A stretch of 53,292 nt of DNA from Megasphaera sp. NM10. Lineage in GTDB: Bacteria > Bacillota > Negativicutes > Veillonellales > Megasphaeraceae. The stretch is from positions 3 to 53,294 of the forward strand of contig NZ_APHY01000001.1 in the NCBI RefSeq assembly GCF_000417505.1. Direction: 5' to 3'. Below, one piece after another: positions 1 through 53,292 of this stretch. The notes beneath the pieces were generated by a model. It saw only the letters and a list, made by a program, of their open reading frames with translations, ran no database searches and was not told the origin of the DNA. The first letter of the stretch is position 1. Every line of letters starts with the position of its first letter. Both the position numbers and the translations under genes were made by a program.

Positions 1-528
1 ATGGAACGGGGCGTCCTGGTAATTCATGGAAGGATTAAACATCCTCAGACACAGGGCAAGCAGGAACGGATGAATCAGACGTTCCGGAAGGGATGCATAC
101 AAGGTCCGTTGTACAAGAATCTGCGGGATGCCCAATCCCATTTCGATGCTTTTCGGGATTTTTACAACAACAGACGGCCGCATACATCGCTTACGTTAGA
201 AACTCCGGCATCGCAGTACACATCCAGCCTAAGGAAATATCCCCGCAGGATTCGTTCCTGGGACTACGGTGAAGGCCTTGAATTAAGGCGCATCAAAAGT
301 TCCGGCTATCTCACCTACGGAGGACAAGGCTACTTTCTCAGTGAAGCATTAGGCAATAAAATTGTCGCTGTCCGGGAGACAAAGTTGGATGGAAACTCCA
401 TTTTAACCTTGTACTTTAGGCAATTCATCATCGGGAAGATTGACGTAAATAAGCAAGTATTCCTGATGAAACGGGCTTATCTGATTCACAACGATCCTCG
501 TTTAGAAGGAAAATTAAAGCTTCAATAA
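1..528 (+). CDS. IS481-type transposase, C-terminal part
   Basis: Catalytic-domain end of a DDE transposase that would move the surrounding element. The visible 175 residues include HPQTQGKQERMNQTFRKG, containing the third acidic residue (Glu) of the DDE triad, then a YNNRRPHTSLTLETPASQY segment typical of IS481/IS3 integrase cores, followed by the C-terminal extension common in IS481 proteins. The first two catalytic Asp residues must lie upstream of the window, so the ATG at base 1 is probably internal and not the real start. The stop at 526-528 is followed by repeated terminal sequence. Family assignment is from motif style; IS3 is the main alternative. Confidence 0.8.
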   Translation: MERGVLVIHGRIKHPQTQGKQERMNQTFRKGCIQGPLYKNLRDAQSHFDAFRDFYNNRRPHTSLTLETPASQYTSSLRKYPRRIRSWDYGEGLELRRIKSSGYLTYGGQGYFLSEALGNKIVAVRETKLDGNSILTLYFRQFIIGKIDVNKQVFLMKRAYLIHNDPRLEGKLKLQ

Positions 529-537
529 GAAGAAATT

Positions 538-608
538 TGTAAACGATGTGCTTGCATAAAGTGTAAAGGATGTCCTTGCACAAAATGTAAACGATGTTAT
601 TCTTGACA
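538..608. repeat. three 24-bp tandem repeats at the IS right end
   Basis: Units begin at 538, 562 and 586 with exact 24-base spacing and share the core TGTAAA(C/G)GATGT followed by a TTGCA-like stretch. They sit between the transposase stop and the element end, so they are probably transposase-binding subterminal repeats. Confidence 0.7.
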
Positions 609-624
609 ACGTGGTCGCCCCTAC
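609..624. repeat. half of a GTAGGGG-type palindrome beside the IS
   Basis: The bases ACGTGGTCGCCCCTAC are the reverse complement of one arm plus loop of the GTAGGGG...ACGTG...CCCG palindromes found at 15955-15987 and 25355-25387. The other arm is missing, as expected if the IS inserted in the loop. Confidence 0.6.
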
Positions 625-626
625 AG

Positions 627-665
627 AAAAAAGGCTTGCCGCATGTGCGACAAGCCTTTTTTTAC
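627..665. terminator. bidirectional terminator with TGTCGCA-type stem
   Basis: AAGGCTTG pairs with CAAGCCTT around an inner CGCA/TGCG stem and is flanked by A and T runs on its two sides. On the minus strand it follows the cstA stop by a few bases, so it probably ends that transcript. Confidence 0.8.
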
Positions 666-671
666 TCGCTC

Positions 672-2549
672 TTAGTGATGAGCAATAGTTAATTCCTGGA
701 AACGCTGAGCGGCTTTATCCGTCTTAACGAGTTCCTGGAGATGTTTGAGTTCTTCTGCTTCGACAGTTTCTGTCGTATCATAGCTGGCCGGTACGGTCTT
801 AGCCAGGTAGATGCATCTACGGATAGCACCGATAGCTACGATGATGACCAGGACGGCCATGATGATGGAGACTGTGAACATCGTCCATTCACCCTTCGGC
901 AGGTAGATTTCGAAGATGTTCAGGAAGTCGGCCCAGAAAATCATGACCATCAGGAAAGCCCAGGGAAGACCAGTAACCCAGAGGTAACGGGCTTTGCCCA
1001 TGGAGCAGATGACAACCGACGAAATGGAGAGGGCGATGATAGCCAACAGCTGGTTGGATACGCCGAAAATCGGCCAAATCGTGGACAAGTTGCCGTTCAG
1101 TACGAGGTAACCCCATGCTGCGCAGATCAAAGCCGATGCTACGATAGCACCCGGTTTCCAGTTCGGGTCACCGAATTTCGGCCATACGTGGCCGACGAGT
1201 TCCTGGAGCATGTAACGGCCGACACGAGTACCAGCATCGATGATAGTCATGATGAACAAAGCTTCAAACATGATGCAGAAATGATACCAGTAGTTCATGA
1301 GGTGGTCGAGGCCAGGCAGGTTCGAGAAGATGTAAGCCATGCCGACAGCCAGGGAAACAGCACCGCCCGGACGATGAGCGACGTTTTCACCGACCATTTC
1401 GTTCAGGTGCGGCAGGTCGACGACCTGGATGCCCAGAGCCTGGAAGTGTGCAGCCGAAGAGTTGATAGCGAAGTAATCGTTCGGTACGAGGGCGCAGGCT
1501 GCAATCAGAGCCATCATAGCGACGAAGGATTCAGTAACCATAGCACCATAGCCGACAGGCAGGATGGAGCGTTCGTTCATGAGCATCTTCGGCGTCGTGC
1601 CGGTGGAAATCATGGAATGGAAACCAGAAACAGCACCGCAGGCGATGGTAACGAAGATGTACGGAAGGACTGCACCGGTAATGACCGGGCCGCCGCCAGC
1701 GCAGAACTGCGTCGTTGCCGGCATCTGAATCTGCGGGCCTACGATGAGGATGCCGAGAGCCAGGGCACCGATAGTACCGATTTTCATGTACGTAGAGAGG
1801 TAATCACGCGGTGCCAGAAGGAGCCATACCGGAAGGGCTGCGGCGATGAAGCCGTAGATGATCAGGGCGATGCAGATGCCGTTATGGCTGATGGTGAACA
1901 TGGGCCCTAAGACCGGCGAAGCCTGGACTGCCGGACCAGCGACAACAGCCAGCAAGGTGAGGATGACGCCGATGATGGTGCCTTCTTTGATCTTGCCAGG
2001 ACGCAGGAACTGCATGTAGATGCCGATGAAGATAGCGATAGGAATGGTCATGCCGATGGTGAAAGTACCCCACGGGCTGTTTGCCAGGGCATTGGCGATA
2101 ACGACGGCCATGCCAGCCATGCAGAGGATATTCAGGAAGAGGACGGCGAAAGAAGTAGCTACGCCTGTCTTCTGGCCAATCTGTGCTTTTGCGATTTCGG
2201 CGATGGACTTGCCATCGTAACGCATGGAGCAGAAGAGGATGACCATGTCATGGACAGCACCGGCGAGAACCCCACCGATGAGAATCCATAAAGCGCCGGG
2301 CAGATAACCGAACTGGGCGGCGATGACCGGGCCGACAAGCGGGCCCGCACCAGCGATGGCTGCGAAGTGATGGCCGAAGACGACGTACTTGTTGGTCGGT
2401 ACGTAGTCATGACCGTCTTCAAAGCGGAATGCCGGTGTGACTTTGTACTGGTTCAGCGTCAAGACTTTTGCGGCGATGAAAGCGCCGTAAAAACGGTAAG
2501 CCAGTACGAACACTAATGCTGAAATAATAACGAGATACAAACCGTTCAT
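672..2549 (-). CDS. cstA: CstA-type carbon starvation / pyruvate transporter
   Basis: Integral membrane transporter of the CstA family (625 aa), whose known members import pyruvate or peptides under carbon limitation. It starts MNGLYLVIISALVFVLAYRF, a first membrane helix, and continues with the family signatures TNKYVVFGHHFAAIAGAGP and GPVIAAQFGYLPG and many further hydrophobic segments. The reading frame extends 52 codons upstream, but the start at 2549 is preferred because CAAAGGAGGT lies just before it and the upstream residues do not look like a membrane protein. It is a single-gene unit with its own promoter (2662-2689) and a terminator at 627-665. A near-consensus catabolite-response site lies about 100 bp upstream of the promoter. 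No btsSR-like genes adjoin it. The substrate is not shown by the sequence. Confidence 0.92.
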   Translation of the reverse strand: MNGLYLVIISALVFVLAYRFYGAFIAAKVLTLNQYKVTPAFRFEDGHDYVPTNKYVVFGHHFAAIAGAGPLVGPVIAAQFGYLPGALWILIGGVLAGAVHDMVILFCSMRYDGKSIAEIAKAQIGQKTGVATSFAVLFLNILCMAGMAVVIANALANSPWGTFTIGMTIPIAIFIGIYMQFLRPGKIKEGTIIGVILTLLAVVAGPAVQASPVLGPMFTISHNGICIALIIYGFIAAALPVWLLLAPRDYLSTYMKIGTIGALALGILIVGPQIQMPATTQFCAGGGPVITGAVLPYIFVTIACGAVSGFHSMISTGTTPKMLMNERSILPVGYGAMVTESFVAMMALIAACALVPNDYFAINSSAAHFQALGIQVVDLPHLNEMVGENVAHRPGGAVSLAVGMAYIFSNLPGLDHLMNYWYHFCIMFEALFIMTIIDAGTRVGRYMLQELVGHVWPKFGDPNWKPGAIVASALICAAWGYLVLNGNLSTIWPIFGVSNQLLAIIALSISSVVICSMGKARYLWVTGLPWAFLMVMIFWADFLNIFEIYLPKGEWTMFTVSIIMAVLVIIVAIGAIRRCIYLAKTVPASYDTTETVEAEELKHLQELVKTDKAAQRFQELTIAHH

Positions 2550-2661
2550 ACAAAAAGAACCTCCTTTGATAAAATAGTATGCGTGCAACCCTTTCCGTAT
2601 GAAACAAAATGATACCAACGTACAACGCTTGGAAATGGGGTACACTACACTACGCTCCCTT

Positions 2662-2689
2662 ATTATAGAGCAGTTTTCCCGAATTGCAA
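2662..2689 (-). promoter_or_regulatory. sigma70-type promoter of cstA
   Basis: On the minus strand TTGCAA (2684-2689) and TATAAT (2662-2667) are separated by 16 bases, giving a leader of about 105 bases before the start codon at 2549. Confidence 0.65.
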
Positions 2690-2758
2690 GATGTACACTC
2701 AGCATAGTACGCTAACTGATTATAACTCAAAATACATTATCAAATTACAATTTGTTAT

Positions 2759-2772
2759 AGTAAACGTTTTCA
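2759..2772. promoter_or_regulatory. cre-like catabolite response site
   Basis: The minus strand reads TGAAAACGTTTACT, matching the CcpA consensus TGWAANCGNTNWCA at all but the final base. It lies between cstA and the divergent dehydrogenase gene, about 100 bp upstream of the cstA promoter. The rest of the 434-base gap 2550-2983 is A+T rich and holds only the two promoters. Confidence 0.4.
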
Positions 2773-2926
2773 TACTATATATAGCAATGAACGTTTAATT
2801 TACATACTAGATAAGCCATATAATTACTGAAAGTCATATGGATAAATGTCAACATAGCGATTTTTCATAGGTATTGCGAATAGAAAAGTTAAACCTTTTA
2901 CCCTAGCCACGGCCAGTGGACAATGC

Positions 2927-2932
2927 TATAAT
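2927..2932 (+). promoter_or_regulatory. extended -10 promoter of the 2984 dehydrogenase
   Basis: TGCTATAAT is an extended -10 element; no good -35 is present 17 bases upstream. It lies about 50 bases before the start codon and 40 before the AGGAGG at 2971. Confidence 0.5.
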
Positions 2933-2983
2933 GGCTATAGCTTTTGAACTTATCTTTTTTCATTATTACAGGAGGTTTTTATC

Positions 2984-4081
2984 ATGTCTCAAACTGACTA
3001 TACTTTGGTTCTGCCGGCTTTTACCATTGGCGTCCATGCTTATGATGCTATCGGCAAGATTACCCGTCATTTCGGCAAAAAAGTCGTCATCATCGGCGGC
3101 AAGACGGCCCTGTCCAAGGCAAAACAGCCCTTGCTCGATGCCATCGCCAAGACGGACCTGGAAGTCCTCGGCGTACTCTGGTACGGCGACGATGCGACGT
3201 ATGAACACGTCGACCGCCTGCTCCGTGAACAGGCCGTCCAGGATGCTGACCTGGTCTTCGCCGTCGGCGGCGGCCGTGCCATCGATACCTGTAAAGTCGT
3301 CGCTGACCGGGCTGGCAAGGCCTTGTTCGCTTTCCCGACGCTGGCTTCCAACTGTGCTCCATCGACGGCCCTGGCTGTCATGTACAAAGCCGATAAATCC
3401 TTTGCCGGCTACTACTATCTCGACCAGCCGCCGGTCCATACCTTCATCAATATGGCCATCATTGCCGACTCGCCTTTCAAGTTCTTCTGGGCCGGCATCG
3501 GCGATGCTATGAGTAAAGAATGTGAATCGGAATTGGCCAGCCGTACGGCGGAACACTTCCATACGGTCCTCCTGGGCCGGGCCATCGGCAAAGCCTGCAC
3601 GGCGCCGCTCTTGCAGTATGGTGAACAGGCCCTGGAAGATTTCAAGGCCAAGAAGATCACCTATGCCCTGCAGCAGGTCGTCCTGGATATCATCATCAGC
3701 ACGGGCCTCGTTTCCAACTGTACGACGGGCGGCGGCGACTACTACTACAATTCGTCCCTGGCTCACATGTTCTATAACGCGTCGACGGTCCTGCCGCAAG
3801 TCGTCGAAGGCCATCTCCATGGCGAAACGGTTTCCTTCGGCGTCCTGGTCCTGCTGACCTATGACAAACAGTTTGAACTGCGCGACCAGGTAGCGGCCCT
3901 CTATAAGAAGTGCCATTACCCGACGACCCTGGCTGACCTCGATATCAAAGCCGGCGAAGTCGATTCCATCGTTGATGCTGCTCCGGCCCTGACCGAATGG
4001 ACCTGCGTCCCCGAACCGCTGACCAAAGAAGCTTTCAAAAAAGCCATCATGGATACCGACGAATTCGGCCGTTCGTTATAA
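2984..4081 (+). CDS. iron-containing alcohol dehydrogenase, HcxA/GldA-like
   Basis: NAD(P)-linked dehydrogenase of the glycerol dehydrogenase / hydroxycarboxylate dehydrogenase group (365 aa, a usual length). The N-terminal half carries the nucleotide-binding motif VFAVGGGRAIDTCK, and the C-terminal half has the expected metal ligands: the Asp in GIGDAMSKE, the His in SLAHMFYNA and the His in GHLHGE. The residues around these sites resemble E. coli HcxA (YbdH), which reduces 2-oxo acids such as 2-oxobutyrate, more than classical GldA. The start follows CAGGAGG with good spacing. It appears monocistronic, with a repeat and terminator (4195-4317) after it. The substrate cannot be fixed; glycerol, 2-oxo acids or an erythrose-like aldehyde are alternatives. 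Confidence 0.8.
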   Translation: MSQTDYTLVLPAFTIGVHAYDAIGKITRHFGKKVVIIGGKTALSKAKQPLLDAIAKTDLEVLGVLWYGDDATYEHVDRLLREQAVQDADLVFAVGGGRAIDTCKVVADRAGKALFAFPTLASNCAPSTALAVMYKADKSFAGYYYLDQPPVHTFINMAIIADSPFKFFWAGIGDAMSKECESELASRTAEHFHTVLLGRAIGKACTAPLLQYGEQALEDFKAKKITYALQQVVLDIIISTGLVSNCTTGGGDYYYNSSLAHMFYNASTVLPQVVEGHLHGETVSFGVLVLLTYDKQFELRDQVAALYKKCHYPTTLADLDIKAGEVDSIVDAAPALTEWTCVPEPLTKEAFKKAIMDTDEFGRSL

Positions 4082-4194
4082 TACCTTGAAGGCCGTTGGT
4101 CGAAGTGCTTCGATGAACGATGAACGGACTACGATGAACGTCATGATGTAGCGATAACTGGCTTTTTCGTGTATAATGAATTTTATAATAAGAT

Positions 4195-4317
4195 TAGTTT
4201 GTAGTATGGAGTTTGTAGTTTGTAGAAGATGTTTTTAAATTTTTACCATATACTACAAACTGAAAACTTCAAACTTAAAACTCAAAAAGGAGCTGTCTTA
4301 TTGCGACAGCTCCTTTT
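4195..4317 (+). repeat. TAGTTTGTAGT dispersed repeat, copy A1
   Basis: An intergenic element with TAGTTTGTAGTATGGAG, an opposing run ACTACAAACTG and a terminal TGTC/GACA hairpin. The stretch before it (4082-4190) contains several CGATGAAC words in both orientations, as in the copy at 49432-49641. Confidence 0.7.
4287..4317 (+). terminator. terminator-like hairpin in front of cobT
   Basis: AAGGAGCTGTC pairs perfectly with GACAGCTCCTT and is followed by TTTTC. Only 27 bases separate it from the cobT start codon, too few for a promoter, so it either ends the upstream transcript or acts as an attenuator in the cobT leader. Confidence 0.75.
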
Positions 4318-4344
4318 CAAACTTTTCACGCCACGGAGGGGATT

Positions 4345-5346
4345 ATGGACCAAGTATTAGAACAAGTCATCAGTGCCATCGAACCGATGGATTTGGCAAA
4401 AACGGCAGAGTGCTATCAGCGCCTGGCCAGTCTGACCATACGCCAGGACAGCAAGTTGTCCTATCTGGCAGGCCGCATTGCCGGTGTACAGGGGACGCTG
4501 CATCCGGAAAAATTGCAGAAAGCCGTCGTCGTCTTTGCAGCTGACCATGCCGTCGATGGCGGAGAAAATAAGACCAAGGGCAAGAACAGCAAGGCCGACG
4601 CCCTGGAAATCGCCACTGGCCGAGGGCCTATCAATAAGGTGGCCCACCGCATCGGTGCCGGCGTCATGCTCCTTGACATGGGCCTGGAAGAAGATATCCC
4701 GGAATCGCAGGGCGTACAGAATTTAAAAGTCATGCACGGCAGCCATTTCTGGGCCCGCCAGGATGCCATGAGCGAAGATGAAATGATGGATGCCCTCTTC
4801 AGCGGCCTGCAGATCGGACAGAACCTGGCCGATGAAGGCTATACGGCTGTAGGTCTGGGGAACCTCGGCGAACGGGGACTGCTGACGGCTTTCATATTGA
4901 CAGCTGTCTTTTTCCGGGACCAGCTGGAAGAACTGCCGGAGCACATGAAGTCCGGTCAGAAATTAGAGAAATTGAAGGAAGTCATCGACCAGCACCACTT
5001 CCATGCGTCAGATCCCCTGGACCTCCTGCGCCGTGCCGGGGCTCCGGACATTGCCGCCATGGTCGGCTTCATCCTGTCGGCAGCCCAGCGCAAGCTGCTC
5101 GTCATCTTTGACAACGCCGTCACCGGCTCTGCCGTCCTCATTGCCCGCGCCTTATGCCCGACGATTGACGATTACGTCTGCGCTTCGGCGCGCTATCTGG
5201 AACCGGTCCATCAGATGCAGATGAAGAAACTGGGCCTCAAGCCCTTCGTCGAACTGGACCAGAACCTCGACCAGGGCATGGGCTCGGCTATGGGCCTGAC
5301 CATGCTCGACGCATCGGTACAGATGATGAATGAAAATTTAAAATAA
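4345..5346 (+). CDS. divergent CobT-family phosphoribosyltransferase homologue
   Basis: Homologue of CobT, which transfers the ribose phosphate of nicotinate mononucleotide to the lower base of cobamides (333 aa; CobT is usually about 350). Family traits are LVIFDNAVTGSAVLIARAL, the VVFAADHAV segment and ASARYLEPVHQ near the C terminus. Two signature sites have changed: the usual EMGIGNTT stretch reads AVGLGNLGERG, and the usual RLGEGTGAAL, holding the catalytic Glu, reads NLDQGMGSAM with Gln at residue 310. Standard CobT chemistry is therefore doubtful. It is followed after 12 bases by a larC-like gene, and no other cobalamin genes adjoin it. The start follows ACGGAGGGG. It might be a phenolic-base activating homologue (ArsA/ArsB type) or have a new role. 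Confidence 0.7.
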   Translation: MDQVLEQVISAIEPMDLAKTAECYQRLASLTIRQDSKLSYLAGRIAGVQGTLHPEKLQKAVVVFAADHAVDGGENKTKGKNSKADALEIATGRGPINKVAHRIGAGVMLLDMGLEEDIPESQGVQNLKVMHGSHFWARQDAMSEDEMMDALFSGLQIGQNLADEGYTAVGLGNLGERGLLTAFILTAVFFRDQLEELPEHMKSGQKLEKLKEVIDQHHFHASDPLDLLRRAGAPDIAAMVGFILSAAQRKLLVIFDNAVTGSAVLIARALCPTIDDYVCASARYLEPVHQMQMKKLGLKPFVELDQNLDQGMGSAMGLTMLDASVQMMNENLK

Positions 5347-5358
5347 GGAGCGATTTCC

Positions 5359-6225
5359 ATGAAAACCTTATACCTCGATTGCTTTTCCGGTATCAGCGGC
5401 AATATGTTCATCGGCATGCTCATCCAGGCCGGTGTCCCCTTTGAAGCCTTTAAACAGGCCATGGCCTCGCTGAACCTGACGGGCTATGACTTGGTGTGCC
5501 ACAGCGTCAACAAGCTGGGCATCCAGTCTATCTATTATAATGTCCTCCTCGATGCAGAACGTCATGACCACGGGGCTCACGACCATCATGAGCATCACGA
5601 CCATGAACAGGGACACGAACACCATGAACACCACGCGCATCATGGGGAAGAGTTGGCCGGCCAGGGCCATCTCGTCGATATGACGGGCCATCATCATCAC
5701 CATCAGCACCGGGGCCTTCCGGAAATTACCAAGATCATCGAAGGTGCACCTATCGAGGACGATATCAAGGCCAAGAGCCTGGCCGTATTCCAGGCCCTGG
5801 CAGAAGCCGAAGCCAAGGTGCATGGCGTCCCCGTCGACGAGATACACTTTCATGAAGTCGGCGCCATCGACTGTATCCTGGATATCGTCGGTACGGTCTG
5901 GTGCCTGAAATACCTGGGCATCGAACAAATCGCCACGTCGCCGCTCCATGCCGGCAGCGGCTTTGTCCGCTGCGCTCACGGCATCATGCCCGTCCCGGCA
6001 CCGGCGACGGCCGAACTCCTGGCCGGGATTCCCTGGTATGCGACGGATATCAAAGGCGAACTGGTCACGCCGACCGGCGCTGCCCTGGTCAAAGTCCTGG
6101 CGCATGCCGGCGTCCGCCCGAAGGATTTCGTCTACGACACCGTGGCCTACGGAGCTGGAACGAAAGACCTGACTATCCCCAACGTCGTCCGCGGCTTCAT
6201 CGGACAGGCAGGGGAAATATCGTAG
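5359..6225 (+). CDS. LarC1: N-terminal nickel-insertion domain only
   Basis: LarC inserts nickel into the pyridinium thiocarboxylate pincer cofactor of lactate racemase. This 288-residue protein matches the first domain: LYLDCFSGISGNMFIGML at the N terminus, a His-rich loop at about residues 70-118 with many HH and HD pairs, DEIHFHEVGAIDCILDIVG, and a GELVTPTGAALV segment. It ends at IPNVVRGFIG, where complete LarC proteins continue into LarC2 (starting ETNIDDM). The next 60 bases in all forward frames contain no LarC2, so it is a stand-alone LarC1. In some lactobacilli larC1 and larC2 are joined by ribosomal frameshifting; no second part exists here to join. The gene has its own AAGGAG and is probably co-transcribed with the cobT homologue. 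No larA, larB or larE is in the window. Confidence 0.8.
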   Translation: MKTLYLDCFSGISGNMFIGMLIQAGVPFEAFKQAMASLNLTGYDLVCHSVNKLGIQSIYYNVLLDAERHDHGAHDHHEHHDHEQGHEHHEHHAHHGEELAGQGHLVDMTGHHHHHQHRGLPEITKIIEGAPIEDDIKAKSLAVFQALAEAEAKVHGVPVDEIHFHEVGAIDCILDIVGTVWCLKYLGIEQIATSPLHAGSGFVRCAHGIMPVPAPATAELLAGIPWYATDIKGELVTPTGAALVKVLAHAGVRPKDFVYDTVAYGAGTKDLTIPNVVRGFIGQAGEIS

Positions 6226-6235
6226 GCTGTAAATC

Positions 6236-6419
6236 GTAGGGGATTGTCACACGAATGGATTTGCCATCATGCAAGGCTCCTTTCTCTTTATAGTTTGTAG
6301 TACAGAGTTTGTAGTTTGCAGAAAATGGCTTTAAATTTAAAACCATTCACTAAAAACTACAAACTGCAAACTTAATACTCAAAAATAGGCTGCCTTAATG
6401 CGACAGCCTATTTTTTTTC
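6236..6419 (+). repeat. TAGTTTGTAGT dispersed repeat, full-length copy A2
   Basis: A complete copy: a 5' module (GGGATTGTCACACGAA, then CATCATGCAAGG), the run TATAGTTTGTAGTACAGAG, a central TTTAAATTTAAAACC, opposing ACTACAAACTGC, and the closing terminator. Together with the terminator and tRNA promoters it accounts for the whole gap between larC and the tRNAs. Confidence 0.75.
6386..6419 (+). terminator. terminator after cobT-larC
   Basis: TAGGCTG pairs with CAGCCTA and is followed by eight T. Its T run merges with the -35 of a promoter at 6420. Confidence 0.85.
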
Positions 6420-6451
6420 TTGACAAATCTCATACGTCATGGTATTATAAT
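6420..6451 (+). promoter_or_regulatory. upstream promoter of the tRNA operon
   Basis: TTGACA at 6420-6425 with TATTAT (6443-6448, spacing 17) or the overlapping TATAAT (6446-6451, spacing 20). Confidence 0.6.
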
Positions 6452-6492
6452 TAAGCACTGTGACGGGCACAACGGCCCGCCGGAATACAGCG

Positions 6493-6521
6493 TTGACATA
6501 TCAATCCCGATGTGATATACT
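6493..6521 (+). promoter_or_regulatory. main promoter of the tRNA operon
   Basis: TTGACA (6493-6498), 17-base spacer and TATACT (6516-6521), ending a few bases before the first tRNA. Confidence 0.8.
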
Positions 6522-6535
6522 TAGAAAGTCGTCAT

Positions 6536-6610
6536 GCGGAAGTAGCTCAGTGGTAGAGCATCACCTTGCCAAGGTGGGGGTCGCGAGTTCGAGTCTCGTT
6601 TTCCGCTCCA
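6536..6610 (+). tRNA. tRNA-Gly(GCC)
   Basis: A complete cloverleaf of 75 bases with GCGGAAG/TTTCCGC acceptor arms, anticodon GCC in CTTGCCAAG, a GTTCGAG T-loop and an encoded CCA end. It is the first of six tandem tRNA genes. Confidence 0.97.
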
Positions 6611-6631
6611 TTTCCTTCGGGAAGCTATTGT

Positions 6632-6707
6632 TCCTCAATAGCTCAGTTGGTAGAGCAATCGGCTGTTAACCGATTTGTCGTAGGTTCGAGTCCTACTTGA
6701 GGAGCCA
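6632..6707 (+). tRNA. tRNA-Asn(GTT)
   Basis: 76 bases, acceptor TCCTCAA/TTGAGGA, anticodon GTT in CTGTTAA, T-loop GTTCGAG and encoded CCA. Confidence 0.97.
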
Positions 6708-6710
6708 TAC

Positions 6711-6785
6711 AGGGGTGTCGCCAAGCGGTAAGGCAACGGACTCTGACTCCGTCATTCGTAGGTTCGAATCCTACTACCCCTGCCA
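6711..6785 (+). tRNA. tRNA-Gln(CTG)
   Basis: 75 bases, acceptor AGGGGTG/TACCCCT, anticodon loop CTCTGAC giving CTG, which reads CAG, and encoded CCA. A TTG isoacceptor is presumably elsewhere. Confidence 0.95.
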
Positions 6786-6790
6786 ATCAT

Positions 6791-6866
6791 GATCCACTAG
6801 CTCAGTTGGCAGAGCACCTGACTTTTAATCAGGGTGTCCCGAGTTCGAATCTCGGGTGGATCACCA
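6791..6866 (+). tRNA. tRNA-Lys(TTT)
   Basis: 76 bases, acceptor GATCCAC/GTGGATC, anticodon loop ACTTTTA giving TTT, T-loop GTTCGAA and encoded CCA. Confidence 0.97.
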
Positions 6867-6881
6867 CATTCCACATTATGT

Positions 6882-6957
6882 GGCCCCTTGGTCAAGCGGT
6901 CTAAGACATCGCCCTTTCACGGCGAGAACATGGGTTCAAATCCCGTAGGGGTCACCA
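6882..6957 (+). tRNA. tRNA-Glu(TTC)
   Basis: 76 bases, acceptor GGCCCCT/AGGGGTC with one G-T pair, anticodon TTC in CCTTTCAC, T-loop GTTCAAA and encoded CCA. Confidence 0.97.
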
Positions 6958-6960
6958 CTT

Positions 6961-7036
6961 GGGCGATTAGCTCAGCTGGGAGAGCGCCTGCCTTACAAGC
7001 AGGATGTCAGCAGTTCGATCCTGTTATCGCCCACCA
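6961..7036 (+). tRNA. tRNA-Val(TAC)
   Basis: 76 bases, acceptor GGGCGAT/ATCGCCC, anticodon TAC in CTTACAA, T-loop GTTCGAT and encoded CCA. Last gene of the tRNA cluster. Confidence 0.97.
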
Positions 7037-7046
7037 AACTCTATTC

Positions 7047-7100
7047 AAGGAACTGGAGCATGAAGGTCTTCACCATCGTGCACGGTTCCTTTTTATTTTT
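7047..7100 (+). terminator. terminator after the tRNA cluster
   Basis: AGGAAC (7048-7053) pairs with GTTCCT (7085-7090) and inner GCATG/CGTGC pairs extend the stem; a T-rich run follows. Confidence 0.65.
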
Positions 7101-7164
7101 ACGCGCAGCGCCTGTACCAATATCCATATTTTGTACTACCGTCCATTGTCGTGTTACGGAACCG

Positions 7165-7200
7165 AAAGGCCATAAAAGAGTTGTCTTTATGGCCTTTTTT
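7165..7200 (+). terminator. second terminator before hexokinase
   Basis: AAAGGCCATAAA pairs with TTTATGGCCTTT and is followed by T6. It insulates the hexokinase gene, whose promoter may be TTGTCT/TATCAT at 7181-7209, inside and just after the hairpin. Confidence 0.75.
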
Positions 7201-7252
7201 CATTATCATGAGAATATAGATGTTTTTGCGTACAGACAGGAGGCCAACGATC

Positions 7253-8488
7253 ATGGCAGATACGATAAAAAATTGGGAAAAAATGAGACAGGCATTGCAG
7301 TTATCCGGCGCAGAGCTGCGGGAACTGGCACAGCACTTCCGGAAGAGTGCCGAAGACGCTCTGGAAGGGAAGGAGAGCTCCCTTTCGGCGCTGCGCACCT
7401 ATCTGGGCTTGCCGACGGGACGGGAAACGGGGACCTTCCTGGCCCTGGATTTCGGCGGCACGAACGTCCGGGCTTCGCGCATCCGCCTCATGGGCGAACA
7501 GGGCTTTGCCGTAGAAAGCAAGGTGGCCAAACCCTTGAAATGCGCTGACTACGACTACACGGCTTCGTCGAAGACGGCAGACGAACTCTTCGACTTCATC
7601 GCCGCCATCGTCAAGGAAGCGGCTGACGGCAATCACGACTATAAACTGGGCTTTACCTTTTCCTTTGCCGTCGACCAGACGTCGGCCAAGGATGCCAGCC
7701 TCATCGCCTGGTCCAAGGAAATCGCCGTTCCCGGCGTGGCCGGCCAGTCCATCAATGGCCTGCTGAAAGAGGCCCTTGTCCGGGCCGGCCTGGACCGCAT
7801 CGAACCGGTGGCCCTGCTCAACGATACGACGGCGACCCTCCTTTCTTCGGTCTATCAGCACAACCCGTCGCGCATCGGCATCGTCTGTGGCACGGGCTTT
7901 AACATGTGCTATTATGAACCGGCCCTGCAGATGATCGTCAACCTGGAAGCGGCCGGCTTCGACGGCGGCCCGGCTACGGTCTGGGACCGCCTCGTCGATG
8001 AAGCGTCTCAGCTGCCTGGCGACCATCCCTTTGAAAAGATGATCGGCGGCCGCTATTTGAGCGAAGTCTGCCGCGTCGTCTTTGGCGAATACCTCAAACG
8101 GGACATCCCGTATTTTACGACGCGCGACATGAACGAACTCATTTCCGGCCAGCAGACGGCAGAAGAACTGCTCGGTTTCGCCGTCAGCGAAGAAGAGCAA
8201 GAAGGCCTCTGTGCCCTGGTCCGGGCCGTCTTTGCCCGGGCAGCCCAGCTCATCGGGGCGGCCAGCTTCGGCCTTCTCAGTCACTTGGCAGAGGATAAGG
8301 GCTTTACGGAACAGTCCATCGCCATCGAAGGCAGCCTGGTCGAAAAGATCAAAGGCGTTCCGTCGCTCATCGAAGATGCCATCTGCGTCTTCTGCATGGC
8401 TCCGACCGAAAATACGCGCATCCACGTCATCCCCAACAGCAACGGCGCCTCCGTCGGCGCTGCCATCGCTGCGGCACTTTGTAGATAA
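7253..8488 (+). CDS. eukaryote-type hexokinase
   Basis: ATP-dependent hexose kinase of the hexokinase fold family (411 aa), not the ROK or GlcK families normal in bacteria. Motifs in order: phosphate-1 LDFGGTNVR (65-73), sugar-binding LGFTFSFAVDQ (132-142), LLNDTTATLLS with catalytic Asp191, GTGFN (213-217), NLEAAGFDG with Glu232, FEKMIGGRYL, the adenosine-side IAIEGSLVEK and ASVGAAIAAAL. The length is close to one eukaryotic hexokinase half. The start at 7253 follows ACAGGAGG. It precedes an alpha-glucoside PTS and glucosidase locus, so it probably phosphorylates glucose or fructose released in the cell. Sugar preference cannot be read from sequence. The family is known in scattered bacteria, so an old transfer is possible but not shown here. 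Confidence 0.92.
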   Translation: MADTIKNWEKMRQALQLSGAELRELAQHFRKSAEDALEGKESSLSALRTYLGLPTGRETGTFLALDFGGTNVRASRIRLMGEQGFAVESKVAKPLKCADYDYTASSKTADELFDFIAAIVKEAADGNHDYKLGFTFSFAVDQTSAKDASLIAWSKEIAVPGVAGQSINGLLKEALVRAGLDRIEPVALLNDTTATLLSSVYQHNPSRIGIVCGTGFNMCYYEPALQMIVNLEAAGFDGGPATVWDRLVDEASQLPGDHPFEKMIGGRYLSEVCRVVFGEYLKRDIPYFTTRDMNELISGQQTAEELLGFAVSEEEQEGLCALVRAVFARAAQLIGAASFGLLSHLAEDKGFTEQSIAIEGSLVEKIKGVPSLIEDAICVFCMAPTENTRIHVIPNSNGASVGAAIAAALCR

Positions 8489-8516
8489 TAGTCAGCCAGC
8501 GGAAGTGCTATTCTAT

Positions 8517-8572
8517 ACAGACAGCTTCTTATGGAGTTTTGAGTTTGTAGTTTGTAGTAAAATGGCAGCCTT
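8517..8572 (+). repeat. TAGTTTGTAGT dispersed repeat, fragment A3
   Basis: Only the TATGGAGTTTTGAG and TTTGTAGTTTGTAG part of the element is present, with no opposing arm or terminator hairpin. Confidence 0.5.
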
Positions 8573-8599
8573 TTTCTGTGCGGCACAGCGCCCACCAGC

Positions 8600-8628
8600 T
8601 TGACGTCCGTCCCTGGATTCCTTATAAT
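8600..8628 (+). promoter_or_regulatory. promoter of the RpiR regulator gene
   Basis: TTGACG (8600-8605), 17-base spacer, TATAAT (8623-8628); transcription would start near 8635. Confidence 0.8.
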
Positions 8629-8641
8629 GAAACTATGACCC

Positions 8642-8669
8642 GGCCCCTGCGGATTTTTCCGCCGGGGCC
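8642..8669 (+). promoter_or_regulatory. strong hairpin at the 5' end of the rpiR mRNA
   Basis: GGCCCC-T-GCGG pairs with CCGC-C-GGGGCC around ATTTTT. No T run follows, so it is not a normal terminator. It starts within about 10 bases of the predicted transcript end and could protect the 5' end or affect translation. Confidence 0.5.
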
Positions 8670-8693
8670 TGTTTCGTGAAGGGGGAACCAGCC

Positions 8694-9482
8694 ATGCAAC
8701 TTGCCGAACTCATCAACGCCCATCGCCAGAAACTCAACAATACGGATATGGGAATCTGGAAGTACATTTTGCAGCACCGCGCTGCCGTCCGCCACAGCTC
8801 GATCCATGAACTGGCCAAGGCCTGTCACGTCTCGACGACGACGATTGTCCGCTTTGCCCAGAAATTAGGCCTCGACGGCTTCGGTGAATTCAAGATGCTC
8901 CTCAAGCGGGAAGAACCGGAAATTTCCTGCTATGATACGAATGTCATGGACGAACTCCAGCGCTTCTATGAACAGACCGTGGACAAGCTGTGCAGCCGTA
9001 ACTTCGATAGCGCCAGCGCCCTCGTCCATGAAGCCAACCGGATTTTCACCTATGCGTCGGGCTACGTCCAGAATAACGTCGTCCAGGAGCTGAAGCGTCT
9101 TTTTTTCTACGATAACGTCATGCTCTACGACGTACCGGCACGGGAAGAGTTCCGCAACCTCATCCGGACCATGACCAAAGACGACTTGTTCATTATCGTC
9201 TCCTTCTCCGGCGAATCGCCGGCCGTTAAGGAACTGGCCCAGGCCCTGAAACTGCGGGACATTCCCTTCATTTCCATTACCCGCCTGCACGACAATACCC
9301 TGGCGTCGCTGTCGACGGTCAATTTTTACGTCTCGCCGGCCCGCTTCCAGCTCTATGACAAGGAAGACGACCACGTCGCCTTTCAGTCCATGATGCCTTA
9401 TTTTGTCCTGGCTGAGATATGGTATGTGAAATATTGTATGTATCTGCACCATTTGAAACAAGAAAAAGAGGCTTCCCGATAG
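8694..9482 (+). CDS. RpiR/MurR-family transcriptional regulator
   Basis: 262-residue sugar-phosphate responsive regulator. The N-terminal RpiR helix-turn-helix spans about residues 1-77 (SSIHELAKACHVSTTTIVRF), and the C-terminal SIS domain binds phosphosugars (TMTKDDLFIIVSFSGESPAVKEL). A GTG six codons upstream is possible, but the ATG at 8694 has AAGGGGGA at the right distance. It lies between hexokinase and the PTS gene on the same strand, has its own promoter and is closed by a perfect terminator, so it is probably the local regulator of the alpha-glucoside genes, with a disaccharide phosphate or its product as likely effector (inferred). Confidence 0.88.
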   Translation: MQLAELINAHRQKLNNTDMGIWKYILQHRAAVRHSSIHELAKACHVSTTTIVRFAQKLGLDGFGEFKMLLKREEPEISCYDTNVMDELQRFYEQTVDKLCSRNFDSASALVHEANRIFTYASGYVQNNVVQELKRLFFYDNVMLYDVPAREEFRNLIRTMTKDDLFIIVSFSGESPAVKELAQALKLRDIPFISITRLHDNTLASLSTVNFYVSPARFQLYDKEDDHVAFQSMMPYFVLAEIWYVKYCMYLHHLKQEKEASR

Positions 9483-9537
9483 GCTGTACCAAAGTACAGG
9501 AAATGTACCAGGTTACAGGCCGGGGGCCGTGTGCCAG

Positions 9538-9575
9538 AACGCCGCGAATCTATTGTATTCGCGGCGTTTTTTTTT
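9538..9575 (+). terminator. terminator after the RpiR regulator
   Basis: A 12-bp perfect stem AACGCCGCGAAT / ATTCGCGGCGTT with a 7-base loop, followed by nine T. Confidence 0.9.
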
Positions 9576-9633
9576 ATATCCTGTTACTAAGGAAAGCTTA
9601 TGTACTTTGTTTCACAAACGGGAGGAATTGTCT

Positions 9634-11795
9634 ATGTCATTCAACAAGGACCGCGTGATGCAGGAACTGCAGCGTTTTGGCGGCGCTATGTACACACCGG
9701 TCATCTTATTCGCCTTCTTCGGGCTGACTGTCGCCTTGTCGATCATCTTCAGCAATACGGGCCTCTTCGGCAGCCTGGCAGAAAAAGGGACCCTCTGGTA
9801 TGATTTCTGGTACGTCGTCCAGCAGGGCGCCTGGACCGTCTTCAATCAGATGCCGATCCTCTTTGCCATCGCCGTTCCCATTGGCTTTGCCAAGAAAGAA
9901 CAGGCCCGCTGTGCCATGGAAGGTTTCGTCATCTACATGGTATTTAACTATTTCATCGCCGGTATCCTGACCCTTCACGGCAGCTACTTCGGCGTCGACT
10001 ATAGTCAGAACGCCGGTGCCGGCACGGGCCTGGCCATGATTGCCAACATCAAGACCCTGGACATGGGCATGCTCGGCGCTATCTTCATTGCCTGCATCTC
10101 GGCCTACCTGCACAACCATTTCTATGATACGGAAATCCCGGACTGGCTCGGCATCTTCAAGGGACCGGCCTTCGTCGTCGCCGTCGGCTTCCTGGTCATG
10201 CTGCCCATGGCGCTCCTCTTCTGTTACATCTGGCCGCCTATCCAGCACGGTATCGAACAGTTCCAGTTCTTCCTCAAGACCAGCGGCATCTTCGGCGTCT
10301 GGGCTTACACCTTCTCGGAACGCATTCTCTTGCCGGCAGGCCTGCATCATTTTATTTACCTGCCCTTCATTTACGGTCCGGCTGTCTGCGACGGCGGCAT
10401 CCAGGCTTACTGGCTGCAGCACCTCAATGATTTCGCCACCAGTGCTCATTCCTTGCGGGACATGTTCCCCCAAGGCGGCTTTGCCCTCCACGGCAGTGCC
10501 AAAGTCTTCGGCCTGCCCGGCGCAGCCTGGCCATGTACTATTGTGCCAAACCGGAAAAACGCAAGAAAGTCGCAACCCTGCTCATTCCGGCTACGATTAC
10601 AGCCGTCCTCTGCGGCATTACCGAACCGATTGAATTTACCTTCTTGTTCGTCGCTCCGCTCTTGTACGTCGTCCATGCCGTCTTAGCGGCTACCTTGTCG
10701 GCGACGCTCTATTTCATCGGCCTGTCGGGCAACTTCGGCGGCGGCCTCATCGACTGCTTCGTCCAGAACTGGATCCCCTTGTTCCGCTATCATGCCTGGA
10801 CCTACATTTTGCAGATTGCCATTGGCCTCGGCTTTACGGCCATTTACTTCGTCGTCTTCCGCTTCCTCATCCTTCACTTCGATTTGCCCACGCCGGGCCG
10901 TACCGATGATGGCGGCGAAGACAAATTGTTCACCAAAGCGGAATACAAAGCCAAGAAAGAAATGGAAAAGAAAGGCATTGCCGGCGGTGCCGATGCCCTG
11001 AAAGCCCAGGTCTTCCTCGATTGCCTCGGCGGTCCGGATAACATCCGCGAAGTCACCAACTGCGCAACCCGCCTGCGCGTCACGGTCAACGACCCGGATA
11101 AGGTCGCTGCGACCAGCAAGTTCACCAATGCCGGTGCCTTTGGCCTGGTCAAGAACGGCCACGCCATCCAGGTCATCGTCGGCCTGTCCGTGCCCAATGT
11201 CCGCGGCCACTTCGACGCCCTCATGAAAGGGGAAATGCCGGCAGCCGTAGAAAACACGGTTCCGGAAACGAAAGAAGCCTCGGCAGAAACGCCGGCAGCT
11301 CCGGCTGCTGAATCCATCGCTTCCGTCGATGAAGACGACCGTTCCATGAAGCTGAAAGCCTTTGTCTCCGGCGACCTCGTCGACATCAGCGAAGTACCGG
11401 ACGATGCCTTCTCGCAGAAGATGATGGGCGATGGCGTCGCTATCAAACCGTCGGGCGATACCATCGTCGCCCCGGCAGACGCGACCGTTTCCATGATCAT
11501 GGAAAGCTCGCTCCATGCGATTGGCCTGGAACTGAGCAACGGTGCCGAAGTGCTCATCCACATCGGCTTGGATACAGTCAATATGAATGGCGACGGGTTC
11601 ACGCTGCTGACCCAGCAGGACGCCCAGGTCAAAGCCGGTGACCCCTTGATCCGCTTCGACCGCGATGCCATCGCCAAAGCCGGCTATAACGACATCGTCA
11701 TCATGGCCGTCACCAACTCGACGGAATACCCGCAGATGAAGAAGGAACCGGACCAGCCTGTCGTCGCTGGTGAAACACCGATTGTCATTTTCTAG
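9634..11795 (+). pseudogene. alpha-glucoside PTS EIICBA, one-base frameshift
   Basis: Phosphotransferase transporter that imports and phosphorylates an alpha-glucoside. The EIIC membrane domain begins MSFNKDRVMQELQRFGGAMY and has HHFIYLPFIYGP; EIIB carries the phosphocysteine in TNCATRLRV; EIIA (glucose type) carries the active His in LIHIGLDTVNMNG. The IICBA order and length (720 aa when repaired) match MalX/AglA-type proteins. The frame breaks at about 10527: GLPGAA should continue ALAMYYCAKPE, which needs one more base (GCC TGG for GCC CTG G). Both halves are otherwise intact, with normal codon use and no other lesion, so a sequence error or a very recent mutation is likely. If real, it would cut EIIC and silence uptake. 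The start follows GGGAGGAA, and the next gene starts 9 bases after the stop. Confidence 0.88.
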
Positions 11796-11804
11796 GAGGG
11801 TTTT

Positions 11805-13472
11805 ATGGATACTTTGAAATGGTGGCAGCAGACGGCTGTCTATCAGATTTATCCCCGCAGCTTCCAGGACACGACGGGCAGCGGCGAAGGCGATATTGCA
11901 GGCGTTACGCGCCACTTGGATTATCTCAAGAAGCTCGGTGTCGGGGCCATCTGGCTGACGCCGGTCTACCCGTCGCCCATGGTCGACAACGGCTACGATA
12001 TCAGCGATTATACGGCCATCGACGGGCGCTACGGCACGATAGAAGATATGGATACCCTCATTGCCGAAGGGAAGAAGCGGGATATCCGCGTCGTCATGGA
12101 CCTGGTGTACGACCACACGTCGGACCAGCACGCCTGGTTCCAGGAATCGATGCGCAGCAGCACGAACGACAAAGCGGACTGGTACATCTGGCGCGATGCC
12201 AAAGAAGACGGCTCGGCGCCGACGAACTGGCGCTCCATCTTCGGCGGCCCGGCCTGGACGTGGTGCGAAGAACGGCAGCAGTATTACCTGCACACCTTCG
12301 CCGTCGAACAGCCCGATTTGAATTGGGAAAATCCGGCCGTCCGCCAGGCCCTCTATGATGCGGCCAATTTCTGGATAGCCAAAGGCGTCGGCGGCTTCCG
12401 CATCGATGCCATCGTCTACATCAAGAAACCGGCCGTCTTCACAGACGGCCCCGTCGACGGCGCCGACGGCCTGTCGTCCATCCACAAGATGATCGCTAAT
12501 ACGCCGGGCATCCTCGACTTTCTCCACGAATTCCGCCGGAAGGTCTTCGACGGCCACGATATCTTCACCGTCGCCGAAGCCAACGGCGTCACGCCGGCTG
12601 ACCTGCCCCAGTGGGTCGGTAAGGACGGGGCTTTCAGCATGCTCTTCGAGTTCAGCCATGTGAACCTGGAATTTCCTGACGATGAAGTCTGGTGCCGCGC
12701 TGAAAAATGGCCCCTGACCAAGCTCAAGAAGGCCCTGTCCGACAGCCAGCAGGCGACGGCAGCCAATGGCTGGTATCCCATCTTCTTCGAGAACCACGAC
12801 CAGATACGCTGTGTCAACCGTTATTTCCCGGAAGGGACGGATAAGAAGAAGGCGGCCAAAGCCATGGCGACCATCTTGTTCAGCCTGCGCGGGACGCCCT
12901 TCATTTACGAAGGCCAGGAATTAGGCATGGCCAATACGGCCTTTGCCCGTATCGAAGACTACAATGACATTTCGACGCACGGCCAGTATCAGCTGGCCCT
13001 GGATGAAGGCTTTGCACCGGCAGAGGCCCTGCACCTCGTCCAGGCCCACAGCCGAGATAATGCCCGGACGCCCATGCAGTGGACGACGGCAGCCCAGGCC
13101 GACTTTACGACGGGGACGCCGTGGCTGCCCGTCCATGACGATTACCTGCAGTGCTGTGCTGAGAGCGAAGAACACGATGCTGATTCGGTCCTCTGGTACT
13201 ACCGCCGCATCCAGGCCGAACGCTTCCAGGGGGAAGCGGCAGCCATCCTGCAGCGAGGGCGCTACGAAGAGCTGCTGGCTGATGATGAACGCATTTACGC
13301 TTTCAAGCGTATCTTAGACGACCAGGCGACATTGACGCTGGTCAATTTTACCAACGAAACCATCGATTATGACGCATCGCTGACGGAAGGCGCAACGGTC
13401 CTTCTGGGCAACTACGACGCCCAGGAAGCCGGAAGATTGCGCCCGGCCGAAGCCGTCATCTATCGTGTATGA
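11805..13472 (+). CDS. GH13 alpha-glucosidase (oligo-1,6-glucosidase type)
   Basis: Cytoplasmic retaining glycosidase, 555 aa, complete. Catalytic residues by family motifs: nucleophile Asp201 in GGFRIDAIVYIKK, acid/base Glu258 in TVAEANG, and Asp332 in FFENHDQIR. WWQQTAVYQIYPRSFQD at the N terminus is standard for GH13 subfamily 31. The residue after the nucleophile is Ala; in this subfamily Val there is associated with alpha-1,6 preference and Ala with alpha-1,4, so maltose-type substrates are favoured (inference from family work). No signal peptide. It lies between the PTS and HAD genes with gaps of 9 and 11 bases, so it probably hydrolyses the imported, perhaps phosphorylated, disaccharide. 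Trehalose-6-phosphate hydrolase is the main alternative. Confidence 0.9.
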   Translation: MDTLKWWQQTAVYQIYPRSFQDTTGSGEGDIAGVTRHLDYLKKLGVGAIWLTPVYPSPMVDNGYDISDYTAIDGRYGTIEDMDTLIAEGKKRDIRVVMDLVYDHTSDQHAWFQESMRSSTNDKADWYIWRDAKEDGSAPTNWRSIFGGPAWTWCEERQQYYLHTFAVEQPDLNWENPAVRQALYDAANFWIAKGVGGFRIDAIVYIKKPAVFTDGPVDGADGLSSIHKMIANTPGILDFLHEFRRKVFDGHDIFTVAEANGVTPADLPQWVGKDGAFSMLFEFSHVNLEFPDDEVWCRAEKWPLTKLKKALSDSQQATAANGWYPIFFENHDQIRCVNRYFPEGTDKKKAAKAMATILFSLRGTPFIYEGQELGMANTAFARIEDYNDISTHGQYQLALDEGFAPAEALHLVQAHSRDNARTPMQWTTAAQADFTTGTPWLPVHDDYLQCCAESEEHDADSVLWYYRRIQAERFQGEAAAILQRGRYEELLADDERIYAFKRILDDQATLTLVNFTNETIDYDASLTEGATVLLGNYDAQEAGRLRPAEAVIYRV

Positions 13473-13483
13473 GGAGGATTATT

Positions 13484-14263
13484 ATGTTAAAAATTGCTGC
13501 CAGCGATTATGACGGAACCCTGTTCCGCGACGATATCATTACGGCCCGCGATGCCGAAGCCATCCGCAGATGGCGGGCTGCAGGCCATAAATTCGGCGTC
13601 GTGTCCGGACGGGACCACGGCATGCTCATGCCCCAGCTCAAACACTATGGCGTCGAATATGATTACCTGGCCTGCAATAACGGCGGCCTCATCAGCGATG
13701 ACCAGGACCGTGTCCTCTGGGAAGCCCGCATCGAACCGGCCGTCCTCAAGGCCGTCAGCAAGCTGGAGCTGGTCCGCAAGTCCTTCCATTTCTCCTTCTC
13801 TTCGCAGGACCGGACCTATCTCTGCCATGATTTGCCGGGCACCTGGGTCTGGCGGGAAGCGAAAGAATGGGACTACCCCATCGTGCCGATAACGGAAGAC
13901 GACATCGACTATCTGCCCCAGACGATTCACCAGTATTCCCTGGGCTTCACCGATCCCGACGATGCCCTGGCAGCGAGCGAACAGGTCAACGCCCATTTCG
14001 GCGATACCGTCCATGCCTATCCCAACCGCTGCGCCGTCGACATCATCCCCTCCGATATCAGTAAACAACAGGCAATTGCCCACACGCTCTCCCTCTTTGG
14101 CTGGGACGGTGCGGACATCCTGGCTATTGGCGATGAAATCAACGACCTGCCCATGATCCTGGGCTATAACGGCTATACCGTCGCCACGGCCCGTCCGGCT
14201 ATCCAGGACCAGGCTCGTAAAGTCTATGACAGCGTAGGGGCCATGCTGGAAGATAATTTATAA
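13484..14263 (+). CDS. Cof-type HAD hydrolase, probable sugar phosphatase
   Basis: 259-residue phosphatase of HAD subfamily IIB. Motif I is ASDYDGTLF with the nucleophile Asp, motif II the Ser in GVVSGRD, motif III the Lys in SDISKQQAI, and motif IV IGDEINDLPMI. The large cap lies in the middle, as in Cof/YidA proteins. It is part of the alpha-glucoside operon, 11 bases after the glucosidase gene with GAGGAGG before its ATG. It may remove phosphate from glucose-6-phosphate or a toxic sugar phosphate produced by the PTS route; the exact substrate is unknown. Confidence 0.88.
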   Translation: MLKIAASDYDGTLFRDDIITARDAEAIRRWRAAGHKFGVVSGRDHGMLMPQLKHYGVEYDYLACNNGGLISDDQDRVLWEARIEPAVLKAVSKLELVRKSFHFSFSSQDRTYLCHDLPGTWVWREAKEWDYPIVPITEDDIDYLPQTIHQYSLGFTDPDDALAASEQVNAHFGDTVHAYPNRCAVDIIPSDISKQQAIAHTLSLFGWDGADILAIGDEINDLPMILGYNGYTVATARPAIQDQARKVYDSVGAMLEDNL

Positions 14264-14280
14264 GAAAAGAGGTCCTTACC

Positions 14281-15705
14281 ATGGATTTGAATAAAAAAGC
14301 CCTGGTTGTCCTGGCTGCCGTGACTCTCGGCACTGCCGGCACGGCCCTGGCCGCATCGGCTGACAGCTTCTCCGATGTCCCCAAAGACCACTGGTCCTAT
14401 GAAGCCCTGGATTACCTGGCAAAAGAAGGCGTCATCGAAGGCATGGGCAACAGCACCTTTGAAGGCGGCCGCACCATGACCCGCTACGAAGTCGCCAGCA
14501 TCGTCGCCAAAGCCATGCAAAAAGGCGGCGGCAACTTCGGGGACAAGACGGTCCTGGAAAAACTGCACGCCGAATATGCCGACGAAATCAACGTCTTGCA
14601 GCAGCAAGTCGCCAAGAACACCAAGCAGATCGAGCAGAATACCAAGGATATCCAGGAAAACAAGGAAAAAATCGACCGAGTCAAATTGTATGGCTTCATG
14701 CGTACACAGTACGATTATGACAAAGATACGACCTCCGGCACTATTGATAAACAGACTAATCGTTTTTACATGGACTTACGCGGCGACTTTAAGGTCAACG
14801 ATTACTGGACGGTCAAGTTCCAAAGCGAAACGAACCGCCATTATAATGACGGTCATCGGAGGGCTAATGAAGGCGGCATCAATAATTATGGTAAAGATAA
14901 TTACACTGGTCAAAAAACATGGTCTGGCCACGATGGCAATATGCAGAGAATCTGGGTTGAAGGTAAGAAAGATGGCCTGGGCTGGATTAATATAGGCCGT
15001 GCCTGGCGCGGATTAGGCTTCCAGAATGTCCTCGTCGGCAATGAAACCGATGGTTTGCAATTCGGTGTCCCCATCAAAGGAACGAACTTGACGGCCAGTG
15101 GGTTCTGGTTTGCTTCAACCGGGGATGGCAACAAAGAAAGCCTCTATGGTGCCGCAATTTGGGGACCTGTAGCTAAGAATTTGGATATCAATCTTGCCTA
15201 TGCAAAGAGCAGTCTGGACAAAGGAGAAATTAATAATTCGGGCAATATTGACTATTACTATGCTGATTCCAATGATAAATATAAAATCAAGCCCAAATAT
15301 GGTTACGGCGAAAAGAATCTAAGAAGTTATGGCTATGTCCTCAGTATGTCTACGAACATAAATAAAGACTTGCGCTTTATTGCCGACTATGCCAAGACCG
15401 ATGCCGATTTCCAGAACAACAGCATCGCTTTGCGTTTGAATTACAAAGATGCTGATTATAAAAAGCCTGGCAGTTATGGTCTTTATCTGCGTTATATTAA
15501 ATACGGCAAAAACGGCTGGCTCGCTGGGGATGACGAATGGAACTCCACTTGGTATGGTACCAAGGGTTGGATTGCCGGTGTCCGTTATGCCCCGTGGAAA
15601 AACATTATCTGGGAAACGATGTATTCCAAACAGAAACGCCACTGGAGTACGTCGGATGAATATGACCGTAATCTCTTCCGGACTGAACTGGATTTCCATT
15701 TCTAA
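14281..15705 (+). CDS. SLH-domain outer-membrane porin
   Basis: Outer-membrane channel of diderm Firmicutes (474 aa). A signal peptide of about 24 residues (LVVLAAVTLGTAGTALA) is followed by one SLH domain (SFSDVPKDHWSYEALDYLAKE...TMTRYEVASIVAKAM, about residues 29-82), which anchors the protein to polyaminated peptidoglycan. Next comes a coiled-coil spacer (about 95-135, QQQVAKNTKQIEQNTKDIQ) and then a beta-barrel rich in alternating aromatic strands ending in the aromatic FRTELDFHF. It starts 17 bases after the HAD gene with AAGAGG, so it is probably co-transcribed with the alpha-glucoside genes and may admit their substrate. The barrel part is A+T richer than neighbouring genes, common for fast-evolving surface loops. 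Confidence 0.92.
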   Translation: MDLNKKALVVLAAVTLGTAGTALAASADSFSDVPKDHWSYEALDYLAKEGVIEGMGNSTFEGGRTMTRYEVASIVAKAMQKGGGNFGDKTVLEKLHAEYADEINVLQQQVAKNTKQIEQNTKDIQENKEKIDRVKLYGFMRTQYDYDKDTTSGTIDKQTNRFYMDLRGDFKVNDYWTVKFQSETNRHYNDGHRRANEGGINNYGKDNYTGQKTWSGHDGNMQRIWVEGKKDGLGWINIGRAWRGLGFQNVLVGNETDGLQFGVPIKGTNLTASGFWFASTGDGNKESLYGAAIWGPVAKNLDINLAYAKSSLDKGEINNSGNIDYYYADSNDKYKIKPKYGYGEKNLRSYGYVLSMSTNINKDLRFIADYAKTDADFQNNSIALRLNYKDADYKKPGSYGLYLRYIKYGKNGWLAGDDEWNSTWYGTKGWIAGVRYAPWKNIIWETMYSKQKRHWSTSDEYDRNLFRTELDFHF

Positions 15706-15893
15706 AATTTAAGGCCTTTCCTCGGACTCAGATGCGGCTGCGCCGCGACAGACTCAAACTGACAACGACGCTGCGGGAAACCCTCAGCGCGTAGCGGGCC
15801 GCCCGCAGCCACTGTCCGTCCAGGGAACTATCCTGCAATTGACAGACCAGAAAAATCTGGGCGTCCCCTACGGAATCGCATACAGGCGATGAA
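15706..15893. other. intergenic stretch with GC-rich inverted repeats
   Basis: No gene is seen. The segment has short inverted repeats, for example CTGCGGG (15771-15777) with CCCGCAG (15802-15808) and GCGGCTGCGCCGC at 15734-15746. The hairpins may help end the porin transcript, but none has a T run. Confidence 0.4.
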
Positions 15894-16050
15894 AAATAAA
15901 TGCAGGCCGCAGGTCACAGGTCGCAGGTCGCCCAAAAAACGGCCAGCGGCCGCACGTAGGGGCTCGCACGTGGCGAGCCCGCTAGGGTGATTTCGCCACA
16001 GCCTGTTCTGGTATAATGGCAGGCAGTTACGAATCACGAACCATTAAATA
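15894..16050 (+). repeat. GC-rich dispersed repeat, copy G1
   Basis: About 130 bases nearly identical to 25293-25435: GCAGGCCGCAGG, GGCCAGCGGCCGCACGTAGG, the palindrome GGGGCTCGC-ACGTG-GCGAGCCCG, then TTTCGCCACAGCC and a GTATAATGGCAGG promoter-like end. Both copies are followed by a TGTCGCA-type module. Confidence 0.8.
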
Positions 16051-16225
16051 GGACTGTCGCATGAATGTTTCTGACAGCATGCGAGGCCCTGTTTACTTTA
16101 TAGTTTGTAGCACAGAGTTTGTAGTTTGCAGAGAAAACCTTTAAATTTAAAGCCATCCGCTAACAACTAACTGCTAGCCACTAACAACTTTAAAGGGCTT
16201 GTCGTCGTGCGACAAGCCCTTTTTC
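16051..16225 (+). repeat. TAGTTTGTAGT dispersed repeat, full-length copy A4
   Basis: Starts GGACTGTCGCATGAATG, then GCATGCGAGGCC, TATAGTTTGTAGCACAGAG, central CTTTAAATTTAAAGCC, a CTAACAACTAACTGC stretch replacing the usual opposing arm, and a terminator. Confidence 0.75.
16193..16225 (+). terminator. terminator ending repeat A4
   Basis: AGGGCTTGTCG pairs with CGACAAGCCCT and is followed by five T. Confidence 0.85.
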
Positions 16226-16226
16226 C

Positions 16227-16256
16227 TTGACGCCTTTTTTTTTCTCTTGTTATAAT
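16227..16256 (+). promoter_or_regulatory. promoter of the DeoR-kinase unit
   Basis: TTGACG (16227-16232) and TATAAT (16251-16256) separated by 18 bases. Confidence 0.75.
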
Positions 16257-16260
16257 GGAT

Positions 16261-16288
16261 TAACACAAAAAAACAAATACAAACATTA
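16261..16288. promoter_or_regulatory. candidate DeoR operator at its own promoter
   Basis: Just after the -10 the sequence has repeated AACAAA/TACAAA words (AAAAAACAAATACAAAC). The same kind of repeat sits at the same place in the pdxA2 promoter (18531-18570), which suggests a shared repressor site and autoregulation. Confidence 0.5.
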
Positions 16289-16331
16289 TATGATGAGAAA
16301 AGTATGTAAGGATAAACATGAGGTGAAGTGT

Positions 16332-17099
16332 ATGTTACCAGCAGAACGACGGCAGTTTATTTTAAACGAACTGTACAAGAACAAAGCTGTAACGGTCAAT
16401 GACCTGGCCCGGCAGCTCGATGTCACGACGATGACAATCCGGCGGGATTTGCAGCATTTGGAAGAAGGCGGCTTAGTCGAAAAAAGCCACGGCGGCGCTG
16501 TTTTGGTAGAATCTTCTGTCAAAGAAGCGACGTATCGCAATCGTAAATTAGTCCACATTGAAGAAAAGCGGCGCATGGCGGCAGCGGCCTTGCCTCTTAT
16601 CGAATCGTCTATGAGCATCTACCTCGATGCGGGTACGACGAATTTTGAGTTGGCTGAATTGATGGCCAAACAGCGCTGGGATAATCTGACCGTCGTGACC
16701 AATGATTTAGCCATTGCCCAGGTCCTGACTCCGGTCATGGGGCTGTATGTCATCCTCTTAGGCGGCCATATTGACGTCGAATCCAGTTCGACGTGCGGCG
16801 TCTTGGCGACCAATATGGTCCGGGCCATGCATTTCGATATCTGCTTTTTAGGGACTCAGGCCATCACGCCGGATTGGCGCATCATGACGGCCAATGCTGA
16901 GAAAATCGATGTCAAACGGGCTTGTCTTCAGGCATCGGATAAGGTCGTCCTCCTGGCAGACCATTCTAAGTTCAAGAAACATAAACTCTATTATATCCTG
17001 GACCTCTGGGATATGGATGTCCTCGTCAGTGACTATCAGGCCAGTGCAGAAGAAGCGTCCTTATTTGAAGAACACCAGGTTCAGTTTATCCGCGTTTAA
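16332..17099 (+). CDS. DeoR-family transcriptional repressor
   Basis: 255-residue regulator. The N-terminal DeoR winged helix (AERRQFILNELYKNKAVTVNDLA...TTMTIRRDLQHLEEGG, about residues 4-58) is followed by the DeoRC sensor domain with the usual YLDAGTTNFELAEL phosphosugar loop, VVTNDLAIA and LLADHSKFKKH. The ATG at 16332 is chosen over an upstream in-frame start because GAGGTGAAG precedes it and MLPAERR is the normal family beginning. It is followed after 12 bases by the DUF1537 kinase gene, and probably controls the kinase and the downstream pdxA2 operon in response to a phosphorylated sugar acid (inference). Confidence 0.88.
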   Translation: MLPAERRQFILNELYKNKAVTVNDLARQLDVTTMTIRRDLQHLEEGGLVEKSHGGAVLVESSVKEATYRNRKLVHIEEKRRMAAAALPLIESSMSIYLDAGTTNFELAELMAKQRWDNLTVVTNDLAIAQVLTPVMGLYVILLGGHIDVESSSTCGVLATNMVRAMHFDICFLGTQAITPDWRIMTANAEKIDVKRACLQASDKVVLLADHSKFKKHKLYYILDLWDMDVLVSDYQASAEEASLFEEHQVQFIRV

Positions 17100-17111
17100 G
17101 GGGGAGAGCAC

Positions 17112-18323
17112 ATGCATCATTTTGTCATCATTGCTGATGATTTTACGGGAGCCAATGATACAGGCGTCCAGCTTTGCAAGCACGGGATTCCTGTCGATGT
17201 TATCCTGGATACGGCACAGATAGAAGCCAATGGCAACAGCCTGTCCATCGACAGCGAGAGCCGCGTCGTTTCCGGCCAGGAAGCCTATGACCGCGTGTAT
17301 GCGGCCGTACAGCAGGTACAGCAAACCGGTGGCTGCCGTTTTCTGTATAAGAAAGTCGATTCGACGCTGCGCGGTCATTTGCAAGAAGAAATCCGGGCTG
17401 TTGTCGATAGTTATGCGCCGGAACTCATCATCTTTGCGCCGGCTTATCCTGAGCAGGGGCGGACTGTCGAAGCGGGGCGGCTTTGCGTCCATGGGACACC
17501 GTTGCTGGATACGGAAATCGCCCGTGATCCGCGGAATCCCTTGCAGGAAGATCACGTACAACGGATTTTGTCGACGTGCCTGCAGCAGCTGGTCTGTCAC
17601 TATACCCTCGATGCCATCGAGGACGATCGTCTTGACTTTACCGGATTAGCTTATTCCTTTGATACGATGGAGCAGGCGCAGCTGGAACGGATTGCCGAAA
17701 AAGCCGGTCAGACGGGGAAGAAAGTCCTGTGGATCGGTTCTGCCGGTTTGGCCCAGGGGCTATTACAGATACAGCTGCGGGAGCTCCCGGCCATGGCCGT
17801 TATTGGCAGCATCAGCAGCAAGACCATGGACCAGCTGGCGTATTGCCGGAACCGGGGCCTTCCCGTCGTGGCACTGGACATGAGGGCCCTTTATGAAAAT
17901 CAGGATGGAAGGACAGCGATTCAGAAAATCGTAAACTTTTTGCAGTCTGGCCAGAGCGTGGTCCTCACGGGGGCTGCCTGCCGCCAGGATTATGAAGACT
18001 TTGCTGCCTATGGCCGGGAAAAGGGGATTTCTACGGATGAATTGGCCGAATTTACCAAACAGACCCTAAGCCGGATGGTGCCGGCTATTTTGCAGGAAAC
18101 CGCCGTTAGCGGTTTGTTTTTGACCGGTGGCGATACGGCCATTGCCGTCATTTTGCAGTTAGGGGCTAGCGGGTCCCATATTGAACGGGAGATAGTGCCC
18201 GGTTTTGTGCAAGGCCGCTTGCTGGGAGGCAGCCAGGAAGGATTGCCTATCGTCACCAAAGCCGGTGCCTTTGGTACGGAAGAAGATATTTTCCGTTGTA
18301 TCCAGGAACTGAAATGCAAGTAA
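17112..18323 (+). CDS. four-carbon acid sugar kinase (DUF1537, DtnK/OtnK-like)
   Basis: ATP-dependent kinase that in studied members phosphorylates D-threonate, D-erythronate or 3-oxo-tetronate (403 aa). The N-terminal domain starts IIADDFTGANDTGVQL, the substrate-binding Asp-rich loop, with KKVDSTLRGHLQEEI; the C-terminal nucleotide domain has VLTGGDTA-like FLTGGDTAIAVI and IVTKAGAFG. It pairs functionally with the PdxA2-type dehydrogenase encoded next, the known partner in D-threonate and D-erythronate catabolism. It is transcribed with the DeoR gene, and a terminator follows at 18390. A start 12 bases after the regulator stop with GGGGGAG supports an operon. The true acid substrate is not fixed by sequence. 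Confidence 0.85.
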   Translation: MHHFVIIADDFTGANDTGVQLCKHGIPVDVILDTAQIEANGNSLSIDSESRVVSGQEAYDRVYAAVQQVQQTGGCRFLYKKVDSTLRGHLQEEIRAVVDSYAPELIIFAPAYPEQGRTVEAGRLCVHGTPLLDTEIARDPRNPLQEDHVQRILSTCLQQLVCHYTLDAIEDDRLDFTGLAYSFDTMEQAQLERIAEKAGQTGKKVLWIGSAGLAQGLLQIQLRELPAMAVIGSISSKTMDQLAYCRNRGLPVVALDMRALYENQDGRTAIQKIVNFLQSGQSVVLTGAACRQDYEDFAAYGREKGISTDELAEFTKQTLSRMVPAILQETAVSGLFLTGGDTAIAVILQLGASGSHIEREIVPGFVQGRLLGGSQEGLPIVTKAGAFGTEEDIFRCIQELKCK

Positions 18324-18389
18324 AAAGTTTCTTTTTAGTTCTAAAATATTGTTTTATGTTATAAAATCATACGTATAGAAAAATAAAAA

Positions 18390-18431
18390 AGTCAGGAATG
18401 AGCGTTAGTATGCCATTCCTGGCTTTTTTTA
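18390..18431 (+). terminator. terminator between kinase and pdxA2 units
   Basis: AGTCAGGAATG pairs with CATTCCTGGCT around AGCGTTAGTATGC, followed by seven T. Confidence 0.9.
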
Positions 18432-18432
18432 T

Positions 18433-18452
18433 ACAATTTCATTGGAAATTGT
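18433..18452. promoter_or_regulatory. perfect inverted repeat upstream of the pdxA2 promoter
   Basis: ACAATTTC-ATTG-GAAATTGT, an 8-bp perfect inverted repeat centred about 60 bases upstream of the -35. It could be an activator or second regulator site. Confidence 0.45.
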
Positions 18453-18500
18453 CTGTAAAAAACGATGAAAAAATAGCATGGAGTATATAGATAAAAGCCA

Positions 18501-18529
18501 TTGACTTATTTATGGTACCACTCTATAAT
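18501..18529 (+). promoter_or_regulatory. promoter of the sugar-acid operon
   Basis: TTGACT (18501-18506), a 17-base spacer and TATAAT (18524-18529). Confidence 0.8.
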
Positions 18530-18530
18530 T

Positions 18531-18570
18531 TAATTAACAAAAACAAACAAAATTAAACAAATAAAAACAG
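18531..18570. promoter_or_regulatory. candidate DeoR operator of the sugar-acid operon
   Basis: AACAAAAACAAACAAAA and TTAAACAAATAAAAAC form AACAAA-rich direct repeats over the predicted transcription start, matching the pattern at 16261-16288. Binding there would block transcription. Confidence 0.5.
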
Positions 18571-18608
18571 CAATAAAATTTTTATTTTGTTATATAGGAG
18601 GATATGTG

Positions 18609-19592
18609 ATGAAATCGAATCTTGTAGGCATTACTATGGGCGACCCGGCTGGTATCGGACCGGAGATTTCCCTCAAAGCCATAGATGCTAAACCGGAGTA
18701 TCAGCAATCTGTCTTGATTTATGGCAGCTATGATGTACTCCAATACTATCATCAACAGCTTCAGCTGACGACGCCGCTGGTACGCATTGAAAAGGTACAG
18801 GACTTCCAGCCAGGGAAAATCAACGTTATTTCTGTCGTCGACCTGGCTATCGGCAAAGATATTGAAATCGGGCAGGTATCGCCCCTTGCCGGTGATGCGG
18901 CGTATCAATATATTGCCAGGGCCATTTCCGATGCTTTGAAAGGCGATATCCGCGTCGTCACGACGGCTCCCTTGAATAAGGAAGCCCTCCATAAAGGCGG
19001 TCACAACTTTGACGGCCATACGGAAATCTTCGCCACCCTGACGAAGACGAAATCCTATACGATGATGCTTTGGAGCGAACGCATGTCTGTCGTCCACGTA
19101 TCGACACATTGCTCTTTACGGGAAGCCTGTGACAGAGCGACGAAAGGCAGAGTATTGGAATGTGTTCATCTGGCCGATGGTGCAATGAAACAATTGGGGA
19201 TTGAAAAGCCCCGCATTGCCGTTGCTGGCTTGAATCCGCACAGCGGCGAAGCCGGTCTCTTTGGCCGGGAAGAAATCGATGAAATCATCCCGGCCGTCCA
19301 GGCGGCCCAGCAGGAAGGCCTGAATGTCGATGGCCCGGTCCCGCCGGATACGGTCTTCTTGAAAGCCTATAACGGCGTTTACGACATCGTCGTTGCCATG
19401 TATCATGACCAGGGCCATATCCCCATGAAAATGGTGGCTTTTGATTCCGGCGTCAATGTCACGCTGGGCCTTCCCATCATCCGGACCTCCGTCGACCATG
19501 GAACGGCCTTCGATATCGCCGGCAAGGGCATCGCCAAGGCAGACAGCATGTGCTATGCCGTCGATTTAGGGAAACGATTTGCAGAACATTAA
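18609..19592 (+). CDS. pdxA2: PdxA2-type 4-phospho-threonate/erythronate dehydrogenase
   Basis: NAD-dependent oxidative decarboxylase of the PdxA family (327 aa), which converts a 4-phosphorylated four-carbon acid to dihydroxyacetone phosphate and CO2. It begins VGITMGDPAGIGPEISLKA; metal-binding His residues lie in VHVSTHCSLREA, MYHDQGHIPMK and RTSVDHGTAFDIAG. Placement beside a DUF1537 kinase and away from vitamin B6 genes identifies it as PdxA2 and not the pyridoxine enzyme. A GTG lies one codon upstream; the ATG at 18609 is seven bases after AGGAGG. First gene of a six-gene operon ending at 24859. Confidence 0.88.
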   Translation: MKSNLVGITMGDPAGIGPEISLKAIDAKPEYQQSVLIYGSYDVLQYYHQQLQLTTPLVRIEKVQDFQPGKINVISVVDLAIGKDIEIGQVSPLAGDAAYQYIARAISDALKGDIRVVTTAPLNKEALHKGGHNFDGHTEIFATLTKTKSYTMMLWSERMSVVHVSTHCSLREACDRATKGRVLECVHLADGAMKQLGIEKPRIAVAGLNPHSGEAGLFGREEIDEIIPAVQAAQQEGLNVDGPVPPDTVFLKAYNGVYDIVVAMYHDQGHIPMKMVAFDSGVNVTLGLPIIRTSVDHGTAFDIAGKGIAKADSMCYAVDLGKRFAEH

Positions 19593-19627
19593 ATTTTACA
19601 TATATTCACAAAGGAGCGATATTCATT

Positions 19628-20506
19628 ATGTTTAAAGCAGAAGGTTTGATTACCCCCGTCGTTACGGCACTGACGGAAACGGAAGAATTCAACAAAAAGG
19701 AATACCAGGCTTTTATCGACCATTTGATTCAGGCCGGCGTCCATGGTATCTTCCCGTTGGGGACGAATGGCGAATTCTATGCATTTTCGGCTAAAGAAAA
19801 ACTGGAAATCATCGAAGCCGCCGTCGAAGCCGTCCAGGGCCGCGTTCCCGTCTATGCCGGTACGGGCTGCGTTACGACGAAAGAAACGATTGAATTGTCG
19901 AAAGCAGTCCAGCAGATGGGCGGCGTCGACTGCTTATCCGTCATCACCCCGTATTTTGTAAAGGCTTCCCAGGCGGATATGATTGAACATTACAGCGCTA
20001 TTGCCGAAGCCGTGGATATGCCGATTTTGTTGTACAACATCCCGGCACGGACGGGTAATTCCATTGATTGGAAAACGGTCAAGACGTTGGCAAAATATGA
20101 AAACATCATCGGCATTAAAGATTCGAGCGGCAACTTCGACAATATGCTGAAATACATCGAAAACACAGATCCCCGCCTTAACGTATTGGCTGGCAGTGAC
20201 TCCCTCATCCTCTGGGCTCTCATGGCTGGTGGTACCGGTGCCATTTCGGGCTGCTCCAATGTCTTCCCGGAATTGATGGTCAGCATCTATAACTACTGGA
20301 AAGAAGGCAACATCGAAAAGGCTAATGAATCGCAGAAGAAAATCCGCGCTTTCCGCAATGTCATGCAGATGGGCAACCCGAATTCGGTCGTCAAATTAGC
20401 TGTCAACATGCGCGGCTATCACGTAGGTCCGGCTCGCCAGCCGTCGAACTGCACGGATCCGGCTATTAAAAAAGCACTGGAAGACGTCTTCAAACTGTAC
20501 AATTAA
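19628..20506 (+). CDS. DapA/NanA-superfamily aldolase
   Basis: Class I pyruvate-dependent aldolase or lyase (292 aa), cytoplasmic TIM barrel. It shows the GTNGEFYAFSAKEKLEI loop, the catalytic Tyr in LLYNIPARTGN and the Schiff-base Lys in IIGIKDSSGNF, then AGSDSLILWALMAGGTGAISGCSNV. A GTNGE loop and operon company point to a 2-keto-3-deoxy sugar acid or sialate-type substrate, not aspartate semialdehyde; lysine genes are absent. Start at 19628 with AAGGAGCGA upstream. It would cleave the imported acid to pyruvate and an aldehyde, which the kinase, PdxA2 and iron-type dehydrogenase could process. The substrate is unknown. Confidence 0.85.
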   Translation: MFKAEGLITPVVTALTETEEFNKKEYQAFIDHLIQAGVHGIFPLGTNGEFYAFSAKEKLEIIEAAVEAVQGRVPVYAGTGCVTTKETIELSKAVQQMGGVDCLSVITPYFVKASQADMIEHYSAIAEAVDMPILLYNIPARTGNSIDWKTVKTLAKYENIIGIKDSSGNFDNMLKYIENTDPRLNVLAGSDSLILWALMAGGTGAISGCSNVFPELMVSIYNYWKEGNIEKANESQKKIRAFRNVMQMGNPNSVVKLAVNMRGYHVGPARQPSNCTDPAIKKALEDVFKLYN

Positions 20507-20534
20507 TTGCACATAATTAGGAGGTGCTGCCCTT

Positions 20535-22004
20535 ATGGGAGCTGTAACGTTTACGACCGGGGAAACTGCGTTTATTCTCGGTATGGTATTTATCTACATT
20601 GCTATTACAAGCTGGCTCAGTGTCAAGCTGCGCAGTAAGACGAGTGGTGAATTCATGAATGCAGCCAAGACCATGCCGGCATTAATCGTAGCTGTTTTGC
20701 TGATGACCGAATTCATCGGGGCTAAATCGACGGTTGGTACGGCAGAATCGGCTTTTAAATACGGTATGGCCGCTTCGTGGTCCGTTATTGCTGCGTCAGT
20801 AGGCTATTTATTGTATGGTTTGTTCTTCGTCAAAAAATTATATCGGTCCGGTTCGTTTACGATTTCCGGTGCCATTGCCCAGAAATACGGTCATTCGACG
20901 CAGCTCATTGTCTCCGTCATCATGATTGCCGCTTTGCTGCTGGTCAATGTAGGGAACTACATCAGCGGGGCAGCTGCCTTGACTCGTATCATGCATGTCA
21001 ATATTCCTATGGCCATGCTCATTATTGCCGTAGTCAGTACGTTCTATTATGTCTTAGGCGGGATGAAGGGCGTTGCCTACGTCACAGTTATCCATGCTTT
21101 TATGAAGTATCTGGGGGTCATCATCGTCATTGCCGTGGCCTTATCGCTTACTGGCGGCATCCAGCCGATTGTCGATGACCTGCCTGATTTCTATTTTACC
21201 TGGGATGGTCATATTGGAGCGAATACTGTTTTTGCCTGGATTATCGCGACGTCTGGTTCTATCTTCTCTACACAGTTCGTCATGCAGGCTATTTCTTCCA
21301 CGAAGAGTGCCCATGAAGCACAGAAGGCCTGCCTCTACTCGGTCATTCTTTGCCTGCCCCTCGGTTTGATTCTGGCCGGCATCGGCGTCTGCGCCCGCTT
21401 CTTGTATCCGGATATGCAGGCTTTGTACGCCCTGCCTGTCTTCATCCAGCATATGCCGCTGTTCTTGTCGGCCATCGTTACGACGTCCATCGTCGCCGCT
21501 GTATTCGTCAGTGTCAGTACCGTCGCCTTGGGGATTGCATCCCTCGTCGTAGCCGACTTCTATGTCCCTAAATTTAAACCGGCTCCGGAAAAACAGTTAA
21601 AGATGACGCGCTATATTTCAATCGTCATCGGCTTCCTGCCCCTGCTCTTCGTCTTCGGCGTTCCGGAAATCCTGAAACTTTCCTTCTTTACGCGGGCCTT
21701 GCGCCTGACCATTTCGGTCGTCGCTGTCCTCGGTTTCTACCTGCCCTTCTTCAACAGCACGCGTGGTGCCAATATCGGCCTCATCGTATCGGCTGTCGGC
21801 ACGGCTGTCTGGTACATCTTGGACAATCCCTTCGGTATTGACAATATCTACATTGCCCTTATCATACCGGCTGTGGTTATGTTCTTCGAAAAAGTGCTGA
21901 CCGGTGGTTCGGGCCCTATCGACGTAGTACCCGCTGAAACGGGCGCTGGTGAAGGCGTTCAAACTGTGAATGCTGAGTCTCAGACAGGTCATGATGATAA
22001 ATAA
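20535..22004 (+). CDS. sodium:solute symporter (SSS family)
   Basis: Inner-membrane cation-coupled importer, 489 aa with about 13 hydrophobic helices. Family features include FMNAAKTMPALIVAVLLMTEFIGAKSTVGTAESAFKYG in the first helices and the ISGAAALTRI and TSIVAAVFVSVSTVALGIASLVVADFY stretches. The last 30 residues are hydrophilic and probably cytoplasmic. It is placed between the aldolase and YhcH genes, with AGGAGG before the ATG, so it most likely brings in the sugar acid used by this operon. SSS proteins carry sialic acid, sugars, pantothenate and others, so the sequence alone does not name the solute. Confidence 0.88.
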   Translation: MGAVTFTTGETAFILGMVFIYIAITSWLSVKLRSKTSGEFMNAAKTMPALIVAVLLMTEFIGAKSTVGTAESAFKYGMAASWSVIAASVGYLLYGLFFVKKLYRSGSFTISGAIAQKYGHSTQLIVSVIMIAALLLVNVGNYISGAAALTRIMHVNIPMAMLIIAVVSTFYYVLGGMKGVAYVTVIHAFMKYLGVIIVIAVALSLTGGIQPIVDDLPDFYFTWDGHIGANTVFAWIIATSGSIFSTQFVMQAISSTKSAHEAQKACLYSVILCLPLGLILAGIGVCARFLYPDMQALYALPVFIQHMPLFLSAIVTTSIVAAVFVSVSTVALGIASLVVADFYVPKFKPAPEKQLKMTRYISIVIGFLPLLFVFGVPEILKLSFFTRALRLTISVVAVLGFYLPFFNSTRGANIGLIVSAVGTAVWYILDNPFGIDNIYIALIIPAVVMFFEKVLTGGSGPIDVVPAETGAGEGVQTVNAESQTGHDDK

Positions 22005-22021
22005 ATAAGGAGATGTAAGGC

Positions 22022-22507
22022 ATGATTGTCGGAACGATTCATACGATTCAAAACGAAATGTTGTTATATCCGGCGGCGATTCAAAAGGGAATACAATATT
22101 TATTGTCAGCGAATCTGGACGAATTGCAGCCTGGAACGATTTATCCCATCGAAGGCGATGCGATTTTTGCCAAAGCTTCGGAGTATATGACCGAACCCGT
22201 CTCCCAGCGGGCTGCGGAACGGCATGAAAAATTTATCGATATTCAGTATATCCTGTCGGGAAGTGAAAAAATAGGGATCGGCCGCGTCGAAACGGCCGGC
22301 CCCGTCAAAGAAGATGCCCTGGCTTCTAAGGACTTCATGAAATATAATACGATTGACGATGAGGTTTTCGTTACGTTGACACCTGGAACCTTTGTCATCT
22401 GCTATCCTTGGGATGTACATCGTGCAAACTGCAATCCGGAAAACGTTCCGGTTCATGTTAAGAAGATATTAGTCAAGGTTGCTGTCGATTCGCTGCAGCA
22501 GCCATAG
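22022..22507 (+). CDS. YhcH/YjgK/YiaL family protein (probable sugar-acid anomerase)
   Basis: 161-residue cupin-like protein. Conserved family residues include RHEKFIDIQYILSGSEKIGIG, then the C-terminal FVICYPWDVHRANC with a metal-binding His. YhcH (NanQ) has been linked to opening the ring of N-acetylneuraminate, and relatives occur in many sugar-acid operons. Its presence supports a substrate that enters as a cyclic keto acid. Start 17 bases after the symporter stop with AAGGAGATG. Confidence 0.82.
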   Translation: MIVGTIHTIQNEMLLYPAAIQKGIQYLLSANLDELQPGTIYPIEGDAIFAKASEYMTEPVSQRAAERHEKFIDIQYILSGSEKIGIGRVETAGPVKEDALASKDFMKYNTIDDEVFVTLTPGTFVICYPWDVHRANCNPENVPVHVKKILVKVAVDSLQQP

Positions 22508-22516
22508 GAGGAGAAC

Positions 22517-23695
22517 ATGGAAACTACATTTGATGGCGTTATTCGAGAAAATAAACAAGCTGGTTATCAGGAGGCTTTTATTCCTTCTGAAAATCCACAG
22601 AACCATGCGTCGAATTTATTGGAACTTTCCAATGGCGATTTATTATGTGTCTGGTTTTCAGGGACCCAGGAAGGGGTCAGTGACATTTCTGTCTTCCTGT
22701 CGCGCTTGAATCGCGGCGAATCGTCCTGGTCGAAACCGATGCAGTTGTCTTTTGATACGACCCGGTCAGAACAGAATCCGGTTTTATTTGAAGACCCCGA
22801 TGGTATTCTGTGGCTCTTGTATACGGCTCAGAAAGCAGGGAATCAGGATACGGCCTTCGTCCGTTATCGTCAGTCCAAGGACAAAGGCTATACGTGGTCT
22901 GAAATCAAACCGTTGATTGAAGAACCGGGGACGTTTATCCGCCAGCCTATTACGGTGCTCCCCAATGGTGACTGGGTATTACCGATTTTCCGATGCGCCG
23001 TCCAGCCTGGCGAAAAATGGGTAGGCGATCATGATACGTCGGCTGTCAAAGTATCTCATGATAAAGGCAAGACTTGGGAAGAAGTGACGGTCCCGAGCAG
23101 TGTCGGCTGTGTCCATATGTGCATCAATGTGTTGCCTGATGGAACCTATGTGGCGCTGTACCGCAGCCGCTGGGCCGATCACATCTATCGCAGCGAATCG
23201 AAAGATGGCATCCACTGGACGGAACCCCAGGCTTTATCGCTGCCCAATAACAACTCATCGATTCAGGCCACTTGTTTGAATGATGGCAAACTGGCTATGG
23301 TATTCAACAATATCAATGCCAATGACAGTGAACAGCGCCGGGCTTCCTTGTATGATGAAATTGAAGACGACGTCGTCACTGATGAAGAACGCCGGGTCTT
23401 ATCGGATGTTCCCCAGGACCCGAAAGGGCGCAAAGCGGTCTGGGGTATCCCGCGGGCGCCGATGACCGTAGCTATTTCGGAAGATGGCGGCAAGACCTGG
23501 CCCTATATCCGGAATATCCAGGAAGGCGATGGCAGCTGCCTGAGCAATAATTCCGTCGAAAAGAAGAATCGTGAACTATCTTATCCGTCGATTAAGCAGG
23601 GGAAAGATGGCAAGATTCATGTAACCTATACGTATTATCGGCAGACGATAAAATATGTTTGCCTGACGGAAGAATGGATTAAAGGGAATCACTAA
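22517..23695 (+). CDS. cytoplasmic BNR-repeat (sialidase-fold) protein
   Basis: 392-residue six-bladed propeller of the exo-alpha-sialidase / BNR_2 type. Asp-box-like segments SKDKGYTWSE, SHDKGKTWEE, SESKDGIHWTE and SEDGGKTWPY are spaced along the chain, and an Arg in PITVLPNGDWVLPIFR and YRSRW could bind a carboxylate. There is no signal peptide or membrane segment, so unlike secreted sialidases it acts inside the cell. Members are found beside DUF1537 kinase and DapA-type genes in other anaerobes (general knowledge, not checked). It may be a glycosidase or lyase acting on an imported disaccharide acid, or a lactonase-like enzyme. The first nine bases after the yhcH stop contain AGGAGG. Confidence 0.75.
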   Translation: METTFDGVIRENKQAGYQEAFIPSENPQNHASNLLELSNGDLLCVWFSGTQEGVSDISVFLSRLNRGESSWSKPMQLSFDTTRSEQNPVLFEDPDGILWLLYTAQKAGNQDTAFVRYRQSKDKGYTWSEIKPLIEEPGTFIRQPITVLPNGDWVLPIFRCAVQPGEKWVGDHDTSAVKVSHDKGKTWEEVTVPSSVGCVHMCINVLPDGTYVALYRSRWADHIYRSESKDGIHWTEPQALSLPNNNSSIQATCLNDGKLAMVFNNINANDSEQRRASLYDEIEDDVVTDEERRVLSDVPQDPKGRKAVWGIPRAPMTVAISEDGGKTWPYIRNIQEGDGSCLSNNSVEKKNRELSYPSIKQGKDGKIHVTYTYYRQTIKYVCLTEEWIKGNH

Positions 23696-23710
23696 GGAGG
23701 CTTTTATACT

Positions 23711-24859
23711 ATGAAACAATGTCAGTTGACCATTCCGGGCGTGGTTTATGCCGGCCCTGGTAGTGTAGAAAAAATCAATGAAGTATTGCAGCGGGAAAAG
23801 GCACAGTCCGTCTTGCTGTTTACCGATAAGGCAGTCCGAGGAGCGGGCCTTACGAAACGGGTCGAAGAAATCTGCTCGGCTGTAAAATTGACGGTTATCG
23901 ACGATTTGGTTTCGGAACCTTCCTACCAGGATGTGGAACGCGTCATCGATGAAGTCAGTGTTGCCAATATCGACTTGGTCATTGGTGTAGGCGGCGGCAG
24001 CGTCATGGATGCGGCTAAGCTGGCCAGCATCGTCATCGGTGCCGACTATGGCGTCCGCGACTTGCTGAAAGATCCGACGATTGCCAAGAAATATATCAAA
24101 TCCCTGATGATCCCGACGACTTGCGGAACCGGTTCGGAAGCAACCTGCAATTCCATTGTCGCCATCCCGGAAGAACAGTCTAAACAAGGCATCGTCAATA
24201 ATTGCATGATTCCGGACTATGTCATCCTCGACGCCGAAATGATCCGCCATTTGCCGCCAAAAGTCCTGGCTGCCACTGGCGTCGATGCCCTGGCTCACGT
24301 CGTCGAATGTTTTACGTCAAACAAGGCGACGATTCTCAGCGATACCTATGCGATTGAAGGGGCCAAGAAGATTTTCCATAACATCCGTGAAGCCTATGCG
24401 GATGGCGATAATATGGATGCCAAGACGGAAATGCTCATCGGCGCTTTTTACGGTGGTGTTGCCATTACCGGTTCCGGTACGACCGCTGTCCATGCCCTCT
24501 CCTATCCGTTAGGCGGCAAATACCACATTGCCCATGGTGTTTCCAATGCTATCCTGATTGCGCATGTCATGGAATTCAACAAAGATGCCTGCACAGAACG
24601 GCTGGCCGCTCTCTGCGATGCCGTCTATCCTGAAAAATATGCAGAAACAGCCGACAGCAAAGCAGATTATATCATTGCTGAAATCAAAGATGTCGTAGCC
24701 AAAGTCCATATCCCGACAAAACTCGACGAATTCGGCGTCAAAAAAGAAGACCTCGATTTCCTGGTAAAAGCCGGAAGCCAGCAGACCCGTCTCTTAGTCA
24801 ACAACTGCAAGGAATTGTCCCTGGACGATATCCGTTATCTTTACGAAAAATTATTTTAA
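23711..24859 (+). CDS. iron-containing alcohol dehydrogenase
   Basis: NAD(P)-dependent group III dehydrogenase, 382 aa, complete. Nucleotide-binding GVGGGSVMDAAKLA, the family signature MIPTTCGTGSEATCNS, and metal ligands in ATGVDALAHVVE (Asp, His) and HALSYPLGGKYHIAHG (two His). It ends the sugar-acid operon and is closed by a terminator at 24880. It could reduce the aldehyde made by the aldolase or oxidise a hydroxy acid intermediate. The start is supported by AGGAGGC. Butanol or propanediol dehydrogenases are close relatives, so substrate assignment rests only on context. Confidence 0.87.
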   Translation: MKQCQLTIPGVVYAGPGSVEKINEVLQREKAQSVLLFTDKAVRGAGLTKRVEEICSAVKLTVIDDLVSEPSYQDVERVIDEVSVANIDLVIGVGGGSVMDAAKLASIVIGADYGVRDLLKDPTIAKKYIKSLMIPTTCGTGSEATCNSIVAIPEEQSKQGIVNNCMIPDYVILDAEMIRHLPPKVLAATGVDALAHVVECFTSNKATILSDTYAIEGAKKIFHNIREAYADGDNMDAKTEMLIGAFYGGVAITGSGTTAVHALSYPLGGKYHIAHGVSNAILIAHVMEFNKDACTERLAALCDAVYPEKYAETADSKADYIIAEIKDVVAKVHIPTKLDEFGVKKEDLDFLVKAGSQQTRLLVNNCKELSLDDIRYLYEKLF

Positions 24860-24879
24860 CTCGATTTGCTAAACACATA

Positions 24880-24912
24880 AGGGACTGTCGCACGTGTGAC
24901 AGTCCCTTTTTT
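24880..24912 (+). terminator. terminator of the sugar-acid operon
   Basis: GGGACTGTC pairs with GACAGTCCC, loop GCACGTGT, then six T that run into the next promoter's -35. Confidence 0.9.
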
Positions 24913-24939
24913 GACAAATTTTATATTTTTAGCTATACT
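24911..24939 (+). promoter_or_regulatory. consensus promoter of the 24945 RNA
   Basis: TTGACA (24911-24916), exactly 17 bases, TATACT (24934-24939). Start expected at about 24945-24947. Confidence 0.85.
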
Positions 24940-24944
24940 GAATC

Positions 24945-25103
24945 AAGGTGTTGCCAAACGGCAGGCGGTTAATCAAGCCCCAGAAATGGGGTGAAGCCCA
25001 TGGATAACTTTGTAATAAAAAAATAATCGCCTTGCAGCTCCACAACTCTAGGCGATTACTTCGTTAAACAATGGGGCTGACCGTTTCCGGGCAACACCTT
25101 TTT
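24945..25103 (+). ncRNA. stand-alone structured RNA, possibly 6S RNA
   Basis: About 159 bases with its own consensus promoter and no credible long reading frame. The ends pair perfectly over 11 bp (AAGGTGTTGCC with GGCAACACCTT), and this closing stem with the T run after it also forms the terminator. Inside, AAACGG can pair with CCGTTT, CCCCA-GAAA-TGGGG makes a small hairpin, AGCCCAT or AGCCCCA can pair with ATGGGGCT, TAAC with GTTA and TAAT with ATTA, and an apical hairpin AATCGCCT/AGGCGATT closes the rod. A long rod with a central bubble and paired ends resembles 6S RNA, the RNA polymerase regulator; the match is by shape only. A short frame MDNFVIKK inside it is probably incidental. Confidence 0.65.
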
Positions 25104-25146
25104 CTATATGTAGCATAACATAAATGACGATAATCGTCAATGTTCC

Positions 25147-25261
25147 CGTTTCTTTCGTTCCTGGAGAATAATCATTGAATGAAGTCGCCAATGCAACGAA
25201 AGTTTTTTCGTTGCATTGGCGTTACATTTTTGATTCGCTAAAACAGGAAACGAAGTAAACG
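25147..25261. repeat. nested inverted repeat, unknown
   Basis: Outer arms CGTTTCTTTCGTTCCTG (25147-25163) and CAGGAAACGAAGTAAACG (25244-25261) are near-perfect complements and enclose a 15-bp perfect hairpin GCCAATGCAACGAAA / TTTCGTTGCATTGGC with a 4-base loop (25187-25220). A separate palindrome TGACGATAATCGTCA lies at 25124-25138. No promoter or T run is evident. Confidence 0.6.
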
Positions 25262-25292
25262 AAAATAAAATGCTCTCTTTTATCGGTGATGA

Positions 25293-25435
25293 GAAAATAA
25301 ACGCAGGCCGCAGGCGGCCGGTTGCAGGTCGCAAAAAGCGGCCAGCGGCCGCACGTAGGGGCTCGCACGTGGCGAGCCCGCTAGGGAGATTTCGCCACAG
25401 CCCATTCGAGTATAATGGCAGGTTTTACGAATTAT
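25293..25435 (+). repeat. GC-rich dispersed repeat, copy G2
   Basis: Nearly identical to 15894-16050, with the same GGGGCTCGC-ACGTG-GCGAGCCCG palindrome and GTATAATGGCAGG end. Confidence 0.8.
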
Positions 25436-25465
25436 GAGCCACGAGCTACTAACAACTAGCCACTC

Positions 25466-25500
25466 AAAAAGGCGCTGTCTTCGTGCGACAGCGCCTTTTT
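25466..25500. terminator. bidirectional terminator
   Basis: AAAAAGGCGCTGTC pairs with GACAGCGCCTTTTT. It lies just after the stop of the minus-strand VWA gene. The hairpin is identical to that at 47657-47689. Confidence 0.85.
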
Positions 25501-25502
25501 AC

Positions 25503-26909
25503 TCACGGCATACTGATCCCTTCCTGGTGGTTCATGGAGAAGCCGCCTTTTTCTACGTCGTCGAAGTCGAGGGACGGGTCGTATTCTGGAAGTTTGGTCA
25601 AGCGTTTGACCAGGCCGAAGGGCTTTTTCAGGGAGAGTTTATCTCCTTTGCCCGAGAGGACCCAGAGGACTTTGTAGCCTTTGGGCGGCGTCTGGAGTTT
25701 TTCTTCGCCTTTGCCGTCGGTGAAGTAGACGACGAGGTCGACGCGCTGTGTATTGGCATAGGCGAAGACCGGGGAATAGGCTGTGCCGCCGCGGATGTCC
25801 AGGCGGCCGCGGACGTCGTCTATAGTGCGGATGCGGTAGGTGCGACGGATTTCATCGTCACATTCGGCGACGATGATTTCATGGTTGTAGCAGCGGACCA
25901 GGTGCAGGACTTCGCCGATGGCCTGGCGGAATTCGGCGTCGGTGATGCTGCCGCTGATGTCCAGGCCGATGAGGATTTTGGCCGTATGGGAGCGCAGGCA
26001 GCCCGGCAGGTCCAGCCGTTCTGGCTGGCGGCGGTTGCGGCGCATGGTCGTCTTTTTCCAGGTGCTGGTGACGGAGCCGACGAGCTTCTTCAGGTACCAG
26101 TGCCAGGGCAGATCTTCCTGGGCATCTTTCAGGGCTGCAATCATGCTTTCCAGATAGTTCGACAGTTCGCCTTTGCATGACGCGTCGATGTATTTTTCTG
26201 TGAATTTGCGCAGCGTCTCTTCGTCGATGTCGTCGCCTTCGTCCCATAAATCATGGGTCTTGGCCGGGTCGTAGGACACGGCGATGGATTCGTCGGAATC
26301 GCTGTCCGATTCGGGCAGGTCCTTCTTGTCGGTCCGCAGGTCCAGGGCGCCTTGAATCTTATCGACGTAGTATTCCAGGCTTTCAAAGGGCTTTAATAGC
26401 AGGGCATAGTTCATGTTCACCCATTCCAGGGTCGTCGAGAAGGGCGGCAGGTGGTCGAGGTAGGTGTTGACGACGACGTCCATGGCCAGATTGACGGCCA
26501 GCTTGCTGTATTGCTGCCGCAGTTCTTTGGCCCGGATGAGGTGGAGCGATACGACGTGGAGGATTTCGTGCTTGATGGTGCTCTCCATCTGTTCCGGCGA
26601 CAGGGGCAGGAAGAGCATGGGGTTGAAATAGAGGTGATACCGCGTCCCCTTGAAGTTGGTCCCCGTCGGTGAAGCCATGTCGAAGCGGATGTCCTTGACC
26701 ATTTGGAAGAGGAAATAGCCGAAGAAATTGTCTTTGTCTTCCATCAAGTGACCGGTGATGCGGTCCAGGAAGGCGTAGAATTTCTTTTGGAAATCGGCCG
26801 GCACGTCCGGGACGCTCCCTGTCCGGCGCTGTTCGGCGAGGACGGCGTCGGCTACGATAGATGCCTGCTGATAGAGTAGATTGGCCGCAATGGGCAGTGA
26901 CTGTTCCAT
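25503..26909 (-). CDS. DUF2201 metallopeptidase-like / VWA-like protein
   Basis: 468-residue two-domain protein. The N-terminal domain has KHEILHVVSLH, an HExxH zinc site (His114, Glu115, His118), as in DUF2201 putative metallopeptidases. An acidic linker (about 198-230, SDSDSDES) joins it to a C-terminal VWA-like domain with the metal-ion site IGLDISGSI (Asp317, Ser319, Ser321) and VVYFTDGKGEE. No signal peptide. The gene follows the MoxR-type ATPase gene by 6 bases. MoxR ATPases with VWA partners usually act as chaperones that assemble or activate metal enzymes or complexes; the target here is unknown. Frame intact, terminator right after the stop. Confidence 0.82.
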   Translation of the reverse strand: MEQSLPIAANLLYQQASIVADAVLAEQRRTGSVPDVPADFQKKFYAFLDRITGHLMEDKDNFFGYFLFQMVKDIRFDMASPTGTNFKGTRYHLYFNPMLFLPLSPEQMESTIKHEILHVVSLHLIRAKELRQQYSKLAVNLAMDVVVNTYLDHLPPFSTTLEWVNMNYALLLKPFESLEYYVDKIQGALDLRTDKKDLPESDSDSDESIAVSYDPAKTHDLWDEGDDIDEETLRKFTEKYIDASCKGELSNYLESMIAALKDAQEDLPWHWYLKKLVGSVTSTWKKTTMRRNRRQPERLDLPGCLRSHTAKILIGLDISGSITDAEFRQAIGEVLHLVRCYNHEIIVAECDDEIRRTYRIRTIDDVRGRLDIRGGTAYSPVFAYANTQRVDLVVYFTDGKGEEKLQTPPKGYKVLWVLSGKGDKLSLKKPFGLVKRLTKLPEYDPSLDFDDVEKGGFSMNHQEGISMP

Positions 26910-26915
26910 AAGCTG

Positions 26916-27992
26916 TTATCGCAGGGAGCGGAAGGCGGCGAAGTAGCTGTCGATGAAGTCGTCGTTATCCAAAGCGCAGGCATAGACTTTGGGGTTGGCG
27001 GATTTCATGTCCTTCATGACGCCGAGGCGCAGGTCGACCGGGTAGAGGGCCAGGAAGGCTACGAAGCGGGACAGGAGCGCCTGGGCCTGGCTGTCGTCGA
27101 GGCGGAGTTCATGTTCCAGCTGTTTAAGGATATTCTTGGCAGCCAGATAGAGGCGGGTGTGGCTTTCGCTGGCAATCCGGCTGGACAGGGCCGGGGCCAG
27201 GGACGGTCCGCCGAAGACGTCGTCATAAGCGATGAGGGGCTGGGCGTCGGACGTGACGAAATGGACGAATTCCTGGGCGATGAGTTTGCCGACGTTGCCG
27301 CGGATGACGTTGTAGAAGACGCCCTGCGGGATGGCCGACGGGTCCTGTTTATAAATGTAGTACAGCTTGGAAATGCGTTCGTAACTGCGCGGCGTCGCAT
27401 TGATATCGTCTTCGTTGGTCTTGTCCAGGTATTCCGGGAAGGTGGAAATGAATTCCATGACTTTTTCTTCGATGCCCGCTGTCGAGGCCCAATCGAGCCA
27501 CTGCAGGTAATCGGCTTCCATATACAGCCAGACGAAGCGGTTCTGCTGGGCCGCATCCATTTCGACGACTTCGTAGTCGTAGGAATCGGCCGGGTTCATG
27601 GCGGCGATGATATGGACTGACGGTGATAAGACGTAACCGTTGATTTCACGGTTGAGGATGAGGTTCATCAGTTCCTGCTGGACGGCGTGGTCGCAGCGGT
27701 TGATTTCGTCGATGAACAAGAGGACCGTCTTGCCCTTGGCGATTTCTTCGTCGATTTTGCGGAGTTTATGGTGAACGGCGTAAATCGTCGTGCCCGCTTC
27801 GACCGTAGGCAGGCCGCCGATTTCCCCTTCTTTGAGGAGGTTGCCGTCGATGCCGACGAGGCTCCAGTCGTTCTTGGCAGCCAGTTCCCGGGCCAGGGAG
27901 GTCTTGCCGATACCCGTTTCGCCGACGAGCAGTGGGACTTCGCCGGCTTTGAGGACTAATTCTACGCTTTTGAAAGTATCTGTAAAGTTCAT
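26916..27992 (-). CDS. MoxR-type AAA+ ATPase
   Basis: 358 residues. Walker A GETGIGKTS (24-32), Walker B LLFIDEINR (91-99), sensor 1 in HIIAAMNPAD and an Arg finger region in DAAQQNRFVWLYM. This arrangement belongs to the AAA_5/MoxR group. The C-terminal 130 residues are helical. It is the middle gene of a three-gene unit: the repeat protein ends 10 bases upstream and the VWA-metallopeptidase starts 6 bases after it. The ATPase probably remodels a substrate held by the VWA protein (family inference). The start follows AGGAGCG. Confidence 0.88.
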   Translation of the reverse strand: MNFTDTFKSVELVLKAGEVPLLVGETGIGKTSLARELAAKNDWSLVGIDGNLLKEGEIGGLPTVEAGTTIYAVHHKLRKIDEEIAKGKTVLLFIDEINRCDHAVQQELMNLILNREINGYVLSPSVHIIAAMNPADSYDYEVVEMDAAQQNRFVWLYMEADYLQWLDWASTAGIEEKVMEFISTFPEYLDKTNEDDINATPRSYERISKLYYIYKQDPSAIPQGVFYNVIRGNVGKLIAQEFVHFVTSDAQPLIAYDDVFGGPSLAPALSSRIASESHTRLYLAAKNILKQLEHELRLDDSQAQALLSRFVAFLALYPVDLRLGVMKDMKSANPKVYACALDNDDFIDSYFAAFRSLR

Positions 27993-28002
27993 GATTTCGC
28001 TC

Positions 28003-28800
28003 CTATTTCAATGTCAATTTTTCATCTACTGTGATGCGGCGGGCCTTCTTGCTGCCGCAATCGTCGACGAGGAGGACTTTATCAGCCGGCGTCAGGTCGA
28101 CGGCGCTGCAGGTAATGAAGTTGCGGACGTAGTCTTCCGGCACGTCATCCCGGGACAAGACGGCCTTGAAGGTGTTGCGCCAGTCATCGGGCGTCAGGGA
28201 AATGCCCTTGGGCATATATTTGCTGACCAGGACGTTGCGGCTGAGGAAGTGGAGGAACTCTTCTTTGCTGATGTCCGGGATGAGGCGGATGGCCTGTTCA
28301 TTTTCGCTGATGGCCAGTTCTTTCGCTTCTTCTGTCGGTTTTTCGATGTAGCGCAGGGCTTCGTAATTGCCGCGGATGGCAGCCAGCTGGACGGCCGGTG
28401 TCGGATGCTGGATGTATTTGATGGCGTCGTAATTCTTTTCTACGGCCCGCAGCTGCAGGTCTTCGTCCGGGTCTTTGACATATTTGATGGCCCAGCCGGA
28501 CTGTTCCAGGGCGGCGTCGATGAGTTCCGGTGACGGATTTTTGATATAGCTCAAGTTGTTCCAGCCGGACTGGACGGCTTGCAGGAGCATGTCTTCCGAG
28601 GGATGGTCGATGAATTGGATGGCCCGCGCCGTGTTGGCGACGGCGGCTTTCTGGACGGCTTCGGAAGGATGCTTGATGTATTGCAGGGCCAGGCCGTTCA
28701 TCTGGACAGCCAGGAGCTGCATTTCTTCCGACGGATTTTCGATGCGGTCGATTACATAGGGATTGTTGCGGATCATATTCATATATTTTTCATTCGTCAT
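28003..28800 (-). CDS. 22-residue repeat protein (DUF4116-like)
   Basis: 265 residues built from about seven repeats of exactly 22 residues between residues 26 and 179, with the consensus E-x-Q-x-x-A-V-x-x-N-x-x-A-I-x-Y-I-x-x-P-S-E, for example EMQLLAVQMNGLALQYIKHP. Each unit looks like a helical hairpin, so the protein should form a short solenoid for protein binding. The last 85 residues are different and lysine-rich at the end (GSKKARRITVDEKLTLK). It resembles DUF4116. It leads the operon with the MoxR ATPase and VWA-metallopeptidase genes and may present the substrate. Start has AAGGGGAC upstream. Function unknown. Confidence 0.75.
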   Translation of the reverse strand: MTNEKYMNMIRNNPYVIDRIENPSEEMQLLAVQMNGLALQYIKHPSEAVQKAAVANTARAIQFIDHPSEDMLLQAVQSGWNNLSYIKNPSPELIDAALEQSGWAIKYVKDPDEDLQLRAVEKNYDAIKYIQHPTPAVQLAAIRGNYEALRYIEKPTEEAKELAISENEQAIRLIPDISKEEFLHFLSRNVLVSKYMPKGISLTPDDWRNTFKAVLSRDDVPEDYVRNFITCSAVDLTPADKVLLVDDCGSKKARRITVDEKLTLK

Positions 28801-28878
28801 GTCAGGTCCCCTTCATTTCATATAATAAAGATTCATTGCCTCTATTATACAATAGCTGCGGGCCGGAGGGAAATATTT

Positions 28879-28990
28879 TAAGTGGCTGGTGGTTAGCAGC
28901 TAGTGGCCAGGGGATGGTTTTAAATTTTTTACCATTTGCTGCAAACTTAAAACTCAAAAAGGGGCTGTCGCACATGCGACAGCCCCTTTT
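28879..28990 (+). repeat. TAGTTTGTAGT-type repeat, diverged copy A5
   Basis: GTGGCTGGTGGTTAGCAGC, GGTTTTAAATTTTTTACC, GCTGCAAACTTAAAACTC and a terminal hairpin; the left arm uses the GGTTAGCAGCTAG word instead of TAGTTTGTAG. Confidence 0.6.
28956..28990. terminator. terminator hairpin of repeat A5
   Basis: GGGGCTGTCGC/GCGACAGCCCC perfect stem, flanked by A5 and T4. Confidence 0.8.
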
Positions 28991-29014
28991 CTGTAAACGA
29001 TGTTGATAGAGAAA

Positions 29015-29057
29015 CCTCTCAGTCAGCTTCGCTGACAGCTCTCCTATAAGGAGAGCC
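29015..29057. repeat. CTCTCAG/GGAGAGC palindromic repeat, copy P1
   Basis: CCTCTCAGTCAGC-TTC-GCTGAC followed by AGCTCTCCTATAAGGAGAGC: two hairpins. Similar copies are at 47470-47516 and 52093-52140. It is followed by GCCACTAGCCACGAGCCAC words. Confidence 0.7.
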
Positions 29058-29082
29058 ACTGCGAGCCACTAGCCACGAGCCA

Positions 29083-29562
29083 CTAATCCTTCTGCGGCGT
29101 GAGGGCGGCAAAGTGATGCAGGGCCGTGTACATGTCGCGGACGTTTTTGAACTGGACCGTGTCGATCTTGACGGCATAGTCTGTTCCATCGGGCCGGTAG
29201 ACCTTGGTCAGATCGGCTTTCAGGTCGTATGTCCCTTTGCGCTTGTTGGCGTGCAGGGCCGCTTTGTATTCGTTGATCTGGTGGATTTCCTGGCCCATCT
29301 GGAAGACCAGGTCGTCGCGGATGCCGGCGTATTTTTCGACGTACAGCGTCAGGTTCATGTTTTCGATGCTGTTTGGATAGTCCATGGTCTGCATGGCCCG
29401 GAGGGAATCCATATCGGCATAGACGATGCCGTCCGGGCTGGTGCTGATGACCCGGTAACGGCTGGGATTATTGACTAGGGTCTGGGAATCCATGGCATTG
29501 GCTGTCAGGCAGCCCAGGGCCAGGAGCAGGGACGCGCAGAGTGTCGTCATTTTTTTCATCAT
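29083..29562 (-). CDS. small secreted protein of unknown function
   Basis: 159 residues with a clear Sec signal peptide (KKMTTLCASLLLALGCLTANAM, cleavage near residue 23) and a soluble domain rich in Tyr and Asp. No family is recognised. It resembles short periplasmic proteins of Negativicutes that begin with a 'RYRVISTSPDGIVYADMDSLR' type segment, which suggests a beta-sheet surface-response domain. Two ATGs are adjacent (29562 and 29559) after AAAGGATG. It stands alone with repeats on its downstream side. No partner gene is evident. Confidence 0.7.
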   Translation of the reverse strand: MMKKMTTLCASLLLALGCLTANAMDSQTLVNNPSRYRVISTSPDGIVYADMDSLRAMQTMDYPNSIENMNLTLYVEKYAGIRDDLVFQMGQEIHQINEYKAALHANKRKGTYDLKADLTKVYRPDGTDYAVKIDTVQFKNVRDMYTALHHFAALTPQKD

Positions 29563-29781
29563 AATGATTCATCCTTTCTTGTATTTGATAAGTTAATCGT
29601 TTATTCTTATTATACCATGAGGGCCTCGTCTACTACAAGCGGACGGAAACGGGCCGCATCGAAATCGATGGGAGCGAAGTCGTCCCATGTGTATACATAA
29701 AATGCCCACTTTTTTCTTGATAAAAATTTTGAAATATCATAAAATTATCTTATGGAAAACGCAAAGAAAGGAAAGGGTGCT

Positions 29782-30651
29782 ATGTTAGATTTTCGTATCC
29801 ATACATTTTTGTGCGTTTGCCGTCACATGAACTATACCCGGGCTGCTGCGGAACTGCACATCACACAGCCTGCCGTTTCTCAGCATATTCGCTATTTAGA
29901 ACGCGAATACGGGACCAAACTCTTTAGTTACAAGGGGAAACACCTGCAGCTGACCCAGGCTGGTCACATCCTTTGGAATGCCGTGACTGCCATCAGCCAT
30001 GACGATGCCATCTTGAAAGAGCATCTCCGTGATTTGCAGCATAACCGCTCCTTGTCTTTTGGTGCGACGCCAACGGCTGGCGTGGGGATTCTCGATAAGT
30101 TGGCTGACCTGCTCAAGCATAACGACGATATGAATCTCCGCATGGAAATTGCCGATGCTGAAAAACTGCTCCAGTCCCTGGATGATGGTGCCATTGATTT
30201 CGCCATCGTCGAAAGCTCCTTTGACCAGGGGTGCTATGAATCGCTCTTATTTTCTAATGAACCGATTGTCGCTGTCTGCGGCACAGGCTATGAAGCGCCG
30301 GAGGAAATGACACTGTCTGAACTCATGCGCTATCGGGTCATCGTCCGCGAACGCCATGCCGGCGCCCGCCGGATTTTAGAACATAAGCTGGCAGAACAGG
30401 GGTACACACTGGAACATTTCCCGGCCCGCTATGAAGTAGGCAGCTTGTCAGCCGTCAAAGGGCTGGCCTGCCGCGACTGCGGTATTGCATTTCTATATGA
30501 AAAATCGGTTCAGAAAGAACTGGCTGACGGGACGCTGCGGCGCATTGTCGTCAAGGATTTTTCCGTCATGCACGCATTTTCATTCTTGTGGCGCAAAGGC
30601 AGCATGTATCGCGCTTTATTCACACAGATATACGACCAGTTGAAGGACTGA
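29782..30651 (+). CDS. LysR-family transcriptional regulator
   Basis: 289 residues with an N-terminal LysR helix-turn-helix (MNYTRAAAELHITQPAVSQHIRYLEREYGTKLF, about residues 17-49) and a substrate-binding effector domain. The frame extends ten codons upstream, but the ATG at 29782 follows GAAAGGG and MLDFRIHTFL is the usual beginning. It lies directly upstream of the Fe-S scaffold and GGGtGRT genes in the same direction, with 54 bases between. Those genes are a good candidate target. The effector is unknown. Confidence 0.87.
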   Translation: MLDFRIHTFLCVCRHMNYTRAAAELHITQPAVSQHIRYLEREYGTKLFSYKGKHLQLTQAGHILWNAVTAISHDDAILKEHLRDLQHNRSLSFGATPTAGVGILDKLADLLKHNDDMNLRMEIADAEKLLQSLDDGAIDFAIVESSFDQGCYESLLFSNEPIVAVCGTGYEAPEEMTLSELMRYRVIVRERHAGARRILEHKLAEQGYTLEHFPARYEVGSLSAVKGLACRDCGIAFLYEKSVQKELADGTLRRIVVKDFSVMHAFSFLWRKGSMYRALFTQIYDQLKD

Positions 30652-30705
30652 GTCCTATACGTGCTACTTTTTATTTCTCATACATTTTGAAAGGGTGAAG
30701 AGAAC

Positions 30706-31398
30706 ATGTTATATTCAACAGAAGTTAAGAATATGTGTCCCGTCACGAAAGGCGCATATCACGGACCGGCACCGATTCCGGAAGAAGGCGAATGGGTACA
30801 GGTAAAGGAAATCAAAGATGTAAGCGGTCTGACCCACGGTGTAGGCTGGTGTGCTCCGCAGCAGGGCGCCTGCAAGCTGACCCTCAACGTCAAAGACGGC
30901 ATCATCGAAGAAGCCCTCGTTGAAACTATCGGCTGTTCCGGCATGACTCATTCTGCTGCTATGGCTTCGGAAATCCTTCCGGGCAAAACGCTTCTTGAAG
31001 CCCTCAACACCGACCTGGTCTGCGATGCTATCAACGTCGCTATGCGCCAGCTCTTTCTCCAGATCGTCTATGGCCGTACCCAGACGGCATTCTCCGAAGG
31101 CGGTCTCCCCATCGGCGCCAGCCTGGACGACCTCGGCAAAGGCCTGCGCAGCCAGACCGGCACCATGTTCGGTACGAAAGCCAAAGGCACGCGTTATCTG
31201 GAAATGACCGAAGGCTATGTCACCCGCATGGCACTCGATGAAGACAACCAGGTCATCGGCTATGAATTCATCCACCTCGGCAAAATGATGGAAGCCATCA
31301 AGAAAGGCGTTGAACCGGCAAAAGCCATGGAAGACGCAAAAGGCCATTATGGCCGCTTTGAAGAAGCAGCTTCGTATATCGATCCGAGACAGCAATAG
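30706..31398 (+). CDS. NifU-like Fe-S cluster scaffold protein
   Basis: 230 residues with conserved cysteines expected of an IscU/NifU-type scaffold: GWCAPQQGACKLTLNV, ETIGCSGMTHSAAMA and LVCDAINVAMRQLF. In Firmicutes this version, longer at the N terminus (KNMCPVTKGAYHG), is regularly paired with the GGGtGRT protein, as here, 12 bases downstream. It is likely to build or hold a cluster for its partner and not to act as the general SUF scaffold. Start follows AAAGGGTGAAG. Confidence 0.82.
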   Translation: MLYSTEVKNMCPVTKGAYHGPAPIPEEGEWVQVKEIKDVSGLTHGVGWCAPQQGACKLTLNVKDGIIEEALVETIGCSGMTHSAAMASEILPGKTLLEALNTDLVCDAINVAMRQLFLQIVYGRTQTAFSEGGLPIGASLDDLGKGLRSQTGTMFGTKAKGTRYLEMTEGYVTRMALDEDNQVIGYEFIHLGKMMEAIKKGVEPAKAMEDAKGHYGRFEEAASYIDPRQQ

Positions 31399-31410
31399 GA
31401 GGGCAAAAAC

Positions 31411-32420
31411 ATGGAATTATTTGAAAGCTACGACAGAAGAATTGATAAGATCCTCGGCGTACTGAAAGAATACGGTATCGGCAGCGTTGAAGAATGTCGC
31501 GATATCTGTGCAGCTGCCGGCTTGGATCCCTATAAAATCGTCAAAGACGTACAGCCTATCGCATTTGAAAATGCCGGCTGGGCATACACCGTTGGCGCCG
31601 CTATCGCCATCAAGACCAATGCACGCACGGCTGTAGAAGCTGCGAAAGCTATCGGCATCGGCTCCAGTCCTTCTGCATCCCCGGTTCGGTTGCTGAAGAC
31701 CGCAAAGTCGGCCGCGGCCACGGCAACCTGGCAGCGATGCTCTTGCAGGATGAAACGAAATGCTTCTGCTTCCTCGCAGGCCACGAATCCTTTGCAGCTG
31801 CTGAAGGTGCTATCGGCATCGTCCGCAATGCCAACAAGGCTCGTAAAGTGCCTCTCCGCGTCATCCTCAACGGCCTCGGCAAAGACGCTGCTCAGATCAT
31901 TTCCCGTATCAACGGCTTCACCTATGTTCAGACCCAGTTCGATTACAAAACGGGTGAACTGAACATCGTCCGTGAAATCCCGTATTCCAAGAGCGAACAG
32001 GCCAATGTCCGCTGCTTCGGTGCCGACGATGTCCGCGAAGGCGTCGCTATCATGCACCACGAAGGCGTCGACGTTTCCATTACGGGCAACTCGACCAACC
32101 CGACCCGCTTCCAGCACCCCGTTGCCGGTACATATAAGAAAGAATGTATCGAAATGGGCAAGAAATACTTCTCCGTTGCATCCGGCGGCGGCACAGGCCG
32201 TACACTCCATCCGGACAACATGGCTGCCGGCCCGGCTTCTTACGGCATGACCGATACCATGGGCCGTATGCACAGCGACGCACAGTTCGCTGGTTCTTCG
32301 TCCGTACCGGCTCACGTAGAAATGATGGGCTTCCTCGGCATGGGCAACAACCCCATGGTTGGCGCGTCCGTAGCCGTAGCTGTAGCCGTAGAAGGCGCTG
32401 CCAAAGCTGGCAAATTCTAA
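31411..32420 (+). pseudogene. GGGtGRT protein, one-base frameshift
   Basis: Conserved anaerobe protein of unknown function named for its motif, here GGGTGRTLHPDNMAAGP. Repaired length is 336 aa. The first 84 codons give ELFESYDRRIDKILGVLKEYGI to AAKAIGIG; the second part continues in another frame as LQSFCIPGSVAEDRKVGRGHG through KAGKF. The break is at 31662/31663, where GGCTCCAG should be GGCCTCCAG. The rest of both frames is intact with good codon use. It is coupled to the NifU-like gene by a 12-base gap with AGGAGG. A sequence error is plausible; if real, the protein is lost. Confidence 0.85.
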
Positions 32421-32440
32421 TAAAATCCGTATGTAAAAAA

Positions 32441-32473
32441 AAAGAGGCTGTCGCATTAAGACAGCCTCTTTTT
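32441..32473. terminator. bidirectional terminator after the GGGtGRT gene
   Basis: AAAGAGGCTGTC pairs with GACAGCCTCTTT, with A and T runs on both sides. Confidence 0.85.
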
Positions 32474-32745
32474 GAGCTTTTAAGTTTGTAGTTTTTAGTT
32501 TGCAGCAAATGGTAAAAGATTTAAAGTAATCTTCTACAAACTACAAACTCCGTACTACAAACTATAAAGTAAAAGGGGCCTTGCATGATGGCAAAAATCT
32601 TCGTGCGACAGTTCCTTTTTTGCCGTCAGCAGATGGCTTTAAATTTAAAGGTTTTCGCTAAAAACTACAAACTCCGTACTACAAGCTATAAAGTGAAAGG
32701 AATCTCGCATGATGGTATAAGCCTTCGTGCGACAATGGCCCCATA
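32441..32745 (-). repeat. two tandem copies of the TAGTTTGTAGT repeat (A6, A7)
   Basis: Read on the minus strand, the segment holds two units, each with ACTGTCGCACGAAG, a CATCATGC word, CTTTATAG(T/C)TTGTAGTAC, GGAGTTTGTAGTTT and a central TTTAAA core; only the last ends in the terminator. This accounts for most of the 393-base gap between the GGGtGRT and NlpC/P60 genes. Confidence 0.75.
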
Positions 32746-32813
32746 CTATAAATGTGGCGAAAAAAATGGTATAATTAATTATCTATGTTACAAATTTGGG
32801 AAAGGGGTATTCC

Positions 32814-33752
32814 ATGGATACGACAAAGAAGATAGCCGTTATGCTGGGGGTGTGCTTCATGACGTCCCTGTCGGTGGCTGGTGCGACGTTCCATCCCGGT
32901 GACAAGGGACATCAGATTACTGAAATCCAGCAGGCTTTGACGGCGCATGGTTATGATACGGATGCGGATGGCGACTATGGCGATTCGACCCAGGCCGCAG
33001 TCCGTCAGTTCCAGGCAGACCACGGACTGGATTGTGATGGCATCATCGGCGCCGCTACGTATGAAGCCCTCATGGGGGAAGCCATGCCGGAAAACAGGAC
33101 TTCGCAGGGAGGGGCGGCTTCGGACGCTTTGCCGGCTGTTACGGCAGACAATGAAGTCCGCGTGATCCAGCAGGCACTGGCCAATAATGGTTATACCGTC
33201 GATGTCGATGGCGTTTTTGGCGTCGGGACGGAGCAGGCCATCCGCCAGTTCCAGGCCGACCATGGGCTGGAAACGGACGGCATCGTCGGCCAGTCGACTT
33301 TTTATGCCCTTACCGGGCAGGGCCTGCCCAACGGTCCTATCCGCCGTTTCGGCAATGGCGGATATAATGGCCTGGCCCGCGTCGAAAGTCCGGCGGCTAC
33401 GCATATCCTCGACATTGCCAACCAGTATATCGGCGTTCCCTATATCTTTGGCGGTTCGACGCCGTCCGGCTTCGACTGCTCCGGCTTCACGCGCTACGTC
33501 TATTCGGCAGCCGGCATCGACTTGCCGCGCAGTGCCGACGAACAGTATGGCGTAGGTTATTCCGTTTCCATGGCTAACCTGCAGCCTGGCGACCTGGTCT
33601 TCTTCTCGACGTACGACTCGGGCATTTCCCACGTCGGCATCTATATCGGCAATCACCAGTTCATCAATGCCGCCAGCGATGGCGTCAGCATCTCCGATAT
33701 GGACAGCAGTTATTGGGCTGCCCGCTACATCGGAGCCAAACGCGTCATGTAA
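32814..33752 (+). CDS. NlpC/P60 peptidoglycan hydrolase with two PG-binding domains
   Basis: 312-residue cell-wall enzyme. A signal peptide (KKIAVMLGVCFMTSLSVAGA) precedes two PG_binding_1 repeats (DKGHQITEIQQALTAHGYD...AAVRQFQADHGLDCDGIIG and NEVRVIQQALANNGYT...QAIRQFQADHGLETDGIVG), then an NlpC/P60 domain with catalytic Cys in GGSTPSGFDCSGFTRYVY and His in GISHVGIYIGNHQFI. Expected activity is cleavage of D-gamma-glutamyl-diamino acid bonds in peptidoglycan. The ATG at 32814 follows AAAGGGG. A single gene flanked by repeats. Confidence 0.9.
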   Translation: MDTTKKIAVMLGVCFMTSLSVAGATFHPGDKGHQITEIQQALTAHGYDTDADGDYGDSTQAAVRQFQADHGLDCDGIIGAATYEALMGEAMPENRTSQGGAASDALPAVTADNEVRVIQQALANNGYTVDVDGVFGVGTEQAIRQFQADHGLETDGIVGQSTFYALTGQGLPNGPIRRFGNGGYNGLARVESPAATHILDIANQYIGVPYIFGGSTPSGFDCSGFTRYVYSAAGIDLPRSADEQYGVGYSVSMANLQPGDLVFFSTYDSGISHVGIYIGNHQFINAASDGVSISDMDSSYWAARYIGAKRVM

Positions 33753-33771
33753 TGTCAGAAAAAATCCTACA

Positions 33772-33789
33772 GAAAAATCAGAATTTTTC
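33772..33789. promoter_or_regulatory. inverted repeat upstream of the MFS promoter
   Basis: GAAAAAT-CAGA-ATTTTTC, centred about 48 bases before the expected start of transcription, a normal activator position. It is a candidate site for the response regulator at 37676. Confidence 0.45.
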
Positions 33790-33815
33790 GGCTACCGTCA
33801 GCAAAATCCGTTCCT

Positions 33816-33821
33816 TATAAT
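33816..33821 (+). promoter_or_regulatory. -10 element of the MFS transporter gene
   Basis: TATAAT with no recognisable -35 at the right distance, which suggests dependence on an activator. Confidence 0.55.
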
Positions 33822-33881
33822 AGAAACCGTAAATTGCGGAATTATGATTACGGATTTTTGCAACGGAAGGAGTTTTTCACT

Positions 33882-35231
33882 ATGTTCAACCTGATTTGGA
33901 ATTTTTTCAAGACCGCTCCGGATGCTCCGCAGATGACGGATGCCGCGGCGATTAAGAAGAAATTCAATGCCATGCGCTGGCGCGTCTTTGCGTCCATTAC
34001 CATCGGCTATGCCTTTTACTACATCATCCGCCAGAGTTACTCGGTCATCAAGAAGCCGCTCCTGGCTTCGGGGATCGTCACGCCGACGGAAATCGGTATC
34101 ATCGGTTCTATTTTCTTTGTGACCTACGGTCTTGGGAAGTTCACCAACAGCTTCCTGGCAGACCGGATGAACAATAAACGGTTTTTCTCATTCGGCCTGT
34201 TCATTTCCTCACTTACCATGGTCGGCATGGGGCTGGTCAATTCCTTTGTCCCCCTGGCCGTCTTGTGGGGCTTTAATGGCTGGTTCCAGTCGTATGGTGC
34301 CGGGCCGTCTATCGTTTCCCTTAACCAGTGGTTCAGCAATAAACAACGCGGGACCTTATATGGCATCTGGTTCACGAGCCACAATCTCGGCTCTTCTTTC
34401 GCTTACTTTGCCATTGCTGCCATCGTCTCCATGTATAACTGGTCTATGGGATTCATTTCGGCCGGCATCATTTCCCTGGTCGGTACGGTCTTCATCTACT
34501 TTGGCATGAGTGACCGCCCGGAAACGCAGGGCCTGCCGAATGGGGCTGTCTACTATGGGGAAAAGACACAGGAACAGATCGACGAAGAAAAGAAAAAATC
34601 CGTCGGTGCCATGCAGTGGAATGCTGTCGTCAAGAATCCGGCCGTCTGGATCCTCGGCTTGTCCTCGCTCTGCGTCTATATTGCCCGCTATGCCATCGAA
34701 AGCTGGGGCGTCGTCTATCTGACCTCGCAGAAGGGCTATGACATCATGGGCGCTGCCGGCGTCATGGCTTACATGCAGGTAGCCGGTATCTTCGGGGCTC
34801 TGTTGTGCGGCGTCATTTCTGACAAATTCTTTAACCACAAGCGCAACATGCCGGCCTTGCTGTACGGGATTTTCTACTCCCTGTCGATTGCCGGTTTCCT
34901 CTGGGCACCGCAGTCGTTCACCATGGATATGCTGTGCATGACCTTCTACGGCTTCACGATGGGCGCCCTGGTCTGCTACATGGGCGGCCTCATGGCTGTC
35001 GATATCGTACCGAAGCGCGTCACCGGGGCAGCCATGGGCATGATCGGCCTGCTCAGTTATGCCGGTGCAGCTATCCAGGAATTCATCACTGGGAAGCTCA
35101 TGACGATTACCGTCGTCAACGGCGTCAAGACCTATGATTTCGGCATGGCTACGGAATTCTGGGTCGGTGCCGCCATCGCTTCGACCGTATTGGCCCTCCT
35201 CGTATGGAACGCCAAACCGAAAGAAGATTGA
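33882..35231 (+). CDS. MFS organophosphate:phosphate antiporter (UhpT/UhpC/GlpT family)
   Basis: 449-residue membrane carrier with 12 predicted helices. Family traits include RVFASITIGYAFYYIIRQSYSVIKKPLL in helix 1, LGKFTNSFLADRMNNKRFF, and GWFQSYGAGPSIVSLNQWFSNKQRGT, typical of glycerol-3-phosphate and hexose-6-phosphate transporters. The start at 33882 is preceded by GGAAGGAG. A terminator follows (35245). The next three genes encode a binding lipoprotein, histidine kinase and response regulator, the classic company of hexose-phosphate uptake, so hexose 6-phosphate exchange for phosphate is the best guess. Glycerol 3-phosphate is the alternative. Confidence 0.87.
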   Translation: MFNLIWNFFKTAPDAPQMTDAAAIKKKFNAMRWRVFASITIGYAFYYIIRQSYSVIKKPLLASGIVTPTEIGIIGSIFFVTYGLGKFTNSFLADRMNNKRFFSFGLFISSLTMVGMGLVNSFVPLAVLWGFNGWFQSYGAGPSIVSLNQWFSNKQRGTLYGIWFTSHNLGSSFAYFAIAAIVSMYNWSMGFISAGIISLVGTVFIYFGMSDRPETQGLPNGAVYYGEKTQEQIDEEKKKSVGAMQWNAVVKNPAVWILGLSSLCVYIARYAIESWGVVYLTSQKGYDIMGAAGVMAYMQVAGIFGALLCGVISDKFFNHKRNMPALLYGIFYSLSIAGFLWAPQSFTMDMLCMTFYGFTMGALVCYMGGLMAVDIVPKRVTGAAMGMIGLLSYAGAAIQEFITGKLMTITVVNGVKTYDFGMATEFWVGAAIASTVLALLVWNAKPKED

Positions 35232-35244
35232 TTCGTTAATCTGA

Positions 35245-35277
35245 AAGAGGTTGTCTTAATGTGACAACCTCTTTTTG
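35245..35277 (+). terminator. terminator after the MFS gene
   Basis: AAAGAGGTTGTC pairs with GACAACCTCTTT, loop TTAATGT, then T5. Confidence 0.88.
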
Positions 35278-35330
35278 CGCATCTCCATCCTGTATGATAT
35301 AGTAAACGTAATGATTTATGGAGGTAACAG

Positions 35331-36251
35331 ATGAAACGGGTCCTTTCACTGATCGTGCTGGTCATGCTTTCTTTGTTCTGCGCAGCCTGTGCCCGTCCGC
35401 AGGGCTATATCGACTTCACCCAGCCTCAGGATACGCATCCGGCTGCAGAGGAACCGGATACGAAGCCGCTGCGCATCGCCTTTGCGTCGGTCATGTCGCC
35501 GAAGGAAACGCGGCAGGTATACCAGCAGATCGTCAATTATATTTCGCAGCAGGAAAACCGGCCGGCCATCCTCATCCAGCGCCGGACCTATGAAGAACTG
35601 AATACGCTGCTGGCCAATGGCGATGCCGACGTGGCCTTTTCTTCGACTGGGGCCTATGCGGCTTATCAAGGTCATGAGCCCATTGAACTGCTGGCCATGA
35701 CCGAAACGAATGGCTCGTCGTATTATCAGACGTACATCATTACGGCCGCAGACAGCGACATCACCGATAAACACCAGCTCCAGGGGCGGGTCTTTGCTTT
35801 TACGGACCCCTTGAGCTATTCTGGCTGCCTGGCCATTACTTTCCGCCTGGCCCAGCAGGGGACGACGCCAGAGCAGTTCTTTAAGCGCTTCTTCTTCACT
35901 CACGGCCATGACAAGTCCATCTGGGCCGTGGCCAATCACTTGGCCGACGCGGCTGGCGTGGACAGCCAGATTTATGAGCTCATAGAGCAGACGAATCCCC
36001 AGCTGGCCCGGCAGGTGCGGGTGCTGGAAAAGATGCCGGAAGCGCCGACAGGGCCTATCGTCGTGCGCAGCAGCTTGGACTCGGAAGAAAAGGCGTCCTT
36101 GCGGCGGATATTCTATACGATGCACGAAAACCCCGATTTATCGCGGTCCATGAAGACTATTGTCATCGACCGCTTCGTAGCTCCCGATACGGCGGCTTAT
36201 GAGCAGTTCAAACGGCAGTATGCGGAACAGAGACGATTGGCAGGGACTTGA
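35331..36251 (+). CDS. PhnD/HptA-like substrate-binding lipoprotein
   Basis: 306 residues. A lipoprotein signal ends in SLFCAAC with the lipidated Cys20, so the mature protein sits on the outer face of the inner membrane. The core is a PhnD-type periplasmic binding domain (PLRIAFASVMSPKETRQVYQQIV, DADVAFSSTGAYAAY, DPLSYSGCLAITFRLAQ). It is followed at once by a histidine kinase gene (one base between), as in the staphylococcal HptA-HptS-HptR sensor for glucose 6-phosphate. It therefore probably senses an external phosphorylated compound and signals through the kinase, and need not serve an ABC transporter, of which no part is nearby. Confidence 0.82.
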   Translation: MKRVLSLIVLVMLSLFCAACARPQGYIDFTQPQDTHPAAEEPDTKPLRIAFASVMSPKETRQVYQQIVNYISQQENRPAILIQRRTYEELNTLLANGDADVAFSSTGAYAAYQGHEPIELLAMTETNGSSYYQTYIITAADSDITDKHQLQGRVFAFTDPLSYSGCLAITFRLAQQGTTPEQFFKRFFFTHGHDKSIWAVANHLADAAGVDSQIYELIEQTNPQLARQVRVLEKMPEAPTGPIVVRSSLDSEEKASLRRIFYTMHENPDLSRSMKTIVIDRFVAPDTAAYEQFKRQYAEQRRLAGT

Positions 36252-36252
36252 T

Positions 36253-37695
36253 ATGAGAAACTATACACTCTATGTAAAATTTAACGCCCTCATCGTCGGC
36301 ACAATCTTTGTCTGCGGCCTGCTGGCTGCTTCCCTGTTCCTTTACTCGACGAGCACCTATATGAATTACGAACTCGATACATCCGGGCGGGAACTGGCGG
36401 CCTCAATCAGTCAGGTCATCAGTAACGATATCCTCGTCGATGACCGCTTTGCCATGACGGAACAGCTGCTCCATGCTCAGCAGACGAATGACCAGGTGCG
36501 GTATATCCTGGTGACTTATCCCGATGGCCGTATCCTGGCCAGCACGTTTACGGACGGCCTGCCAAAGGGCTTGCCGGAACGGCGCGACGTGCAGCACGAC
36601 AGAGCCGATAAGACTGTGACCTTCGACAGTACGGAAGGATATATACGGGAAGTCGTCTATCCCATTGATGGCGGCCTGGTCGGCTATTTCCGCATCGGCT
36701 TGTCGGAACGGCCGATGATGCAGCTCATGTGGAAGCGCTTCGTCCAGACCATGCTGGTCATCCTGGCCATCTGTCTGGCAGCTTCCGTACTGGCTACGCG
36801 CTATGCCCGGGCTTTTTTGCGGCCTGTCCAGACCCTGGCCCAGGCCATCCGCCAAATCGGCCGCGGGAATTATAGTGTCCGCGTGCCCGTCGAGACGAAA
36901 GATGAAGTCGGGCGCCTGGCGAAAGCCTTCAATGTCATGAGCAACCGCCTGGCTGTAAAAGACCGGGAGAACTCGAAATTGCTGACCGCCCTGCGGGAAA
37001 AGGAGAAGACCCGTATCTGGCTCATCGACCAGCTCTTTTCTGCCCGTGAAGACGAACGGCGCCGCATTTCGCGGGAACTGCACGATGAGACGAGCCAGTC
37101 CATGGTATCGATGCTGGCCTATTTGCGGCTCATCATGGACCAGACAGAAGAGCCAAAGGTCCGGGAACTCGTCGCCGGTGTCCGCGATTTGACCCGCGAG
37201 ACTTTGGAAGGCCTGCGCCATCTCGCCGTCAATCTCCATCCGCCCCTGCTGGATGACCTGGGCCTGGTCGTAGCCATTGAAAAGTACCTGGACACGTATC
37301 GCCAGACACAGCCGGGGCTGACCGTGATCTTCCATCATGACGGCGACATATCGCGCGTGTCCCGGCCAGTGGCCTTGTTTTGCTATCGCATGGTCCAGGA
37401 GGGGCTGACCAACATTGCCCGTCATGCCCAGGCCCATACCGTGACCATCGGGCTCCACGTCCTGCCGTCGAAGCTGACCTTGTCTGTCCGCGACGATGGC
37501 ATCGGCTTCAGTGCGGACCGGGCCGAACGGGCTCGCCTGGATAACCATTTAGGACTGGTCAGTATGCGCGAGCGGACAGATGTATTGAACGGGACCTTTG
37601 CCATCGACAGCCATCCTGGTAAAGGGACGACGCTGACCATTTCTCTACCGTTGTATTTGAGTGAGGAGGAAGAACATGAACATTCTCTTGGCTGA
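36253..37695 (+). CDS. sensor histidine kinase (NarL/UhpB-type)
   Basis: 480 residues. Helix 1 (about 11-30), a periplasmic sensor domain of about 130 residues, helix 2 (about 163-182), a HAMP domain (184-236), then HisKA_3 with phospho-acceptor His277 in RRISRELHDETSQSM, and a GHKL ATPase domain (MVQEGLTNIARHAQA, SVRDDGIGF, GLVSMRERTDVLNG). Its gene overlaps the response regulator gene by 20 bases and starts one base after the lipoprotein stop, so the three are translated together. It presumably reads the lipoprotein's bound state. HK and regulator are of the NarL class, whereas the staphylococcal HptR is AraC-type. Confidence 0.9.
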   Translation: MRNYTLYVKFNALIVGTIFVCGLLAASLFLYSTSTYMNYELDTSGRELAASISQVISNDILVDDRFAMTEQLLHAQQTNDQVRYILVTYPDGRILASTFTDGLPKGLPERRDVQHDRADKTVTFDSTEGYIREVVYPIDGGLVGYFRIGLSERPMMQLMWKRFVQTMLVILAICLAASVLATRYARAFLRPVQTLAQAIRQIGRGNYSVRVPVETKDEVGRLAKAFNVMSNRLAVKDRENSKLLTALREKEKTRIWLIDQLFSAREDERRRISRELHDETSQSMVSMLAYLRLIMDQTEEPKVRELVAGVRDLTRETLEGLRHLAVNLHPPLLDDLGLVVAIEKYLDTYRQTQPGLTVIFHHDGDISRVSRPVALFCYRMVQEGLTNIARHAQAHTVTIGLHVLPSKLTLSVRDDGIGFSADRAERARLDNHLGLVSMRERTDVLNGTFAIDSHPGKGTTLTISLPLYLSEEEEHEHSLG

Positions 37696-38296
37696 TGACC
37701 ACCGTATCTTGCGGACGGGGTTGAAACTATTGCTGGCCTCTCAGGACGACTGCCATGTCGTCGCCGAAGCCTCGAACGGACAGGAAGTCCTGGAGCGGCT
37801 GGAAGACACGCCTGTCGACGTCGTCCTGCTGGACCTTTCCATGCCGGTCATGAATGGCATCGACTGTCTGCGGGAAATCCGGCGCCGCCATTATGATGTC
37901 AAAGTCCTGGTCCTGACCATGTACAGTGAGCAGCAGTACGTCACGGAACTCATGCAGCTCGGTGCAGACGGCTATCTCTGCAAGGACACGCTCGATGCGG
38001 AACTTTTCAAAGGGTTGCGCTCTGTCGTTTCCGGACACCGCTACCTGAGTGAACGCGAAGCCCGGAGCCTCCTCGATGGCGTCCTCGATGGTGCCGGCCA
38101 GCATCCGGCCCTGTCGGCGCGGGAGCAGGAAGTCCTCGTGGCCCTGGTCCATGGCCATTCCCTGTCGGCCATTGGCGACACACTGCACCTCTCGGTCAAG
38201 ACCGTGTCGACTTATAAGACGAGACTCATGCAGAAATTGAACTGCAAGACCAAAGCCGAACTCGTAGACTACGCCTTGAAACACCATTTAATGTGA
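37676..38296 (+). CDS. LuxR/NarL-type response regulator
   Basis: 206 residues: an N-terminal receiver domain with acidic pocket Asp7/Asp8, phospho-acceptor Asp53 in VVLLDLSMP and Lys in YLCKDTLD, then a C-terminal LuxR helix-turn-helix (ALSAREQEVLVALVHGHSLSAIGDTLHLSVKTVSTYKTRLMQKL). Its start lies inside the kinase gene, after GAGGAGGAAGA. Likely target is the MFS transporter gene at 33882, whose promoter lacks a -35 and has an inverted repeat (33772-33789) upstream. Binding is not shown. Confidence 0.9.
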   Translation: MNILLADDHRILRTGLKLLLASQDDCHVVAEASNGQEVLERLEDTPVDVVLLDLSMPVMNGIDCLREIRRRHYDVKVLVLTMYSEQQYVTELMQLGADGYLCKDTLDAELFKGLRSVVSGHRYLSEREARSLLDGVLDGAGQHPALSAREQEVLVALVHGHSLSAIGDTLHLSVKTVSTYKTRLMQKLNCKTKAELVDYALKHHLM

Positions 38297-38412
38297 TGGC
38301 TTTTAAATTTGAAACCATCCACTGACTGCTAACAGCCAGCTACAACGGGCCGCCCTTTGGGACGGCCCCTACGAAAAAAAGGCTTGTCGCACATGCAACA
38401 AGCCTTTTTTTT
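38297..38412. repeat. composite repeat with GTAGGGG-type palindrome, copy A8
   Basis: Contains GGCTTTTAAATTTGAAACC, ACTGACTGCTAACAGCC, the palindrome (minus strand) GTAGGGGCCGTCC-CAAA-GGGCGGCCCG, and a closing terminator. It combines parts of two repeat families. Confidence 0.65.
38378..38412. terminator. bidirectional terminator
   Basis: AAAGGCTTGT pairs with ACAAGCCTTT with inner CGCA/TGC pairs; it sits between the convergent response regulator and the 38411 gene and overlaps the stop of the latter. Confidence 0.82.
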
Positions 38413-39184
38413 AAAATGTTTTCTCAATAATCGCGATATCTTCATCAGTGACGGTCAGGTCCGGTCCTTGGCGCAGGGCTTCGATGGCCTGGGTATCGAC
38501 GACCCAGAGGGCCGGTGCCAGTTCGGCGGCGTGGTCTTTCATCCACGTTGCGATGGCCCGGGCGCCCTGGCTATAGGGCAAGGCGGCTTTGACGTAGCGG
38601 AAGTGGGAGCGGGGAACGGCTTTCATCGGCTGTTTCCATACTTCTTCGATTTCCAGGGTATAGTCACATTCGTGATAGCCGTTGGATACGGCTTCGCGGC
38701 CGATGTCTTCCGTGTTCTTCTGGCCCATGTCGAGGAGCAGGTAGTCGTAGAGCAGGACTTGTTCCCATTTTGCCTTAAAGATATCCCGTTCAGGGAGAAT
38801 CTGGCACGGATCTTCGCTGTACAGGCGCAGCAGGTCCAGGACGAAGCAGAAGCGGTGGCGCTTGAAGGTGAAGTTCAGGGCGTCGACATAGATTTCCCGC
38901 ATGCGGATATACTGTTTCGTCTGTTTGCGGAAATCGCTGTCAAAATAGCTGATCGGCGTCTCGTGGCGGATATACTCGAACAGTTTCTCTTCCAGGGCCA
39001 TCCCCTTTTTAAGGGCTGCCCGGCGGTCGGCCGGGGCTGCCAGGGGATTGCGGAAGGTACGGTTCAGCCGGTCCAGATAGTTCAGGCAGGCCGTTTCCAG
39101 GGCCAGGGCGCTGAAGGGACCGTTATCATGCTGATGTGAAAAAATTTCGTCTTTTTCTGCTGCCGATAGCAATGATGTGGACAT
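38411..39184 (-). CDS. conserved-looking protein of unknown function
   Basis: 257 residues, soluble, with no signal peptide or membrane helix. I do not recognise a family. The sequence is helical and rich in aromatic and charged residues (RKQTKQYIRMREIYVDALNFTFKRHRFCFVLDLL, RSHFRYVKAALPYSQGARAIATW). Its start is 6 bases after the repaired stop of the LysR gene and uses the GAGGAG at that stop, so the two are co-transcribed and the protein may belong to the pathway that regulator controls. Codon use is like its neighbours. Confidence 0.7.
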   Translation of the reverse strand: MSTSLLSAAEKDEIFSHQHDNGPFSALALETACLNYLDRLNRTFRNPLAAPADRRAALKKGMALEEKLFEYIRHETPISYFDSDFRKQTKQYIRMREIYVDALNFTFKRHRFCFVLDLLRLYSEDPCQILPERDIFKAKWEQVLLYDYLLLDMGQKNTEDIGREAVSNGYHECDYTLEIEEVWKQPMKAVPRSHFRYVKAALPYSQGARAIATWMKDHAAELAPALWVVDTQAIEALRQGPDLTVTDEDIAIIEKTF

Positions 39185-39190
39185 CGTGAT

Positions 39191-40131
39191 CTACTCCTCT
39201 GAAAGGTAAGGATGTTCGGCTGCGGCACTCTGGATGGCCGCGTTGGCATCCTTGAAATAATCTTTAAACGACTGTACCATGTCCGGGATGGGTGCGATAA
39301 ATAGCCCTTGCTTTTCCAGATCAGGGCCAGGGTCCAATAGAGATGGGGCTGGACGAGGGGGACGGAGACGGCAAGGTCCGGTGAAATCCGCTGACAGATC
39401 GTGTGCGGCATTAGGGAAATCCCCAGGCGGCCGGCAACCATCTGGGCCAGGAAGTCCCAGTTGCTGGAACGGCAGACGATCTTCGGATGGGCCATGATTT
39501 CCTGGAAAGCCGAACGCAGGTAGGGATTCAGGGAGAATCCGCTTGGGTAGAAGACGAACGTTTCGTCTTTGATATCCGACAAGGTCAGCGATGGCTGGGA
39601 GGCCAGGGGGTGATCCGGCCAGAGAACGACGTCGAGAGGTTCTTCGTGGAAGATGAAAAATTCATAAGGAATTTCTGTCGTAATCGGCAGGGCGACGAAC
39701 CCGACCTGGATGAGGCCGTCATCAATGGCGAATACGACGTCTTGGGAACCGACTTCCTTCATTTCCAGTTCGATTTTGGGATATTTGTTGATGAAATGGG
39801 CGATGAACGGCGCGATGACGGAAGAGCCGATCATAGGCGGTACGCCGACGGACAATTTACCGGCATTGAGCAGCTGTGGCGACTCCATTTCTTCATTCAG
39901 CTGGGTGAATCCCTTGATGAGTTCTTCGATTTTAGGAAGCAAATAGGAACCCGTTTCCGTAAGCTCTACATTTTTCCCCTTGCGGTCGAAGAGCTGGACA
40001 CCCCAGTGTTCTTCCAGGGCTTTGATCCCCTTGCTGATCGACGGCTGGCTGATGTGCAGCGATTTTGAAGCTTTGGTAAAGCTTTTTTTGTGAGCGACTT
40101 CGATGAAGTATGTCAGTTGGAATAAATCCAT
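39191..40131 (-). pseudogene. LysR-family regulator, frameshift near the C terminus
   Basis: Regulator with LysR helix-turn-helix (MDLFQLTYFIEVAHKKSFTKASKSLHISQPSISKGIKALE) and a full effector domain of the CidR/YwbI style. Repaired length is 313 aa. The frame breaks at 39304/39305: after LIWK-KG the sequence should read LFIAPIPDMVQSFKDYFKDANAAIQ to a stop at 39191, but a missing base shifts it, giving a non-homologous tail that runs into the next gene. Only the last 40 residues are affected. The ATG at 40131 is preferred over a GTG five codons upstream that overlaps the AGAGG. A sequencing error is the simplest cause. Confidence 0.82.
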
Positions 40132-40213
40132 GATATAATGTTTCACCTCTCTTTAGTATTCTTATAGTTTACCATATTACGGAATGAAAATCCAATGATG
40201 TATACTTCTTTAT

Positions 40214-40278
40214 AAATGGCGGTACTAAGCCATTTTAAAGCAATCTGTGTTTCTGTAGACTGTCTAATTGTTAACAAT
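40214..40278. promoter_or_regulatory. two inverted repeats between the LysR and dinB genes
   Basis: AAATGGC (40214-40220) faces GCCATTT (40229-40235), and ATTGTTAACAAT (40267-40278) is a perfect palindrome. Both lie in the divergent promoter region and are candidate regulator sites; a TATAAT for dinB is at 40329. Confidence 0.4.
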
Positions 40279-40361
40279 AATTTGTACGAATTAATGCGCC
40301 CCTCTATATTTAGGGCGGCCAATCGTTGTATAATATAAAGTAGAATGGAGGAGGGATGGTT

Positions 40362-41537
40362 ATGGCACGGCGATGGATCATGCATGTCGATATGGATGCG
40401 TTTTATGCTTCTGTAGAACAACGGGATAATCCGGCCCTGAAGGGCCTGCCGGTCATCGTCGGCGGCCTGATGGAGCGGGGCGTCGTCGCGACGGCGTCTT
40501 ATGAAGCCAGGGCTTATGGCGTCCATTCGGCCATGAGCATGAAACTGGCCCGCAGGCTCTGTCCGAATGGCGTCTTCCTGCCTGTGCGCATGTCCCATTA
40601 CCGGCGTATTTCCCATCAGATACGCCTGATCCTGTCCCATTACTCGCCCTTCATCGAACCGCTGGCCCTGGATGAGGCCTTCCTCGACGTCTCCGGCATG
40701 GAGCGCCATTATCCGGATATCGTCGACATGGGTAAAGCCGTAAAGGAAGAAATACGGCGGACGACGGGCCTCGTCGCATCGGCTGGGATAGCACCGAATA
40801 AGTTCCTGGCCAAACTGGCATCGGACCTTCGCAAACCGGATGGCCTGGTCTGGATTCCCTATGGGACTGAGCGGCAGATATTGGCACCCTTGCCGCTGAG
40901 CCGCCTGTGGGGCGTCGGCAAGGTGACCGAAGAGGCCCTGCAAAAAGCGGGCTATCATACTATCGGCGACATCGCCGCGGCCAGTCCCGAAACGCTCCAG
41001 CCCATCGTAGGCAATCAGGCCCAGCGGATTTACCGCTTGTCCCTGGGCCAGGATAACCGGCCGCTGGAAGTACGGCGGCGGCCCCAGTCTGTCGGCAATG
41101 AGCATACGTACAGCCATGACCTGACGCGCGACGCCGAAGTGGATGAACAGTTCCGCCTCCTGGCCAACGAAGTGTCGTGGCGGCTGCGGCAGAACCGGCT
41201 CATGGGACGGATCATCACCATCAAGATACGCTATACCTCTTTCAAGACCATTACCCGCTCTTTGACGCTGCACAGCATAGGGACCTGTTCGGAAGAACAG
41301 TTATATTTTTCGGCAAAAAAATTGTATAATAAGAGCAGAGGTCATGAGCCCATCCGCCTCCTGGGCCTGACGGTCAGCCAGCTCCAGGCCTATCAGGTGC
41401 AGGGCGACTTGTTCTCGGAAGATGAAGAGACGAAGGCGAAAGTGACGGAAGCCATCGACAAGCTGCAGAAACGCTTTGGCCGCACGGCCATCATGAAAGG
41501 ATTTCTTTGGGAAATGTCCCATGAAAAAGATACATAA
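40362..41537 (+). CDS. dinB: DNA polymerase IV (Y family)
   Basis: 391-residue error-prone polymerase for lesion bypass. Catalytic metal ligands Asp10 (MHVDMDAFYASVE), Asp104 and Glu105 (LALDEAFLDVSG); steric-gate region FY at 14-15; thumb helix-hairpin-helix LSRLWGVGKVTEEALQKAGY; little-finger domain; and a sliding-clamp binding motif QGDLF about 30 residues from the end. The ATG at 40362 is favoured over one two codons upstream because of distance to GGAGG. It overlaps the reading frame of the next small gene's leader but not its chosen start. No LexA box was recognised. Confidence 0.93.
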   Translation: MARRWIMHVDMDAFYASVEQRDNPALKGLPVIVGGLMERGVVATASYEARAYGVHSAMSMKLARRLCPNGVFLPVRMSHYRRISHQIRLILSHYSPFIEPLALDEAFLDVSGMERHYPDIVDMGKAVKEEIRRTTGLVASAGIAPNKFLAKLASDLRKPDGLVWIPYGTERQILAPLPLSRLWGVGKVTEEALQKAGYHTIGDIAAASPETLQPIVGNQAQRIYRLSLGQDNRPLEVRRRPQSVGNEHTYSHDLTRDAEVDEQFRLLANEVSWRLRQNRLMGRIITIKIRYTSFKTITRSLTLHSIGTCSEEQLYFSAKKLYNKSRGHEPIRLLGLTVSQLQAYQVQGDLFSEDEETKAKVTEAIDKLQKRFGRTAIMKGFLWEMSHEKDT

Positions 41538-41562
41538 GAACGATAAAGAAGGAGTTTTTGTT

Positions 41563-41850
41563 ATGGCAATTTTTAAAGTAGCTGCCCACACGGGTGATAA
41601 CAACAACGGGTACATCGAATACGATACAGAGACGAAAGAACTCGGCGTCCACTTGAACGACGACGTCATGAATGAACGGGCCCGCCAGTATTTGACGACA
41701 GAAAAAGTCTTGCACCAGTATACGGATTTAGCGCAGTATAAGACCATCAGCACCGTCCCGACATCGAGCCTGGAAATGCTGAAACTGGCCTTGTGCTATA
41801 TCTGGCGGGCTACGGGCATCCACATTGACTGGAGCCGCCCTGTCGATTAA
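41563..41850 (+). CDS. small protein of unknown function
   Basis: 95 residues, MAIFKVAAHTGDNNNGYIEY to IDWSRPVD, soluble and acidic. No family is recognised. The start at 41563 is chosen because AAGGAG lies 7 bases before it; the frame also runs upstream into dinB. Spacing of 25 bases from dinB suggests co-transcription. It ends just before the DnaA-box cluster. Confidence 0.65.
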   Translation: MAIFKVAAHTGDNNNGYIEYDTETKELGVHLNDDVMNERARQYLTTEKVLHQYTDLAQYKTISTVPTSSLEMLKLALCYIWRATGIHIDWSRPVD

Positions 41851-41882
41851 GGGATAAGCCTCCACCATAATCTATGAACAAT

Positions 41883-42247
41883 TTATCCACATTTCATGTG
41901 CACAAGGGTGACAGAAATGTGGATATTTTTTTTGTGAAGCGCACGGTTATGCTGATTTTTTCAGGTGCATACTTTTTGGGGATTCGCAGGGGAAATGTGG
42001 ATAACTTTCGTGGATAAATGTGTACCTCCGGTGAAAACGGCCTGAAAACGGGATGATTACGCGATTTATAATGGACGAACAAATGGCGCAGATAATGTGC
42101 ATAATTCCTGAGAAAATGTGGATAAATGTTCTCGGCAATTTATGCACAATATGTGGATACATTGTGGAAAGGTATACACAGGTGGACAAAGCATAAAATA
42201 GCCATTCTGACAGTGTGTACACAACTTATCCACTTCATTTATCCACA
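41883..42247. other. cluster of ten DnaA boxes (oriC-like or DnaA-titrating locus)
   Basis: Six perfect matches to TTATNCACA: plus strand at 41883, 42140 and 42239; minus strand at 41996, 42096 and 42117 (start positions). Four with one mismatch at 41918, 42009, 42152 and 42226, and a further GTATACACA at 42172. All lie in 365 bases with no gene. Six perfect sites in this length are far beyond chance. The stretch is mixed in composition with T-rich runs (41926-41932) but no long A+T region was seen. No dnaA or dnaN is in the window. Confidence 0.8.
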
Positions 42248-42269
42248 ATTTCCACAGCCTTGCCGTTTG

Positions 42270-42278
42270 TGGTATACT
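42270..42278 (+). promoter_or_regulatory. extended -10 promoter of nagA
   Basis: TGGTATACT is an extended -10 (TGn-TATACT) 34 bases before the nagA start; TTCCAC at 42250-42255 could be a weak -35 with 17-base spacing. Confidence 0.6.
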
Positions 42279-42311
42279 GGAGGCAATGAACACAATTAGG
42301 AGGAAATCAAC

Positions 42312-43466
42312 ATGAAAGCTATCATCGACGGACTCATTGTCCTGCCGAACGAAATCATTAACGGTCACGTCATTATGTATGAAAAGGATATCTGGCGCAT
42401 CGTACCGCGCAAGCAGTTCCGGGCCGGCATGTGCTCGGAATTCATTGATGCCAATGGCGGCTTCGTCGTACCGGGATTCATCAATGAACACATCCACGGC
42501 TGTGCCGGTGCCGACACTATGGATGACGATGACCAGGCCCTGAAGACCATGCAGCAGGCCCTGCCGGCGACGGGCGTTACGTCCTTCGTACCGACGACGA
42601 TGACTATGGAACAGGGACGCATCGAGAAAGCCCTCAGCCGGATTCGTCAGGCCCGGGACGACTATCAGGGCGGCGCCCAGGTATTGGGCGCTCATATGGA
42701 AGGGCCTTTCATCAGCCCGGCCTACAAAGGCTCCCAGGCGGAAGAAAATATCCAGACTGCCGATTTTTCCTGGCTCGAACCATATGCCGACGTCATCAAG
42801 ATCATCACCTTGGCACCGGAAACATTGAAGAACAAGAAATTCCTGAAGGACTGCCAGGACCACGGTATTATCGTGTCCATCGGGCACACGGCGGCCGATT
42901 TCGACCAGGCCATGGACTGCATGGACGCCCTCGGCAGCTGCCATGTTACGCATTTATATAATGCTATGACGCCGTTCCACCATCGCAGACCCGGTGTCGT
43001 CGGCGCGGCCCTGCTCCATAAGGGCGCCTGCTGTGAATTGATCTGCGACGATTTGCACGTCCATCCGGCAGCGCAGAAACTGGCCTATCAGATGAAAGGC
43101 CGCGACGGCCTCATCCTGGTCACCGACTCGTTGCGGGCCTGCCTGCAGGGCGATGGCGAATCCAGCTTGGGTGGCCAGAAAGTCTTCGTCAAGAATGGTG
43201 AAGCCCGCCTGGCTGACGGGACCCTGGCTGCCAGTATTGCCCCCATGAACGAAGTGGTCCTCCATTTCCTCATCAATTCCGGCGCCTCCATTCCCGATGT
43301 CGTCGCCATGGCTACGGTCAACCCGGCCAAAGCCCTCGGTGTCTACGACCGCATCGGTTCTCTGGAAGAAGGGAAGCAGGCGGACATTACCATCCTGGAC
43401 AGCAACGATTTCCATGTAAAACAGACGGTCATCGCCGGGGAGCTGGCATATAATGAAGAAGCCTAA
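42312..43466 (+). CDS. nagA: N-acetylglucosamine-6-phosphate deacetylase
   Basis: 384-residue metal-dependent amidohydrolase that makes glucosamine 6-phosphate and acetate. Signatures: GFINEHIHGCAGADTMD, GAHMEGPFISPAYKGSQ with the metal-ligand Glu, IGHTAADFDQA, THLYNAMTPFHHRRPGVVGAAL, and the catalytic Asp in ILVTDSLRA. AGGAGG precedes the ATG. The nagZ-like gene starts before this one ends (14-base overlap), so the pair is co-translated and probably serves recycling of cell-wall GlcNAc. No nagB is nearby. Confidence 0.92.
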   Translation: MKAIIDGLIVLPNEIINGHVIMYEKDIWRIVPRKQFRAGMCSEFIDANGGFVVPGFINEHIHGCAGADTMDDDDQALKTMQQALPATGVTSFVPTTMTMEQGRIEKALSRIRQARDDYQGGAQVLGAHMEGPFISPAYKGSQAEENIQTADFSWLEPYADVIKIITLAPETLKNKKFLKDCQDHGIIVSIGHTAADFDQAMDCMDALGSCHVTHLYNAMTPFHHRRPGVVGAALLHKGACCELICDDLHVHPAAQKLAYQMKGRDGLILVTDSLRACLQGDGESSLGGQKVFVKNGEARLADGTLAASIAPMNEVVLHFLINSGASIPDVVAMATVNPAKALGVYDRIGSLEEGKQADITILDSNDFHVKQTVIAGELAYNEEA

Positions 43467-44604
43467 TACGAAGAGCGGCATTTTCCTGGCACTGGCTATC
43501 CTGGTGCTGGCAGCCATCGGCGCCTGGTTCTTCTGGGACCGTTCGCCGTCGCCAGCGGGCCCGGCAGGGCCCTCTAAAGGCGCTGTTCAGGAAGATGAAG
43601 CATCGCGGCTCGTCGCCAAGATGTCACCGGAAGTAAAAATCGGCCAGCTCATGATGATCGGCCTGGCCGGGACGACCATCGACGACCAGGGCCAGCGCCA
43701 GCTGGAATACTGCCATGCCGGGAATGTTATCTTATTCGACCGCAATATGGATACACCCGAACAGGTCCAGCATTTGACAAAAAAAATAGACACGACGATC
43801 CGCAAGAAGAGCGGCGTCATGCCTTTCATTGCCCTCGATCAGGAAGGGGGCCAGGTCCTGCGCATGCGCAAGGCCTTCCCGCCCGTACCGTCTGAACAGT
43901 CCATCGGCCAGAGCGGCCAGTCGGCCCAGGCGAAACAGTGGGCCGTCACGACGGGCGATGCCCTGAAAAAGCTGGGCATCAACGTCAACTTTGCGCCTGT
44001 CGTCGACCTCGGTTCTCAGGCTGAACGGTCGTACAGCCTCGACCCTGGCGTCGTGACCCAATTCGCCCATGAAGCCATTGCCGGCTACGAACAGACGGGA
44101 ATCTGGTGTTCCCTCAAGCATTTCCCGGGCATCGGCAAAGTCAAGACGGATCCCCATATCGACGGCGACAGCGTCAACAGTTCCAAGGATGACTTGATGA
44201 AGCAGGATTTGAAGCCTTTTGAAAACCTCATCAAGAGCGAAGACAATCAGAAAATGTTCATCATGGTCTCGAACGTCACCTTCCCGGCGCTGGACCCCAA
44301 TCTTCCGGCCTGTGTCTCCAAGCCAATCATGACCGATTTATTGCGCAACACTTTCGGCTACCAGGGACTCATCGTTTCCGACGATATGGAAATGGGCGCC
44401 ATGGCCAAGCACTATGCCTTTGCCGACATGGGCGTCATGGCCATCAAGGCCGGTGCCGATATGGTCCTGGTCTGCCATGAATATGCCCACGAACGGGAAA
44501 CGTATGACGGCCTCTTGAAGGAATATAAGAGCAACGCGGAATTCCGGGCCTTAGTCGATGAAAAAGTAACCCGCATCGTCCGCACGAAACTGAATCATCA
44601 ATAG
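43453..44604 (+). CDS. nagZ: GH3 beta-N-acetylglucosaminidase (NagZ-like)
   Basis: 383 residues. An N-terminal hydrophobic helix (IFLALAILVLAAIGAWFFW, about 9-27) makes it membrane-anchored or exported, unlike cytoplasmic NagZ of proteobacteria. The GH3 domain has the substrate loop DQEGGQVLRM, SLKHFPGIGKVKTDPHID and the nucleophile Asp in GLIVSDDMEMGAM. In the usual KHFPGHGD motif the second His is Ile here (KHFPGIGK); the His in DPHID, which can serve as acid/base, is kept. It overlaps nagA by 14 bases. Expected role is to release GlcNAc from peptidoglycan fragments. Confidence 0.87.
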   Translation: MKKPNTKSGIFLALAILVLAAIGAWFFWDRSPSPAGPAGPSKGAVQEDEASRLVAKMSPEVKIGQLMMIGLAGTTIDDQGQRQLEYCHAGNVILFDRNMDTPEQVQHLTKKIDTTIRKKSGVMPFIALDQEGGQVLRMRKAFPPVPSEQSIGQSGQSAQAKQWAVTTGDALKKLGINVNFAPVVDLGSQAERSYSLDPGVVTQFAHEAIAGYEQTGIWCSLKHFPGIGKVKTDPHIDGDSVNSSKDDLMKQDLKPFENLIKSEDNQKMFIMVSNVTFPALDPNLPACVSKPIMTDLLRNTFGYQGLIVSDDMEMGAMAKHYAFADMGVMAIKAGADMVLVCHEYAHERETYDGLLKEYKSNAEFRALVDEKVTRIVRTKLNHQ

Positions 44605-45485
44605 CTGCCTTTTCGATGCAGCAATAGATACAACGCGCCCAGCATACCGGCGTCGTTCTGCCGTTTGGCGAAGGCCAGTCTCTTAGGCGGCAGCATCATG
44701 GCCGGCAATCGCGCCGCCAGGGCTGTTTCCAGCTTCGGCCTCAGGATATCCTCTTGGGCCATGATGCCGCCGCCGAGGACGATGCCATCGGGATTGCACA
44801 GGCAGGCGATATTGGCCAGGCCATCGGCCAGATTCTGGCAGAATGTATCGAGGACAGCTGCTGCCGTGGCATCTCCCTGACGGACCCAGGCAAAGCAAGT
44901 ACGGCCGTCGACCTTTTCCGGGTCGGCGGCTTTTTTGCATGCCATTTCCCGGCAGAGGTATGTCGCCGAAGCGACGTCGTGGAGGCGGCCGGCAGGGACG
45001 CGCATATAGGCGATTTCCCCGGCAGACCGGCAGGCTCCGTGAAGGATATGGCCCTTTTCGATGAAGGCCCCGCCGATACTGGTGCCGACGGTCACGGCGA
45101 AGAGGGAGTCCATGTCCCGGCCGGCGCCGAGCCACCATTCTCCCAGGGCGGCGCAGTTCGTGTCGTTTTCGACGATACAGGGGAGCTGGAATTCATTTTC
45201 CAAGAGCGATTTCCAGGCCGTCCCCGTATAGTCCGGGATGGACAGGGCGTAGTCGACGGCCCCTCTTTCCGTGTCGATGATGCCGGCTGTCGAGATGCCG
45301 ATGCCCGCTAAGGGATGGTCGGCCAGCTGGCGCTGGATGAGCGAGCGGACTTTGTGGACAATGCCCGGACCGCCGCCCGTCGCCGCTTCTGTCGGCAGGC
45401 TGCCTTTCTTATGGAACCGGCCCGTTTCGTCGATGAGGCCGAATTTGATGGCTGTACCACCGATATCTATGCAGCTGTAAATCAT
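44598..45485 (-). CDS. ROK-family sugar kinase
   Basis: 295-residue kinase. ATP-binding IDIGGTAIKFGLID at the N terminus, catalytic Asp in VENDTNCAALGEWWLG, and VGTSIGGAFIEKGHILHG. The zinc motif CxCGxxGCxE common to ROK kinases is absent: the sequence reads GEIAYMRVPAGRLHDVASATYL. Such zinc-free ROK proteins are known among N-acetylmannosamine and glucose kinases of Firmicutes. It is convergent with nagZ (7-base tail overlap) and divergent from the alkaline phosphatase gene. GlcNAc is a reasonable substrate given nagA and nagZ, but this is context only. Start at 45485 follows GGAAGGAGTG. Confidence 0.82.
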   Translation of the reverse strand: MIYSCIDIGGTAIKFGLIDETGRFHKKGSLPTEAATGGGPGIVHKVRSLIQRQLADHPLAGIGISTAGIIDTERGAVDYALSIPDYTGTAWKSLLENEFQLPCIVENDTNCAALGEWWLGAGRDMDSLFAVTVGTSIGGAFIEKGHILHGACRSAGEIAYMRVPAGRLHDVASATYLCREMACKKAADPEKVDGRTCFAWVRQGDATAAAVLDTFCQNLADGLANIACLCNPDGIVLGGGIMAQEDILRPKLETALAARLPAMMLPPKRLAFAKRQNDAGMLGALYLLLHRKGSY

Positions 45486-45506
45486 GAGTATACACTCCTT
45501 CCTGAG

Positions 45507-45562
45507 ATTATACATAAATTATACATAGATTTGACCTTTTCTATGTATAGGGACTTTATACT
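45507..45562 (+). promoter_or_regulatory. Pho-box-like promoter of the alkaline phosphatase gene
   Basis: ATTATACATA occurs twice with 11-base spacing (45507 and 45518), TATACATAGA (45520-45529) and TCTATGTATA (45540-45549) form a perfect 10-bp inverted repeat, and TTGACC (45531-45536) lies within its spacer; TTTATA (45555-45560) is the likely -10. Direct repeats at one helical turn are the usual layout of PhoP/PhoB sites. Confidence 0.6.
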
Positions 45563-45602
45563 TATCGTGTCGAATATGTTACAAAATTCAGGAGGTCACG
45601 AT

Positions 45603-47447
45603 ATGAAACGACAATGGTTAAAACGAGCAATTCTTTCCATGGTAGCCTGCGGCTCATTAGCAGGATTCATTCCCGGAGTACAGGCGGCAGATGTCCGCAT
45701 CCTTCCCGTCGATAATGCGAAATTCCTGGCTGGTGCCAAATTCGATTTCGACATCGAAGTATCGAAAGCAAAGAATCTGAAGAATGTCGACATTACGGTC
45801 AATGGACAGAAGGCTGATAAATTCTTTGGTCAGAAATTAGATGCTAAAGATTTAGGCAACGGCGTCATTTCATATCGTGCCAATCAGGTCAATTTCCCCA
45901 AAGCCGGTGCCTATACGGTAAAAGCGACGGCTACCGATGCCGATGGCGCTAATTCGGCCGATGCCCGCTATACCGTCGTTCAGGACAAAGCTCAGCGCCA
46001 GGCCAAGAACGTCATCCTCTTCGTCGGCGACGGCATGTCCCTGCAGGCCCGCGAAATGGCCCGTATTATTTCCAAAGGCATGACTAACGGCAAGTACAAT
46101 GACTTACTGGCCATGGAAAAAATGCCCCATAACTGCCTGATTACGACCAGCGGTTACGATTCCCTGACGACAGACAGTGCCAACTCGGCGTCTACCTATG
46201 CAACAGGTCATAAATCCGTCGTCAACGCCTTGGGCGTCTATGAAGACTCCACGAAAGACCCCTTCGATGATCCGCGCGTCGAAAATATTTCGGAAATCGT
46301 AAAACGCAGCCGCGGCATGTCTGTCGGTATCATCACCCAGGCCGAATCGACAGACGCCACGCCGGCAGCCATGGTCGGTCATACGCGCCGCCGTGCCAAC
46401 CAGGATTACATCGCTTCGGAATACCTCGAAGATTATCATCGCCCGGACGTCATCATGGGCGGCGGTTCGCGCCGTTACATCCCGCAGTCCGAACAGGGCT
46501 CGAAGCGCCATGACAACCAGAACGTCATCCAGGAATTCAAGGATAAAGGCTATACCTTTGTCAGCAATTCTAAGGAAATGATGGCCGCTCCGGATAATAA
46601 ACCGCTCCTGGGCCTGTTCCATCCGAGCACGATGAATGTCTATGTCGACCGTGAAATACTCAAGAACCCGGAAGTCCTCGGCAAATATACGGACCAGCCG
46701 AACCTCATTAACATGACCAAGAAATCCCTGGATATCCTCAGCAAGAACCCGAAAGGCTTCTTTGCCATGATTGAAGGCGCTTCCATCGACAAACAGCTCC
46801 ACGCCATGGATTGGCAGCGCGCAACGTATGACACCATCGAATTCGACAAGGCCATCGAATACGCCCAGAAATGGAATAAAGAACACGGGGACAACACCCT
46901 GATCATCGTCGTCGCCGACCATGCTCACGGCGCTTCCATTACCGGGACCTACCATGAACGGGATGGCAAGAAGGGCCTGGCAGCTGTCCGCACTTATGCC
47001 GACTCCATCTTCCCGACCTTCAAAGATGCCAACCACGATGGCTTCCCGGATAATCCTGATCCCGATGTCACCCTGGCCATCCAGTATGCCAACCATCCGG
47101 AATATTACGAAAACTTCCACTTCCAGCAGAAACCGACGCTGCCGACTGTTTCTCAGACCGTTACCAAACAGGAAGCTCAGCAGGCTGGCGATAAGACCGA
47201 ATACCATCAGGTATCGACAGTCGTCGAAAAAGCCAATCCGGCCCGCCATCACGACGGCGATCCCTGGGAACTCGTACCGGCCAACATTCCCGATACCATC
47301 GGTGATGAATGCCATGCTGCCGACGACGTACCGCTCAACGCTGAAGGTCCTGGCTCGGAATACTTCCAGGGCGTCATGGACAACACCGAAGTATTCTTTG
47401 GCATCATGAGAGCCCTCGGCATCGATGCTACGAAAAATGTGAAATAA
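45603..47447 (+). CDS. phoA: alkaline phosphatase, exported
   Basis: 614-residue phosphomonoesterase of the PhoA superfamily. A signal peptide (MKRQWLKRAILSMVACGSLAG to VQA, cleaved near residue 28) is followed by an immunoglobulin-like domain (about 29-127) and then the catalytic domain: metal site NVILFVGDGMS (Asp143), the phosphorylated Ser192 in TTDSANSASTYATGHKS, EGASIDKQLHAMDW and VVADHAHGAS. Start at 45603 follows GGAGGTCACG. The upstream region carries Pho-box-like repeats, so the gene should be induced by phosphate shortage. The insert near residues 520-570 (HFQQKPTLP...) is not found in E. coli PhoA. Confidence 0.92.
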   Translation: MKRQWLKRAILSMVACGSLAGFIPGVQAADVRILPVDNAKFLAGAKFDFDIEVSKAKNLKNVDITVNGQKADKFFGQKLDAKDLGNGVISYRANQVNFPKAGAYTVKATATDADGANSADARYTVVQDKAQRQAKNVILFVGDGMSLQAREMARIISKGMTNGKYNDLLAMEKMPHNCLITTSGYDSLTTDSANSASTYATGHKSVVNALGVYEDSTKDPFDDPRVENISEIVKRSRGMSVGIITQAESTDATPAAMVGHTRRRANQDYIASEYLEDYHRPDVIMGGGSRRYIPQSEQGSKRHDNQNVIQEFKDKGYTFVSNSKEMMAAPDNKPLLGLFHPSTMNVYVDREILKNPEVLGKYTDQPNLINMTKKSLDILSKNPKGFFAMIEGASIDKQLHAMDWQRATYDTIEFDKAIEYAQKWNKEHGDNTLIIVVADHAHGASITGTYHERDGKKGLAAVRTYADSIFPTFKDANHDGFPDNPDPDVTLAIQYANHPEYYENFHFQQKPTLPTVSQTVTKQEAQQAGDKTEYHQVSTVVEKANPARHHDGDPWELVPANIPDTIGDECHAADDVPLNAEGPGSEYFQGVMDNTEVFFGIMRALGIDATKNVK

Positions 47448-47469
47448 TTAGTGGCTCGTGGCCCGCAGT

Positions 47470-47516
47470 GGCTCTCTTCATAGGAGAGCTGTCAGCGAAG
47501 CTGACTGAAAGGTTGC
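47470..47516. repeat. GGAGAGC palindromic repeat, copy P2
   Basis: GCTCTCTTCATAGGAGAGC then GTCAGC-GAA-GCTGAC and CTGAAAGGTTG: the reverse orientation of copy P1 at 29015-29057. Confidence 0.7.
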
Positions 47517-47545
47517 TCTTTTATAGTTTGTAATTCGGAGTATGT

Positions 47546-47650
47546 AGGGGGCGCCACGTGGGCGACCCGTTAGGGATTTGGATGATTCTTCTAGCAAACA
47601 GGGCAGGAAATCGTACATATCCCAGAGCGGGCGCCCCACGTGGCGCCCCT
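47546..47650. repeat. GTAGGGG palindrome pair
   Basis: GTAGGGGGCGCC-ACGTG-GGCGACCCG with TTAGGG at the 3' side, and a second related element GCGGGCGCCCCACGTGGCGCCCC in opposite orientation, ending CTAC. Both are variants of the palindromes at 15955 and 25355 with different but mostly compensated stem bases. Confidence 0.65.
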
Positions 47651-47656
47651 ACAAGA

Positions 47657-47689
47657 AAAGGCGCTGTCTTCGTGCGACAGCGCCTTTTT
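47657..47689. terminator. bidirectional terminator between phoA and mrp
   Basis: AAAGGCGCTGTC / GACAGCGCCTTT with loop TTCGTGC; serves convergent transcripts and ends next to the mrp stop. Confidence 0.85.
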
Positions 47690-47690
47690 A

Positions 47691-48525
47691 TTATTTCCCT
47701 AACACGCCTTCCAGGAAGGAAGCGGTATCTGCCATATAGCTGGCTTCATAGCCTTCGATATCGCCTTTATCGCAGTGGCTGCGAATTCCGGGTCGATCGG
47801 CAGTTTGCCGTATGGGGGATATCATATTTCTGTGCCGATTCTTCGACGTGGCTCTTGCCGAAGATGGACAGTTTTTCATGACAATGAGGACATTCAAAAT
47901 AGCTCATGTTCTCGATGAGGCCCAGGACTGGGACGTGCATCATTTCCGACATGTTCAGTGCTTTTTCGACAATCATGGAAACGAGTTCCTGCGGCGATGT
48001 GACGACCAGGATGCCGTCCATTGGCAGGGACTGGAAGACCGTCAGCGGGACGTCGCCCGTTCCCGGCGGCATGTCGACGAACATGTAGTCGATATCGCCC
48101 CAGATGACATCGGTCCAGAACTGCTTTACCGCACCGGAAATGACCGGGCCGCGCCATACGACAGGAGCCGCTGCGTCTTCGAGCAGGAGGTTCATGGACA
48201 TGACCTTGATGCCCGTCTTGGTCGTTACCGGATAGATACCGTTTTCATCGCCCGTAGCGTGGTCGGTCAGGCCGAAGACTTTCGGAATCGACGGGCCCGT
48301 GATATCGGCGTCGAGGATAGCCGTCTTGAAGCCGCGGCGCTGCATTTCAACGGCCATAAGGGACGTTACCAGGGATTTACCGACGCCGCCTTTGCCGCTG
48401 ACGACAGCGATGACATGCTTGATGTGCGAGCCGGCATGAGGGGCGGCCTGCAGGCTCTGGGGCTGTGTGCGTTCAGCGCAGGAGCTGCCGCAGCTGGAAC
48501 AGTCGTGTGTACAATTTTCACTCAT
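47691..48525 (-). pseudogene. mrp: Mrp/NBP35-type Fe-S carrier ATPase, two frameshifts near the end
   Basis: P-loop ATPase that carries Fe-S clusters (278 aa when repaired). The N terminus has SENCTHDCSSCGSSC, then Walker A SGKGGVGKSL with the signature Lys, DADITGPSIPK, FVDMPPGTGDVPLT, and the cluster-binding ENMSYFECPHCHEKLSIF. After AQKYDIPHTA the frame is lost: LPIDPEFAA needs one more base near 47804, and CDKGDIEGYEASYMADTASFLEGVLGK to the stop at 47691 needs a second near 47775. The rest is intact. Start at 48525, inside the preceding DUF134 gene (8-base overlap), after AAAGGAG. Two small deletions so close in a normal gene suggest sequence error or the start of decay. Confidence 0.88.
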
Positions 48526-48883
48526 TGGGATCATTCTCCTTTGTATTCTTTTTTCCGGCGCGGCAGCAGGTATGACAACACGTGCCGGAACGTTCACAAA
48601 CTTGGATATGGCCGCCTTCGATGACGAGGCGTTTGCCATGGATGAGGGCGTCGGCCAACTTGTGTCGGGCCGAATCATAAATGCCGGTTACCGTCGTGCG
48701 CGCCACATTGATCTGAGCGGCACACTGTTCCTGCGTCAGGCCGACCCAGTCGATGAGGCGGATGACTTCGTATTCGTCAATGCCCATGACAATCACATCG
48801 TCTGACTGTGCGCCATCTATAGGCTCGAAAGCCGCCGAAACAGGCAACGAACAGACCCGTCGGCACCGCGGTGGTCTCGGCAT
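48518..48883 (-). CDS. DUF134 (UPF0251) DNA-binding protein
   Basis: 121 residues. The family helix-turn-helix is in EYEVIRLIDWVGLTQEQCAAQINVARTTVTGIYDSARHKLADALIHGK, and the start MPRPPRCRRV is characteristic. The cysteine-rich tail (CERSGTCCHTCC) may bind metal. It is translated with mrp (8-base overlap), an arrangement common in anaerobes where DUF134, Mrp and dinitrogenase-iron-cofactor proteins cluster. It has a perfect promoter with a palindrome across its -35, suggesting autoregulation. Confidence 0.87.
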   Translation of the reverse strand: MPRPPRCRRVCSLPVSAAFEPIDGAQSDDVIVMGIDEYEVIRLIDWVGLTQEQCAAQINVARTTVTGIYDSARHKLADALIHGKRLVIEGGHIQVCERSGTCCHTCCRAGKKNTKENDPNE

Positions 48884-48907
48884 AGTACCCCCTCCTTTAC
48901 GCCTTTT

Positions 48908-48936
48908 ATTATAGATTTATAGATGACATATGTCAA
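48908..48936 (-). promoter_or_regulatory. promoter and palindrome of the DUF134-mrp unit
   Basis: On the minus strand TTGACA (48931-48936), 17 bases, TATAAT (48908-48913). TGACATATGTCA (48924-48935), a perfect 12-bp palindrome, covers the -35. Confidence 0.8.
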
Positions 48937-48988
48937 CATTGTAAGGGGGCTATGACGCATTTTCGGATAAAAAATGTCGAAATAACGC

Positions 48989-49017
48989 TTGCAAATCAAT
49001 TATTATCGCGATAATAT
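48989..49017 (+). promoter_or_regulatory. promoter and palindrome of ridA
   Basis: TTGCAA (48989-48994), 17 bases, TAATAT (49012-49017). ATTATCGCGATAAT (49002-49015), a perfect 14-bp palindrome, overlaps the spacer and -10. Confidence 0.65.
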
Positions 49018-49058
49018 TTTATTAGTAAAAATAAAGCTATCTTACAGGAGGTATTTCC

Positions 49059-49427
49059 ATGAACGTAATTGTTTCCCCTAATGCACCGAAAGCTATCGGT
49101 CCTTATTCGCAGGCTATGGTATCGAATGGTATGTTGTATATTTCCGGGACGGCTGGTGTCGATCCGCAGACGGGCAAACTCCAGGAAGGCATTGAAGCCC
49201 AGACGGAACAGGCTGTCAAAAATATTGCCGCTATCCTCGAAGCAGCCGGCTCGGACTTCTCGAAAGTCGTCAAGACGACGTGCTTCCTCTATGACATGAA
49301 AGACTTTGCCGCTTTCAACGCCATTTACGAAAAAGCTTTCATCAGCAAACCGGCCCGCAGCTGCGTAGCCGTCAAAGAACTTCCGGCTCATTTCCTCTGC
49401 GAAATCGAAGTCATTGCAGAAGTGTAA
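49059..49427 (+). CDS. ridA: RidA-family enamine/imine deaminase
   Basis: 122-residue enzyme that hydrolyses reactive enamines made by PLP enzymes, protecting metabolism. Family residues: APKAIGPYSQAMVSNGMLYISGTAGVDPQTG at the N terminus, a TTCFLYDMKDFAAFNAIYEKAF segment, the carboxylate-binding Arg in KPARSCVAVKELP, and the Glu in CEIEVIAEV. Trimeric in known cases. AGGAGG precedes the ATG. It is divergent from the DUF134 gene. Confidence 0.93.
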   Translation: MNVIVSPNAPKAIGPYSQAMVSNGMLYISGTAGVDPQTGKLQEGIEAQTEQAVKNIAAILEAAGSDFSKVVKTTCFLYDMKDFAAFNAIYEKAFISKPARSCVAVKELPAHFLCEIEVIAEV

Positions 49428-49431
49428 GTAT

Positions 49432-49641
49432 TAGTTTGGAGTTCGGAGTTTGTAGTTTGTAGAAAATGGCTTTAAATTTAAAACCAGCGGCTAACCACTA
49501 ACTGCTAGCCGCTTAAACGTTTTGCGTTCGTAGTTCATCGGTCATTGCGATGGGGTGATATTTTTAATCCCGTACGACAAACGATGAACAACCTACGATT
49601 AACGTAAAAAGAGACTGTCTTTATGGGGCGGCCTCTTTTTT
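49432..49641 (+). repeat. composite TAGTTTGTAGT repeat, copy A9
   Basis: TTTGGAGTTCGGAGTTTGTAGTTTG, the TTTAAATTTAAAACC core and CTAACCACTAACTGC words, then a second inverted pair CGTTCGTAGTTCATCG / CGATGAAC...CTACGATTAACG and a terminator. Fills the gap between ridA and the next regulator. Confidence 0.7.
49607..49641 (+). terminator. imperfect terminator of repeat A9
   Basis: GAGACTGTCT can pair with GGGCGGCCTC with G-T pairs and one mismatch, then T6. Confidence 0.6.
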
Positions 49642-49702
49642 CTTGCCCTATACATTCTCATTGTGATAAAATTTTCTTATACTACATAGGGGAAGTGACG
49701 TC

Positions 49703-50410
49703 ATGTCCATTTTAGAGATGTATAAACGTATCGTGCCTTTTTTGGGAGCTGCCTTGGGCAAGGACTGTGAAGTCGTCCTTCATGATCTGCGTTATCCCGA
49801 TGAATCGGTCATCGCCATTGCCAATGGCGACATCAGCAGCCGTAAACTGGGAGCGCCGGCGACGGATTTTATTTTGAAACTCATGCAGGTCGGTAAGAAA
49901 AGGGACCAGGAATATATGACCAATTACTACGGGAAGAGCGTCAACGGCCATACCCTGCGGTCTTCGACCTTTTTTATTCATGATGAGGAAGACAATATCA
50001 TCGGGGCCCTCTGTCTGAATTACGATGTCCAGCGCTATCTGGACGTGCGGAAACAACTGGATGCCTTCATCTTGATGGACCCGGGGAAGCATATCGACGG
50101 CATGCCTCAGGATAACGCTAAGAAGGAAGATGACCATTTCCTGAGCGTCGAAATCTCAGAAAGCATGTATCCGACCGTAGACGATGCCATCCAGCATCTC
50201 ATCCAGCGGACCCTGGCCCCTTACGGGACCGAGGCCAAACGCCTATCTCAGGCAGAACGCCTGGCTGTCGTCGAAGACCTCTACAAGAACGGCCTCTTCG
50301 TCCTCAAAGGCAGCGTCTATGCCCTGGCCCAGATCCTGGGCGTTTCAGAACCGACAATTTACCGCTATTTGAACCGCATCAAGAAAGAAAATCACAACGT
50401 GCAGGGGTGA
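49703..50410 (+). CDS. YheO/DauR-type PAS and helix-turn-helix regulator
   Basis: 235 residues. An N-terminal YheO PAS-like domain (IVPFLGAALGKDCEVVLHDLRYPDESVIAIANGDISSR...STFFIHDEEDNIIGALCLNYD) and a C-terminal HTH_22 domain (LSQAERLAVVEDLYKNGLFVLKGSVYALAQILGVSEPTIYRYLNRI). Relatives such as DauR repress amino-acid racemisation and RidA-linked genes, and ridA lies just upstream here. It overlaps the start region of the SWIM gene, so both are likely co-transcribed. Start with AGGGGAAG before it. Confidence 0.87.
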   Translation: MSILEMYKRIVPFLGAALGKDCEVVLHDLRYPDESVIAIANGDISSRKLGAPATDFILKLMQVGKKRDQEYMTNYYGKSVNGHTLRSSTFFIHDEEDNIIGALCLNYDVQRYLDVRKQLDAFILMDPGKHIDGMPQDNAKKEDDHFLSVEISESMYPTVDDAIQHLIQRTLAPYGTEAKRLSQAERLAVVEDLYKNGLFVLKGSVYALAQILGVSEPTIYRYLNRIKKENHNVQG

Positions 50411-50415
50411 GAAAA

Positions 50416-52089
50416 ATGGATTTAGGGAATTGGAGAGACTTCTTTTCATCTAAAATCTATAAGCGTGGCGAACGCTATTACGAAGAAGGCGACGTCTCCA
50501 ATCTGAAGTGCACGGAGAAGCAGATAACGGCCGACGTCTATGGCAGTGATATATATGAAGTTACCATTGATTTGGACGACGGCCGGGTCGAAGAAATGGA
50601 CTGCACCTGTCCCTATGCCGAAAAGGGAGAATATTGCAAGCATATGGTCGCCGTACTGCTGGCCGCCGAAGATGAAGAGCTGGATGAAACGACTGTTGCT
50701 GGCAAGGGAAAAGCGTCGTGGCAGGATATTTTACAAAAGCTGTCTGAATCGGATTTGCGCAACTTCGTCTTTCAGCTAGCCGAAGACAATCGGGATTTGC
50801 AGAAGAAAATCGTACTGGATTTTTCCAGGGGCAAACCGTCTGCTCAGGAAATGCATCGATATGAACGCGAAATAGATCGGGTATTGGCTCCTTACGACCT
50901 CTTGGGATATATTGAATATAATGCCAGTAAGGCTTTCGCGGACAAGGTCCTTGATTATTTGAGCAGCACCATACCGCCGCTGATTAAGCGCTCCTGTACG
51001 ATGGAAGCGTTGGAACTGGTCAATATCATGGCGGCCAATGTGGCGGATATATCTTTTGAAGATGAAGATGACCAGCAGCTCTGTCTGGATGAATGTCGAA
51101 CTTACTGGGCCGATATCATTGGTCATGCCAAACCGGAAGACGTGCCGAAGCTGCATCAATGGTTTATACAGCAGATGGATGCAATCAAAAACAAGGGCAA
51201 TGAGCTATACGGCTATTACGAAGAGGTGCTGTACAATGATTTTGATGACCCGGCGTCCTTGAAATGGAAGCTTGCACGGCTGGATGCGGAAATCGAGCAT
51301 CATGAATCGGCGAAATCCGACCCCAACGACTGGAATTACGGCTATACCTATGGCACCAATCTGGTCATGCGGATTCATACGATGCAGCAATTAGGCTATC
51401 CGCAAACCGATATTGAGCAATATATCCAGGCCCATTATGAAAACAGACAGGTACGGAACATGCTGATTTCCGATGCGTTTAAAGACAATGATTACCAAAG
51501 AGCCGTCAAACTGCTCCGTGATTCTCAGGCCATCGATGACGATAAGGATTATTGCCAGCAGGATTACAGCACCAAGCTCATTCATGCCTACCAAGCATTG
51601 GGAGACGATGAGGGATACAAACAGGCTTTATGGGAAAATATTCAGCATTTCAACCAGGATGATTTGGAGCAAGTCTCAGCCTTGAAGGCCTGCTGCGATG
51701 CGGACGAATGGAATACACTGAAAACAAAAATCCTTCAGCTGCCGTCTTGCCGATATCTGCGTCAACGCTTTTGGGCAGAAGAAAAAATGGTCGACGAACT
51801 CTGGGCCGATTTGCAGGAAAATTTGAATCCCTATGACGTAGATCAATATGCAGACGTATTGAAGAACAAATACGGCAATGAAATCCGGGATTACTATGCA
51901 GACTATGTGAAAAAGACCATGCCTGGCCTGAATAGCCGCGCTCAATATCGGAACTGCATCTTTTACCTGAAAAAACTCAGCACCTATCCCGAAGGCCTGC
52001 ACCTGGCCCGCAAAATTGCCCAAGAATGGCGGGAAACCTACCGGAACCGCCGGGCCATGAAAGACGAACTATCCAAAGCGGGCTTCTAA
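50416..52089 (+). CDS. SWIM zinc-finger protein
   Basis: 557 residues. The N terminus has KIYKRGERYYEEGDVSNL and a SWIM motif (about residues 62-77) with Cys-Thr-Cys, then Cys and His in CTCPYAEKGEYCKHMV, which binds zinc and contacts DNA or protein. The remainder is helical, acidic and resembles tetratricopeptide-like repeats (DNDYQRAVKLLRDSQAID, IHAYQALGDDEGYKQALW). Related proteins are often beside SNF2 helicase genes, but none is here. It starts 5 bases after the regulator stop. The role is unknown; the A+T content is slightly higher than neighbours. An upstream GTG at 50407 is possible. Confidence 0.82.
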   Translation: MDLGNWRDFFSSKIYKRGERYYEEGDVSNLKCTEKQITADVYGSDIYEVTIDLDDGRVEEMDCTCPYAEKGEYCKHMVAVLLAAEDEELDETTVAGKGKASWQDILQKLSESDLRNFVFQLAEDNRDLQKKIVLDFSRGKPSAQEMHRYEREIDRVLAPYDLLGYIEYNASKAFADKVLDYLSSTIPPLIKRSCTMEALELVNIMAANVADISFEDEDDQQLCLDECRTYWADIIGHAKPEDVPKLHQWFIQQMDAIKNKGNELYGYYEEVLYNDFDDPASLKWKLARLDAEIEHHESAKSDPNDWNYGYTYGTNLVMRIHTMQQLGYPQTDIEQYIQAHYENRQVRNMLISDAFKDNDYQRAVKLLRDSQAIDDDKDYCQQDYSTKLIHAYQALGDDEGYKQALWENIQHFNQDDLEQVSALKACCDADEWNTLKTKILQLPSCRYLRQRFWAEEKMVDELWADLQENLNPYDVDQYADVLKNKYGNEIRDYYADYVKKTMPGLNSRAQYRNCIFYLKKLSTYPEGLHLARKIAQEWRETYRNRRAMKDELSKAGF

Positions 52090-52092
52090 AAA

Positions 52093-52140
52093 GGCTCTCC
52101 TCATAGGAGAGCTGACCGCCTGAGGCGGTCTGAGAGGTTG
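52093..52140. repeat. GGAGAGC palindromic repeat, copy P3
   Basis: GGCTCTCCTCATAGGAGAGC, then GACCGCC-TGA-GGCGGTC and TGAGAGGTTG. The second stem differs fully from P1 and P2 (GTCAGC/GCTGAC) but still pairs. Confidence 0.7.
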
Positions 52141-52160
52141 ATTTCCTTGATAACATATAA

Positions 52161-52209
52161 AATCCCCTGATGCTGTCCACTATTTCGATAGCATCGGGGA
52201 ATTTTTTTA
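52161..52209 (+). terminator. terminator after the SWIM gene
   Basis: CCCCTGATGCT pairs with AGCATCGGGG (one bulge) around GTCCACTATTTCGAT, then T7. Confidence 0.82.
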
Positions 52210-52220
52210 TGCAAGAATGA

Positions 52221-52319
52221 AAAGTCGTGCGGAAAAATGTGGTGAATACCGCGAAAGTCGCGCATAAAAATGTAGAGATAGACGCAAAAGTCGCGCGAAA
52301 AAATGTTATAATAAGGAAA
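52221..52319 (+). repeat. three 33-bp direct repeats upstream of an AAA ATPase gene
   Basis: Units begin at 52221, 52254 and 52287, each AAAGTCGYGC, two variable bases, AAAAATGT and a variable remainder. The third contains TGTTATAAT (-10 at 52307-52312), so the repeats cover the promoter. Confidence 0.75.
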
Positions 52320-52345
52320 AGATTTTCTGTTTAGGGGGTGGAATC

Positions 52346-52903
52346 TTGGAAAGAGAATTAATGAAATCATTGGTAAAGTGGAAAACGGCGCCTCGTCGGA
52401 AACCGTTGATTTTGAAAGGCGCTCGCCAAGTTGGCAAGACTTGGCTCATGAAAGAGTTCGGACGCCGATATTTTCAGAATATAGTGTACATCAACTTCGA
52501 TAATAATCCACGGATGCAGCAGATTTTTGAACAAGATTATGATATCCGTCGCATTTTATTAGCTTTTCAGGTAGAAACTGGTGAAAGTATCCGGCCTCAA
52601 GAAACTTTGATCATCTTAGATGAAGTCCAGGAAGCGCCACAAGCGATTTCTGCGTTAAAGTATTTTTGTGAAAATGCACCGGAGTACCCTGTAATAGCTG
52701 CCGGCTCTTTATTAGGGATTGCTCTGCATAAAGGTATTTCATTCCCTGTTGGAAAAGTGACGACAATGCAATTGTATCCGCTATCTTTTTATGAATTTTT
52801 ACGGGCTGTCCATGAAGAGCGATTAGCGGATTTATTGGACCAGCGCGATCCGGCTATGCTGAAAGTATTTTATAATGGGCCCCTTGTCAAGACCACGTTC
52901 TAA
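52346..52903 (+). pseudogene. AAA ATPase (DUF4143 type), cut by an insertion sequence
   Basis: The first part of an ATPase: Walker A ILKGARQVGKTWLMKEF, DNNPRMQQIF, Walker B TLIILDEVQEAPQAIS and AAGSLLGIAL, then PLSFYEFL. Intact members are about 400 residues and carry a C-terminal DUF4143 domain with a nuclease-like fold; here only 185 codons remain, and the last 9 are read from the IS end (GPLVKTTF). The start is TTG at 52346 after GGGGGTGG, with an ATG five codons downstream as alternative. Function of intact members is unclear; many are in defence or toxin-like islands. Confidence 0.85.
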
Positions 52904-53292
52904 AATTTTAAGAGTGGCAGTAAGCAGAATTATTCTAAGCAGCGAAGCAAGCAAAGTAAAACTCGTTGGGAACCTTGTAGCCTAATGCCTCGTGGGGCCG
53001 TATGTTGTTGTAATCATCTACGTATTGGTTAATCAGACGTCGAAGCTCTCTTGGGGTGCGATATTCGTTCGGATAGAGCTGCTCCGTTTTGAGGCTACGG
53101 AACCAACGTTCAATCATGATGTTGTCTGCCCAGCGGCTCCTGCCGTCCATACTTTGACGGATATTGAGGTTACGAAGCAGATTCTTGTAATCATCACTGG
53201 TAAACTGGCTGCCTTGATCTGAATTGATAATGGCTGGAACGCCGCATGCTTTAACGGTTTCCGTCACGGCATGAATAACAGATTCTGCCTGA
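52876..53292 (-). mobile_element. IS3-family insertion sequence, left part in the window
   Basis: The element begins at about 52876-52877 with TGGGCCCCTTGTCAAGACC, inside the ATPase reading frame, and continues out of the window. It carries the end of its transposase gene on the minus strand. The target duplication cannot be seen. Confidence 0.75.
52935..53292 (-). CDS. IS3-family transposase (integrase core), C-terminal part
   Basis: The visible reading frame continues to the window edge (preceding codons encode QAESVIHAVTET). It includes the second catalytic Asp in INSDQGSQFTSDDY and the DDE Glu in NIMIERWFRSLKTEQLY, then YVDDYNNIRPHEALGYKVPNEFY, the standard IS3 OrfB C terminus. The N terminus and any OrfA lie outside. 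Confidence 0.9.
   Translation of the reverse strand, partial: QAESVIHAVTETVKACGVPAIINSDQGSQFTSDDYKNLLRNLNIRQSMDGRSRWADNIMIERWFRSLKTEQLYPNEYRTPRELRRLINQYVDDYNNIRPHEALGYKVPNEFYFACFAA

Follow-up and report, generated by a model that had tools for sequence, protein, structure and literature searches.

Known clusters of DnaA-binding sites outside the replication origin act by titrating DnaA, by speeding up ATP hydrolysis (datA) or by recharging DnaA (DARS), according to the available parts of the papers that describe them (PMC5742627, PMC5295017, PMC12371093, PMC4585315, PMC5010248, PMC4447404, PMC10950094). In the portions that we drew on, two reviews regard the clusters of Bacillus subtilis as datA-like and credit the B. 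subtilis and Streptomyces clusters with the repression of untimely initiation (PMC5742627 and PMC4585315), whereas the sections used of another state that the six B. subtilis clusters matter strongly only if all of them are removed and that their role in initiation is not significant (PMC5295017). Since the reviews disagree on the B. subtilis clusters, a single cluster such as the one analyzed here could have a small effect.

The window, by which we mean the whole stretch of 53,292 bases that was analyzed, comes from a 2.61-Mb draft genome made up of 174 contigs (hereafter the source genome). Two Megasphaera records, at 85% identity, are the nearest named relatives that its nagA identified, and we regard the genus as Megasphaera-like. 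It contains seven perfect TTATNCACA boxes compared with 1.19 expected, a number reached in none of 100 shuffled sequences, and six of the seven lie close together (41883+, 41996-, 42096-, 42117-, 42140+, and 42239+). Six one-mismatch boxes fall within the same interval, 41883-42247 (41897-, 41918-, 42009-, 42152-, 42172+, and 42226+). Window-wide, one-mismatch boxes number 37, near the shuffle mean of 32.3, and the clustering is thus the unusual part. The 480 bases 3' of a small gene hold 12 boxes with at most one mismatch, compared with a shuffle mean of 1.04 and a largest shuffle value of 4 (none of 200 shuffles reached 12); the runner-up among separate 400-base windows across the 53,292 bases holds three. 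The earlier note had reported six perfect boxes and at least four one-mismatch boxes in these 365 bases, in both orientations, between a small gene and nagA. Our recount recovered all six perfect boxes at the same coordinates, found six one-mismatch boxes and boxes on both strands, and agreed with the placement between the two genes in the source genome. The observation of a dense DnaA-box cluster at 41883-42247 is confirmed. The parts of the locus and their conservation among the 17 genomes of the family (f1) are as follows, with "kept" used for a box that has no more than one mismatch in the genomes counted:

40356..41537, plus strand: dinB (DNA polymerase IV), the syntenic anchor of the cluster; linkage seen in G004 and family f3
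41563..41850, plus strand: gene for a 95-aa protein (the small gene), directly 5' of the cluster in 17/17 family genomes (broken in G003)
41872..41880, plus strand: box A1, degenerate with two mismatches, 11 bases before A2; kept in 11/17 family genomes
41883..41891, plus strand: DnaA box A2, perfect; kept in 17/17 (17-genome alignment)
41884..41933, plus strand: 12-bp hairpin stem formed by boxes A2 and B (41884-41895 pairs with 41914-41925), then 8 T
41897..41905, minus strand: one-mismatch box, 21 bases from B; kept in 6/17
41918..41926, minus strand: box B, one mismatch; kept in 15/17
41996..42004, minus strand: box C, perfect; kept in 16/17 and perfect in 14
42009..42017, minus strand: one-mismatch box adjoining C, found in some close relatives
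42096..42104, minus strand: box D, perfect; kept in 13/17
42117..42125, minus strand: box E, perfect, 21 bases from D; kept in 13/17
42140..42148, plus strand: perfect box; kept in 7/15 genomes with letters there
42152..42160, minus strand: one-mismatch box, found in some close relatives
42172..42180, plus strand: one-mismatch box, found in close relatives
42226..42234, plus strand: box F, one mismatch; kept in 15/17
42239..42247, plus strand: perfect box adjoining F, found in close relatives
42312..43466, plus strand: nagA, the far-side neighbor here and in 10/17 family genomes (a fragment only in G005)

The small gene was recovered in all 17 family genomes, and in each of them the 480 bases 3' of it contain 6 to 15 boxes that are perfect or have a single mismatch, above all 200 shuffles. 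Boxes A2, B, C, D, E, and F stay in register across the 17-genome alignment, with a recurring order of plus-strand boxes (often two, 11 bases apart), minus-strand boxes including a pair spaced by 21 bases, and then a plus-strand box. The same-strand spacings that recur among the 17 clusters are 11 bases (15/17), 21 bases (10/17), and 100 bases (8/17). Alignment identity was 0.91 in the 46 box columns and 0.57 in the 246 others of the 17 genomes, a contrast that is biased because box content decided which columns were compared and the aligner could bring boxes into line; our claim of conservation rests on the shuffle counts and not on this contrast. With clusters in 17/17 family genomes and boxes in register, the comparison with relatives that had been proposed as a check came out in favor of the locus. 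Chance, repeat expansion, or contamination as the source of the boxes has a negligible probability and is refuted by this conservation, as the cluster stands at the same place in every family genome, each time above all shuffles. The 95-aa protein had no match in Pfam or NCBIfam, and an Rfam search for an RNA element gave a single match, below the gathering score of that family. A TGA interrupts the small gene in G003 (L113), where the adjoining box cluster is retained.

The gene beyond the cluster is nagA in ten genomes; in the others, named by eye from protein starts, it is a convergent nagB in G004, a LysR-type gene in G015 and G016, and a transporter gene in G003, G007, G008, and G014. In G004, where 7.6 kb separate the cluster from nagA, two genes converge on the cluster, and the outermost of its perfect boxes reaches into the end of nagB. 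Genes of amino-sugar or sialic-acid type, as judged by eye, occupy the 7.6 kb that separate nagA from the cluster in that genome (L092:7209-14560). Since the far-side gene varies among relatives, the element belongs to the dinB side and is neither a nagA element nor a nagA promoter, and the regulation of nagA as the main reason for conservation was ruled out by the changing far-side gene together with the G004 layout.

These neighbors bear on the possibility that the boxes serve transcriptional control, with DnaA regulating nagA (or dinB or the small gene) or with the inverted boxes acting as a terminator. DnaA of B. subtilis is a transcription factor at some sites, as stated in the literature (PMC4447404/PMC10950094). 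A promoter-like -10 sequence, TATACT, lies at 42273-42278, just beyond the last boxes, but such matches are no commoner here than in shuffles (3 found, 2.6 expected), and the cluster lies 3' of dinB and the small gene, not 5' of them. A further argument for this reading is the stem of A2 and B with its run of T, which has a folding energy of -22 kcal/mol (z -4.1); hairpins of -12.9 kcal/mol or below occur at this place in 13/17 family genomes. The consensus terminator scan, with a loop limit of 8, listed none at the A2/B hairpin. The hairpin with its 8 T is probably the end of the dinB–small gene transcript, and the double role of A2 and B as a terminator stem in most family members could alone keep those two boxes. 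However, a terminator accounts for only two boxes, as C to F lie outside the hairpin, and the box clusters remain in G004, G014, G015, and G016, where the hairpin is weak (above -9 kcal/mol). Given the variable far-side gene and the convergent 3' ends in G004 as well, we consider transcriptional control an unlikely explanation of the cluster as a whole.

The earlier note had also proposed that the cluster could be the chromosome origin, placed away from dnaA. The dense boxes in both orientations fit an origin or a second origin, and in the 668 kb of G002 that were scanned the cluster is the densest box window. The dnaA gene of the source genome, however, lies on contig C16 with perfect boxes at both ends (11322-11476 and 13074-13156), and its dnaN side (dnaN recognized by eye) has a 50-base stretch of 82% AT and a trio-like repeat, TAGTAATAG, whereas the window cluster reaches at most 68% AT in 50 bases and has no threefold TAR repeat, that is, no DnaA-trio. 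This dnaA, with boxes on both sides, has a two-part layout similar to the one described for B. subtilis in the review sections available (PMC5295017/PMC5742627).

GC skew was sampled in relatives with complete or nearly complete chromosomes, in 20-kb samples and in 15-kb samples at each dnaA. It is negative before dnaA and positive after it in G013 and G004, where the change falls at 1435-1450 kb (cluster at 1591 kb) and at 1225-1240 kb (cluster at 1040 kb), respectively; the first sample of G004 (+0.019) breaks the pattern at the far end. G002 has a weak skew, but its genes go from mostly minus-strand to mostly plus-strand around dnaA, at 850 kb, and from 600 to 700 kb, the part that includes the cluster, the strand bias is mixed. 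The skew and dnaA check named in the earlier note thus put the sign change at dnaA, 149 kb (G013) and 193 kb (G004) away from the cluster, which lies well inside one arm. With a box-flanked, AT-rich site at the dnaA of the source genome and the skew or gene strand of relatives switching at dnaA, the proposal of an origin away from dnaA did not hold up, and we regard it as very improbable.

Although it is apart from the origin, the cluster is near it wherever both could be placed. Its distance from dnaA is 166 kb of 2.479 Mb in G002, 149 kb of 2.653 Mb in G013, 193 kb of 2.649 Mb in G004, 106 kb of a 1.61-Mb contig in G007, about 114 kb in G014, and 52 kb in G008, which corresponds to 2.9-7.3% of the chromosome (or contig) in 6/6 genomes with both on one contig (some of the genome sizes are rounded). 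In the other 11, including the source genome, cluster and dnaA fall on separate contigs or, in G012, dnaA was incompletely found. The cluster is on the side that dnaA is read towards in four of the six and on the opposite side in G013 and G008, as symmetric inversions would give, so that the kept distance is weak evidence of selection; it is partly kept through whole-chromosome synteny. In the 668 kb of G002 the cluster holds 15 boxes in its densest window compared with 9 and 8 in the two halves of oriC, and in the 435 kb scanned in each of G013 and G004 it ranks second, behind one oriC half. It is the single cluster besides oriC in the scanned stretches of these three genomes and in the list of perfect boxes of the source genome.

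We then compared the other families of the order. In family f3, a cluster of 7 or 8 boxes with at most one mismatch lies 1.2-1.6 kb behind dinB in 4/4 genomes, 13-25 kb from dnaA, with a 21-base same-strand pair in three of them; the small gene had no match in this family. No cluster was found near dinB in 11/11 genomes of family f2 (in stretches of 6 to 12 kb; the twelfth genome, G028, had no dinB match), nor did a genome-wide scan for TTATCCACA reveal one in two f2 genomes. Given f2, the element may not be universal in the order. In family f4, a cluster near dinB was found in 0/5 genomes. The 400 kb around dnaA of G054, a member of f4 (genus g13), contain three dense windows, namely both sides of dnaA and a stretch behind the small gene; the latter cluster, observed in this single f4 genome, is 18 kb from dnaA and has 11 boxes in 167 bases, one of them perfect.

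The f4 genus g12 has a different arrangement. A cluster behind the small gene was seen in 0/13 of its genomes and none exceeded its shuffles, so that this place in g12 served as a control for the family f1 clusters; the 480 bases 3' of the small gene contain no perfect box and at most three one-mismatch boxes. Instead, 7 to 10 boxes with at most one mismatch lie within 250 bases inside a gene for an RluA-family pseudouridine synthase in 12 of the 13 genomes in which that gene was found (G046 lacks the array, and G040 had no match to the gene). Two of the arrays and the place of the others are:

L171:5014-5130: box array of G049
L172:5652-5787: box array of G044
L199-L210: ten further arrays, at loci among these

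The boxes of the g12 array follow each other at steps of 12, 21, 21, 21, 21, and 12 bases exactly in 10 of the 12 arrays, with deviations in G041 and G042, and encode a run of VD(N/K/I)xxxx heptads that spans 49 residues (57 in G042), within limits that we set ourselves. Valine in this insert is encoded by GTG in 90/108 cases versus 72/292 elsewhere in the same genes, an excess that is expected if the DNA letters matter. Aspartate codons carry no weight, as GAT makes up 66/74 in the insert and 251/307 elsewhere, with no clear difference. Among 15 other f4 genomes with the pseudouridine synthase gene, there were at most two boxes per 250 bases. With the contigs taken as circular, dnaA and the array are separated by about 208 kb in G049 (10.2%) and by 254 kb in G044 (12%). 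As a separate observation, the perfect box at C16:11468-11476 (L034:8469-8477) overlaps the last codons of the dnaA of the source genome; there it encodes the C-terminal VDN of the protein, and VDN is also what boxes encode in the g12 insert.

The loss of the cluster behind the small gene and the gain of an array elsewhere in g12 fit a single function that moved, and independent histories are also possible. Tentatively, and with odds that we put a little short of even, the order may have inherited one dinB-tied, origin-proximal DnaA sink, which g12 lost and rebuilt as an in-frame array of 21-base period that inserts about 49 residues with VD(N/K/I) heptads into the pseudouridine synthase. If true, this would make the locus a replication-timing element under selection strong enough for its re-creation, even within an open reading frame. 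The small gene, which is present in 44 of 61 genomes of the order, was considered as a required partner of the cluster and rejected: 13 g12 genomes have the gene but no cluster behind it, and f3, which keeps the cluster, gave no match to the gene.

The two remaining proposals of the earlier note were a datA-like titrating locus and a reactivating locus. In the latter case the cluster would resemble a DARS site, at which ADP-DnaA assembles and is recharged with ATP. Opposed plus- and minus-strand boxes are present here, and another lineage could use a different DARS geometry that is hidden from a scan for exact offsets. However, the core geometry of DARS (offsets of 14 and 26, opposite orientation), searched at exact offsets only, is absent from 17/17 family clusters; the script recovered it at both E. 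coli DARS1 and DARS2 as a control. A DARS-like locus was therefore not borne out and appears improbable. As to datA, the exact IHF-binding consensus, WATCAANNNNTTR, occurs in none of the 17 family clusters, so that the locus is not a member of datA proper, while the working mode suggested for it stood, in view of the conservation, the box density, and the proximity to oriC. The absence of both the DARS geometry and an exact IHF consensus favors titration by an early-replicated sink.

To judge from its sequence, the feature is of a known kind, the extra-origin DnaA-box cluster, and we infer its function. With a probability of roughly two in three, the locus of about 380 bases is a conserved non-coding regulatory site, predicted to bind DnaA, that stands apart from oriC (and near it, where measurable) and works in the manner of datA or of the B. 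subtilis clusters, probably through titration. DnaA would bind the cluster in number. The fork would pass soon after initiation and double the copies of the cluster, and free DnaA would be taken up (initiator titration); a head-to-tail DnaA oligomer assembled on the same-strand boxes may add to this effect by promoting ATP hydrolysis. Active DnaA would then drop, and the next initiation would be delayed.

The DnaA of the source genome keeps the box-recognition motif RDHTTVMHAC. A profile search found a single PF00308 protein and hence no Hda-type protein in this genome, Hda presumably being a protein that would match PF00308, an assumption on which its absence depends. Weak extra PF00308 matches occur in G001, G002, G004, G009, and G013, and the absence of an Hda-like protein thus holds for the source genome only. 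YabA was found in 0/9 genomes, with B. subtilis as a positive control. With neither an Hda-type protein nor YabA in the source genome, we would guess that such a DNA site could take a larger share of the control here than it does in E. coli or B. subtilis.

For the timing of replication in bacteria without the brakes Hda (E. coli) or YabA (Bacillus), a single conserved site near oriC that is easily deleted or moved would offer a clean test of initiator titration. The comparison across families adds natural experiments, with a site that has changed place or disappeared. In the open literature, judged by titles and the beginnings of abstracts, we found no study of such clusters or of replication timing in Megasphaera, Veillonella, or Negativicutes, and no fitting paper on DnaA boxes together with a pseudouridine synthase. 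As far as our searches go, the lineage, the layout, the linkage with dinB, and the apparent move into coding sequence are undescribed.

Compared with the described systems, the locus shares with E. coli datA (DDAH) its nature as a non-coding box cluster outside oriC, on one arm and duplicated early, as set out in the parts of two reviews available to us (PMC5742627, PMC5295017), and a conserved relative distance from oriC, as given in the available part of a third (PMC4585315). The essential boxes of datA all point one way according to the same portions of the first two (PMC5742627, PMC5295017); here both orientations are conserved, with boxes B to E all on the minus strand and A2 and F on the plus strand, whichever of these may be the essential ones. 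The locus has 12 near-consensus boxes, whereas the same scan of an 18-kb E. coli stretch that includes the datA area gave no more than 4 in any 400 bases, and it differs from datA in lacking the exact IHF consensus, although degenerate sites or another bending protein are possible. E. coli DARS1 and DARS2 likewise have opposed DnaA boxes in non-coding DNA, but their three-box core, with box I opposed to boxes II and III at fixed spacing, recurs in 0/17 clusters here. Dense canonical boxes outside oriC and closeness to oriC, the marks of the B. subtilis DnaA-box clusters (DBCs), are both found at this locus, and the early initiation that follows DBC removal, as reported in the review sections used (PMC5295017/PMC5742627), is consistent with a holding of DnaA; there are six clusters in B. 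subtilis and one here besides oriC, and the likeness rests on the description in the review. Similarly likened by description, the cluster of Streptomyces coelicolor (Smulczyk-Krawczyszyn 2006, as summarized in the available parts of reviews) lies near oriC, as the present locus does where measurable, and is said to repress untimely initiation.
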